Under the pieces are notes generated by a model. The model ran no database searches and was not told the DNA's origin. It was given only the letters and a program-made list of their open reading frames with translations. A stretch of DNA of 44,662 nt, taken from NCBI GenBank assembly GCA_002069765.1, contig MWBZ01000027.1, positions 1-44,662 on the forward strand, read 5' to 3'. The position numbers and the translations under genes were made by a program. The DNA is from a bacterium ADurb.Bin243 (GTDB lineage: Bacteria; Muiribacteriota; UBA9980). This document shows positions 1 through 44,662 of the stretch, in pieces; position 1 is the first letter of the stretch; the number at the start of each line of letters is the position of its first letter.

Positions 1-68
1 TGATCAACGTGTCCGATCGTGCCTATGTTAAGATGCGGCTTATTTCTTTCGAATTTTTCTTTTGCCAT
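1..68 (-). CDS. tuf: Elongation factor Tu, N-terminus only (cut by window edge)
   Basis: The minus strand reads [20 protein letters not shown] followed by VD, the standard start of EF-Tu, the GTPase that delivers aminoacyl-tRNA to the ribosome. Only about 22 codons are inside the window. An AGGAGG Shine-Dalgarno lies 11 nt before the ATG. It is the last gene of the str operon, 126 nt after fusA, the usual order. It may also have its own promoter in that gap. Confidence 0.97.
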
Positions 69-127
69 TTTAAATGTATCCTCCTGAATTTTATAAATTA
101 ATTTTTACTGTTTTTTTGATTCCAAAT

Positions 128-133
128 ATTATA
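128..133 (-). promoter_or_regulatory. Candidate internal tuf promoter (extended -10)
   Basis: The minus strand of the fusA-tuf gap contains TGTTATAAT, a perfect extended -10 (TG-N-TATAAT). The -35 position is poor (TTTAAT at about 17 nt). The gap is very AT-rich, so a chance match is possible. A separate tuf promoter would fit the high demand for EF-Tu. Confidence 0.45.
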
Positions 134-194
134 ACATATTTTTTTCAAAAATTAAAGATATATTAATATTAATTTTTGAATCATTTCGTTACAA

Positions 195-2504
195 TTAAGA
201 TTTGCCTCTAAATCTTTCTACTATTTGCTCCGAGAGCGTCTGAGGTAACTGTTCATAATTTGAGAACTGCATGGTATAGGTTCCACGCCCCTGCGTCAGT
301 GACCGTAAAGAAGTTGAATAACCGAACATTTCTGATAGTGGAACATGCCCTTTGATGATCTGAGTGTTTCCTCTCATTTCCATACCTTCAATTTTACCTC
401 TTCTGGAATTAAGATCGCCCATAACTTCACCCATGTAGTCTTCGGGGACGACGATCTCTATTTCCATATACGGCTCGAGCAATATAGGCGCGCACTTTTT
501 GCATCCTTCGCGGAACGCCATCGACGCCGCGATTTTAAAAGCCATTTCCGAGGAATCCACTTCGTGGTAAGAACCGTCGAGTAATTTCACGCAAAGGTCG
601 ACAACCGGGAAACCTGCGAGCGTGCCGCTTTCTGCGGCTTCGCGCACGCCTTTTTCAATAGCCGGTATGTATTCGCGCGGAATCGTCCCGCCGATGATCT
701 TATTTTCAAAAACTATTCCCGACTTAGGCGGCATAGGGGATATTTCGATTTCGCAATGGCCGTACTGGCCGCGGCCGCCGCTCTGGCGGACGTAACGGCC
801 TTCGATCTTAGTCGATTTTGTGACCGTTTCCTTGTAGGCGACCTGGGGCTTGCCTACATTTGCCTCCACTTTGAACTCGCGGATAAGCCTGTCGACGATA
901 ATTTCGAGATGGAGTTCGCCCATTCCGCCGATAAGCGTCTGCTGGGTTTCCTCGTTGGTCGAAACTCTGAACGTCGGGTCTTCTTCGGCGAGCTTCGCCA
1001 GAGAAGTGCCGAGCTTGTCCTGATCGGCTTTGGTCTTCGGCTCGATAGCAACGTGGATAACGGGTTCGGGGAAAACAATCTTTTCGAGCACGATCGGATT
1101 GCTCTGTTCGGTAAGCGTATCGCCCGTAGTGGTATTTTTCAACCCTACAGCGGCGGCTATATCGCCCGCGTAAACCCTGTCGATCTGCGTGCGCCTGTTG
1201 GCGTGCATCTGCAAAAGCCTGCCGATGCGTTCGGTGGTACCGCGCATCGAATTATAAATATAAGAACCGGAAGTTAAAACGCCCGAGTAAACTCTGAAGT
1301 AAGTTAATTTTCCGACGTAAGGGTCGGTCATTATCTTGAACGCGAGAGCGGAGAATTTTTCGTTATCGGCGGTCTGGCGGGTCAACGGCTCTTCGGTTTT
1401 GGGATGGATACCCGTTACCGGAGGAACGTCGAGCGGAGAAGGCAGATAATCCACTATCGCGTCGAGCATGGTCTGGACGCCTTTATTTTTAAAAGAGGAG
1501 CCGCATATAACCGGAGTTATATTCATGGCTATGGTGGCGCTTCTGATGGCGCGCTTTATCTCTTCTTTTGACATTTCAACGCCTTCGACGTACTTGTGAT
1601 ACAATTCCTCGTCGTGCTCCGAAATTTTTTCGATCATATATTCGCGCGCGTGTTTGCACGCTTCTAAATAATCGGCCGGGATGTCGAGGATATCGTATTT
1701 TACGCCGAGCGTAGAATCGTCGAACAGGTAAAGCTTCATTTCGATCAGGTCGATGCAGCCTTTAAAGGTGTCTTCCTTGCCGAACGGAAGCTGTATGGGT
1801 ACCGGATTCGCGCCCAGGCGCGACTTCATCATTTCTACCACGCGTTCGAAGTCGGAACCGATGCGGTCCATTTTATTGACGTACGCAAGCCTCGGAACCT
1901 TGTATTTATCGGCCTGTCTCCAGACCGTTTCCGACTGCGGCTGAACTCCGCCCACAGCGCAAAATACGGCAACTGCGCCGTCTAATACGCGAAGCGATCT
2001 TTCAACCTCGACGGTGAAGTCAACGTGTCCGGGCGTATCTATAATGTTGATTCGATTGCTTCTCCAGTAGGTGGTTGTAGCAGCCGAAGTTATAGTTATG
2101 CCGCGTTCGCGTTCCTGGACCATCCAGTCCATAGTGGCGCATCCGTCATGGACTTCGCCTATTCTATGAACCACGCCGGTATAAAACAGTATTCTTTCGG
2201 TAGTCGTAGTTTTCCCCGCGTCGATATGAGCCATGATACCGATGTTGCGCGTGTTTTCGAGAGCGAATTCGCGCTTTTCGATATGTTTGATCTCCACTAT
2301 TGGTTCGGCGGCTTTCGCCGCGGGCTTTTCAGTTTTAGCGGACGCCGCTTCGACTTTAGTTACCTCCGCCACAGGCGCATTGTCGGCCTGAGGTTCGGCT
2401 TCGATTACGGCAACCGTGCTTTGAGCGCTCATTAAATTTTCGGCATGACTGTTGATGTCGGTACTCATTAAATCCCCGTTTTTCTCCTTCTGGGTCTTAC
2501 TCAT
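195..2504 (-). CDS. fusA: Elongation factor G with N-terminal extension
   Basis: This is the translocation GTPase of the ribosome. Seen: P-loop AHIDAGKTT (about residues 92-100), [13 protein letters not shown], and the later EF-G domains through to a normal C-terminus. The protein is 769 residues, longer than the usual roughly 690-700, because about 70 Ala/Glu/Lys/Pro-rich residues precede the canonical [16 protein letters not shown]. The start is ambiguous. ATG at 2504 has a weak AGGG upstream; ATG at 2468 (codon 13) has GGGG five nt and AAGGAG fifteen nt upstream. Either start keeps most of the extension. It lies between rpsG (58-nt gap) and tuf in the str operon. Confidence 0.97.
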
Positions 2505-2562
2505 TTATAAATGCCCTATCTAGTAAATAGTTCTTTTCTTTTTTAAGATAATGTAATATATT

Positions 2563-3036
2563 TTACCACTTGAAGTGCGAGAACGCTTTGTTAGCTTCTG
2601 CCATTTTGTGCGTGTCTTCGCGTTTTTTAATCGTCGAGCCCTGGTTGTTGTATGCGTCGAGCAGTTCGTTGGCGAGGTTTTCGCCCATCGAGCGGCCTGA
2701 TCTGCTTCTGGAATAGTTTATGATCCAGCGGAACGCAAGCGCCATGCTGCGGTCTTTTTTGATTTCGAGCGGAACCTGATATGTAGCGCCGCCGACGCGT
2801 CTGGATTTAACTTCGAGAAGCGGCATCGCGTTCTGAAGAGCCTGTCTGAAAACTTCTAAAGGCTCTTTGTCTTTTACTTTTGTTTTCAGTATTTCGAGCG
2901 CTCCGTAAACGATATTGTGCGAAGTATTCTTTTTGCCTTCATACATTAAGTTGTTGGCGAATTTTTCGAGCACTACATCATTGTAAATGGGATCGCCCGG
3001 GGTTTTTCTTTTAAGAGCTTCTTTTCTTCTTCCCAT
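2563..3036 (-). CDS. rpsG: 30S ribosomal protein S7
   Basis: The 157-residue protein begins MGRRKEALKRKTPGDPIYND and ends KMAEANKAFSHFKW, typical of bacterial S7, the primary 16S rRNA-binding protein that organises the 30S head. Length is normal. It starts 26 nt after rpsL and precedes fusA, the conserved str order. In other bacteria S7 can repress translation of its own operon; no specific S7-binding site could be recognised here by eye. It ends with TAA. Confidence 0.98.
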   Translation of the reverse strand: MGRRKEALKRKTPGDPIYNDVVLEKFANNLMYEGKKNTSHNIVYGALEILKTKVKDKEPLEVFRQALQNAMPLLEVKSRRVGGATYQVPLEIKKDRSMALAFRWIINYSRSRSGRSMGENLANELLDAYNNQGSTIKKREDTHKMAEANKAFSHFKW

Positions 3037-3062
3037 TATCGCTATCCTCCGTCTTAGCTAGA

Positions 3063-3437
3063 TTACTTTTTAGGTGTTTTCGCGCCGTATTTCGAGCGGC
3101 TCTGTCTTCTGCCGTCAACGCCCGCGGTGTCGAGAACGCCGCGAACTATATGGTAACGGATACCAGGTAAGTCTTTTACGCGTCCTCCGCGTATTAAAAC
3201 TATCGAGTGTTCCTGTAAATTATGTCCGACACCCGGAATGTAAGCCGTAACTTCTATGCCGGTGGTGAGCCTTACCCTCGCGACTTTACGTAAAGCCGAG
3301 TTAGGTTTTTTAGGCGTGATCGTCCATACCCTTGTGCAAACACCCCTTTTCTGAGGGCATTCGTTCATTGCGGGGCATTTGGTTTTGTTTGTGATCTGTT
3401 TGCGCCCCATCCTGATCAATTGATTAATCGTCGGCAT
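3063..3437 (-). CDS. rpsL: 30S ribosomal protein S12
   Basis: The 124-residue protein contains [20 protein letters not shown] and [19 protein letters not shown], the decoding-centre loops of S12. The lysines in TPKKPNSAL (K43, K44, counting Met) and K88 in RVKDLPG are present, so the streptomycin-sensitive residues are unchanged. The Asp in RVKDLPG is the site that RimO methylthiolates in some bacteria. It is the first gene of the str operon, with an AGGAGG-like Shine-Dalgarno just before ATG. Its leader of about 145 nt carries a terminator-like hairpin. Confidence 0.98.
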
Positions 3438-3502
3438 TAATTTCCTCCTTTTTGCCGTTATTTTGCTTTAACTTTATAAATTTAAATTATTTAAAATAGA
3501 AT

Positions 3503-3530
3503 AAAAAACATTATTGATTGCTCAATAATG
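3503..3530 (-). terminator. Terminator-like hairpin in the str operon leader
   Basis: Plus-strand arms CATTATTGA (3509-3517) and TCAATAATG (3522-3530) are a perfect 9-bp inverted repeat with a 4-nt loop. On the minus strand the hairpin is followed directly by TTTTTT (3503-3508). It lies between the str promoter and rpsL, so it could act as an attenuator. The stem is AT-rich and therefore weak. Confidence 0.5.
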
Positions 3531-3589
3531 TACGCTTCCCAAAGATATTTTAATACCTTTTAGCGAATAAATAACTTAAATTTCGTATT

Positions 3590-3618
3590 ATTATAGTAAA
3601 AAAATCCTGTTTTGTCAA
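3590..3618 (-). promoter_or_regulatory. str operon promoter
   Basis: Minus strand TTGACA (3613-3618), 17-nt spacer, TATAAT (3590-3595): a perfect sigma70-type consensus. Predicted transcription start is about 3583, giving a leader of about 145 nt before rpsL. The rest of the 3438-3780 gap is AT-rich with long T runs. I see no other gene and no clear terminator for the upstream ABC-F gene. Confidence 0.9.
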
Positions 3619-3780
3619 GTAAAATCAATATTTATTTTTATTTCTTATATATTTTTTAAGGGTTTTTCCGCTAATTCGGTGACCGGTCTTAATAAAAAGC
3701 ATTATTTTTGTCAGAATTATTTTTTTGCTATTTTTTTTATTTCACGTTTATTTTTTTGTCGGTGCGGTTTACTAATAAAA

Positions 3781-5307
3781 TCAACTATTGAAAAGACGCG
3801 GCGAATCGAGTTCTTTATTTTTCAAATATTCGCCGTACTTTCCTTCATAGGTAATAATACTCTTATCGTTTATTATAAGCGTCCTGTCGGCGACGCTGTT
3901 AACGAAGCGCCTATCGTGCGAACATATCAGCATGGCGCCGTCATAATCCGCCAGAACTTCTTCGAGCGCGGCGAGAGAAAATAGATCCAGGTAATTCGTA
4001 GGTTCGTCGAGGACCAAAAAATTAAATCCGGCGAGCAGTATTTTGGCGATCGCCGTCTTTACGCGTTCGCCCCCGCTGAGCATAGACGCTTTTTTGTGCA
4101 CTTCGTCGCGGCGGAAAAGAAGCCCTGCCAGAAGAGTCCTGACGGTAGTTTCGTCGTATGACGACGATTCCAGAACGTTTTCCAGAACGCTTTTTCGGTA
4201 ATCGAGCGTTTCGACGCCCTGACCGAAGTAACCGATTCTCGCCTGAGCGGATATCCTTATATTTTCCGCAGCGGCCATTATCATTTTTATCAGCGTGGTT
4301 TTTCCGCAGCCGTTAGGGCCTATCAACGCCGTTTTAGCCCGGGCCGGAATTTCGAATCGGGCATCTTCGAATATTATTTTTTCGCCGAAATTTTTGCCGA
4401 GGTTATCGCACGAAACAACTGCCCTTGCATGAACGCGGCCGTGTTCGGGAACGCTTATTTTAACTCTGCCGGGCCTGTAAGGCTTTTCTTTGACTTCGAG
4501 CTGCGAGAGCCTGGATTTTAAAGCTTCCGCGGCGCCGTCGATTTTCTTTTTTTTCGAGTTGATTCCCCTGGTATGAAGACGCGCCTCGGAATTACCCATG
4601 CGTTTCGGCGTTTTTCTCATTTCCCTCGATTTTTGCTTTTTATCCACGATAGCCCGCTCGATGCGTTTTTTCTCAGACAGGTAATCGTAATATTCGAACT
4701 CGGCCCGGTCAAATATAAGCTTTTTCTGATATTCATATTCAAGATATCCGCAATCGAAATCGTTGATTTTAGAATTTTCGATTTCGATAATCCTGCAGCA
4801 AAGCTTTTGCAGTAAAGTGCGGTCGTGCGAAACGATTATCAGCGTGCCTCTAAATTCTTTGAGTTTTTCTTCGAGGATTTCGATTGCGCGCATATCCAGA
4901 TTCGAAGTCGGTTCGTCCATAATTAAAATGTCGCTCGCCATTTCGAGCGCCGCCGAAATTCTGTACCTGGTTTTTTCGCCGCCGCTTAAATAGTCTCTGT
5001 ATTCATCCGCGGCATTAAATTCCGCCGATACCGCGCCGGGAAAATCGCCCGCTTCGACGCCGCCGCGGCCGCTTTCGGTAAAACCTTCGTCCAGCTGGGC
5101 CGCGTAAGAAACGGAGCCGTTTATTACAACTTCTCCGCTATCGGGGGTTTTAACTCCCGAGAGAATATCGAGCAGCGTGGTTTTTCCGCAGCCGTTAACC
5201 CCCGTTATAGCTATTTTTTCACCTTCGTAGATTCTCAGGCTGCCGCATTCGAAAAGCAGCCTGTCGCCGTAGTATTTTTTTATTTTATTCAAGCTTATTT
5301 TCAACAT
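3781..5307 (-). CDS. ABC-F ATPase, probable antibiotic-resistance ribosomal protection protein
   Basis: This is a soluble twin-ATPase ABC protein with no membrane domain. Seen: Walker A GVNGCGKTT (about 36-44), signature LSGGEKTRYR (about 108), Walker B ILIMDEPT, then a basic linker of about 80 residues, second Walker A GPNGCGKTT (about 329), second signature LSGGERVKTA (about 408) and LDEPTNYLD. Family knowledge: ABC-F proteins bind the ribosomal E site; resistance members (Vga, Lsa, Msr, VmlR types) displace macrolide, lincosamide, streptogramin or pleuromutilin drugs. The 508-residue length and the start KISLNKIKKYYGDRLLFE resemble the Firmicute resistance type more than housekeeping EttA/Uup. 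The leader has an attenuator-like layout, which supports a drug-inducible role. The specific drug class cannot be read from sequence. Confidence 0.9.
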   Translation of the reverse strand: MLKISLNKIKKYYGDRLLFECGSLRIYEGEKIAITGVNGCGKTTLLDILSGVKTPDSGEVVINGSVSYAAQLDEGFTESGRGGVEAGDFPGAVSAEFNAADEYRDYLSGGEKTRYRISAALEMASDILIMDEPTSNLDMRAIEILEEKLKEFRGTLIIVSHDRTLLQKLCCRIIEIENSKINDFDCGYLEYEYQKKLIFDRAEFEYYDYLSEKKRIERAIVDKKQKSREMRKTPKRMGNSEARLHTRGINSKKKKIDGAAEALKSRLSQLEVKEKPYRPGRVKISVPEHGRVHARAVVSCDNLGKNFGEKIIFEDARFEIPARAKTALIGPNGCGKTTLIKMIMAAAENIRISAQARIGYFGQGVETLDYRKSVLENVLESSSYDETTVRTLLAGLLFRRDEVHKKASMLSGGERVKTAIAKILLAGFNFLVLDEPTNYLDLFSLAALEEVLADYDGAMLICSHDRRFVNSVADRTLIINDKSIITYEGKYGEYLKNKELDSPRLFNS

Positions 5308-5341
5308 AAAAATCCCTCCCGGTAAATCCGGCAGGGATTTT
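5308..5341 (-). terminator. Hairpin of the ABC-F leader: terminator that also contains the Shine-Dalgarno
   Basis: Plus-strand arms AAAATCCCT (5309-5317) and AGGGATTTT (5333-5341) pair perfectly. After a C-C mismatch, CCGG (5319-5322) pairs with CCGG (5328-5331) around a 5-nt loop. On the minus strand the 3' arm contains the Shine-Dalgarno GGGAGGG (5314-5320) and runs into TTTTT directly before the ATG at 5307. Forming it should terminate transcription, hide the ribosome-binding site, or both. Confidence 0.85.
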
Positions 5342-5497
5342 ATTTAAACGGATAAATATATATCGGACGTAAGACGGCGCCGCGAATCGTATATATCGTT
5401 TTTTTAGAATATAGTCCCCGCCGGAAAAATAATCAGATGCGGCAAGCGCGAGCTGCGCCGCCGGCGTTTAATTTTAATTTTTCCGTTATTTTAAGGG

Positions 5498-5509
5498 CTA
5501 TATTCTCAT
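5498..5509 (-). CDS. Three-codon upstream ORF (Met-Arg-Ile) in the ABC-F leader
   Basis: Minus strand AAGGTGG (5514-5520), 4-nt spacer, ATG AGA ATA TAG. A strong Shine-Dalgarno before a 3-codon ORF inside a leader has little purpose except regulation. Very short leader peptides, some with an Arg after Met, are known to arrest drug-bound ribosomes in resistance-gene leaders. Codons 2-4 are exactly the bases that pair with the antiterminator strand downstream. Confidence 0.7.
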   Translation of the reverse strand: MRI

Positions 5510-5568
5510 CTTGCCACCTTACGCTTATTAATAATTCTCTAAATTTCGACCGGTTTTCAGTTTTTTAT

Positions 5569-5597
5569 ATTTTATCAAATATTAACGCGTTTGTCAA
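5569..5597 (-). promoter_or_regulatory. ABC-F gene promoter
   Basis: Minus strand TTGACA (5592-5597), 17-nt spacer, TAAAAT (5569-5574). Predicted start is about 5562, so the leader before the ABC-F ATG is about 255 nt long. Confidence 0.85.
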
Positions 5598-5601
5598 CCC
5601 G

Positions 5602-5632
5602 GGAACCCATAAGTGTCAAGTTAAAGTTAAAA
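5602..5632. repeat. Dispersed repeat, copy 1 (partner at 14915-14951)
   Basis: GGAACCCATAAG (5602-5613) is identical to 14940-14951. TGTCAAGTTAAAGTTAAAA (5614-5632) matches 14915-14933 with one mismatch. The two blocks are in opposite order at the two sites. Both sites sit just upstream of the -35 of a minus-strand gene. It may be debris of an insertion sequence; no transposase is visible. Confidence 0.6.
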
Positions 5633-5688
5633 TGTCCGGTTTTTTAACATTTTGTTTTTTAAAAGTTTATTTATTAAAAACTGATCGC

Positions 5689-5723
5689 GGCATGGATCTT
5701 AAATTAACTTAGCGATCCATGCC
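5689..5723. repeat. 10-bp perfect inverted repeat
   Basis: GGCATGGATC (5689-5698) and GATCCATGCC (5714-5723) flank a 15-nt AT-rich loop. On the minus strand it is followed 8 nt later by TTTTT. It may be a second terminator after the Rpn gene or part of a small mobile element. Apart from this and the neighbouring hairpin I see no gene in 5600-5894. Confidence 0.6.
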
Positions 5724-5748
5724 GATGATTTCAGGATGCAGTAATAAG

Positions 5749-5800
5749 AAAGGCACCCGCCAGTCGCAACTGCGATCGTTGAAGTGCCTTTTTATTTTTT
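5749..5800. terminator. Bidirectional terminator downstream of the Rpn gene
   Basis: Arms AAAGGCAC (5749-5756) and GTGCCTTT (5784-5791) pair perfectly, with an inner CGC-AACT-GCG hairpin. The plus strand continues TTTATTTTTT. On the minus strand it lies about 100 nt after the end of the Rpn gene, with a poorer U tract. Confidence 0.65.
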
Positions 5801-5894
5801 ATCGGCGATAACCGTTAACGAACCCGAACATGGACTGAATCGGAACGCTACATGGCCAGCCCGGGACAAACCGGATGATAAGCACCGGCAAGTC

Positions 5895-6788
5895 CTATAT
5901 AATAAGTTTTCTGATCTCGTCTTCGGGCAGGCCTGAATACTTTATAACGGTATTAACATCCACGCCGTCGTGAAGCATCTGGCGGGCTATTTCAATCTTA
6001 CCTTCAATCTTACCTTCAATCTTACCTTCGATCTTACCTTTAGCCTCGCCTCTGGCCTCAGCATCCCTACGCGCTTCTTCAATCCTCGAAGCTTCGTCTA
6101 TTGATGCTTTGCGCCTGAAATCGATCAGTTCCTTGACGTAATTGTCGGCTACTGCGTGTCTGTACGCTTCTATGGCCATAACAATCTCCTCCTCGTTCTT
6201 TAAGGCCTCCGGTATCGGCGACAGCCGGTCCTGATATAACTCGCTGAACTTCAGCAGATAAAGCCACTTCTCGAACTTCGTCATCTCTTTGTAAGGCTTA
6301 TCTTTATCGTATTTGATGAGTTCTATATAATGCAGTTCCAGCTTATCCGTCAGTTCAGCGCCGCTTTTTACGTTCAGCAGGCGGAATGTATTGTGCAGAT
6401 CGGGCGTATAGTTAATCAACTCAAAATCGGTTATCGATATGCCTATGGTCATAGCCAGGTCCTGATACCTGCCGCCTGCTTCGAGCTGATCACCGAATAG
6501 TTTTGACAGATAATAAACCGTGCGGACTATGTAATCCTTCGCCGGCTTAAGCTGGACTTCTATGTTGTACCGGTGCCCCCGGCCGTCGACGGCCTTGATG
6601 TCGAGTATCGAGTGCTTTTCTTTTACGGTTTCCTTGTCTATGCTCGGGTTAAGTATCGTTATGTCCGTTATTGCATTCTGGCCCCCGTAACCGAGTATCG
6701 CATTCAACAGGGCCATCAGGATGCGCTTGTTCTCGTCCTTCGCAAAGACTATTTTGAATATAATATCGTTGATTATGCTGTATGACAA
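5895..6788 (-). CDS. Rpn-family recombination-promoting nuclease / putative transposase (PD-(D/E)XK)
   Basis: The 297-residue protein starts NDIIFKIVFAKDENKRILMA and has LDIKAVDGRGHRYNIEVQ (about residues 62-79), the D...ExQ core of the PD-(D/E)XK nuclease/transposase family (Rpn/YhgA-like). Known Rpn proteins promote RecA-independent recombination and some act in phage defence. The start is TTG at 6788, with GAGGAA about 8 nt upstream; no in-frame ATG fits better. The C-terminal region has a GEAKGKIEG... stretch with four KIEG units encoded by a 12-bp tandem repeat, then a helical tail that ends normally (LPEDEIRKLII). Such low-complexity linkers are common and variable in this family. Confidence 0.88.
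   Translation of the reverse strand: MSYSIINDIIFKIVFAKDENKRILMALLNAILGYGGQNAITDITILNPSIDKETVKEKHSILDIKAVDGRGHRYNIEVQLKPAKDYIVRTVYYLSKLFGDQLEAGGRYQDLAMTIGISITDFELINYTPDLHNTFRLLNVKSGAELTDKLELHYIELIKYDKDKPYKEMTKFEKWLYLLKFSELYQDRLSPIPEALKNEEEIVMAIEAYRHAVADNYVKELIDFRRKASIDEASRIEEARRDAEARGEAKGKIEGKIEGKIEGKIEIARQMLHDGVDVNTVIKYSGLPEDEIRKLII
5991..6038 (-). repeat. 12-bp tandem repeat, four copies, inside the Rpn gene
   Basis: Plus-strand unit TTCAATCTTACC at 5991-6002, 6003-6014 and 6015-6026, with one mismatch (TTCGATCTTACC) at 6027-6038. It encodes the KIEG repeats. Copy number could change by slippage without shifting the frame. Confidence 0.95.
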
Positions 6789-6844
6789 AACTTTTCCTCG
6801 CTTTTGACCGTTAATCGCCGAACTTTCTTCCTTATGCCGATAAC

Positions 6845-6873
6845 ATTATACCACAACCCGACCGTTATTGCAA
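6845..6873 (-). promoter_or_regulatory. Rpn gene promoter
   Basis: Minus strand TTGCAA (6868-6873), 17-nt spacer, TATAAT (6845-6850), followed by a leader of about 50 nt. Confidence 0.75.
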
Positions 6874-6880
6874 CCGGAGA

Positions 6881-6960
6881 AGTCATTAGTCGCTGGTGGT
6901 TAGTCGTTAGAGAGCCGCCCCCCGTTTCCCTGATGACTAACGACTGACGACTAACGACTG
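6881..6960. repeat. Inverted minisatellite of TTAGTCG-type units
   Basis: 6881-6910 contains AGTCATTAGTCG and TTAGTCGTTAG; 6931-6960 contains the complementary ACTAACGACTGACGACTAAC. The two halves form an imperfect inverted repeat around a C-rich 20-nt centre. The HEPN remnant runs into the right half and takes its stop codon there. Confidence 0.7.
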
Positions 6961-7300
6961 CATAAGAAAGACAACCCGATGCCTTTTTATCGTTTTATCG
7001 CTTTTAAACAGGGTAAAATCATAATCGCTCGATTGCCGCATTTCAAATATCTTGTTTAAGGCGCGGCCTAACGCTTTTGGAAGCGTACCCGTACTGATGA
7101 TTTTTTTTGAGAATGTCGATACGGTGCCGCTGTGCGATGATGTAGTAATCCCGTTATCTGCAAAAAAGGTCCTGGACCGCGTAAAACATCGCATAATATG
7201 TCCGCGAGACGGCCGCGTTAAATGAATCGTGTTGTATCAGCAGTTCCGCATTTTCGAGCTCTTTTAATGATTTCCGTATAAGGGAATCTAATTCATTCAT
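6937..7300 (-). pseudogene. HEPN-domain toxin, frameshifted
   Basis: Starting at ATG 7300 (AAGGA 8 nt upstream), the minus strand reads MNELDSLIRKSLKELENAEL and then AAVSRTYYAMFYAVQDLF, followed by a stop. One frame over, the protein continues FADNGITTSSHSGT...TGTLPKALGRALNKIFEMRQ and then SSDYDF, the normal second half of a HEPN domain. The frames join if one T is removed from the T6 run at 7162-7167. HEPN proteins of this type are RNase toxins paired with MNT nucleotidyltransferase antitoxins. The RX4-6H-type active-site motif is not clearly preserved. The start overlaps the MNT stop (ATGA). This could be a true pseudogene, a slippage site, or a homopolymer sequencing error. Confidence 0.85.
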
Positions 7301-7626
7301 GCCGCTATTCCTTCGTTTCTGGCGTTTACTATAAACGGCATTATCGAGTGTAAGTATTTTTCTACTGAAACCGGAACGACCGATATTGCGATTTCATATT
7401 TTAAAACGAGATCGTACACGTCATCGTTCATCCGGCTTATCTCATCATAAACATCCAGCTCCGAATCTTTTATGTCTAAAACGACGAGAAAATCGATGTC
7501 GGAATCACTTCTGGCGTCCCCGCGGGCGTAAGAGCCAAAAAGTATAAGGTTTTTTAGTTTGCCGGCATAGATTCTGTTAAGGGCTTTTTTTTAATCTGCC
7601 GTTATTTTTTCAACTATTTCGGGCAT
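7297..7626 (-). pseudogene. MNT-type minimal nucleotidyltransferase (antitoxin), in-frame stop at codon 12
   Basis: The minus strand reads MPEIVEKITAD, then TAA (7591-7593), then in the same frame KKALNRIYAGKLKNLILFGS, continuing YARGDARSDSDIDFLVVLD. GSYARGD...SDSDIDFLV is the GSX10DxD nucleotidyltransferase core. Family knowledge: MNT partners of HEPN toxins act as antitoxins, in studied cases by AMPylating the toxin. There is no usable ATG, GTG or TTG between the stop and the catalytic motif, so the gene looks broken by one base change (for example AAA or TTA to TAA). The end overlaps the HEPN start by 4 nt, the usual TA layout. The upstream region (7627-7750) shows no clear promoter. Confidence 0.85.
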
Positions 7627-7751
7627 TCAAGCACCATCGCTTTTATATTAAGATCATATTTCGCTGTCTTTAGATTGATTGACATTCTATCACATTCACG
7701 GTCTTTTTGCAACCCAATCGCATTTTTATATTTCGATCAAAAATTACCAAG

Positions 7752-7794
7752 AAAAATCCCCTTCCGATTCAACTATAACTTGAATTGGAAGGGG
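7752..7794 (-). terminator. Strong terminator of the giant surface-protein gene
   Basis: Arms 7758-7772 (CCCCTTCCGATTCAA) and 7780-7794 form a 15-bp stem with one G-U pair and a 7-nt loop. The minus strand then runs into TTTTT (7752-7756). It lies about 65 nt after the stop of the surface-protein gene. Confidence 0.88.
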
Positions 7795-7859
7795 GTAATT
7801 TTTATATGTTTTTTTATTCCTGGCCGGAACCTATTTATAGGCACCGCATTCGATAAATA

Positions 7860-10800
7860 TCAATAAGAATAAGTTATCCTTATTCCGGTACCATCTTGCC
7901 GCATTGCATTAACTGAAGAATATTTATCCACTATTAAATTTTGCAGGTTCATTAAATTAATTGTTGCATCTGAGACGAAATAGTTAGATGTCCACGAAAT
8001 ATCTATATTAAAATTAATCACATACTCATTACCGGGATCAGCTGAAATATTAGTTTTGTTATATGCGGCAGGCATCTCGTAGACGATAAAAGAAAACACG
8101 GCATTCGCGTTTGCCGCTGTTGAAGATGTATTTAATTTAACTGGTTTATTAAAGGTAATTTGAAATTTATCGCCAACATCGATACGATTATTTGCATTAA
8201 CATCAATAAATTTTGCTGCAGATATTGTTGGAGGCGTTGTTGCAGGAGCGCCTACAATTGTCTGTGATTGTGCGGACATCATATAGCCGAAAATATCTTT
8301 TACTCCGGATACTTCGAGTGTATAATTAACGCCGCCGCTCTGGGCCGCCGTGATTAATTGAACGGTCTTTTTGTTTGTCGCTGAATCCGTGAGAGCGGCG
8401 CTGTTGATCGTAAGCGGACTCATTGGATTGCCGGAAGGATAGATTTTGTAATTTGCTATCAATTGGGCAGTCGGCGCATCAAGCGCCCGATCAAAGTTTA
8501 TTTTGATCGTCATTTGATCGCTAGCGCTTGCCGAGACAACTACAGGACCGCCAGTTGACGGGGCAGTACCGGCAAAAGAATAATTCGAGTTAGCGATTAT
8601 GGTATTGGGCGTACTTGCGATATCCGTTACGTTTGAAACATATAATCTGTAATCGCTGTTATTTAAACCATTGTTTGGATAATATGAAGCAAGATTTGAC
8701 CCAGCTTCTAATATTGAGATTTTGACTGTTTTTTGGGTTGCGTCTGTAAAACTTACTGACGCAGAAATTTGATTTGAAGCTGGACTGGTATTATTTGGAA
8801 CCAAATCGCTTAAGCTGCCTGTTGCATAGCTATAAAGTTTATAGTTCGCTATATTTAAAGCGCTACCACCAACTGTTTCAGAAAAAGTTGCTAAAATGTA
8901 TTTGTTGTCTTGAGAAATGACTTTCATAAGCGTAGGTTTTGTGACATCCTTGATTACTGAAAAGGCAATATTAGGATACGGTGAAGTGCCGTCCTGCCTG
9001 GTATTATTTATTCCGTTAACGGTCATAAAAGCTGATTCAAAAGCGTTTACTTGAGCTTCTGAATGATATGCATATTGTTTAATTCGGACTTCATTTGCGC
9101 TTGATAATAAAATATTAACCGAATCAGAATCAGCGGTTGTCATAATCGTGTCTGCCGCCCCCAATGTCATTATTCCCATTTCATTCGATTTAAGCTGGAT
9201 ATTTGAAAGTTGGAGCGATGAAATTTTAATATGTTGGTTAAAACCAATCGTAAGAATATTGGTCGATTCATCATAAAGTGCGGAATTCATTCTTGCAGGA
9301 TTAATTACGGCTGATTTTAATATTTCTTTCATATTGCCTTCATCGCCTACTAAATGGCTTATAACAATTTGAGCATAATCGGCAGGCACATTACCGGCCG
9401 GTATTGTAGCTGAGTGCGTCAGAGCGTTTGAAACCGGGTTTTCAGTGATGAATGGGTCATGCGGCGACGGAGTATTATTAAGTCTAAAAATAATTTTAGC
9501 AGCCGTTGAAACGACTATGCCGGTATTCCATGTTACTACCATATCACCGTTCGGCATTTTAACGGCTTTTTCATTATTTATAGTCAATTGAATAACATAA
9601 GTAGCGGAAATAATATCAGAATCAACAATTCCATCTAAATATGCCATTGCTTTGACTGTTACGCCAGAGCGTATCATAATTCCCTGTGGCGGATAAACAA
9701 TACCATTAGTTCTAGATGGAGTTGACCCATCGAGCGTATATTTGATGGTAGCATTTACGGGACCTGAAATAGAAATTGTTTGAGCGCCGAAGTAAGTGCC
9801 GCTGGCAAGGCTGATTACGGGTGTAGATAATTTTGCGAATGTAATGGCAGATTTCAATATTTCTTTATAAGTTCCATCTTCGCCTATAACATAAGAAATT
9901 ACAACTCTATCATAGTTTAACGGCAAAATAGAAGCTGGAAGCACAACACTATGAGAAGTTGAATTGTATGACGATTCAATCACATAAGCGTTTGAGACTT
10001 GGTTCGAAAATCGGGCAATAACTTTGGCAGCCATCGTAGGGGCAAAATTGGTATTCCAGGTCACCAGCAAATCGCCGTTCGCCTGTTGCACCGCGCGTTC
10101 ATTTGTAATTATGGGTATATTAGGAATATTTATTACATAACTTGAGGCGGCAACGCCCGAATTGGTCATGCCAGTCTTTGCGGCTATAGCTTTTATAGTG
10201 GCGGTAGTCGATACTGAGATAGGCCCAATGTAAAGCGCGCTGCTCAAAGTTGGATTTGTGCCATCTACGGTGTAGTATATGGAAGCGCCGGTGGTAGTGC
10301 AAGCTATAGTCACGCTCTGAGCTGAATTATAAGTGCCGCCGGCAGGACTAAATGTCGGGGTGGCAACGATCTGTTGAGCGGAGCCGACGATAACTTTTAC
10401 CGATGCCGTAAGCGTCGTTCCGGAAACGATGCCGGTGAATACATATGTGCCGTTGGTGGCGGCGTTATAAGCCGGGATCGAGGCGGTCGACCATACTACC
10501 GATTTGGTAGCGGTGGTGCCGTTCGACATGGTTACGGAAACGGTCGACGGGAAAGTGATAGATGTGACTGCGGTGCCGCTCGCTACGGTGATATCGGCGG
10601 GATTGGTAACACCAGTGATCGAAACGACTACCACGCCGTTAACCGCGTTGTAAACATCAGTCGGAGTTGAAAATGCGTTTATTGTTTGGCCGCCGGCCGT
10701 AACGGTTGTAGCGCCGCCGGCTGACGTGACAACGGCCGAAGCGTCTTTGACGGCAACGACAAATGCATTAAGAACGCCGGACAACGTTACATCGAGAACT

Positions 10801-13800
10801 GACAATATGGAAGTTTTGGTTAATTCGGAAACATAGGAACTGTTGAGAACCGTCTGGAAACTTGATACAGCATTCGAAATCGAAGTAACCGTAGATGTTC
10901 CTACCGCCGATTCGACCGTGGATTTTACGCTTGCGGACATCGTAGTGACGCTTGAAGAAACGGGAACCGAAGGCGCGACTATAGCTTTATCCTTTGCGAT
11001 AGCTGCCAGCGCCATTGATTCCGCGGTAAGATTTACTCCGCTGATCGTAATTTTTGAAACGGAAGCCGCGTTCATAGCGGCGGCGGTCGGAAGTGTTACG
11101 GCAAGCGCCGAGCTGGTGATTTTGCCGGTAGCTCTATGTTTAATGACTACTAAAGCCGTAACGCTGGCCGCGCCCGCGGGAACGGTAGCGGTGTAACTCG
11201 GGCCGTTAATTACTACCGATGAACCGGTGATTTCAGTCATAGTAGCGAAGTTTAAAACGCCCATTTCATAGTTAGCGCCGTAGTTGATCATGTAGCCGGG
11301 ACCGTCTTTCGGCGCGGCCAGAGCGGGCAAAGTGCCTGTAATGACTACGCTTGACGGGCTTGAAAAAATAATTACGTTAATTCGCGCCGTGAGCGTAGTT
11401 CCTTCAACCGCGCCGGTAAAACTATATGTACCGGGAAGTGAAGCATTATAAGCCGGCGTCGAGGCCGTTGACCATGTAACTGTTTTTGTGCCTGTTGTCG
11501 CGTTGGATAAAGCGACGGTAACGACGGTTGGAAAAGGAATTGCCCATTGCAAGGTATCGGTTGCAACATAAATGTCAGAAGGATTTACTATTGAAGTAAC
11601 CGTCGGGCCGACCTGCTCAAGAGTTAAAACGAAATTTGCGCCCGCGCTTATTCCGTTTTCCGTATATGTGGCTTTCAGCGTTGCTTGCGTTCCCGATGAG
11701 GGCGCTGTATATATTTTGCCGTTAAGCGTTCCGCCGCCCGAAACAACGCTCCACGAAGCTACTACGATTTTGCCCGTGCCGTCGGAATATTTTGCCACCG
11801 AAACTATTGGCGTTAAATCGTATGAAGAGGATAAATTAACTTTATCGGCGGATTTTGATAAAGTTAAACTTGATAATGCTATTAAAGGCTTTAATTCAAG
11901 CGGCGTCGTTGGTCCGTTTACGGGGTATGTGGATTTGTTAGGCGTCGGAGATTTCGTATCTTCCGCCGTAATATAATAGTTGATGCCTTCGTTAGTTGCC
12001 AGAGCGGCCGGTATGGTGTAGGAATATCTGCCGGTTGCGCTCGCGGTCATTTCAACTTTAATAAAGCTGGCGGCGCCGATAGTGCGAAAAAAGAGCCATA
12101 CTTTTGAAACGCCAGCGTTATCGGTTACATTCGCGCTTATTATCAAATCTTTGTCGGCCGTGTAAATAGGTATCGAATGGCTGATGAGCGGCGGTTCGGC
12201 GTCGCTCGAATCTATCACGGTTACGCTGGCGGTAGAGCTTAAGGCGTTAAATTTCGCCGTAACCACTGCGCCGCCGGGTGAAAATGCTATATAGGAGCCT
12301 TTGTCTAACATTGTAAGGCTGTCTGACGAACTCGTCCACGCGGCCATCGTATTTGGGATTATTTTAGAACTGCCGTCGTCGTAGGTGGCGAATATTACAA
12401 ATTGCTTGCTTTCCGTCAGTTTCAGCGTAACCGTTTCCGGATAAACCTTTATAGCGGTTACGACCGGGCCCGAAGCGCCTTTTACGGTCATTGAAAGCGT
12501 CGCGACTTTCCCGTCTATCGAAGCGGTGATCGAACAGCTCCCTTCTTTTTTTGCCGTTATTAACCCGCCCTGCGTGACCTCGGCTACGGCCGTATCCGTA
12601 GAAGCCCATACTATCGGTTTGCCCGATAATATATTGCCCGCAGAATCTTTTATGGTGGCGGTTAACTGGTTGGTATCGCCGGCGCCTATAGATAAGGAAG
12701 TCACGTTAAGCGAAACGCTTGCCGCGATGGCCGTCCCGGCTTTACTTTCGAGCGCGGCCTCGATTTCTTTAACTTTATCGGCTTCTACGGTAAGCGAAAG
12801 CTGTTCTTCGTTATAGCCGATTTTTTGTATTTTTAAAGTATAAGTGCCGGGCTGAATTAAAAAATCGAAATACCCGTTGTAATCGGTATAAAATTGGCGG
12901 GTAGGCGGCACGGTCAGTACTACCGCGTTACGAATCGGAGCTCCGGTGGCTAAATCTTTCACTCTGCCCGCGATGAGGCCGAAAGCCGCAGCGGATGATT
13001 GTGTGGCAACGATCTTAGTCATCGTCTGGTTATGTTTGGCCGTTACGCCTACGGCTATGTCTATTTCTTTTTCCGAACCGTTATAGCCGTCTTTTAAAAA
13101 TACAAGTTTATACTTGCCGGCGGTTAAGTTTGAAAAATTAAAACGCCCCGTGGCGGATGAAATCGCGCCAATGTCAACGCTTCTATCGGCGGATATTATC
13201 GAAACCACCGCGCCCGCGACAGGCAGACCGTCGGAGGCCAGAACATAACCGTCGACCGAACCGACCGTCGAAACCGGAGTGATCTTTTTTAACTGGACCG
13301 CCGTCAGCTGCTTGATCTCATTTGCTTCTAAAGTAACTGTCTGCCGGGATATTTCATAGCCATAAGCCTGGAAAACTATATTAAACGTTCCCGCGGGCAC
13401 ATCCATAAGTGAAAACGAACCGTCGTCATCGGCTTTAGCTATCATAGCTGAAATTCCGGCGATATAGGCTTCCGCGCCAAGCGGCGAAAGACCGTCAGCG
13501 AGAGAAATCTTTCCCTGCACGACAGCCGATTTTTTAATGACTAACGGCCCGATGTATTTGCTCACATCTATTTGTTTGCTTTCAACAACCGGAATATTCT
13601 CGATGACTCCGTTAAACTTGTTTTCGCCTTCTATTTTTTCGTATTCTAACGTGTGGCCGGTTTCTTTAACCGCCTTCGGAACGTTTTTAAGTACGAAATT
13701 GCCTTCAGCGTCGGTTTTGGCATTAATTTCAGGATGGTTTTTAATCCATACTTTGATATCGGATGTATTGGTTACGGCAATCGCCCGCAATGATTCCGAA

Positions 13801-14591
13801 GCGGAATAATGGACTGAAACGCTTGCCGGCGCGGTTATCTTGCCGGCAATATTTCCGGCGCCGCTCGTCCGTTCAGAAGGGGGAATATCGGTTAGCGCGG
13901 TCGCGGGAACGTCAGAAGACGGCGTTACAGGAACCGTTCCGCCGACAAAGCTGAGCGAGCTTCCGCCGAAACTGAGAGTGGTGTTGTCGTAAACATTTAT
14001 AAAGTACGACTCGCCGACTTGAAATTGCGGATCGAAGACGTCAAGCAGCTGAGGAGTGCCGGCGGAATCCATTACTACCTGAATAAAAGAGCCCGCAGAG
14101 GCGTTCCACTTATAAAGCCCTTTTATAATGCCGAAACTTTTCATAAGACCGGAGAAAGTATTCGTCGAAACGCTCTGCGAGATACCGATTAAATTGAAGC
14201 CCGCCTTCAGCTGAGCGTCGGGTACGGCCGTCGGCGCGGTTCCTGAAACAATCATAGAACCGACCGTTTTAGCTTTTACTATATAGCCTTTGCCTGCCGC
14301 GAGCGACGTCAGAGTTTTTTCAGACAGGCTCAAAAATGAACCCGCAGAGGCGCTGTAAAAGTAAATGTCATCTATGAGCGTCACGTTACTCTGCCTGAGC
14401 TCTTCGGGAGATAAAGACGGCGAGACCGTAAACGCGATAAAATTAAAGCCTGATTTCAAATTTACTGTCTGGTTAACGGTTTGAGCGCTCGCTATTCCGC
14501 CAAAAAAACATAACAAAATTATCGATGCTATTATAGTAAAACTGAACGTTCTTAGTTCTTGACGCTTTCTTCGATTTGCTTGTTTTAACAT
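7860..14591 (-). CDS. Giant secreted multidomain surface protein (carboxypeptidase-regulatory, Big, CHB_HEX_C and SbsA-type domains)
   Basis: About 2243 residues. ATG at 14591 is preferred because AAGGCGG lies 7 nt upstream; the GTG six nt earlier is too close. Residue positions are approximate. Signal peptide to about 38. Two copies of an N-terminal unit around LKSGFNFIAF and LKAGFNLIGI (40-205). Three carboxypeptidase-regulatory-like beta-sandwiches (355-625). Big_2 (626-703) and another Big-like domain. Two Big_4-like domains (1000-1083, 1327-1408). Two CHB_HEX_C-like domains (1412-1493, 1587-1670), each followed by a roughly 90-residue unit ending EILKSA. SbsA/Big_5-type domains to the end. 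No LPXTG, SLH or autotransporter signal was seen. Probably an adhesin or cell-surface scaffold. The C-terminal third looks more AT-rich than the rest, possibly recombined. Confidence 0.88.
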   Translation of the reverse strand: MLKQANRRKRQELRTFSFTIIASIILLCFFGGIASAQTVNQTVNLKSGFNFIAFTVSPSLSPEELRQSNVTLIDDIYFYSASAGSFLSLSEKTLTSLAAGKGYIVKAKTVGSMIVSGTAPTAVPDAQLKAGFNLIGISQSVSTNTFSGLMKSFGIIKGLYKWNASAGSFIQVVMDSAGTPQLLDVFDPQFQVGESYFINVYDNTTLSFGGSSLSFVGGTVPVTPSSDVPATALTDIPPSERTSGAGNIAGKITAPASVSVHYSASESLRAIAVTNTSDIKVWIKNHPEINAKTDAEGNFVLKNVPKAVKETGHTLEYEKIEGENKFNGVIENIPVVESKQIDVSKYIGPLVIKKSAVVQGKISLADGLSPLGAEAYIAGISAMIAKADDDGSFSLMDVPAGTFNIVFQAYGYEISRQTVTLEANEIKQLTAVQLKKITPVSTVGSVDGYVLASDGLPVAGAVVSIISADRSVDIGAISSATGRFNFSNLTAGKYKLVFLKDGYNGSEKEIDIAVGVTAKHNQTMTKIVATQSSAAAFGLIAGRVKDLATGAPIRNAVVLTVPPTRQFYTDYNGYFDFLIQPGTYTLKIQKIGYNEEQLSLTVEADKVKEIEAALESKAGTAIAASVSLNVTSLSIGAGDTNQLTATIKDSAGNILSGKPIVWASTDTAVAEVTQGGLITAKKEGSCSITASIDGKVATLSMTVKGASGPVVTAIKVYPETVTLKLTESKQFVIFATYDDGSSKIIPNTMAAWTSSSDSLTMLDKGSYIAFSPGGAVVTAKFNALSSTASVTVIDSSDAEPPLISHSIPIYTADKDLIISANVTDNAGVSKVWLFFRTIGAASFIKVEMTASATGRYSYTIPAALATNEGINYYITAEDTKSPTPNKSTYPVNGPTTPLELKPLIALSSLTLSKSADKVNLSSSYDLTPIVSVAKYSDGTGKIVVASWSVVSGGGTLNGKIYTAPSSGTQATLKATYTENGISAGANFVLTLEQVGPTVTSIVNPSDIYVATDTLQWAIPFPTVVTVALSNATTGTKTVTWSTASTPAYNASLPGTYSFTGAVEGTTLTARINVIIFSSPSSVVITGTLPALAAPKDGPGYMINYGANYEMGVLNFATMTEITGSSVVINGPSYTATVPAGAASVTALVVIKHRATGKITSSALAVTLPTAAAMNAASVSKITISGVNLTAESMALAAIAKDKAIVAPSVPVSSSVTTMSASVKSTVESAVGTSTVTSISNAVSSFQTVLNSSYVSELTKTSILSVLDVTLSGVLNAFVVAVKDASAVVTSAGGATTVTAGGQTINAFSTPTDVYNAVNGVVVVSITGVTNPADITVASGTAVTSITFPSTVSVTMSNGTTATKSVVWSTASIPAYNAATNGTYVFTGIVSGTTLTASVKVIVGSAQQIVATPTFSPAGGTYNSAQSVTIACTTTGASIYYTVDGTNPTLSSALYIGPISVSTTATIKAIAAKTGMTNSGVAASSYVINIPNIPIITNERAVQQANGDLLVTWNTNFAPTMAAKVIARFSNQVSNAYVIESSYNSTSHSVVLPASILPLNYDRVVISYVIGEDGTYKEILKSAITFAKLSTPVISLASGTYFGAQTISISGPVNATIKYTLDGSTPSRTNGIVYPPQGIMIRSGVTVKAMAYLDGIVDSDIISATYVIQLTINNEKAVKMPNGDMVVTWNTGIVVSTAAKIIFRLNNTPSPHDPFITENPVSNALTHSATIPAGNVPADYAQIVISHLVGDEGNMKEILKSAVINPARMNSALYDESTNILTIGFNQHIKISSLQLSNIQLKSNEMGIMTLGAADTIMTTADSDSVNILLSSANEVRIKQYAYHSEAQVNAFESAFMTVNGINNTRQDGTSPYPNIAFSVIKDVTKPTLMKVISQDNKYILATFSETVGGSALNIANYKLYSYATGSLSDLVPNNTSPASNQISASVSFTDATQKTVKISILEAGSNLASYYPNNGLNNSDYRLYVSNVTDIASTPNTIIANSNYSFAGTAPSTGGPVVVSASASDQMTIKINFDRALDAPTAQLIANYKIYPSGNPMSPLTINSAALTDSATNKKTVQLITAAQSGGVNYTLEVSGVKDIFGYMMSAQSQTIVGAPATTPPTISAAKFIDVNANNRIDVGDKFQITFNKPVKLNTSSTAANANAVFSFIVYEMPAAYNKTNISADPGNEYVINFNIDISWTSNYFVSDATINLMNLQNLIVDKYSSVNAMRQDGTGIRITYSY

Positions 14592-14659
14592 TACCACACC
14601 GCCTTATAACATTTAATTTCTAATATTTACTAAATTTGTTTTCCACCCGATAAAAATTT

Positions 14660-14694
14660 AAAAACGCGTGCCTTAAAAGTGGGAACGCGTTTTT
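14660..14694 (-). terminator. Terminator-like hairpin in the leader of the giant gene
   Basis: AAAAACGCGT (14660-14669) and ACGCGTTTTT (14685-14694) form a perfect 10-bp inverted repeat with a 15-nt loop, giving T5 on either strand. It lies about 70 nt before the giant gene start and downstream of its promoter, so it may attenuate. The 14592-14868 leader also holds a GTG-started 67-codon ORF (14620-14823) of doubtful coding value. Confidence 0.55.
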
Positions 14695-14868
14695 AATATT
14701 TATGCTAAAGTCGCCTTTTGATTTAACGGGTATGAATAACTTAGCTGTAAAGCTGTAAAGCTTTTTCGAACTTAATTTATATTCGTTTATAACGTTTAAA
14801 AAGAAAACTCGCATACTTTTCACTTTTTCCTATTATTCCAGGTTGATAAACGTACGCAATTAGAAGTC

Positions 14869-14897
14869 ATTATATAAAAACTTGACCAGCTTGTCAA
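14869..14897 (-). promoter_or_regulatory. Promoter of the giant surface-protein gene, with an overlapping palindrome
   Basis: Minus strand TTGACA (14892-14897), 17-nt spacer, TATAAT (14869-14874): full consensus. TTGAC-N6-GTCAA (14882-14897) forms an inverted repeat over the -35, a possible operator. The predicted leader is about 270 nt. Confidence 0.88.
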
Positions 14898-14914
14898 CTG
14901 TTTTTTGAATTTTT

Positions 14915-14951
14915 TGTCAAGTTAAAATTAAAACCTCCCGGAACCCATAAG
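14915..14951. repeat. Dispersed repeat, copy 2 (partner at 5602-5632)
   Basis: TGTCAAGTTAAAATTAAAA (14915-14933) and GGAACCCATAAG (14940-14951) match the region upstream of the ABC-F promoter, with block order reversed. It lies between the end of the swivel-domain gene and the promoter of the giant gene. Confidence 0.6.
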
Positions 14952-14971
14952 GAAAAATGAAAAAGCGGAGT

Positions 14972-16687
14972 TCACATTATAGTTACGGTTCCCTTATTTC
15001 CGTCAACTTTAATAAGCTGCCCCGTTTTAACCAGCCCCGTTATATTTTTTACGTTGACGACGGCCGGAATCCCATATTCGCGGGCTATTATGCTTCCGTG
15101 GCTCAAGGGGCCGCCCAGCTCGGTAACAAGCCCCGCCGCGTTCACGAAATACGGAGTCCAGCCCGGATCGGTGAACGGAGCCACGAGTATCTCTTCGCAG
15201 TTAACCGTTTCCGCCGTTTCGGCGGATTTTACGACCCGCGCCCTGCCCGTAATAACGCCCGCGCTTACGGCGATTCCCTTAAAGACGCCGCCGGCGTTTG
15301 CCGAAACCGCATCTTCATCTAGCGCCGTTTTACGGCGTATATTATCCGGACCGGCGGCGTTGAAATCGCCGATTACCACCGAAGGCGGTTCGATTTTTAA
15401 AAAACTTTCATATTCTTTTTTTCTGATATTTATCGCCGCGGCAATTTCAGAAAAATTTTTACCATGTCTCATAAGCGTTTCAAGCTCCTGCAAATCGATG
15501 AAAAATACGTCGCCTTCGGCTTTTAAAATCGCCTTCGCCAGAAGGCGCCGTTCGCATTCAAGCAATATTTTTCTAATTATCGCGATCATCATAACGAGTT
15601 CGCTCTTATAGTTTTCACGGAAAGTCAGGCCGCGTTTGGCGGTATCCGCGAGAAATTCCACCAGAGGCTTAATAGGATTAAAATCCAGGCCTTTACGGAT
15701 TCGCGACGCGTCCGAAACCTTTCGGGCGTAAATATTTTCGCTGCGCCGCAGGGCATTTTCGGCGCCGCCGCCGGAAATATAAGATTTAATTATCGAAAGA
15801 ATATAATCCGGAATTTCGCTCCAGCGAGGGCAGGCGGCGTCCACTTCTCCCACGGCGTGATGTCCGTGCGTTTTCATAAAGCGCGCGAAGTTGGATAAAA
15901 ACGCCAGGCCGGCGCCGTTCGATTTAAGGGCCGCTTCGGTTTCGGCAAATCCACTGCATTCAAACAGCAAAGGAACGATTCCGAGCTTTTCGGCGGCAGC
16001 CGCCAGCTTTAAAAGCTCGCGGCCAGATTCCGCGCTGTCCATGCCTTTAGAACATGACAGCAATATATTGGCCTTTTCGTTTCCCATAAACGCATGCACA
16101 AGCGAACTGGCGATCATGGCCGAAAGCACCGCCGGCCATGATTTTTCCGTGGAGCGTTGCAAAAGCCCGGCGAGCTCGGCGATAACCGTCAAAAGAGAAC
16201 CGTCCGGATAATTTTTAAAATCGGCGCTAGTGTATTTTTCGATAGTTGCCGTAAGATCGGCGGGCATCTCAAACCGCTTTGCCGATAAATTTTCCGTCAC
16301 GAACCTGTAAGCGGTTAGCGGCAGACGTAAAACAAGCTTCATATATGAAAATTCCACGCCCGCGGCCGGCGAGTTTTTTAATATTTCAAGCGCCCGCGCG
16401 AGCTCCTCGCAATCTCCGCCGAAAAGATCGGCGAAATTTTTCTTGAGCGAAAAAGTGGCCTTTTTTAATAAAGCCGCGGCGCAATTCATATTTATATAAA
16501 TTCTTCCGGCTACAAGCCCGAACGGCCTGGTTTTTTCGATATCGATTCCAAAATTATACATAAACGGCGCCAGAAGCGCTTTTATAAACTTTTCCGACAC
16601 TGAGAACGTCATCGGCGTGGCCGCAAAAGGAAAAAGCTCTCCCGCATTGGATTTAGACCATATTATGACGCTTTCGTTTTTGACCAT
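14972..16687 (-). CDS. PEP-utilising-enzyme swivel-domain protein without an ATP-grasp domain
   Basis: The 571-residue protein ends in a phosphohistidine swivel domain: GITVSAG-like start (seen as GIAVSAGVITGRARVV), then LVAPFTDPGWTPYFVNAAGL and TELGGPLSHGSIIAREYGIP with the catalytic His at 530. The N-terminus has NAGELFPFAATPMTFSVSE, resembling the substrate domain of rifampicin phosphotransferase and PEP-synthase-like proteins. The ATP-grasp half that normally phosphorylates the His is absent, and no partner gene adjoins. Start ATG at 16687 follows AAGGAG by 7 nt. It may use a separate phosphodonor subunit or be a phosphotransfer relay; the substrate is unknown. Confidence 0.8.
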   Translation of the reverse strand: MVKNESVIIWSKSNAGELFPFAATPMTFSVSEKFIKALLAPFMYNFGIDIEKTRPFGLVAGRIYINMNCAAALLKKATFSLKKNFADLFGGDCEELARALEILKNSPAAGVEFSYMKLVLRLPLTAYRFVTENLSAKRFEMPADLTATIEKYTSADFKNYPDGSLLTVIAELAGLLQRSTEKSWPAVLSAMIASSLVHAFMGNEKANILLSCSKGMDSAESGRELLKLAAAAEKLGIVPLLFECSGFAETEAALKSNGAGLAFLSNFARFMKTHGHHAVGEVDAACPRWSEIPDYILSIIKSYISGGGAENALRRSENIYARKVSDASRIRKGLDFNPIKPLVEFLADTAKRGLTFRENYKSELVMMIAIIRKILLECERRLLAKAILKAEGDVFFIDLQELETLMRHGKNFSEIAAAINIRKKEYESFLKIEPPSVVIGDFNAAGPDNIRRKTALDEDAVSANAGGVFKGIAVSAGVITGRARVVKSAETAETVNCEEILVAPFTDPGWTPYFVNAAGLVTELGGPLSHGSIIAREYGIPAVVNVKNITGLVKTGQLIKVDGNKGTVTIM

Positions 16688-16727
16688 GAATTGTCTCCTT
16701 AATAAGTTTCAAGCCTTTTAATATTAG

Positions 16728-16756
16728 TTGATTTTTAAGGCCGTGTGTTATATAAT
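16728..16756 (+). promoter_or_regulatory. Promoter of the plus-strand hypothetical gene at 16803
   Basis: TTGATT (16728-16733), 17-nt spacer, TATAAT (16751-16756). It lies in the divergent gap with the swivel-domain gene. I could not pick a convincing minus-strand promoter here. Confidence 0.8.
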
Positions 16757-16802
16757 GCAAAAGATATCTATATAAAATTATTTTTGCGCCGGAGGTAAAT
16801 AA

Positions 16803-17258
16803 ATGGCTAAAGCTCCTGTAAAAACTAAATATAGCGCTCGCGACTTCAAAAACATCACCTGGCACGATAACTTTATCCACTCCATACGCCTCGACGCCGA
16901 AAAATTCGCGCTCGAGCTCGATATAGACTTTATCCACGACTGGATCGCCGGCGACGCCGAAAATTACAGTTTTTTAATATCCCCCGCCACTCTTACTTTT
17001 CAAAACGTTTCAAACCTCAAAATCGATATCGACTGGGACGGCTGCTCGCTCGAAATGGCCATAGAAAAGCTCGGACTGAGCGCCCGGGCCTACAAGCGGA
17101 TCCTCAAGGTGGCCCGGACGATCTGGGTAATAGCGCTCAACTGGCCCGAAGGCGGCGCCATTTCCTTCGCCGCCACGGGTTTCACTCAGCAATCCAGAAA
17201 AGAACCCGAGGTCTTCGACGAACAAAAAATCCCGGCCCGTAAAAGGACGGCCGCTTGA
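16803..17258 (+). CDS. Conserved hypothetical protein
   Basis: The 151-residue soluble protein starts at ATG 16803, with GGAGG 7 nt upstream. It has no signal peptide or membrane segment. Its middle, FLISPATLTFQNVSNLKIDI preceded by a WHDNFIHSIRLD motif, looks like an uncharacterised beta-rich family that I recognise only by pattern. The C-terminus is a charged, probably disordered tail (KEPEVFDEQKIPARKRTAA). It converges on a GNAT gene 67 nt away. No function can be assigned. Confidence 0.8.
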   Translation: MAKAPVKTKYSARDFKNITWHDNFIHSIRLDAEKFALELDIDFIHDWIAGDAENYSFLISPATLTFQNVSNLKIDIDWDGCSLEMAIEKLGLSARAYKRILKVARTIWVIALNWPEGGAISFAATGFTQQSRKEPEVFDEQKIPARKRTAA

Positions 17259-17325
17259 TTCCGGAGCGTTTAACCGCGCCGGGAAACCGGCCCGGCAGCC
17301 TCTTTCGTGGTTTTTACCGAACGCC

Positions 17326-18225
17326 TCACGCATGGGAAAGCCGCGGAAAAGTAAAATCAAACGGAAAATTTTGCCCGCGGGGCCTTATGAAAAGCTTATA
17401 ATCTTTTTCTTCGCAAACCCCTTTCAAGCCGGAAACGAAAAGATCTGGAGTAAACATAAAAACGGCTTTGCGCGCCCCGCCGTTTTTGATCGCCGCGCTT
17501 AAAACCGAAGCCGCATAGCGAGCGTTTTCGAATAAAACATCATAAATGCAAAGCGCTCCGGTTTCGATTCTGCAAATAACCGCCGTATCGGCCCGCGGAA
17601 TATAATAAATATCATCGCTGTAAAAATTAAGGCAGTAAAACATTATCAGGTGCGAATCTTTCGTGACGCCGAGTTTCGCGGAAACCGGAGCTCTTCCGGC
17701 GGCAAGCCTTTTTAATATTTCAAGGTCTTTTCCGTCTTTTATGTCCAGCTTTCGCCAGTTTAAGGCCGCCTCTCCACTGCAACTCTCCGGCTCAAAACTA
17801 AAAGAAGATTCGCGAACTTCCCCGAAACCGAAGCCCGGATAAAAACCGTAAGCCGATTCATTGGCGAACAAATAAATAAAATCGCATTTCGAAGTATATT
17901 CCGAAAGAACTATATTCATCAGCTTCAAAGAAAGCCCCCGCCCGCGATAATCCGGGTGAGTCATAACCGTCCCGATCTGAACGGCTTTTTTTATTTCGCC
18001 GCCGAGCGTCAAGTCCATCATATTGGCCGAAACGTTAGAAACTACCGTTCCGCCGTCCGCGAAAGAATAGCAAACGTACATTTCATTCCAGAACCCCGCT
18101 CTATACCAGGGTTCGAAATTTATGCCGAACACCTTCGACGCCAGATCGTTAAAACTGGAGCGGTACTTTTCGGAGTTTTTATAATCGCTTATAAAAGCTA
18201 ATTCGATATTTTTTAATGTATTCAC
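17326..18225 (-). CDS. GNAT-family N-acetyltransferase
   Basis: The 299-residue protein has GNAT motif A, VMTHPDYRGRGLSLKLM (about residues 87-103), the acetyl-CoA pyrophosphate loop, followed by FANESAYGFYPGFGFGE. The C-terminal 150 residues are a second domain, as in two-domain GNATs (Eis-like or sterol-carrier-tailed). The start is GTG at 18225 with no Shine-Dalgarno; a TAAAAT directly upstream might give a leaderless or very short leader, so the start is uncertain. The substrate is unknown. Confidence 0.82.
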   Translation of the reverse strand: MNTLKNIELAFISDYKNSEKYRSSFNDLASKVFGINFEPWYRAGFWNEMYVCYSFADGGTVVSNVSANMMDLTLGGEIKKAVQIGTVMTHPDYRGRGLSLKLMNIVLSEYTSKCDFIYLFANESAYGFYPGFGFGEVRESSFSFEPESCSGEAALNWRKLDIKDGKDLEILKRLAAGRAPVSAKLGVTKDSHLIMFYCLNFYSDDIYYIPRADTAVICRIETGALCIYDVLFENARYAASVLSAAIKNGGARKAVFMFTPDLFVSGLKGVCEEKDYKLFIRPRGQNFPFDFTFPRLSHA

Positions 18226-18267
18226 ATTTTATAATATAACACGGCTTTCGATAAAACGCAATAAAAA

Positions 18268-18296
18268 TTGACACCGCGGTATTTTTGTGATAAAAT
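18268..18296 (+). promoter_or_regulatory. Promoter of the secreted protein gene at 18386
   Basis: TTGACA (18268-18273), 17-nt spacer, TAAAAT (18291-18296). The leader of about 80 nt has a GC-rich central part. Confidence 0.85.
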
Positions 18297-18385
18297 TTTT
18301 CAACTTATGCATTTTAATTTCGCCGCAGCGCCAGGCATGCGCTCGCCCGGCGCCGGCATAAGGCTTTTAAAAACGGAGGCAATCA

Positions 18386-18982
18386 ATGAGTAAGTTTAAA
18401 AATTCAAAAATCGCCGCGGTCGCATTTTTAGCCGCTGGCATGATATCCGCTTTCGGCATTTATTCAGAAGCGGCCGAAAATAAAGAGCAACCGAAAGTGA
18501 AAAGCTATAAATTAAGCATACCGAAAGATAAAACCGGCGAGCCGGAGGTAAAAAAAGAAAAAGAAACGCCTGTAAAACCCGATTTGAACATTTTAAAAAC
18601 GGCGGGCTACGCAAACAAAACCACCGATGAAAATTTAATTATCTCCAGCGAATACGGCGTTACCATAATAAAAAACGATCCGCAAAAAGCCGGAGCCATA
18701 ACAGAAATCCCCGGTCAGAGCAAATCCCGTAAAGCCAGATTTTCGATTGAAAACAGAGCCAGATGGGAAGAAAACGGTTATAATACGCCGGGAGGAAAAA
18801 ACTTCAATAATTCGGCATTTACGAACAGGACCCGCCTTAATTTTAAAATGGACCTGAACGAAAAAGGCTCCACTAATATTTTTTCGCAAAAAGCGGGAGC
18901 CTTCGGAAGGGACCCGCAAAATCATGAAGGCGGCCTTACCGATAAAACTTTTATACTGGTAGTCCCGGGCAAAAAAGAATAA
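18386..18982 (+). CDS. Secreted protein, probably a truncated outer-membrane barrel
   Basis: 198 residues from ATG 18386 (GGAGG 6 nt upstream). A signal peptide (AAVAFLAAGMISAFGIYSEA) leads into a Lys/Pro-rich linker. From about residue 135, FSIENRARWEENGYNTPGG and then NRTRLNFKMDLNEKGSTNIF look like the first strands of an alginate-export/DUF1302-type beta-barrel. The protein stops there, far short of a barrel of about 400 residues. Either the gene is truncated or the resemblance is limited to this segment. It points to an outer membrane. Confidence 0.65.
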   Translation: MSKFKNSKIAAVAFLAAGMISAFGIYSEAAENKEQPKVKSYKLSIPKDKTGEPEVKKEKETPVKPDLNILKTAGYANKTTDENLIISSEYGVTIIKNDPQKAGAITEIPGQSKSRKARFSIENRARWEENGYNTPGGKNFNNSAFTNRTRLNFKMDLNEKGSTNIFSQKAGAFGRDPQNHEGGLTDKTFILVVPGKKE

Positions 18983-19033
18983 TTTTCCAGGCGTACCGGC
19001 ACTTTCAAGCTTCCGGCGGGACTTTTTAAGCGC

Positions 19034-19062
19034 TTGACAAAGCTCCGGACATAATATATAAT
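19034..19062 (+). promoter_or_regulatory. Promoter of the ankyrin-protein gene
   Basis: TTGACA (19034-19039), 17-nt spacer, TATAAT (19057-19062): full consensus. It probably also serves the GNAT gene that follows. Confidence 0.9.
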
Positions 19063-19106
19063 TTATTCGATAGGAAAGTCAAAATTAAATGGCGGAGGTA
19101 TTATCA

Positions 19107-19574
19107 ATGAAAAGATTAGCGGTGATTTCAAGCTTCGTATTCGCGATTTCCATATTTAATATTTGCGGCGCATTCGCCGGAGAAAACGATATCAATCGCG
19201 AGCTCAGAAAAGGCAACTTCCGTCATATAAGCTATACGGCCGACGGCGAAAAGAAAGTGCAAAAAAATGCCGGAAGCAGAGAAAGAACGCCTTTAATGCT
19301 CAGCATATCCAAACGCCAGCACAATCTGGCCAAATTTTTAATAGAAAAAGGCGCCGATATCAACGCCAAAGATTCTTCCGGCCAGACGGCTTTATTTTAT
19401 GCCATAAACGCCGGAGACGCAAGAATAGCAAAACTGCTTATCGAACGCGGCTCGGAAATAAACGTTTCAGACGCGAACGGCCGCACGCCGCTTTTGCTGG
19501 CGATCCTAAAAAACCGGCCGGGCATCGCTAAGCTCTTAATAGAAAAAGGCGCCGACGTCAACGCGCGTTTTTAA
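19107..19574 (+). CDS. Secreted ankyrin-repeat protein
   Basis: 155 residues. The start chosen is ATG 19107, because GGAGG lies 8 nt upstream and the protein then begins with a clean signal peptide (MKRLAVISSFVFAISIFNIC), cut near AFA-GEN. Three ankyrin units follow (RTPLMLSIS...LIEKGADINAK; QTALFYAIN...LIERGSEINVS; RTPLLLAIL...LIEKGADVNA). It probably binds proteins in the periplasm. The partner is unknown. The GNAT gene starts 7 nt later. Confidence 0.88.
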   Translation: MKRLAVISSFVFAISIFNICGAFAGENDINRELRKGNFRHISYTADGEKKVQKNAGSRERTPLMLSISKRQHNLAKFLIEKGADINAKDSSGQTALFYAINAGDARIAKLLIERGSEINVSDANGRTPLLLAILKNRPGIAKLLIEKGADVNARF

Positions 19575-19581
19575 TTTCACT

Positions 19582-20154
19582 ATGGATAACAACGAAGCGG
19601 TAAAAAACGATGATATATATTTTTTAAAAACAGCCAGATTGGGCTTTAGAACGTGGTCCGAGGAAGACCTCGAAAGCGCTTTTGAAATCTGGGGCGACGA
19701 TGAAGTTTCAAAACTCGTCGGGGGGCCGTTTTCACGAAATCAGGTCCACGAAAGACTGCTGAAGGAAATCCGGAATCAGGCTTCTTATAAAATTCAATAC
19801 TGGCCGATATTCCTTCTTGAAACCGGCGAGCATATCGGCTGCTGCGGATTAAAACCTTACGACGCCGAAAAAAATATCCTCGAAACCGGATTTTATTTGA
19901 AACGAAAATACCAGGGCGCGGGATACGCCAAAGAAGCCTCGCGCGCCGTTATAGAATACGCCTTTGAAAAACTAATGGTTTCAAGCCTTTTCGCCGGGCA
20001 CCATCCCGACAACGAAGTATCTAAAAGCCTCTTGAAAAAGCTCGGTTTCGCAAGCGCGGGATACGAGTATTACGAGCCGACGGGACTTTACCATCCAGCT
20101 TATACGCTAACCCGCGAAAACTACGTTAAAATTTATAAAACCGGGTCTGAATAA
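19582..20154 (+). CDS. RimJ/RimL-type GNAT acetyltransferase
   Basis: 190 residues. LKTARLGFRTWSEEDLESAF begins the Acetyltransf_3 fold; LKRKYQGAGYAKEASRAVIE is the acetyl-CoA loop, and HPDNEVSKSLLKKLGFASAG is the usual end motif. Proteins of this type acetylate protein N-termini, ribosomal proteins or small amines; the substrate is not predictable here. No Shine-Dalgarno is visible before ATG 19582, and the gap to the ankyrin gene is 7 nt, so translation may be coupled. A strong terminator follows. Confidence 0.88.
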   Translation: MDNNEAVKNDDIYFLKTARLGFRTWSEEDLESAFEIWGDDEVSKLVGGPFSRNQVHERLLKEIRNQASYKIQYWPIFLLETGEHIGCCGLKPYDAEKNILETGFYLKRKYQGAGYAKEASRAVIEYAFEKLMVSSLFAGHHPDNEVSKSLLKKLGFASAGYEYYEPTGLYHPAYTLTRENYVKIYKTGSE

Positions 20155-20180
20155 AAACGCCGTACGCATACATTCGCATA

Positions 20181-20221
20181 AAAAAATGCCGCCTTCCCTC
20201 CCGGGTACGGCGGCATTTTTT
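20181..20221. terminator. Bidirectional terminator between convergent GNAT and symporter genes
   Basis: AAAAAATGCCGCC (20181-20193) and GGCGGCATTTTTT (20209-20221) form a perfect 13-bp stem with a 15-nt loop and T6 on both strands. Confidence 0.95.
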
Positions 20222-20255
20222 GGGTTTCAAGTTATTTTAATCCAGCGGCCCGCCG

Positions 20256-22175
20256 TTACTGAATTTTCAGTTCCTGCTGTTTTCCGCTTGTCGCCATCGA
20301 AACTAAAATAATAGTCAGAAAGCTCAGCGGAATAGAAACGAGACCGGGATTTCCAAACGGCACCGGCGCCGATGCCGCGTCAAGGCCATACAGCTTGAAC
20401 ATATCTGGCGAAAGCAATATAAGCCCCAGAGCCGAAACGGTCCCTATGAAAATCGAAGCGACTATTCCCTGCGAAGTCGTCCTGCTCCAGAAAAGAAGCA
20501 TTATAATAGCCGGCAGGTTGGCCGAAGCGGCCACGGAGAACGCCCAGCCTACAAGAAACGAAACGTTCATGCCCTGAAACATTATTCCGAGAAATATAGC
20601 TATAATTCCGACGACAAACGCCGATATTTTTCCTGCCGCGACTTTACTTTTTTCGGTGAGATTCATTCCCATGTAGCGGTCCATAAGATCATGCGCCACG
20701 GCTCCGGAAGCCGCTATTATAAGCCCGCTGACGGTGCCTAAAACGGTCGCGAACGCCAGCGCAGAAATCACCGAGAAAAGAAACGTGCCGAAAGATTTAG
20801 CCAGCAGCGGCGCGGACATATTATTGTCCATCACGTTGACGACGCCGTGAGTCATTGCGCCGATGCCCATGAAAAGAGTAAGAATATAGAAAAATCCTAT
20901 AGACGCTATGGCCACTATCGTGGATTTACGGGCCGCCGCAGGGCTCGGAACGGTGTAGTAACGTATCAGAATGTGCGGAAGCGCGGCGGTTCCAAGAAAA
21001 AGCGCGAGCATGAGCGAAACGAAATCGAATTTTTCCCAGAAAGTGCCTTCCACCTTAAATTTCAACCCCGGACGCATTATGCGGTTGCCGGGAGCGAGGT
21101 AAGAATAAAACACCCTGATTTTGTCCGCTCCGTCTTCGAATGAAACGTCTTTCCAGAGCCTTACGCTGCTGTCGGAGCTTCCGACCAGGGCCAGATATTC
21201 CATGGGACCGAGAGCTCCGGTTTTAACACCGGCGCCTTTCCGGCCTTTTATAATTTCCATATTGCCTATCTGCCTTAACTTTCCGCCCTCGGCTGCGGTA
21301 AGGCCGTTTATGATTTTAGCGCCGTCCGCTTTTGAGGCCGTGAACTGCGCTTCACGAAGATTTATCTCTTCCGTCGCGGATCCGGTTTCACATACCCACC
21401 AGCTGTCTTTTCCGTCTTTAAGAAGTTTAACGAACTTAACGCCTTTTACTTCTTTAAGCGAAGCGAACTTGTAAGAAGCGTCGGAAGGCGTAACCGCCGA
21501 GGCATCGGCGGAAGCGGCCATCACCTTATATTCGTAAAACGGCACTTTGCCTTCCTGGTCCGGAGTAGTTGAAAGCCCGCTGGCGCACATATAACCTACC
21601 AGCACCGTTGAAAATATAACTAGCATACCGCCTTTAAGGAACTGAACGTAGGTCGTCGAAGTCATTCCGGCCGTGGCGACTATTATTATAACTATAATCC
21701 CAACGAGTATAACGCCGACATAATGCGGAAAACCGAGCAGTGGCTGAATCAGAACGCCGGCGCCGACCATCTGCGGTATCAGGTAGAACAACGAAACTAC
21801 GAGAGTGCTTATGGCCGAAGCGAGCTGTATTCCTTTGGAATTGAATTTCGCGTCAAGAGCATCGGTGAAAGTGTATTTGCCGAGACGCTTCATGGGTTCG
21901 GCCACAACAAAAAGAGCCACTATCCAGCCGGCCAGATAACCTATCGAATATAAGAACCCGTCGTATCCGGCGGTGGCGATCATTCCGCATATTCCCAGAA
22001 AAGAAGCCGCCGAAAGATAATCGCCGGCGAAAGCTATTCCGTTAACGAACCAGTGGACAGTGCCGCCGGCGGCGTAATAACCGCTGGCCGAACGCGCCTG
22101 GCGGGCAAAATAAAAAGAGAGCCCCAGGACCAGACCGACGAAGAACACGAATAATATTACAGGCATAACTTCCAT
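20256..22175 (-). CDS. actP: Acetate/cation symporter (sodium:solute symporter family)
   Basis: The 639-residue membrane protein has about 13 hydrophobic segments. SGYYAAGGTVHWFVNGIAFA then GDYLSAASFLGICG is the SSS-family core with the substrate and sodium region; the later FLGTAALPHILIRYYTVPSP is typical of ActP. A soluble insertion of about 150 residues interrupts the transmembrane part, as in the longer ActP-like carriers of some anaerobes. It follows the DUF485 gene by 1 nt (TAACATG), the classic yjcH-actP pair. The likely substrate is acetate or another short organic acid with Na+ or H+. Confidence 0.9.
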   Translation of the reverse strand: MEVMPVILFVFFVGLVLGLSFYFARQARSASGYYAAGGTVHWFVNGIAFAGDYLSAASFLGICGMIATAGYDGFLYSIGYLAGWIVALFVVAEPMKRLGKYTFTDALDAKFNSKGIQLASAISTLVVSLFYLIPQMVGAGVLIQPLLGFPHYVGVILVGIIVIIIVATAGMTSTTYVQFLKGGMLVIFSTVLVGYMCASGLSTTPDQEGKVPFYEYKVMAASADASAVTPSDASYKFASLKEVKGVKFVKLLKDGKDSWWVCETGSATEEINLREAQFTASKADGAKIINGLTAAEGGKLRQIGNMEIIKGRKGAGVKTGALGPMEYLALVGSSDSSVRLWKDVSFEDGADKIRVFYSYLAPGNRIMRPGLKFKVEGTFWEKFDFVSLMLALFLGTAALPHILIRYYTVPSPAAARKSTIVAIASIGFFYILTLFMGIGAMTHGVVNVMDNNMSAPLLAKSFGTFLFSVISALAFATVLGTVSGLIIAASGAVAHDLMDRYMGMNLTEKSKVAAGKISAFVVGIIAIFLGIMFQGMNVSFLVGWAFSVAASANLPAIIMLLFWSRTTSQGIVASIFIGTVSALGLILLSPDMFKLYGLDAASAPVPFGNPGLVSIPLSFLTIILVSMATSGKQQELKIQ

Positions 22176-22176
22176 G

Positions 22177-22470
22177 TTATTTCGCCTCCCCTTCGCCGGC
22201 CGGTTTAGCCAGTTCGATTTCCTTTGCGTTGCAGGCGAAATCGTATATAAGCGCCTGTAACAGAGCGACGATTATAAGGCCGAAGCCGTAAACTACGGCG
22301 AGATTGAGGTCCATTACGACTATTTTTTCCATCGTAAGCGGTGAAACGATGTTAACGGCTATAAAGCCGGCATAAATAATCAAATAAAACCAGAACATCC
22401 ACGCCCCGAGTCTCATCTTGTAAGGCGTTGCCGGATCGTGTTTAGAAGCCGCCGCCGGTTCATGAAGCAT
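22177..22470 (-). CDS. yjcH: DUF485 membrane protein, ActP partner
   Basis: 97 residues from ATG 22470, chosen because GGAGG lies 8 nt upstream; a longer reading to 22557 lacks a ribosome-binding site. Two membrane helices (MFWFYLIIYAGFIAVNIV and LAVVYGFGLIIVALLQALIY) and the length match DUF485/YjcH, which is almost always encoded directly before actP. Its biochemical role is not established. The next ATG is 1 nt after its TAA. Confidence 0.88.
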   Translation of the reverse strand: MLHEPAAASKHDPATPYKMRLGAWMFWFYLIIYAGFIAVNIVSPLTMEKIVVMDLNLAVVYGFGLIIVALLQALIYDFACNAKEIELAKPAGEGEAK

Positions 22471-22530
22471 AACTACTACCTCCGATAATATGATATATTT
22501 CGATATGATTAAATCGGTGAAATTTGAAGT

Positions 22531-22559
22531 ATTATAATTACATTTCATGCAATACACAA
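22531..22559 (-). promoter_or_regulatory. Promoter of the DUF485-actP operon
   Basis: Minus strand TTGTGT (22554-22559), 17-nt spacer, TATAAT (22531-22536). The weak -35 next to an upstream palindrome suggests an activator-dependent promoter. Confidence 0.65.
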
Positions 22560-22565
22560 CACCTA

Positions 22566-22596
22566 TTTACTACTTATAAATCTTGTAAGTAGTAAA
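22566..22596. promoter_or_regulatory. 11-bp perfect palindrome, probable regulator site upstream of the actP operon
   Basis: TTTACTACTTA (22566-22576) and TAAGTAGTAAA (22586-22596), 9-nt centre. It ends 6 nt upstream of the predicted -35, the position expected for an activator. It has no U tract on the relevant strand, so it is not a terminator. I do not recognise the cognate regulator. Confidence 0.65.
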
Positions 22597-22645
22597 CAAG
22601 ACTTTATTAAAATATGCGCGCGTGAACATTGAAGTCTCTAAGATT

Positions 22646-22671
22646 TAAAAAGGGCGCGTGAAAAACCGCGC
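22646..22671 (-). terminator. Candidate terminator after the metallophosphoesterase gene
   Basis: GCGCG (22654-22658) and CGCGC (22667-22671) with an 8-nt loop; the minus strand then reads CCTTTTT (to 22646). The stem is short but GC-only, and it abuts the stop codon. Confidence 0.5.
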
Positions 22672-22672
22672 G

Positions 22673-23392
22673 TCAGAAGCTTGCGAACCATCTTCTCCAG
22701 AAGGGCTCGTGAACGAGTTCTACGGAATTGTCGAAAGCGGTAAAAGTCGAATCGCTTTCAAGAACGCCGAAGCCTTTCCAGCTTTCCGCGAGCCCCTGAA
22801 AGAAAGTGCCGCCTTCTTTTACGGCGAACCATTTATGGTGATGGCCGAACACCCAGAGCCGGGGCTCGTAACGATGAATTATTTCGGCGCTCCTGACTAT
22901 TCCGGGAGGGCCGTAAAATTCGAGCCCCGGAGTATTTGGAACCCCTATCCCGGAAGGGCAGTCGTGCGAAAGAATAATTTTCGCGGACCCCGGCGGATGG
23001 GAAAGGCAGCGTTCTATATCGGCGTCGCTTATTTCGGAATGCATTGGAGTATTCATAAGATCCATATATCGGGCCCCGCCAAGGCATAAAAATGCGTGCC
23101 CGTCAAGTTTTTGCAGCGTACCGCGGGCGAAGTGGGTAAAAAATTCGCCGTATTTTTTCATAAGGCCTTCGAATGCGCCGAAATCTTCGTGATTGCCTTC
23201 TATAAAATAAAGCGGCCTCTTAAACCTCTTTTTATCGCGGACGAAAAAACGCCGGAGGTTGACTTCGAAAAGCCCGAAATCTCCAAGAACGATTACCGAA
23301 GACACTTCCTTATTAAGGCGCCTCTCGGCGAAATCTATCTGTTCGTTGACGACCTGAAACTGGCCGTGGACGTCGCTGATAATAAGAATCAT
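22673..23392 (-). CDS. Calcineurin-like metallophosphoesterase
   Basis: The 239-residue protein carries the full dimetal set: SDVHG (6-10), GDFG, GNHED, SHDCP and FGHHH. Such enzymes cleave phosphomono- or diesters, including nucleotides. It starts in a 4-nt ATGA overlap with the upstream sensor/DUF294 gene, so the two are translationally coupled and probably functionally linked. There is no signal peptide, so it is cytoplasmic. The substrate is unknown; a nucleotide product of the upstream nucleotidyltransferase-like domain is an attractive guess only. Confidence 0.9.
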   Translation of the reverse strand: MILIISDVHGQFQVVNEQIDFAERRLNKEVSSVIVLGDFGLFEVNLRRFFVRDKKRFKRPLYFIEGNHEDFGAFEGLMKKYGEFFTHFARGTLQKLDGHAFLCLGGARYMDLMNTPMHSEISDADIERCLSHPPGSAKIILSHDCPSGIGVPNTPGLEFYGPPGIVRSAEIIHRYEPRLWVFGHHHKWFAVKEGGTFFQGLAESWKGFGVLESDSTFTAFDNSVELVHEPFWRRWFASF

Positions 23393-25917
23393 AGCCGCTC
23401 GCTCATCCCGGTGAAATCGTAACTGAGGCGCACCTGAAAGTGTTTGATCTGCGCGAATATTTCTTTAAGCATCTTCTGGTCTATCGACGTGAGCGAATAA
23501 GGATCGACGCCGTTATCGGCCGCGCCCTTATCGGCGTACTTTCTGACCTGATTGAGAAGCCGGAGGTTCATAAGATACGAATAAGCCTGGGCCATTTCAT
23601 CGTAGCTCGACTCCTTGAGAACGCCTTTTTCCTGAAGAGCGGCGAGGCGGTCGGAAGTGTTCGTTTCGCCGAGAGCGGAACGAAGCGCGTATATCCTGGC
23701 GAAATCAACGATAAACGTCATTACGGCCTTTATATCGATTTCATCGCCCTTCGAGCCGTCGCGCGTAAAATTTCCAAAAAGCCCTATAGGCGGCTCGAAC
23801 CTCAGCACATCTCTGGCCAGCAGGAAAAAAAATTGCGGCGTGTTTTCGAGATTTTCACGAAGCGACGAGCGCAGTTCGTCGGCAAATTTAGTTTCGCCCC
23901 AGGCGCCGCGAAAATCAAAAAATATCTTTGTTTTCAAAAGCTCTTCGGCGCCCGCTTTAGTTATCCATTCGGCGAAGTAATTTTTCCATACCGACATCGG
24001 CTGGCACCATTTTGGATTTTTAGCCATAATCCCGCCGGCGCAGTTCGAGTATCCCGCTTCTTCCAGCCAGCCGCAAACGAGCTTGCCCAGGCCGCTGAAA
24101 TATTCATCCGCGGCCGCGCGCTCTTCGGCCGGTACGTCCTGATACAAAATCGCGTTATCCTGATCGGTTTTTAAAGTCTGCTCGAAACGGCCTTCGCTTC
24201 CCATCACCAGAAATACGAAAGGAGCGGGCGGTTTTCCCATCTTTTCCAGCGCGAAAGAAATCAGCCTTTCGAGTATGGAGTCGGCCGACTGGGTTATAAA
24301 ATGATTTACATTGAAGGCTTTCACGCCGTTAAGAACGAGTATCCTGACCAATTCGGCGAGCCGGCGGCTGATCTTGTGTACGTCGCCGGGCGAAGAAGCC
24401 GTCGCGATTTCCCGCAAAAACACGGCCGGCGAATAATTTTGAACCATCAGCAGGCGGTCTTTTTCAAGAATTCCCGCCATGGCACCGTCCGGAAAAGTTA
24501 TAAGGAGAGGGCGGAACGAATTTTTTTCAAGTACTCGGGCGGCTTCGAAAGCCATGGTAGAAGAGCTCACGGCCGCAGGAGGCGCAAGACTTTTGAATTC
24601 ACTTATGGGCTTGCCTTTCACGAAAAGCTCAACGAATTTTTCATCGAAAATATCTTCATAGCTCAATATGCCCGCGATCGATCCGTCGGCGCTTTTTACT
24701 ACAGCCGACCGGCGGCCGCATTCGCGCATTTTTTTTACGGCCGCGACGCAGGATTCGCTTAGCGGAAAAGAAATGGGCTCTTTTTCGCAAATCGCTCCAA
24801 CCGGCTGACTGAAATTCATAAACGCGCTTTGAAGGTCGTTGATGACCTTTTCCTGAACGATATCTTTCATCCTGCTGCGGCTTATGTCGGTAGCAATCGC
24901 GATAAAGCCGCTTTTATTCTGCACGTCTATTCCCGCTATCGAAAGCATAACGCCTATTTCAGCGCCGTCCCTTGTTTTAAGCCTTGAAGCGTAACGCTTC
25001 GGGGCCGCTTCGCCGTTTATGAGTTTTTTATAATATGGGCCCCCCGAGGATATTTCTTCTTCGGTCGCGACGATAACGTCGTCAACGGCAAGCTTCGAAA
25101 ATTCTTCCGCTTCGTATCCAAGCCTCTGAAGAATGTTCTGGTTCGCAAAAAGCCTTTCGCCCGAGATGGCCATAATTATTCCTTCGCCCGCCGATTCTAC
25201 CAGCGTGCGGTATTTTTCTTCAGACGCCCTGAGAGCTGCTTCGGTTTTAACGCGGCCGTACTCAGCCCTGAAATGTTCGATCAGAAGATAAAACAAAATA
25301 AAAGCGGCGCTTATGATTATAACCAGCGAAACCAATACGATGTTGCGGCGCAGGTTTTTTATTTCGGTTTCAACGTCGTCGAGATAAACCCCCGTGCCAA
25401 TGATCCAGCCCCATGGAGCGAATCCCTTGACATATGAAAGTTTCGGCACGATAAGGGCCGCGTCGTCTTTTCTCTGCCACATGTAATCCACATAACCCGC
25501 GCCGCCGCGTTTCACCAGCTCCGTCATTTCGACGAAAAGGCGTTTGCCGCGAGGATCTTTGAACTCTGAAAGATTTTGTCCGTTAAGGTCGGTGCGGTAT
25601 GGATGAATGACCATGACCGGGCCGGTGTCGTGTATCCAGAAATAATCCTTCATTTCGCTTCCATAATGAAGGTTCTGAATTTGCGATATTACCGCTTTCT
25701 GCGCTTCGGCGCGGGAAATGATTCCGGAGCGCTCGTCGTTTTCGAACTTCGCCAGAATATTCCACGCGGAATTAGTGAGTTCGCGTATCATTTCCCTTTT
25801 CTGCTCGAGGATGCTGCGTTCGAAAGAAGGAACGATGATGCCGAAAACCGATGCCGAAAAAAGTATTATTATGATTATTGTGGGCAGAACGCCCCGTATG
25901 AAAAGGCTTTTATACAA
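23389..25917 (-). CDS. Membrane sensor: Cache-PAS-CBS-CBS-DUF294 nucleotidyltransferase-like
   Basis: 842 residues, TTG start at 25917 with GGCGG upstream. Approximate domains: membrane helix 8-28; periplasmic Cache domain 35-190 (SEMKDYFWIHDTGPVMVIHP, GFAPWGWIIGTGVY); second helix 192-215; PAS 225-343; two CBS domains 350-490; DUF294 nucleotidyltransferase-like domain with GSEGRFEQTLKTDQDNAILY near 571-590; DUF294 C-terminal helical domain to the end. GSEGR...DQDNA is the GlnD/DUF294-type catalytic motif. DUF294-CBS proteins often accompany actP-type transporters, here only about 0.9 kb away. The Cache-PAS front end suggests direct sensing of an outside ligand such as a short acid. The output reaction is not known. 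Confidence 0.9.
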   Translation of the reverse strand: MYKSLFIRGVLPTIIIIILFSASVFGIIVPSFERSILEQKREMIRELTNSAWNILAKFENDERSGIISRAEAQKAVISQIQNLHYGSEMKDYFWIHDTGPVMVIHPYRTDLNGQNLSEFKDPRGKRLFVEMTELVKRGGAGYVDYMWQRKDDAALIVPKLSYVKGFAPWGWIIGTGVYLDDVETEIKNLRRNIVLVSLVIIISAAFILFYLLIEHFRAEYGRVKTEAALRASEEKYRTLVESAGEGIIMAISGERLFANQNILQRLGYEAEEFSKLAVDDVIVATEEEISSGGPYYKKLINGEAAPKRYASRLKTRDGAEIGVMLSIAGIDVQNKSGFIAIATDISRSRMKDIVQEKVINDLQSAFMNFSQPVGAICEKEPISFPLSESCVAAVKKMRECGRRSAVVKSADGSIAGILSYEDIFDEKFVELFVKGKPISEFKSLAPPAAVSSSTMAFEAARVLEKNSFRPLLITFPDGAMAGILEKDRLLMVQNYSPAVFLREIATASSPGDVHKISRRLAELVRILVLNGVKAFNVNHFITQSADSILERLISFALEKMGKPPAPFVFLVMGSEGRFEQTLKTDQDNAILYQDVPAEERAAADEYFSGLGKLVCGWLEEAGYSNCAGGIMAKNPKWCQPMSVWKNYFAEWITKAGAEELLKTKIFFDFRGAWGETKFADELRSSLRENLENTPQFFFLLARDVLRFEPPIGLFGNFTRDGSKGDEIDIKAVMTFIVDFARIYALRSALGETNTSDRLAALQEKGVLKESSYDEMAQAYSYLMNLRLLNQVRKYADKGAADNGVDPYSLTSIDQKMLKEIFAQIKHFQVRLSYDFTGMSERL

Positions 25918-25989
25918 TCAAATCAACCGCCGGCAATTAAATTTAAAATGAATGCATTATATTTTTATCTAAAAAAAAAGCGGCGGGCG

Positions 25990-26541
25990 CTAAACGAAAA
26001 GCTTCGTCCTGCGGTATATGGCCGCTGAAATATAGCTGACGACAAGAGCGGTAAGCATGCCGCTCACGGCGAACAATGAAAATCCCAGATAAAATATTTT
26101 ATCCAGCGGAAGCGGCTGGCTTAAGTAATAGTTATTCATCATATAAAGGTATGGAAGGCCCGTGGCGTAAATTACCACCTGGCCGGATACGACCGCTATG
26201 AATATATTTTTGAAAGAAGCTTCCTTCAATATTTCAAAAATGCGGCCTATCGCATAGGCGGCAAACACGAAGCCTATCAAAAACCCGAACGACGGCTGAA
26301 AAACGTATGTAAACCCTCCGCCTTTGGCGAAGACGGGAATCCCCGAAAGCCCCGTGAAAATATAGACGAGCTGAGAAAGGGCCCCGTAATAAGGGCCCAG
26401 AAGAATAGCCGCGAAAGAAACGAACATAACCTGCATCGTGACGGGAACGAAGGGGATAGGGATTTTAATAAAAGCTCCCACGGCCGTCAGCGCGGCAAAA
26501 AGCGCGGACAATATTAACATTTTAGTTTTCGATTTTTTCAT
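25990..26541 (-). CDS. bioY: Biotin transporter BioY
   Basis: About 183 residues. ATG 26541 is preferred over the ATG 15 nt earlier because GAAGG lies 8 nt upstream. Six hydrophobic helices with KIPIPFVPVTMQVMFVSFAA and then GGGFTYVFQPSFGFLIGFVF are diagnostic of BioY, the substrate-binding component of ECF-type biotin uptake. No EcfA/T genes are nearby, so it may work alone or with ECF components encoded elsewhere. No clear BirA site or riboswitch is visible upstream. A biotin-dependent-type carboxyltransferase lies 5 kb away. Confidence 0.93.
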   Translation of the reverse strand: MKKSKTKMLILSALFAALTAVGAFIKIPIPFVPVTMQVMFVSFAAILLGPYYGALSQLVYIFTGLSGIPVFAKGGGFTYVFQPSFGFLIGFVFAAYAIGRIFEILKEASFKNIFIAVVSGQVVIYATGLPYLYMMNNYYLSQPLPLDKIFYLGFSLFAVSGMLTALVVSYISAAIYRRTKLFV

Positions 26542-26652
26542 TTTAAAAACCTTCATGCTTATGATTTCGCGTTTTTTTATGCAATTTTACCACAATAAAA
26601 ATCCTTAAGCAACAAATAATTTAGCTATTTTATTCCCGGGTCCGCGCCGTTT

Positions 26653-26694
26653 GAAAAAAAATCGGGAAAACGCCTTTTAAAAGCGCCTTCCCGA
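26653..26694 (-). terminator. Terminator of the RND efflux operon
   Basis: TCGGGAAAACGC (26662-26673) pairs with GCGCCTTCCCGA (26683-26694), with a small internal mismatch; the minus strand continues into TTTTTTTT. A second small hairpin, GCCC-TTTCAC-GGGC (26718-26731), followed by T7 on the plus strand, lies between it and the RND stop. Nothing else is seen in 26557-26751. Confidence 0.85.
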
Positions 26695-26751
26695 ACAAAA
26701 CTAATTTATTAACGCACGCCCTTTCACGGGCTTTTTTTAAAAAAGTATGCC

Positions 26752-29700
26752 TCAGCGGTTTGCGGCGGTTCCGCGAACGAATCCCAGCATATCCTCGATC
26801 AGCGAATAAACCACCGGAACTACGACCAGAGTCAATATCGTAGATGTTATCAACCCGCCTATAACGCATATCGCCATGGGGCTTTGCATTTCAGAACCCG
26901 AGCCTTTCGCGAACGCTATCGGAAGCATACCGAAAACCATAGCGGCCGTAGTCATCAATATAGGCCTCAGCCTGGTCGGGCCGGCTTTGATTATCGCATC
27001 ATAGAGGGTAAAACCCCGGGCGCGAAGAGTGGCCGTGTAATCGACCAGAAGAATTGCGTTTTTGGCCACGAGGCCCATCAGCATAATCATTCCTATCAAG
27101 CTGATGATGCTCAGCTCTTTTCCGAATAGCAAAAGCCCGCCTATAGCTCCTATCATCGAAAGCGGAAGCGAGATCATGATCGTAAAAGGATGTATGAAAC
27201 TTTCAAACTGAGAGGCTATAATCATATACATCAGAACGATGCCGAGGCCCATCGCGAAGAAAATAGATTGAAAAGATTCCTGCATTTTCTCGAGCTTTCC
27301 GATCAGCACCATTGAATAACCGGGTTTAACGTTCATTTTTTTCATGAACCCCTTAACTTTTTCAAGGCCTTCGCCTGAAGATATCCCTTTCAGGTTGGAA
27401 TAAAAAGATATCTGACGCTGGCGGTTCGTGCGGGCGATCATAGACGGGCCGCTTTCTTCGTTTATAGTCACGAGGTTTTTAAGGTCTACCATAGCGCCCG
27501 ACTGCGATCTGACGAAGTAATTTTCGATGTTGGAAAGGTCTTTTCTCTCGTCGAGCTCGAGCCTAAGATTTATATCGTATTGATTTCCGCCGTCTTTGAA
27601 TTTAGACACTTTTTCTCCGCCGACCATAGTCCTTATGGCAGAAGCCAGCGACGCTATCGGAACATACAGCCTGGTGGCCGCGTTTCTGTTTATATAAACC
27701 CTGGCTTCAGGTTTTCCCGCTTTGTAATCGGTATCGATATCCACGAAACCGCCGTCTTTTTTCATTTCTTCAGCCATCTGTTTCGAATAGGCTTCGAGCT
27801 GTTTTAAATCCGGGCCCGCGAGGCCGAACTGCATCACAGCCTGGCGCCCGCTGCCCATGCTAATATCCGCCGCTTCTTCCACTGATATCATCATGCCTTT
27901 TATATCTTTAAATTTTTCGCGGCATTCTGCCATTATCTCGAATTGATCGGCGTCCATTCTTTGAGATTTAGGTATGAGTTCGACGTATATGGAGCCCGAA
28001 TTGGATTTCTCCTGCGAATCCGCGCCTATAGTGGAAAAAAACGATACTATTCTTTTATCGCTTCTTAAGATATTTTCAATCGTCGCCACGGCGGCCGCCG
28101 TATATTCGATAGAAGACCCGGTGGGAGTTTCGACGACGACGTTGAACTGGTCCTTGTCCTGTTTCGGCACGAACTCCGATTTTAAAAATTTAGCGCTGTA
28201 AAGGCTTCCGGCGAGCATGGCGACGCTTATTATTATTACGGTAAAGCGGAACTTCATGCTCAATTTCAAAAGCGATACGTAAGCGTTCTCTATATATTTT
28301 AAAATGGCCTCGACAAAATTATACATAGCCCCGTGCGTTTTAACCAGCTTCATATAGCGCGAGCAGAGCATCGGGGTCATCGTGAACGATACGAAAAGCG
28401 ATACCAGAACTGCGAACGTGACGGTCATGCCGAACTCATAAAAGAACTTTCCTATCAAGCCTTCCATGATAGCGACCGGCACGAAAACCACCACGATAGC
28501 GAAAGTCGTGGCCAGGACCGCGAGGCCTATTTCGGCCGTTCCAACGACAGCCGCTTCCATCGGGTCTTTTCCTTCTTCTTCCTGATGGCGGTATATATTT
28601 TCGAGCACGACTATCGCATCGTCTATAAGCATTCCTATAGAAAGCGACAGCGCGAGCATTGTAAGGTTATTGAACGTGAAATCGAGGTATTTCATCAGCG
28701 CGAAGGTAGTGACTACAGAAGTCGGCAGCGCCACGGCAGAAATAAGAGTGGTCCTTATGTTCCTCAGAAATACGAAAACTATTATTATGGCAAGGCCGCC
28801 TCCGAAAAACAGGTGGAAAAGCACTTCGTTGAATGAAAGTTTTACGAATTTAGACGAATCGGCGACCACCTTGAGTTCCGAACCGGGTTCGAGGCTCTTT
28901 CTTATCTTTTCGATCTCGGCTTTCACGGCGTCGGCAACTTTTACTATATTGGTGCCGCTCTGCTTTTTTATCTGCAGCGAAACCGCTTCAACGCCGTTCA
29001 AAGTGGCGTAGTTCACGCGGTCTTCGAGGCCGTCTTCGATCCTGGCGACGTCGCCGAGAGTCACGGCGTATCCGTTTTTATAGCCGATATAAAGGTCCTT
29101 AAACTCTTCGAAATTTTCGATCTCGCCCTTGACTTTCACCACTATGTCGCGGTTGCCCGTTTCGAGCTTTCCGCCTGGAATTTCGACATTTTCTGTAGTC
29201 AGCGCGCGTTTTACGTCTTCTATGGTAACTCCGTGCTGCAGCATTTTTTCCGTTGAAACCCATACCCTTATCTGCCTTTCGAGGCCGCCGATGATCTTTA
29301 CCGATCCCACGCCGGGGACTTTCTGGAGCCTTTCCTTGATTACGTCCTTGGCGTACCTGGTGGTTTCGCCTATAGGCGTTTTCGCCGAATAAACGACCGA
29401 CATGATTGCCGCGGCGCCGACGTCTATTTTTTCTATTATAGGCTCTTCGATATCGAGAGGCAGGGTCGACCTTATTCCGGAAACCTTGTCCCGCACGTCC
29501 TGGGCGACTATATCTATTTTTTTATCGAGGTCGAATTCTATGACGACCTGGCTCACGTTTTCAAGGGAATACGAAGTGACCTTTTTAACTCCGTTAATCG
29601 TATTGACCGCTTCTTCTATCTTGTCGGTGACTTTCATTTCCACCGTTTCCGGCGAGGCTCCCCTGAGCACGGTGACGACGGTGGCCATAGGCATTTCTAT

Positions 29701-29817
29701 GTCGGGGAACAGGTTGACGCCGATCTTGCCGTAGCTGATCGCGCCGAAAAGCACCATTACTGCGGTGACCATGGTTATAAAAACGGGCCGTTTTATGCTG
29801 ACTTCCGATAAAATCAT
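26752..29817 (-). CDS. RND-family efflux pump inner-membrane permease (AcrB/MdtC type)
   Basis: 1021 residues with the normal RND plan: first helix after [20 protein letters not shown], two large periplasmic loops, and TM4 motif [18 protein letters not shown] with the proton-relay pair D399/D400. The mid-protein and C-terminal helices are complete ([13 protein letters not shown]-like [33 protein letters not shown]). It exports drugs, solvents or metabolites from periplasm or inner membrane using the proton gradient. It follows its adaptor gene by 25 nt with AGGAAGG before ATG. No TolC-type outer-membrane gene is in the operon, so a TolC from elsewhere is needed. The probable local TetR repressor gene is disrupted. 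Confidence 0.95.
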
Positions 29818-29842
29818 TTAAAATCCTTCCTCTTTAAAGCGC

Positions 29843-30697
29843 TTACTGGCGGCTTGATTTATTTTGCCCTTCGACTATATTGCGGCTTATCGCTTTTACG
29901 CCGGAATTCAAATCCGCTTCGAGAGCTAAAACTCCCTTAATGAACATGCCGGCTTTTATGGCGTGGTCTATATTTTTTATAGTCACGACTATTTCGAAAG
30001 AATGATTGACGCTGTCGCCCATCGGATTTACCGCGTACACCTCGCCCGAAAAAACGTTTTCGGGGCAGTGCTCGAGCGTGACTTTTATTTTGCCGCCGAT
30101 CTTCACTTTATTTATGAATTTTTCCGGGACCTTGAAATGCGCTTTTATGGTGTCTATGTTCACTATTTCAACGACCGGTTTTCCCTTGTCTACATATTCG
30201 CCCGCGTTAAAATATTTTTTTGATATTATTCCGTCGAAAGGGGCTATGATAGAGGCGTCTTCGATAGTCTTTTCGGCGATGCGCAGGTTCGACCTGGTAA
30301 GCTCGAGCGAAGCGTAAGCCGAATCCTTTGAAAATACCGCGTTGTCCCTGGCCTGAGCGGAAGTGGCGTTTCTGCTGTAAAGGTCGGTCATTCTTTTACT
30401 TTCCGCCGAAGCGTGAGCGCTCGATATTTCGGCCAGCTTCACCTGTTTTCTAAGAACGTTGGCCGTAAGTTCGAAATCTTTTTTATTTATCATTATAATG
30501 ACTTCGCCGCTTTTAACCCTGACGCCCTCGATTTCCGGCAGGAAATCTATGGTGCCCGGCACTTTAGTCGAAATGACGGCTCTGGTGAAAGGCATTGTGG
30601 TTCCATAAATTATGATCTCATTGCCCTCGGCGTAAGCCGCGCCCGCAATAAAAATAACCGCCGCAACGGCGGCGATCAATAAAAGGCTTTTTTTCAT
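29843..30697 (-). CDS. RND periplasmic adaptor (membrane fusion protein, HlyD/AcrA-like)
   Basis: 284 residues. Signal peptide KKSLLLIAAVAAVIFIAGAA, then lipoyl/barrel-sandwich halves (TKVPGTIDFLPEIEGVRVKS and SIIAPFDGIISKKYFNAGEY) around a short alpha-hairpin, then a beta-barrel with GKIKVTLEHCPENVFSG. It is shorter than AcrA (about 370), with a short hairpin and no Cys lipobox. It links the RND pump to the outer-membrane channel. ATG 30697 has GGAG 8 nt upstream. The promoter and three palindromic operators lie between it and the divergent TetR gene. Confidence 0.92.
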   Translation of the reverse strand: MKKSLLLIAAVAAVIFIAGAAYAEGNEIIIYGTTMPFTRAVISTKVPGTIDFLPEIEGVRVKSGEVIIMINKKDFELTANVLRKQVKLAEISSAHASAESKRMTDLYSRNATSAQARDNAVFSKDSAYASLELTRSNLRIAEKTIEDASIIAPFDGIISKKYFNAGEYVDKGKPVVEIVNIDTIKAHFKVPEKFINKVKIGGKIKVTLEHCPENVFSGEVYAVNPMGDSVNHSFEIVVTIKNIDHAIKAGMFIKGVLALEADLNSGVKAISRNIVEGQNKSSRQ

Positions 30698-30732
30698 GGA
30701 TAACGCTCCTTTTTATTTATCGTTCTTTTTTC

Positions 30733-30745
30733 GAACGCTTGTTCT
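30733..30745. promoter_or_regulatory. TetR-type operator 1
   Basis: GAACGCTTGTTCT with arms GAAC-N4-GTTC. It sits a few nt after the predicted start of the efflux operon transcript, a classical repressor position. The same 13 nt recur at 30958-30970. Confidence 0.75.
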
Positions 30746-30755
30746 ACTTATTTTT

Positions 30756-30784
30756 ATTCTAGCAAAAAAACGCAAAATTGTCAA
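30756..30784 (-). promoter_or_regulatory. Efflux operon promoter
   Basis: Minus strand TTGACA (30779-30784), 17-nt spacer, TAGAAT (30756-30761). Palindromes lie on both sides of it. Confidence 0.88.
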
Positions 30785-30792
30785 CAATTTTA

Positions 30793-30806
30793 TGAACATG
30801 CGTTCA
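30793..30806. promoter_or_regulatory. TetR-type operator 2
   Basis: TGAACATGCGTTCA, a perfect 5-bp-arm palindrome of the same GAAC-N4-GTTC form but with a different centre, 9 nt upstream of the efflux -35. Confidence 0.65.
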
Positions 30807-30921
30807 ATTTATCGTCAAAAACACCATTAAAATTAACACTTTAAAAATATTTTTTTAATTTTTTAAAATGAATTATCGTTCATAATTATCGTAAAAAAAT
30901 TGAAGTTTTAAAAATTTGAAG

Positions 30922-30950
30922 TTGACTTTTAAATTTATAAGTGTTAAATT
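30922..30950 (+). promoter_or_regulatory. TetR gene promoter
   Basis: TTGACT (30922-30927), 17-nt spacer, TAAATT (30945-30950). Operator 3 begins about 7 nt downstream, at the predicted start site. Confidence 0.65.
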
Positions 30951-30956
30951 AATAGA

Positions 30957-30970
30957 AGAACGCTTGTTCT
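30957..30970. promoter_or_regulatory. TetR-type operator 3
   Basis: AGAACGCTTGTTCT, a perfect AGAAC-N4-GTTCT palindrome, identical over 13 nt to operator 1. It lies at the start of the TetR transcript, fitting autorepression. Confidence 0.75.
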
Positions 30971-30993
30971 AAAAAAAGAAAGAAGGTAATTTT

Positions 30994-31665
30994 ATGGAAC
31001 GCGGCATTATCAAAAGCGAAAACCCTTAAAAAAAAGACGCCGTTTTAAAAGCCGCAATAGAGATTTTTTCGAAAAAAGGCTATCCCGCCGCCACTATACG
31101 GGAAATAGGCGCAAGAGCCGGAGTTTCTACAGGTACAATATATTTTTATTTCAAAAACAAAGCCGAAATATTAAAAGAAATATTCAAGCGCATGGACCAT
31201 ATACCGATCGAATCTTTCGTCGAAAGCAAAGGCCCTCTGCCTGAAACTAAAATTTTCGAGGAAATATGCCGCGAATCCTTTAAATTTATCGCGCAAGATT
31301 TCAAGCTGGTAATGCTTTTTATGAACGAATCCATAAATTCTCCGAAGTTGAGCGATTTTTTTTACGACGAATTTTCGCAGAGCGTATCCGGTATGGCAAA
31401 CGTTTTCGAAAAATATTCAAAAAAAGGAATATTTCGGCGGCGCAACCATAAAGAAACCGCCATCTTCACTTTAATGTCAATTCTTTCGCTCGCCATCTTC
31501 AAAGAAGGCCCTTTCAAACGCCAGTTAAAGAGCCTCCAATACGAAGACTGCGTTAAAACGATTTCCGACATATTATTGAACGGCCTTCTGAGTAAAAAAG
31601 CCGGCAGCCCCGCAATCGGCCCGGCCGCTATCAAACCAGCAGAACGGGGCCGCCACCGCCGCTGA
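30994..31665 (+). pseudogene. TetR/AcrR-family repressor, in-frame stop at codon 12
   Basis: From ATG 30994 (AAGG 7 nt upstream) the frame reads MERGIIKSENP, TAA (31027-31029), then KKDAVLKAAIEIFSKKGYPA, TIREIGARAGVSTGTIYFYF and KNKAEILKEIF: a complete TetR helix-turn-helix in one frame. The ligand domain continues to 31665 without further breaks. The next in-frame ATG (31192) lies after the DNA-binding domain, so re-initiation there would give a protein that cannot bind DNA. One base change (for example AAA to TAA) would create the stop. The intact remainder suggests a recent mutation, an assembly error or recoding. Its end overlaps the convergent carboxyltransferase by 35 nt. Confidence 0.88.
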
Positions 31666-33022
31666 GTTCGCCCGGCAGGCCGTTTAAAAACCCGGCTATT
31701 TTCGGCCGCAGGGAGCAGATATCTACGATCCCGTCAAGAAGGCCCATATCCAATAGTTTTTGCGGATTCCCCGCGGCGTTTATCATTTCGCTCATAGATT
31801 TCCTTTCCGCGTCAGACATTTCCCGCGCCAAAAGCTTTTCGGCTACCGACTTTCCGTATATGGATATCACCGCTTCCGGCAGGGCTATAAAGCATTCAGG
31901 ATCGAAGCCGGGACCCGCCATGGCATAAACGCCGGCGGTATAGTTCCTGCGCAGCGTTATCGAAATTTTAGGGACGCACGAATTGGCTATGGCGGAAAAA
32001 AGCAACGCGCCGTCCTTGATTATGGCGTTTCTTTCAACTTCGGGCCCGACCATGAAGCCCGGAACGTCCGCCAGGAATACCAGTGGAATGCCGTAAGCCG
32101 AGCATATCGAAATAAAATGCGCCGATTTCCTGCACGATTCAGGAAAAAGCAGCCCGCCGCGCGCGCACGAGTTATTGGCGATAAATCCCGCGACACGGCC
32201 TTCTACTCGGCCAAATCCGGTAATAAGCTCGGCGGCGTAACCTTTTCTTAATTCGAAAAAAGACCCCGAATCGACTATTCCCTTTATCACTTCGTGGGTA
32301 TCGAAGGCGAAGTTCGGATTTGCCGGAATGGTAGCCTTCATCTTATCGCCGCCGTATTCGGGCGCCGCTTTTTCTTTTTCCAAAGAGCCCGGCATATAAT
32401 CAAAATATTTACGCACCCATTCGAACGCGCAGCTTTCATCTTCGGCCACGTTATCGATGGACCCGGAAATGTTGTAATGCATATCGGGCCCGCCAAGTTC
32501 GTCATAATCCACTTTTCTGCCCATTATCTTTTCCACGACGTCGGGACGGCCGATATTCATTCCGCCGTTACGGGTCATTACAGCCGTGTCGCACAGCTCG
32601 ACCGGAAAAGTCATAGAAGCGCCGAGCCGGTTTAAAACTACCGCGACCTGCGGAACTTTTCCGGAAAGTTTCGAGTGCATGAAATAAAAACGGCCCATGC
32701 CGCGCCTGTCAAGGAGCAATTTTACCGGGTCCCGCGGAAAAGGGCTTCTATCGTTAGATTTATGCTGCGCCGGCATGTCCATTATTAAAACGACCGGCGT
32801 TTTAGTTTCAAAAGCTTTTTCGAGCAGCGCGATATGGTCGCCGACTCCCGGAAAAAGGCTCTCAGCGCGGCAAACCGGATCGACGAAAGAGGCCATTATC
32901 TTGCGGCCGTTAACCTGTCCCGCGCCTGTAACGAAACCGTTAGACATCTCAGCCGTAAATTTTTCGAACGAACCGCCGTCGAAAAGTTTGGCGATTCTTT
33001 CATTTATAATATTTTCATTCAT
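31631..33022 (-). CDS. Acyl-CoA carboxyltransferase subunit (propionyl-CoA carboxylase beta / decarboxylase alpha type)
   Basis: 463 residues with two crotonase-fold halves: N-terminal FTAEMSNGFVTGAGQVNGRK with LNRLGASMTFPVELCDTAVM, and C-terminal ITGFGRVEGRVAGFIANNSC with VFLADVPGFMVGPEVERNAI and AGVYAMAGPGFDPECFIALP. It transfers carboxyl between biotin and an acyl-CoA. It is a little shorter than the usual roughly 510 residues. No biotin carboxylase or biotin-carrier gene is in the window, so partners must be elsewhere. It is the last gene of the six-gene operon, 18 nt after the ThiF-like gene. The acyl substrate is unknown. Confidence 0.88.
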   Translation of the reverse strand: MNENIINERIAKLFDGGSFEKFTAEMSNGFVTGAGQVNGRKIMASFVDPVCRAESLFPGVGDHIALLEKAFETKTPVVLIMDMPAQHKSNDRSPFPRDPVKLLLDRRGMGRFYFMHSKLSGKVPQVAVVLNRLGASMTFPVELCDTAVMTRNGGMNIGRPDVVEKIMGRKVDYDELGGPDMHYNISGSIDNVAEDESCAFEWVRKYFDYMPGSLEKEKAAPEYGGDKMKATIPANPNFAFDTHEVIKGIVDSGSFFELRKGYAAELITGFGRVEGRVAGFIANNSCARGGLLFPESCRKSAHFISICSAYGIPLVFLADVPGFMVGPEVERNAIIKDGALLFSAIANSCVPKISITLRRNYTAGVYAMAGPGFDPECFIALPEAVISIYGKSVAEKLLAREMSDAERKSMSEMINAAGNPQKLLDMGLLDGIVDICSLRPKIAGFLNGLPGELSGGGGPVLLV

Positions 33023-33040
33023 GTTAATTCTGTTTCCCCT

Positions 33041-33841
33041 TTATTTGCATGGATTGAATATCGAATAATTCCGGTTGAAAAGATCGAGATAAATGATATC
33101 GGGAACCACTACCAGGTCTTCTTTTTTTCTTTTGCCGGTAATGATAAGCGCGATCTCGAGCCCCGTTATTGCGCCCGAAAGCTGCGCGGAAGCTCCGTTA
33201 GTGGAAAGATACCCGATGCGGCCGGATTCGAAATCCCTGTAAAATTGAGGTAAGATACCGGCGGGCATAAGTTTTTCCATCGAAAGTTTAAAATTTTTAT
33301 AAAGAGCCGGATCGGCCGGAGCGCCGTAATAGTCTTCCATGGTCATTCCCGAAGGGGAAAATATCATCAGCGACGCGCCGAAGCCCGGAATCGGCGACGA
33401 AAACACATATTGCCCGTTGGCGCGGGCGCGCTCGTGCAAAAGCTGCTTGTGATTGAAGCCGGCATAGTCTATCGCGTCGATAACGGCGTCCGCGCCTTTA
33501 ATAAATTCTTCAATTTCCGCGATAGTTTCAGCGGCCTTCGTATAAGTTTTTATTTTCATGTGAGGGTTTATGTCTTTTAAAATTTCCGCGGTGGCCGCGG
33601 CCTTATTTTTTCCGAGCGTGCTCATCATGGCGCCATACTGCCTGTTCAAATCAGGTTCGTCGAATATTCCGGGGTCCATTATCCTCAATTCTCCGACGCC
33701 CTGGCGCGCCAGAGCGACCGCCTGATAGCTGCCGACACCGCCCACGCCGGCTACCGCTACGACGGCGTTCTTTAATCTTCGCTGTTCCGCTTCGGTAAAA
33801 AGGCCTATATTTCTAGAGTATATTTTATCGTATTCTATCAT
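33041..33841 (-). CDS. ThiF/MoeB/HesA-like E1 adenylyltransferase-fold protein
   Basis: 266 residues. VAVAGVGGVGSYQAVALARQ is the nucleotide-binding loop (about 29-48); RIMDPGIFDEPDLNRQYGAM holds the Asp and Asn-Arg-Gln of E1-like enzymes; ADAVIDAIDYAGFNHKQLL is the family's Asp-containing stretch. Family members adenylate the C-terminal Gly of ubiquitin-like proteins or modify tRNA. The only cysteine is Cys265, next to the C-terminus, so the usual catalytic Cys and the zinc CxxC pairs are missing. That suggests adenylation without a thioester step. No ubiquitin-like partner is in the window. Gaps to its neighbours are 30 and 18 nt. Confidence 0.88.
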   Translation of the reverse strand: MIEYDKIYSRNIGLFTEAEQRRLKNAVVAVAGVGGVGSYQAVALARQGVGELRIMDPGIFDEPDLNRQYGAMMSTLGKNKAAATAEILKDINPHMKIKTYTKAAETIAEIEEFIKGADAVIDAIDYAGFNHKQLLHERARANGQYVFSSPIPGFGASLMIFSPSGMTMEDYYGAPADPALYKNFKLSMEKLMPAGILPQFYRDFESGRIGYLSTNGASAQLSGAITGLEIALIITGKRKKEDLVVVPDIIYLDLFNRNYSIFNPCK

Positions 33842-33871
33842 CTGAAACCTCTTTTCTTTATCATGCGCGTT

Positions 33872-35374
33872 TCACCTGGCCGCGTTCGAGTCGAAAGACT
33901 TCGCGTAATTTAAAATCTCGAGCGCTTCCCGCGAATATGGTTTTATGGCGTCGTAATCGATAGCCAGATTATTCATATACTGTAGGATAATTTCGTGCCT
34001 GCCGCCCGCGCCGAACGGAAGTACGCCTGAAAAGAAAAATCCCAGCCGCTCGCACTCGGCCGCGGCTGATAACGACTTCGGGTCCTCGGCGTTCATATGA
34101 ACGAAAACCGCGTCTACATGTTTCAGGCAAAGCTCGTGAACGGCCGCTTTCAATTCCCGCGTAATGCCGCCGCCTATGCGCCCTACGTCCACTTCGGCGA
34201 TGTTGAGGGCGGGAACTATATAATCGCTTATTTCGCTGGCTTCGCCGCCGCCCGAATCAGCTCCCGCTTCGCTTTTGCCAAAATTGACCGGGACTTTAAA
34301 AGCCGCGAATATTTCGCGTATCTTATTTTCATATTTAGGCGGGACATATATCGTTCTTTCGCCGTCGTGCATATTAGGCCGGTAAAACAGGAGCCCGCTT
34401 TCCTTCTGCTTAATTTTTCCGACGAGCGCTTTAAAATCGACATCGTCAGGAAAGAGCCCGAAAAATATTCCGCAGGCTACATACCCCATCTGATCTATCA
34501 ATTTCTGCGAGCCTACATGGCTCGTCACCGCCCTTCCGAACAGGCCGAATAAATTAAGCTCTTCGGCTTTTTTGTGGCAAAAATCAGTCATCGACCTGAA
34601 AACTCCCGACTTTCTATATTCAGGTTTGACGAAAGCGACGCCGAGTTCGGCGATACGCTCGTCGGGTTTTTTAAATTTAAAAGCTATGTGGCCCATTATT
34701 TCGCCGCCTTTGCCCTCCGCCACGAAAGAGCGTAACAGCCCGTTTTTATTCATCTCTATTATTTTTTCAGGATAATATATGTAAGGCTCGTAAGTATAGC
34801 CGTAAGCCTTATAAGCGCAACGCGATATCTCGAGCGCGTCTTCGGGCGCAAAAGGGCGGACCGTGAAGGATATGTTTTCCGCCGTTTCGCCGGCCGTATC
34901 TTTTACCAGTATTTTATTTTCATACTTTTCATGCAGCCGTTTTATGCAGGCTTCACTCAAACGCATTGTCATTTTTAGCGCTTTGCCTTCGCGTCCAAGA
35001 TTTTCGAACTCGATGCCGTCCATCATTTTCTTCATCATGAAAAGGCCCAGGCCATCGGCGTTCATAGTTTTTTCAAGGTTTTCAGGGGCGTATTCACGGA
35101 CGCGGCCGGGCGAAAACGGCATTCCTTTTTCGTATATGCTTATTACAAAATCCGTTTCCGTTATTCCGACCGAAAGCTTGAAAGTTTCGTCGGAATGCCC
35201 TTCATAGGCATGCTTTATTACATTGGTCAGCGCCTCTTCCGCCGCCGTTTCGATATCGTTGAGGCGCTTTTCGGAAAATTCGCAGGCGAGCGCCATCGAC
35301 CTTATAAACGCAAGGGCCGGCGGCACGAACAATTCCAGCGAAGGCATGGTTATAACCGTTTCTAAAGGTTTCAT
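33872..35374 (-). CDS. HATPase (anti-sigma/RsbW-like) fused to GNAT domain(s)
   Basis: 500 residues. About 1-140: GHKL ATPase with LNDIETAAEEALTNVIKHAY (N-box) and NADGLGLFMMKKMMDGIEFE (G-box), as in RsbW/SpoIIAB kinases. About 170-330: GNAT with VAFVKPEYRKSGVFRSMTDF as acetyl-CoA loop. The last 120 residues (AAECERLGFFFSGVLPFGAG) look like a second, degenerate GNAT. Start ATG 35374 overlaps the ligase stop (ATGA). Known anti-sigma HATPases switch partner proteins by binding or phosphorylation; fused to an acetyltransferase, this could control the ligase by acetylation, as acetyltransferases do for acyl-CoA synthetases elsewhere. That role is inference. Confidence 0.85.
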   Translation of the reverse strand: MKPLETVITMPSLELFVPPALAFIRSMALACEFSEKRLNDIETAAEEALTNVIKHAYEGHSDETFKLSVGITETDFVISIYEKGMPFSPGRVREYAPENLEKTMNADGLGLFMMKKMMDGIEFENLGREGKALKMTMRLSEACIKRLHEKYENKILVKDTAGETAENISFTVRPFAPEDALEISRCAYKAYGYTYEPYIYYPEKIIEMNKNGLLRSFVAEGKGGEIMGHIAFKFKKPDERIAELGVAFVKPEYRKSGVFRSMTDFCHKKAEELNLFGLFGRAVTSHVGSQKLIDQMGYVACGIFFGLFPDDVDFKALVGKIKQKESGLLFYRPNMHDGERTIYVPPKYENKIREIFAAFKVPVNFGKSEAGADSGGGEASEISDYIVPALNIAEVDVGRIGGGITRELKAAVHELCLKHVDAVFVHMNAEDPKSLSAAAECERLGFFFSGVLPFGAGGRHEIILQYMNNLAIDYDAIKPYSREALEILNYAKSFDSNAAR

Positions 35375-36903
35375 TTTTTATCACCCGTCAATAAATCTTT
35401 CGCTATTTCCCTGAGTTTTTTGCGGTCGACCTTGTCGCCTTCGGTTATAGGGAGGCTTTCGACAAAGGTGTAACCGGCCGGAACTTTATGGGCCGCAAGT
35501 TTTTTCGAAGCGAATTCAGTCAATTCGCAGACATCCGGCGCTGCGGCTTTTTCCTTCAAGACGATGAAAGCGTGAACTTTTTCCCCGTAATTTCCGTCCG
35601 GAAGCCCTGCTACTCCGCTGAACCTGACCGCCGGATGCAGGTTTAAAACCTCTTCGACCTCGCCCGGCGAAATATTCATGCCCTTGCGGATTATCAAGAA
35701 TTTTTTTCTGCCCGTAAAAAAAAAGTAGCCGTCGTCGTCGCGCCTCGCCAGATCGCCGGTATATATCCAGCCGTTCCTGATCATGGCGGCCGTGTTCTGC
35801 TCGTCGTTCCAGTAACCGCGCATCAGGGCTTTGGTCTTTATAACCAGCTCGCCCGTTTCGCCGTCGGCGAGCTCGGAACCGTCATCGCCTATTATTTTCG
35901 CCTCGACGCCGCAAACCGGCTTTCCAAGGCTTCCAGGCTTGTGCTTTTCAAACGGCGGGCTGATGATGCAGCCGCCGCACTCAGTCATGCCGAAGCCCAC
36001 CTTCAATTCTATGCCCGTCCTTTCATAAAATAGTTTTTCAAGGTTGGCGGGCACGAAATCGGCGCCCGAAAAAAAATACCTGATCGTTTTAAAATCGGTT
36101 TTCGCTGTCATAGGATTTTCGAGCAGTTCCCATAATTGCGACGGCATAGCAGCCGCGTGTGTGGGCTTATATTCGTTTATGACGCTTAAAAACTTTTCAT
36201 CGGAATATTTCTTGAGAAACACCGACGTTCCGCCTGCCAAAAGCATGGGCAAAAGCGCATTTGTAAGCCCTGCGCCACGCGCGATCGGGACCGGAAGAAA
36301 GTAAGTGTCGCCGGAGGTGTGCTTGAGGGTTTCGCAGCGGATCAAAGTGGAGTTGTAAAGGGAATAATGGGTGTGCGTGACGCCTTTGGGCCTTCCGGTG
36401 CTTCCGGACGTGTACATTATCACTGCAGGATCGCGCATATCGAAACTTCCGGCGGCATCGCAACCTTTAGAGCCGCAGGGTTTGAAACGGACGCAGGAAG
36501 CGTCTTCGCTTTTTTCGTCGATGACATAGACGAACTCGATCCCCGAAATTTCATTCAAAGCCTGTTCTATGACCGGTTTCAAATTGCGGCTCGTGATTAT
36601 CGCGCTTGCCAGGCAGTGATTGCAGTTATACGCCACGTCGGCTGCTTTGCAAAACTCCACCACGGGAACCGCAATCGCACCTATTCTAAAAAGCGCCATG
36701 TAAATCGAAACCATTTCGAGCCTGTTTTCAAGGAATATAAGCACCCGGTCGCCCTTTTTAACGCCCATTTTTTCCAGTTTATCGACGCGCGTCCCGACAT
36801 CGGCGTCTAATTCCCTGAAAGTCCATTTGTTTTCCTCGAAAGCCACGGCCGTTCTATCCGGGGCGGTTTCAAGGGATTTGCGGTAGACCAGGCTTATATT
36901 CAT
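35371..36903 (-). CDS. AMP-forming acyl-CoA synthetase / acid-CoA ligase
   Basis: 510 residues from ATG 36903, chosen because TGGAGG lies 7 nt upstream; an earlier ATG (36969) would overlap the M20 gene by 47 nt without a ribosome-binding site. ANL motifs: IMYTSGSTGRPKGVTHTHY (P-loop), FGMTECGG, YTGDLARRDDDGYFFFTGRK, and a C-terminal PITEGDKVDRKKLRE, where the acyl-adenylation Lys is kept although the usual Gly before it is Asp. It activates a carboxylic acid to an acyl-CoA. Substrate class cannot be settled. It is followed in a 4-nt overlap by the HATPase-GNAT gene. Confidence 0.9.
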   Translation of the reverse strand: MNISLVYRKSLETAPDRTAVAFEENKWTFRELDADVGTRVDKLEKMGVKKGDRVLIFLENRLEMVSIYMALFRIGAIAVPVVEFCKAADVAYNCNHCLASAIITSRNLKPVIEQALNEISGIEFVYVIDEKSEDASCVRFKPCGSKGCDAAGSFDMRDPAVIMYTSGSTGRPKGVTHTHYSLYNSTLIRCETLKHTSGDTYFLPVPIARGAGLTNALLPMLLAGGTSVFLKKYSDEKFLSVINEYKPTHAAAMPSQLWELLENPMTAKTDFKTIRYFFSGADFVPANLEKLFYERTGIELKVGFGMTECGGCIISPPFEKHKPGSLGKPVCGVEAKIIGDDGSELADGETGELVIKTKALMRGYWNDEQNTAAMIRNGWIYTGDLARRDDDGYFFFTGRKKFLIIRKGMNISPGEVEEVLNLHPAVRFSGVAGLPDGNYGEKVHAFIVLKEKAAAPDVCELTEFASKKLAAHKVPAGYTFVESLPITEGDKVDRKKLREIAKDLLTGDKK

Positions 36904-36922
36904 AAAAATGCCTCCATTTAAA

Positions 36923-38128
36923 CTATCCGGCGAATTCGCATATAAGCGCCGCCAGCACCTTTGTTCCATTTAATATGTCCGAATCGGCTAGATTGAATTT
37001 AGGGTGATGCAGCGGATATGTTTCGCTTCCGGCGCCTGTTCCCAGAAACGCGAACGCGCCGGGAGCCATTTGAGCGTACCTGGCAAAATCGTCGCCGCCC
37101 ATTACGGGCTTTTCGGGATAAACGACGTTGCGTTCGCCCAGCGCGTTGCGGGCCGCCGATAAATATTTGCCGACCGCTCCGGGTTCGTTAATCATGGGCG
37201 GATACCCTTTAACCGCTTCGATCAGGAAGGAAGCGCCGTATTCTTCGCATCTGAGCTTAATTATTTTTTCGACGCCCGCGCGTATATTTTTTAAAACAAC
37301 CGGGTCCAGGCTTCTTAACGAAACACTGAATGCGAGCGAAGACGGCAGTATATTGCCGGCCGCGCCGGCGTGTATTTCGCAAAAACTCACTACGGCCGGC
37401 TCGAGCGGGCTGGTATTACGCGAAACCAGCTTTTGCGACGAGGTTATTATTTCACCGGCGAGCAATATCAGATCGCAAGCCTCTTCGGGCCTGGCGGCGT
37501 GCCCGCCGTTACCGGTCAAAGTGACGTTGAGCCTTTCGCCGCCGGCCATTATGCCGCCGTCGCAAATCGCGAAACGGCCCGAAGCTATATGCGGCATAAC
37601 ATGAATTCCGAATATAGCTTCCACGCCTTCCATGACGCCTTTTTCAATAAGCGCCAGGGCGCCGCCGGGCGCTTTTTCCTCGGCCGCCTGGAATATAAAG
37701 CGCAGCGCGCCGGTTTTTATATTTTCTCTTAAAACATCGTAATGCTTAACGGCCGCGCATAATGCGCCGAAAGCCATTGCGGCGTGGGCGTCGTGGCCGC
37801 AGGCATGCATCACGCCCGCGTTCTTCGACGCGAAAGGAAGGCCGGTTTCTTCCTGGATAGGAAGGGCGTCTATATCGGCGCGTATGGCCGCCGAGCTTGC
37901 GGAGGCGTTTCCGCCGAACGCCACGTCAACCCAGAACCCGTAAGTATCGTCGAATTTATGAACGCAAACGAATTCTTTACGCGGTATTTTAGATAATATA
38001 AAGTCGCGCGTGGATCTTTCACATAAAGATAATTCCGGATTGGCGTGCAGCGTTTCGCGAAATTCTTTTATTTCATCGCCCGTATCTTCTATATATCGCA
38101 AAACGCTTTTTATTATGGAACTTTTCAT
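36923..38128 (-). CDS. M20D-family amidohydrolase (hippurate / N-acyl-amino-acid hydrolase type)
   Basis: 401 residues. MHACGHDAHAAMAFGAL (about 107-123) holds the metal-binding Cys/His pair, FQAAEEKAPGGALALIEKGV the Glu-Glu pair, GIHVMPHIASG the next His, and VMGGDDFARYAQMAPGAFAF the late motif; the final PLHHPKF His is present. Such enzymes release an acid from N-acylated amino acids or similar amides. No signal peptide, so cytoplasmic. It starts 46 nt after the PPDK-PGK gene and ends 19 nt before the acyl-CoA ligase, which could activate the released acid. Confidence 0.92.
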   Translation of the reverse strand: MKSSIIKSVLRYIEDTGDEIKEFRETLHANPELSLCERSTRDFILSKIPRKEFVCVHKFDDTYGFWVDVAFGGNASASSAAIRADIDALPIQEETGLPFASKNAGVMHACGHDAHAAMAFGALCAAVKHYDVLRENIKTGALRFIFQAAEEKAPGGALALIEKGVMEGVEAIFGIHVMPHIASGRFAICDGGIMAGGERLNVTLTGNGGHAARPEEACDLILLAGEIITSSQKLVSRNTSPLEPAVVSFCEIHAGAAGNILPSSLAFSVSLRSLDPVVLKNIRAGVEKIIKLRCEEYGASFLIEAVKGYPPMINEPGAVGKYLSAARNALGERNVVYPEKPVMGGDDFARYAQMAPGAFAFLGTGAGSETYPLHHPKFNLADSDILNGTKVLAALICEFAG

Positions 38129-38174
38129 TTTCTTAACCGCCCGGTCATTATATTTTATTTTACGCCTGACGGCC

Positions 38175-41100
38175 CTACTCGGAATCGAGCACCGAAATCC
38201 CGGGCAGCGTCAATCTTTCGAGAAATTCGAGGCTCGCGCCGCCGCCGGTGGACACGTGCGTCATTTTATCTTCCACTCCGGCGAGATTTACCGCCGCCGC
38301 CGAATCGCCGCCGCCTATTATTACGATCTTTCCGTTTTCGGCCATCTTAGCCAGTTCGGCCGCCAGCCTCATCGTCCCGGCCGAGCCTTCCTTTATTTCA
38401 AACGCCCCTATCGGGCCGTTCCAGAGAATCGTCTTTGCGTCGCCGAGGATTTTCAGGGCATGGTCTATAGACTCGCTGCCCAGATCGAAAGATTCCCAGC
38501 CTTCTTTTATTGTTTTTACGTCCCTTTCAAGATTTCCGACTTTCTGGCCGGCGAAGTCGAACTTATCGGTAATGACGAAATCCCTCGGCAGCACTATTTT
38601 ATTGCCGTATCTGTCCATAAGCTTTTTCGCAGTTTCGAGCATGGATTCTTCCACGAGCGATTTTTGAACGTCGAATCCGGTCGCCTTTAACAGCGTATAT
38701 CCTATGCCGCCGCCCACTATCAGAAGGTCTATCTTCTGAAGGAGCGATTCGATGACGCCCAGTTTGCTCGAAATTTTAGAGCCGCCGGTTATGCCCACGA
38801 AAGGCCGCTGTGGGTCGGCGATAGCGCCGCCGAGGTATTTGAGCTCTTTTTCTATTAGAAATCCGGCCAGCTTCATTTTTACATGTTTAGTCACGCCCGT
38901 TATGGAAGCGTGGTTTCGATGGCAGGTGCCGAAAGCGTCGTTGACGAATATCGAGTCGGACAGCCCCGCCAGCCCTCTCGCGAATACTGTGTCGTTTTCC
39001 TTTTCACCTATGGCGAAGCAGAGATTTTCTATGATATTCACTTTGCCGCGTACGATATCCTGCTTTTTAATAAGAACGCCCGAAGACGCTATGCTGTCTT
39101 CGTGGAACACCACGTTTCCCAGGCGCTTATTTATATATTCGGCTACCGGTTTGAGGCTGTATTCATGATATATTTCTTCGCGGGATTTGCCTTTTTTCTC
39201 CTGCTTGTCGGGCTCGCCGAAATGCGAGCATAATATTGGCGTGGCGCCGGCTTCCAGCAGATATTTTATGGTAGGCGCGGCCGCGTCTATCCTGGCGGAA
39301 TTAGTTATCGCGCCCTTCGAAAACGGCACGTTCAAATCCAGGCGCACCAGAACATTTTTACCGGCCAGCTCGTTTTTAGAGACTCCCGCGATACTTTTTT
39401 TGCGTGCGCCCATTTCTTTTTCGAGAGTCTGCATCTTTTCGCGCAGGATACGCTCCACTTTTTCAGCGGCTTCATCAGGCTTCATGGATGAGTTTACCGT
39501 GTCGAGAATCGCCTGCGTTTTAATGAAGCTGTTCGTCAGCGGGACCGTGCCCCTGAAAAGGCATCCGCCGTTGGCGTCGAGCGTCACCATTTCGCCTTCT
39601 TTAAGGACCGTATCGGTCTCTCCCTTGAACGTAACGGTTTTACGCTCCAGGTCTATTACGGCGTTGGCGCAGCCGACCACGCAGGGCTTATTAAGGGTAA
39701 TAGAAGTTATCGCGGCGTGAGAGGTCCTTCCCGGAAAAACAGTGACGATGCCGTGCGAATTATTGATGATATAAAAATCCGAAGGGTTAGTATTCTGGGC
39801 GAAGTAAATCACGTTTTCCCGCTTCGCCTTCTGTTCGTCGAGCTTTTCGCGGGTCAGAACCAGCGTGCCCCAGGCCGTGCCATGGTTGATGGGAACTCCC
39901 GTTCCCACCGGCGGCTTCCATTCGCGCAGTTCGGTATCGGCCCAGGGCACCGATATGAAAGCATTCGTGGCGCACATGCGCTCCATGCGGCGCCGGAATT
40001 CGCCGGCGGATATAATGCCCTTTTTCATAAAATCGGTATCTATGACCACTTTCGCATAGGCGCTGACAGTCGCGCGCCTGGTCTGTAAAAGGTAAAGCTT
40101 GCCGTCTTCAACCGTGAACTCTATATCTAGCTCATGCTTTAATTCGCGCTCCAATATCTCTTTATAACGCGTCAGGCCTTCTTTTATATGCCCCGGAATA
40201 GAAGCTATATGCCTTGTGACGATATTGCCCATTACCACGTCTTCGCCCTGCGCCATTTCCTTGTACTCGCCGAATAGTTCATCTTTTCCGCTTATAGGGT
40301 TTCTAGTAAAGAGAACGCCGCTGAGGCAGTCGTGGTTCTTGTTGCCGAAAACCATCTGCTGCACGGTAACCGCCGTGCCGTAAACTACTTCTATCGAAAG
40401 TTCGCGCAGGTATTCCCTGACGCTTTCCGATTTGCTGGAAGCGAAAACCAATTCGATGCAGATAACGAGCTGCTCAAAAGCGTCCGTGAGAAACGAATCT
40501 CCCAGTTTTTCGACGGCCAGCTTTTCGGCGGCTTCTATAGATTCCGCCGTCGCGCCGGTTTCGCGCGGCGGAATAATTTCGAGCGCCACAAGAGCGTTTT
40601 TAAGGAACCTGTAATAGACGCTGGAGGCGAAACATTCACCGTATGAAGCCGCCAGAGAAGTTCTCACTTGCGGCGTGATGCCCGTGTTGAGAATGGTGCA
40701 CATGGAGCCCGGCAGCGAAACGGTCGTTCCCGACCTTACCGATACCAGCAGAGGATCTTTTACGCCGCCCAGCTTTTTACCGGTTTTTTCCTCCAGCTGC
40801 CCGACGAATTTTTTTACGGCCGCCCTGAAAGCGGTTTTGTCGTTTTTTTCTTCCAGCATTTCACGGCAGATAGGAAGGCCGAGAATAAAGGCCGGCGGAG
40901 TGGCTATTCCGAGATTGTTCATATCGATTATGCCGTTGCCCTTGCCGCCGAGAAAAGGCCTTATACCGTCGGGAGTTTCAGTCCACGTGGCAGCGATAAA
41001 GGCTTCGCAGTTCGCGCCGGCCTTCGGCATTTCGGCCACCTTGTATTTTCCGTAAAGGCTGTTTTCAACGCTTTTTGCCGCCAGCTCGCGGTTTAAAAAG

Positions 41101-42392
41101 ATTATAATCTTTTCAATAAACTCGCTTACAGCGTGAAATTCAGTGGTGCGTATGAAATTATTGAAAAATCGGTCTTTAATAGGCGAAAGGTTTGAAGTCG
41201 GTATTTTATAAGCTTCCAGAACGTTGTTGAGCGCCTGGCTGACCCTGAATACGATGTTTTTGCGCAAAAACTTCTGCAGCTCGACGGAAACGCTTTCCAC
41301 CGTGCGTTTCGTCCTTAAAATATCTATGGTTTCCATTTCCGATATTTCATTGAGGTCTCTAATGAGATTGTCGTTTTTTTCGGGGAGGATGCCTTTAAGG
41401 CTGAGCAGGCCGATGAATTCTTTGATGAGGTTGACGCACTTTTTCACGTTTGAAAAAGTAACGGGTTCATAATGGCTGTTGGTCAGATCGTTCGTAAAAA
41501 TAAATACCAGCCGGCCGATGTAAAGATCGACGTTGAGGTAGTCGAAAAGCCCGATCCTTTTTTCAAAATAAGATTTTTTAAGCAGCATTTTGAAGCTGGT
41601 AAGGCGTTTCAGGCAGTCCACGAGGTTGTCGGTCTCTTTGATGAACGGTTCGGCGCATATATTGAGAAATGTTTCCATTTCCTTTCGCAGGAAGCACTTT
41701 TCAAAAAGATCGAGACGCGCTTCCAGGTTCTTTTTAACCTCTGTAATGTCGCCTTTGTTATAATCCCAGAGGTAAGAAAGGTTTTTTTCCATCTCCTCCG
41801 CAAGCTCGACAAATTCCGCCGGCTCCGACTTCGGATCGAAAGTGGCCGCCAGGGCCATGTATCCCGAAGCCGCCATCGCGCCGGAATCGCCGCCGCGAAT
41901 AAAATTTAAATACGGCTTGATATATTTGGTGAGAATTCTGGGAGAGAGTTTTCTGTGGACTTCTTTTCTGAGATCGCCGGCGAACGAAAGCATCGGGTCG
42001 TCGCCGTCGCGGCTTTCTTCAAAATGCTCGGCGGCGCTTCTTATATCGCCGATTATATCCCCGCCGCTTCTGATCGGAAGCTTTTTCAACAGCTCCCTGA
42101 AATAATAAATATATTCGCCGGACGGCGACTGCATGGAATCGAGCGTGAGCCTGGTTTCTTCGAGCACCCGCCTGTAAATGTCTTCTATATTGCCTTTGAC
42201 GTCCCTCGCATCGAAGATTTTGTCTTCTTTGTCAAGAAGCCTTATATTAACAAGCAGTTCGATAATGAGGTCTATTTTCTTTTCAATGTCCGCTTCGTTT
42301 CTCGAAGCCGTAATCTGCGCGATGATTTTATCCCATGTGTTCAACGGGGCCATTTTATGGCCCGAGGCTACCACGCCGCTGTTTTCACTCAT
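38175..42392 (-). CDS. PPDK-like ATP-grasp + phosphohistidine domain fused to phosphoglycerate kinase
   Basis: 1405 residues. About 1-470: helical region I do not recognise. About 475-775: PPDK-type ATP-grasp, intact by eye (FLGGKGNGIIDMNNLG, PLLVSVRSGTTVSLPGSM, LSGVLFTRNPISGKDELFGE, ELDIEFTVEDGKLYLLQTR). About 840-950: swivel domain with TSHAAI and catalytic His892. The C-terminal PEP/pyruvate barrel of PPDK is absent; instead about 1000-1400 is a complete phosphoglycerate kinase (VLVRLDLNVPFSKGAITNSA, NDAFGTCHRNHASITGV, GGSKISSKLG, ILWNGPIGAFE, IIGGGDSAAAV, STGGGASLEFLE). The PGK part is one frame with the rest and has no internal start signal. Both halves handle ATP and phosphoryl transfer, so channelling or a new reaction is possible. 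ATG follows AGGGGGG by 5 nt. First gene of the operon. Confidence 0.92.
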   Translation of the reverse strand: MSENSGVVASGHKMAPLNTWDKIIAQITASRNEADIEKKIDLIIELLVNIRLLDKEDKIFDARDVKGNIEDIYRRVLEETRLTLDSMQSPSGEYIYYFRELLKKLPIRSGGDIIGDIRSAAEHFEESRDGDDPMLSFAGDLRKEVHRKLSPRILTKYIKPYLNFIRGGDSGAMAASGYMALAATFDPKSEPAEFVELAEEMEKNLSYLWDYNKGDITEVKKNLEARLDLFEKCFLRKEMETFLNICAEPFIKETDNLVDCLKRLTSFKMLLKKSYFEKRIGLFDYLNVDLYIGRLVFIFTNDLTNSHYEPVTFSNVKKCVNLIKEFIGLLSLKGILPEKNDNLIRDLNEISEMETIDILRTKRTVESVSVELQKFLRKNIVFRVSQALNNVLEAYKIPTSNLSPIKDRFFNNFIRTTEFHAVSEFIEKIIIFLNRELAAKSVENSLYGKYKVAEMPKAGANCEAFIAATWTETPDGIRPFLGGKGNGIIDMNNLGIATPPAFILGLPICREMLEEKNDKTAFRAAVKKFVGQLEEKTGKKLGGVKDPLLVSVRSGTTVSLPGSMCTILNTGITPQVRTSLAASYGECFASSVYYRFLKNALVALEIIPPRETGATAESIEAAEKLAVEKLGDSFLTDAFEQLVICIELVFASSKSESVREYLRELSIEVVYGTAVTVQQMVFGNKNHDCLSGVLFTRNPISGKDELFGEYKEMAQGEDVVMGNIVTRHIASIPGHIKEGLTRYKEILERELKHELDIEFTVEDGKLYLLQTRRATVSAYAKVVIDTDFMKKGIISAGEFRRRMERMCATNAFISVPWADTELREWKPPVGTGVPINHGTAWGTLVLTREKLDEQKAKRENVIYFAQNTNPSDFYIINNSHGIVTVFPGRTSHAAITSITLNKPCVVGCANAVIDLERKTVTFKGETDTVLKEGEMVTLDANGGCLFRGTVPLTNSFIKTQAILDTVNSSMKPDEAAEKVERILREKMQTLEKEMGARKKSIAGVSKNELAGKNVLVRLDLNVPFSKGAITNSARIDAAAPTIKYLLEAGATPILCSHFGEPDKQEKKGKSREEIYHEYSLKPVAEYINKRLGNVVFHEDSIASSGVLIKKQDIVRGKVNIIENLCFAIGEKENDTVFARGLAGLSDSIFVNDAFGTCHRNHASITGVTKHVKMKLAGFLIEKELKYLGGAIADPQRPFVGITGGSKISSKLGVIESLLQKIDLLIVGGGIGYTLLKATGFDVQKSLVEESMLETAKKLMDRYGNKIVLPRDFVITDKFDFAGQKVGNLERDVKTIKEGWESFDLGSESIDHALKILGDAKTILWNGPIGAFEIKEGSAGTMRLAAELAKMAENGKIVIIGGGDSAAAVNLAGVEDKMTHVSTGGGASLEFLERLTLPGISVLDSE

Positions 42393-42440
42393 ATCTACCC
42401 CCCTGTGGCCGGATAAAAATATATATTATTATCTCAATCC

Positions 42441-42488
42441 AGCGGCCGCCCGTGCCGTTTATGCCAGCGGCATGCGGTGCCGGCCGCT
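42441..42488. repeat. GC-rich palindrome in the leader of the PPDK-PGK operon
   Basis: AGCGGCCG (42441-42448) and CGGCCGCT (42481-42488) are perfectly complementary, and ATGCC-GCT-GGCAT-type pairing lies inside. It is within the predicted 5' leader, between promoter and start codon. No U tract follows, so it may stabilise or regulate the mRNA rather than terminate it. Confidence 0.6.
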
Positions 42489-42503
42489 TATCTATTTTAA
42501 ATT

Positions 42504-42532
42504 ATTCTAGCACACCTTATTTTACTTGTCAA
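42504..42532 (-). promoter_or_regulatory. Promoter of the six-gene PPDK-PGK operon
   Basis: Minus strand TTGACA (42527-42532), 17-nt spacer, TAGAAT (42504-42509). The next five genes follow with gaps from -4 to 46 nt and no internal terminator, so this probably drives all six. Confidence 0.88.
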
Positions 42533-42655
42533 ACTTTTTATCTAGATGAGGCTTTCATATAACCGCCGGCTGAATTATGAATTGACAAAATTTATTATTT
42601 CGACTATATTAACATCGCATATTTAATCAGCCGGACTAAAGCCGCAAAGTCAAAA

Positions 42656-42785
42656 CTTGTTCCATCGTTTAACGTTTATTTTTATAAATCCCCAGTTTAA
42701 AGAGGGATTTCGGCATACAATCCCTGAAACTATTTCTCATTTTGTTCACTACGATTTTCTTCAAAAATATATTATAATAAAATTA
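42656..42785 (+). promoter_or_regulatory. Composite hairpin/promoter element, copy A
   Basis: CTTGTTCCATCG (42656-42667); a hairpin with arms AGGGATT (42703-42709) and AATCCCT (42719-42725), loop starting TCGGCA, and outer AGTTT/AAACT pairing; TTTTGTTCACTA (42740-42751); exactly 20 nt; TTATAATAAAATTA (42772-42785), containing TATAAT. The same parts in the same order occur at 44037-44168. No normal -35 fits the TATAAT, so a regulator or alternative sigma factor may be involved. 42533-42655 shows nothing else I can identify. Confidence 0.75.
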
Positions 42786-42811
42786 TACGGTATAAAAAAG
42801 GAGGCGACGCC

Positions 42812-43069
42812 ATGAACAACATCATTGCGCACAATGAAATATGTCCTTCCTGCAGCGCGTTCGTTCCGGCCGGATCGGTTCGCCGCTACGCCTGCGAAAA
42901 GTGCAAAAAAACTTACCGCTACTGCGGCTTATGTTCGGTAACAAAAGAGCTTAAATGCGCTAAATGCAATACCGCGCTCAAACCCGACGGCGATATTTTA
43001 AGCATGATATTTGATATTATCTTTCCAGGAAAGCCTTTCAACAATTTTATGAAGCGACAAAAAAGATAA
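42812..43069 (+). CDS. Small double zinc-ribbon protein
   Basis: 85 residues from ATG 42812, GGAGG 7 nt upstream. Four CxxC knuckles (CPSC, CEKC, CGLC, CAKC) make two zinc ribbons, followed by a hydrophobic segment (ILSMIFDIIF) and a basic tail. It could be a nucleic-acid- or protein-binding adaptor; the family is not recognised. It is preceded by hairpin/promoter element A and followed after about 130 nt by the LRAT-like gene. Confidence 0.85.
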   Translation: MNNIIAHNEICPSCSAFVPAGSVRRYACEKCKKTYRYCGLCSVTKELKCAKCNTALKPDGDILSMIFDIIFPGKPFNNFMKRQKR

Positions 43070-43100
43070 ATTTTTTAAAAACTTTCTTATAAATATTTCG

Positions 43101-43129
43101 TTGACAATCGCATTTTATTATGTTAATTT
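43101..43129 (+). promoter_or_regulatory. Promoter of the LRAT-like gene
   Basis: TTGACA (43101-43106), 17-nt spacer, TAATTT (43124-43129) with an upstream TG (43121-43122) giving an extended -10. Confidence 0.7.
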
Positions 43130-43197
43130 ATGTTTATTCAGAAGCATATCCGCTTCGAAAGATCTTTAGTAAATAATCCGTCAGGGAATCAAACAGC

Positions 43198-43989
43198 ATG
43201 AAAGATTCTATATCCAATAATATTGATAAATTAAGCTCTGTTTTCAACAATTTTCTCGACGCGGCAAGCATAGAAAATATTTTAAACCGCTGTTTCGAGG
43301 AAGGCGAGCGCGCTTCGCTGCTTGAAATGTCGGGAAAGCTCGTCCCTGGCGACCATCTTTATATTACATACGGCATTCTCACCCACCACGGGATTTATTC
43401 GGGCGACGGCAAAGTCGTCCATTATAAAAAAGGCAAAGGTAAAGGCATAATAGAAGTGCCGATCCAGGAATTTGCCGAAGACGTTCCGTCACGCGGCCTC
43501 ATCTCAAAAAAAATATATATCCGAAAACACGAAACCCGCAAATTTTCGCGCGAAGAATCCGTCGAACGGGCTCGTTCGCGAATCGGCGAAGCAGGCTGGA
43601 ACCTTCTTTTAAATAACTGCGAGCACTTCGTCGAGTGGTGCGTCAACGGAAAATTCGGCCCCGAAGAAACCGAAACTCCTCAAACACCCCCGCGGAAATC
43701 TTCAGTCCCGACGCTCCGCGAAAAGTTCGAATATATAATAAATAGCGAATGCTTAAGAGAAAAACTATTCGCTTCCGCCGACAAGGCTAATTTAAGCGTA
43801 AAAACGCTCGGCGGCAAAACTTTCTGGAACGACATCTGCGAGTCTTCGGGCTGGAAACTCCAGCAGAACAAGCTTACCGGCCACTGCAGGATAATAGATC
43901 CACAAAACACCCGCAGAATGTGGGGCGCGGAAAAAGACATAGTAAAGGCTATATGCGAATCGTATAATAAAACCATCGGACAATTATAA
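43198..43989 (+). CDS. LRAT-like (NlpC/P60-superfamily) cysteine enzyme with an unknown C-terminal domain
   Basis: 263 residues. About 45-145: LRAT-like domain with LVPGDHLYITYGILTHHGIY (catalytic His region), VVHYKKGKGKG and LLLNNCEHFVEWCVNG, where the Cys of NNCEHF is the nucleophile. Family members transfer or hydrolyse acyl groups on lipids, or act as cysteine hydrolases. After a Pro-rich linker (EETETPQTPPRKSS) a domain of about 85 residues follows, with TFWNDICESSGWKLQQNKLT and GHCRIIDPQNTRRMWG, which I do not recognise. No signal peptide. AGGGAA lies 11 nt before ATG, a weak site. Confidence 0.82.
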   Translation: MKDSISNNIDKLSSVFNNFLDAASIENILNRCFEEGERASLLEMSGKLVPGDHLYITYGILTHHGIYSGDGKVVHYKKGKGKGIIEVPIQEFAEDVPSRGLISKKIYIRKHETRKFSREESVERARSRIGEAGWNLLLNNCEHFVEWCVNGKFGPEETETPQTPPRKSSVPTLREKFEYIINSECLREKLFASADKANLSVKTLGGKTFWNDICESSGWKLQQNKLTGHCRIIDPQNTRRMWGAEKDIVKAICESYNKTIGQL

Positions 43990-44036
43990 CGGCTAAAAAG
44001 TCGGCGTTATAAATAATTAACAGTTTTGGTCACGTT

Positions 44037-44168
44037 CTTGTTCCATCGAATTTTTTACATAATTATATAAAACCATTTATTAAAAAGATTTTTCGGCACT
44101 CTGACACGGAAAATCTTTTTAATTTTGTTCACTATCAATTATAGTTGAAATAGCTTATAATAAAATTA
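44037..44168 (+). promoter_or_regulatory. Composite hairpin/promoter element, copy B
   Basis: CTTGTTCCATCG (44037-44048); hairpin with 11-bp arms AAAAAGATTTT (44082-44092) and AAAATCTTTTT (44110-44120), loop starting TCGGCA; TTTTGTTCACTA (44123-44134); exactly 20 nt; TTATAATAAAATTA (44155-44168). The three boxes are identical to copy A while the stem sequence differs but still pairs. The 128 nt from here to the Sel1 start hold an AT-rich leader; nothing else is seen in 43990-44296. Confidence 0.75.
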
Positions 44169-44296
44169 AGGCAGTACAAAAACGCTTTAATTTTAAACGC
44201 AAATTTTATCGAGGCGTGTTCAAACAAAATTTAATAGTTCACCATATCCACAAAGCTTAAATTTGACACATTTACTATGCAAATAAGGAGTATATC

Positions 44297-44605
44297 ATGC
44301 TCGAAGAAATTTTTAAAAAAGCTTTTAAAGATGACAACGAATCAGAACTATACTTGGCTAATATGAATTATGAAGGTAATGGCATTAACAAAGATTTTCA
44401 GAAAGCTTTTGAGTGGTATGAAAAGGCGGCTTTACAGGGTAATAGCGAAGCTCAATTGCGTTTAGCTACTATATGTTATGAAGGCAACAAAGTTAGCAAA
44501 GACTTTCTGAAGGCTTTTGAATGGTATGAAAAGGCAGCTTTACAGAGTAATAACGAAGCTCAACTGCGATTAGCTAACATGTATTATCAGACTGTGTTAA
44601 ATTAA
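44297..44605 (+). CDS. Short Sel1-repeat (TPR-like) protein
   Basis: 102 residues from ATG 44297, AAGGAG 6 nt upstream. Two full 36-residue Sel1 units (KDFQKAFEWYEKAALQGNSE and KDFLKAFEWYEKAALQSNNE), flanked by partial units, nearly identical at DNA level as well. The third unit breaks off after LRLANMYY and ends QTVLN, so the protein may be truncated relative to longer Sel1 proteins. No signal peptide. Sel1 repeats mediate protein contacts. Base composition is more AT-rich than upstream genes, and hairpin/promoter element B precedes it. Confidence 0.85.
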   Translation: MLEEIFKKAFKDDNESELYLANMNYEGNGINKDFQKAFEWYEKAALQGNSEAQLRLATICYEGNKVSKDFLKAFEWYEKAALQSNNEAQLRLANMYYQTVLN

Positions 44606-44662
44606 ACTCCAAGTTTGCCTCTATCAATGTTTGTGGCTGATAAAATCATAAATTTTATGCCG

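Follow-up and report, generated by a model that had tools for sequence, protein, structure and literature searches.

Does the leader of the ABC-F gene found on the 44,662-nt contig analyzed here (the window) function as a drug-responsive switch, and, if so, how did such a switch come to reside in this host? A preliminary description of this DNA had proposed a complete ribosome-mediated attenuator, comprising a promoter, a Met-Arg-Ile upstream open reading frame (uORF) with its own Shine-Dalgarno (SD) sequence, a segment 2 capable of alternative pairing, and a terminator holding the ABC-F SD, in an apparently non-Firmicute genome. All these elements are present where they had been placed (Table 1), and the host is indeed not a Firmicute but belongs to Candidatus Wallbacteria, with genus-mates that include Candidatus Wallbacteria bacterium GWC2_49_35 (genome G002, locus L004). 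The leader is very probably a cplR-type, ribosome-mediated attenuator.

Table 1. The ABC-F gene of the window and the elements of its leader
Feature	Coordinates	Strand	Remarks
Leader promoter, TTGACA-N17-TAAAAT	5597-5569	minus	11/12 consensus matches
uORF Shine-Dalgarno, AAGGTGG	5520-5514	minus	AAGGTG unchanged across 4 genus members
uORF ATG AGA ATA TAG, three codons, Met-Arg-Ile-stop	5509-5498	minus	Tripeptide shared with cplR of Clostridioides difficile (PMC10201436)
Segment 1, uORF codons 2-4 + CCC; anti-antiterminator	5506-5495	minus	Pairs with segment 2
GC-rich hairpin inside helix 1:2	5485-5422	minus	Minimum-free-energy fold
Segment 2, CCGGCGGGGACTATATTCT	5424-5406	minus	5414-5406 pairs with uORF, 5424-5415 with terminator 5' arm
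Segment 3, terminator 5' arm	5341-5328	minus	Alternative partner of segment 2
Segment 4, terminator 3' arm	5322-5309	minus	Holds ABC-F Shine-Dalgarno GGGAGGG (5320-5314)
U-run after segment 4	extends to 5308	minus	Adjoins ABC-F ATG at 5307
ABC-F ribosomal protection protein, ARE1 (CplR/Vga) kind, 508 aa	5307-3781	minus	

Segment 2 has two alternative partners, both of which had been recognized in the preliminary description. The complementarity between AGAATATAG (5506-5498), that is, uORF codons 2-4, and 5414-5406 is perfect over 9 nt, whereas CCGGCGGGGA (5424-5415) pairs with TCCCTGCCGG (5337-5328) over 10 nt, including one G-U pair. The helix between segments 1 and 2 (1:2) turned out to be longer than claimed, as the CCC that follows the stop codon (5497-5495) extends it to 5418-5416, with one A bulged, and it encloses a second, GC-rich hairpin. 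The energy of the 1:2 duplex was matched by 2/200 dinucleotide shuffles, and that of the alternative 2:3 duplex (-21.0 kcal/mol) by 0/500. Immediately 5' of the ABC-F ATG, the terminator region reads AAAATCCCTGCCGG-ATTTA-CCGGGAGGGATTTTT and is predicted to form a 13-bp stem (5341-5309; -20.7 kcal/mol) with a 5-nt loop and a single G.G mismatch.

In the minimum-free-energy fold, which corresponds to the repressed state, the uORF is sequestered in the 5' hairpin. We modeled the co-transcriptional state as RNA that extends to the terminator loop and still lacks the 3' arm of the terminator, and represented the stalled ribosome by blocking positions up to +16 from the uORF AUG. With this block, the 2:3 helix was obtained for two clostridial leaders and for each of the four from Wallbacteria; without it, 2:3 was absent in three of the four Wallbacteria leaders, the free RNA of the relative L005 already making this helix unaided. 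By contrast, at equilibrium, the full-length window RNA with a blocked uORF preferred the terminator by ~8 kcal/mol (-59.4 vs -51.2 kcal/mol). Thus, with the uORF masked, a check proposed in the preliminary description, the antiterminator was obtained in the RNA extending to the terminator loop, but not in the equilibrium fold of the full leader. Because the full-length equilibrium favors the terminator even with the block, the switch would have to act during transcription, and the folding models suggest a co-transcriptional choice between antiterminator and terminator.

The ABC-F gene, the MRI uORF and the switch are present in 4/4 genomes of the genus, with protein identities of 67-88% (the loci of the three relatives are denoted L003, L004 and L005). 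Conservation in relatives, which had been named as a decisive check, was indeed observed: the uORF, both pairings and the SD-holding terminator are kept in all four genus members, and the layout recurs in distant clostridial relatives. In the three relatives, the uORF reads ATGAGAATATA(A/G), with AAGGTG 5' of each, and the L003 leader is preceded by the same promoter as that of the window. Common to all four leaders are CCGGC-GGGA-(C/T)TATATTC and AATCCCTGCCGGAT..GGAGGGATTTTT, where GGAGGGATTTTT is the invariant part of the terminator 3' arm, while the spacers between the conserved elements vary in both length and sequence. In the four-row alignment of helix 1:2, 95.8% of the cells are paired, compared to 27-57% when the helix is shifted by 1-3 columns. 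This helix contains one compensated change, at the last position of the stop codon (TAG/CTA to TAA/TTA, the facing base changing from C to T), and where the stop is TAA, an inserted U pairs with the A left bulged in the window. The covariation sought in the leader amounts to this single pair among four sequences of low divergence and does not exceed the shuffle control, which reached as much in 86/500 cases.

Additional starts lie near the terminator in two of the relatives. In L005, a second small ORF (MKIPAG-stop, L005:2462-2482) with an SD-like GGAG begins just 5' of the terminator, and in L004, an ATG that also follows a similar SD lies within the last 40 bases ahead of the ABC-F start codon (2501) and is in frame with ABC-F through the terminator; no such extra start is present in the window or in L003.

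Beyond the genus, we identified clostridial homologues in 39/291 genomes (E <= 1e-100) and read the leaders of the best of these. Their uORFs are short (MRI, MRM, MRILF, MRID, MRIG, MKK and others), and most of the leaders read have a GGAGG-like SD in a hairpin and a U-run that stops at the start codon. The segment complementary to the uORF adjoins or overlaps the one able to pair with the terminator 5' arm, in leaders of unrelated sequence. The 1:2 duplex was matched by at most 5/200 shuffles in 28 of 33 leaders (4 from Wallbacteria and 29 others), no upstream decoy segment equaled the 1:2 segment in 23/31, and in 5/33 the uORF that our script selected gave no good 1:2 duplex, these counts being slightly generous since the best of several candidate uORFs was sometimes taken and some of the leaders are closely related. 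Because the helix sequences differ strongly between groups and yet the pairings persist, these comparisons provide good evidence that the three-way switch holds as a class across the groups.

Such conservation also bears on whether the uORF might be a chance ATG in a leader whose folding responds to something else, such as a ligand or temperature, an explanation that could be entertained for an ORF of only three codons but that we regard as extremely improbable. The uORF and its SD are kept in 4/4 genus members and in the clostridial homologues, the SD-MR[IM] pattern occurs once in the 5.0-Mb genome of the window (the SD followed by ATGAGAATRTAR is found at this site only), and cplR offers a direct precedent for control by a uORF. 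In addition, an Rfam scan of 5200-5900 yielded no family at or near its gathering score, and the relaxed E-value gave sub-threshold hits only.

The encoded protein passed the cut-off of the equivalog model for ribosomal-protection ABC-F proteins (NF000355; 467.6 bits vs 380), and its nearest solved structures are Vga (7nhl) and Lmo0919 (7nhn). Its best NCBIfam match is CplR (NF043038, exception-level), with 533 bits, under the cut-off of 780, so that we consider it a relative of CplR rather than a CplR by name. The two Walker A motifs and the two signature motifs are all intact (GVNGCGKTT / LSGGE and GPNGCGKTT / LSGGE). The protein is at most ~47% identical to the sampled clostridial homologues, and a search of 57 genomes (4 of the same genus, 36 of the same phylum and 17 others; E <= 1e-80) detected the gene in the four genomes of this genus only. 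In a tree of 46 proteins, with a clostridial sample drawn from one class, the proteins of the four Wallbacteria genomes fall into a single clade (100/100) within a group that unites them with CplR relatives and Vga (100/100); they are placed beside the clostridial CplR relatives (94/96 and 88/88), although their exact position is weakly resolved, and the other ABC-Fs of the same phylum fall on the far side of the tree. This position, next to clostridial CplR relatives and far from the other ABC-Fs of the phylum, suggests that the gene and its leader were probably acquired from Bacillota by the ancestor of the genus and then descended vertically. A recent mobile-element origin was considered and rejected: plasmids and phages yielded relatives of <60% identity only, and the position upstream of rpsL is shared by two of the three relatives.

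The long stem branch of the Wallbacteria proteins (0.78), and their length, ~40 residues short of the clostridial CplR relatives, could also be taken to indicate a decayed leader, with a constitutive terminator/SD hairpin and no live uORF response in Wallbacteria. We judge such decay distinctly improbable, given that the uORF, its SD, segment 2 and the terminator are invariant or nearly so against the variable spacers, that helix 1:2 carries a compensated change, and that the ABC-F reading frame is open in all four genomes. A functional CplR-type attenuator, in a phylum new to this mechanism, is probably what these conserved sequences represent.

Downstream of the ABC-F gene of the window lie rpsL, rpsG and fusA (195-3437, minus strand). 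The gene is located upstream of rpsL in 3/4 genus genomes; rpsG and fusA follow rpsL in the window and L004, the L003 contig ends after rpsL, and rpsL was not found within the 2.5-kb downstream flank of L005. Co-regulation of these str operon genes with ABC-F was considered, as no terminator was detected between ABC-F and rpsL-rpsG-fusA, but was set aside, rpsL having its own promoter with 12/12 consensus matches (3618-3590). Directly upstream, the window carries a gene for a recombination-promoting nuclease/transposase of the Rpn/PDDEXK_2 family (5895-6788, minus). At this position, L003 and L004 instead contain a long conserved gene, and L005 contains a GNAT-like gene and, on the other strand, an Rpn gene of 44% identity. 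A 25-nt core, GTCAAGTTAAAGTTAAAATGTCCGG (plus strand 5615-5639, within 5614-5643), which has one other copy in the genome and is also present in two sister genomes, stands upstream of the leader promoter, where the match between the window and L003 ends, and may mark one end of an inserted element that includes the Rpn-type gene.

Among the other ABC-Fs of the phylum that we examined (L058, L060-L062, L066 and L067), the MRI leader is absent. In the leader of a different ABC-F gene from the same phylum (L058, genome G008), a TTGACA-N17-TATAAT promoter is followed by GGGAG and the starts GTG-TAA and ATG-ATC-AAT, then by a GC hairpin that has a T-run and, beyond that hairpin, by a 12-codon ORF (MFNITVSNHKTK) with a strong SD; this leader is possibly another attenuator. 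In both genomes of another genus of this phylum (L062 and L066), a short ORF, ATGAAAATCAACTGA (MKIN-stop), ~80 bases before the ABC-F start, is followed by GACCT and, farther on, by AGGAGGTC ahead of the ABC-F gene, a possible small translational switch.

For the window leader, we infer that transcription starts at the promoter listed in Table 1 and propose the following mechanism. Without drug, helix 1:2 would fold, the 3:4 terminator would form, and transcription would halt just before the ABC-F ATG, any escaping transcripts being poorly translated with their SD paired. In the presence of a drug, a ribosome would stall as it begins the Met-Arg-Ile uORF and cover segment 1 (+4 to +15 of the uORF); by the toeprint distance in vmlR, 16 nt from the first base of the uORF start codon (PMC9226507), an initiation-stalled ribosome would reach ~5494 and hide all of this segment. 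The freed segment 2 could then pair with the emerging segment 3, so that no terminator forms and the SD is left open, and the ABC-F protein would be made and dislodge the drug.

Control might instead be mainly translational, with the 3:4 hairpin hiding the SD, the U-run too weak for termination, and stalling doing no more than free the SD. The U-run of the window is short, just 5 before AUGUUG, and a poly-U mutant of C. difficile cplR stayed drug-regulated, indicating that translational attenuation is sufficient there (PMC10201436). However, a strong stem directly followed by U5 (U6 in L005) is found in all four genomes, and the cplR mutations support transcription and translation attenuation acting together (PMC10201436). 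We therefore view a mainly translational mode as rather unlikely, albeit the most serious competitor of the dual attenuator set out above.

Judged by its relatives, the gene would confer resistance to pleuromutilins, lincosamides and streptogramin A, and its likely inducers are these same drugs, not macrolides. With regard to origin, we lean towards the view that an ARE1 ABC-F gene and its MRI-uORF attenuator passed together from Bacillota to an uncultured, deep-branching phylum, where they are still functional, the arms having been rewritten to the new base composition. If so, the window leader would represent the first CplR-type attenuator recognized beyond Bacillota and would attest to natural PLSA-type antibiotic pressure on Wallbacteria; in the literature searched, we found no paper tying Wallbacteria to such a switch, although its absence is not thereby proven. 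The cplR-type sensor can probably cross phyla along with the gene that it controls. Its layout appears to persist as the helix sequences change, with a uORF arm that fits the footprint of an initiation-stalled ribosome and one hairpin serving two roles, and could serve as a template when uncultured bacteria are searched for inducible resistance.

In leaders of the erm type, a drug-stalled ribosome redirects leader folding, the leader peptides are longer, and macrolide stalling depends on the nascent chain. The refolding proposed for the window leader is of the same kind, but involves a uORF shorter than the erm peptides. Closer in form is vmlR of Bacillus subtilis, where a Met-Ile-Asn uORF within the anti-antiterminator controls transcription and translation attenuation through stalling at the initiation stage (PMC9226507). 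Both leaders share a three-codon uORF placed within the anti-antiterminator; unlike in vmlR, where SL-3 and SL-4 are separate and the protein is of the ARE2 kind, here one hairpin is both the terminator and the SD lock, the uORF encodes Met-Arg-Ile, and the protein is ARE1. The lincomycin-induced rli53 / lmo0919 (VgaL) system of Listeria monocytogenes likewise has a short uORF and a conditional terminator before an ARE1 ABC-F gene (PMC11550727), as does the window, although, compared by description, the two differ in sequence and host; a published figure aligns the Lmo0919 leader with CplR leaders (PMC10201436).

The nearest counterpart is cplR of C. difficile, whose 212-nt leader (CDIF630nc_084) contains a Met-Arg-Ile uORF (consensus MR[I/M]), an antiterminator, and a terminator in which the SD is sequestered, with premature termination at the start codon (PMC10201436). 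The gene is induced by lincomycin and retapamulin; mutation of the uORF start abolishes induction, and mutation of the terminator stem renders expression constitutive (PMC10201436). The core CplR group occurs in clostridial genera, with relatives in Bacillota (PMC10201436). Like the cplR leader, that of the window has a Met-Arg-Ile uORF in a 5' hairpin, an alternative antiterminator, a terminator that ends at the start codon and sequesters the SD, and an ARE1 ABC-F gene downstream; the lengths are also similar, with 202 nt from the uORF to the ABC-F start here. The differences lie in the host, Candidatus Wallbacteria as opposed to Bacillota, in the GC-rich arms, and in the shorter, at most ~47% identical protein. 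The preliminary description anticipated that this locus would extend the mechanism, and it would do so with respect to phylum but not in kind, given that the Met-Arg-Ile switch has already been tested in C. difficile (PMC10201436): the mechanism is already known from cplR, and only the host phylum is new.
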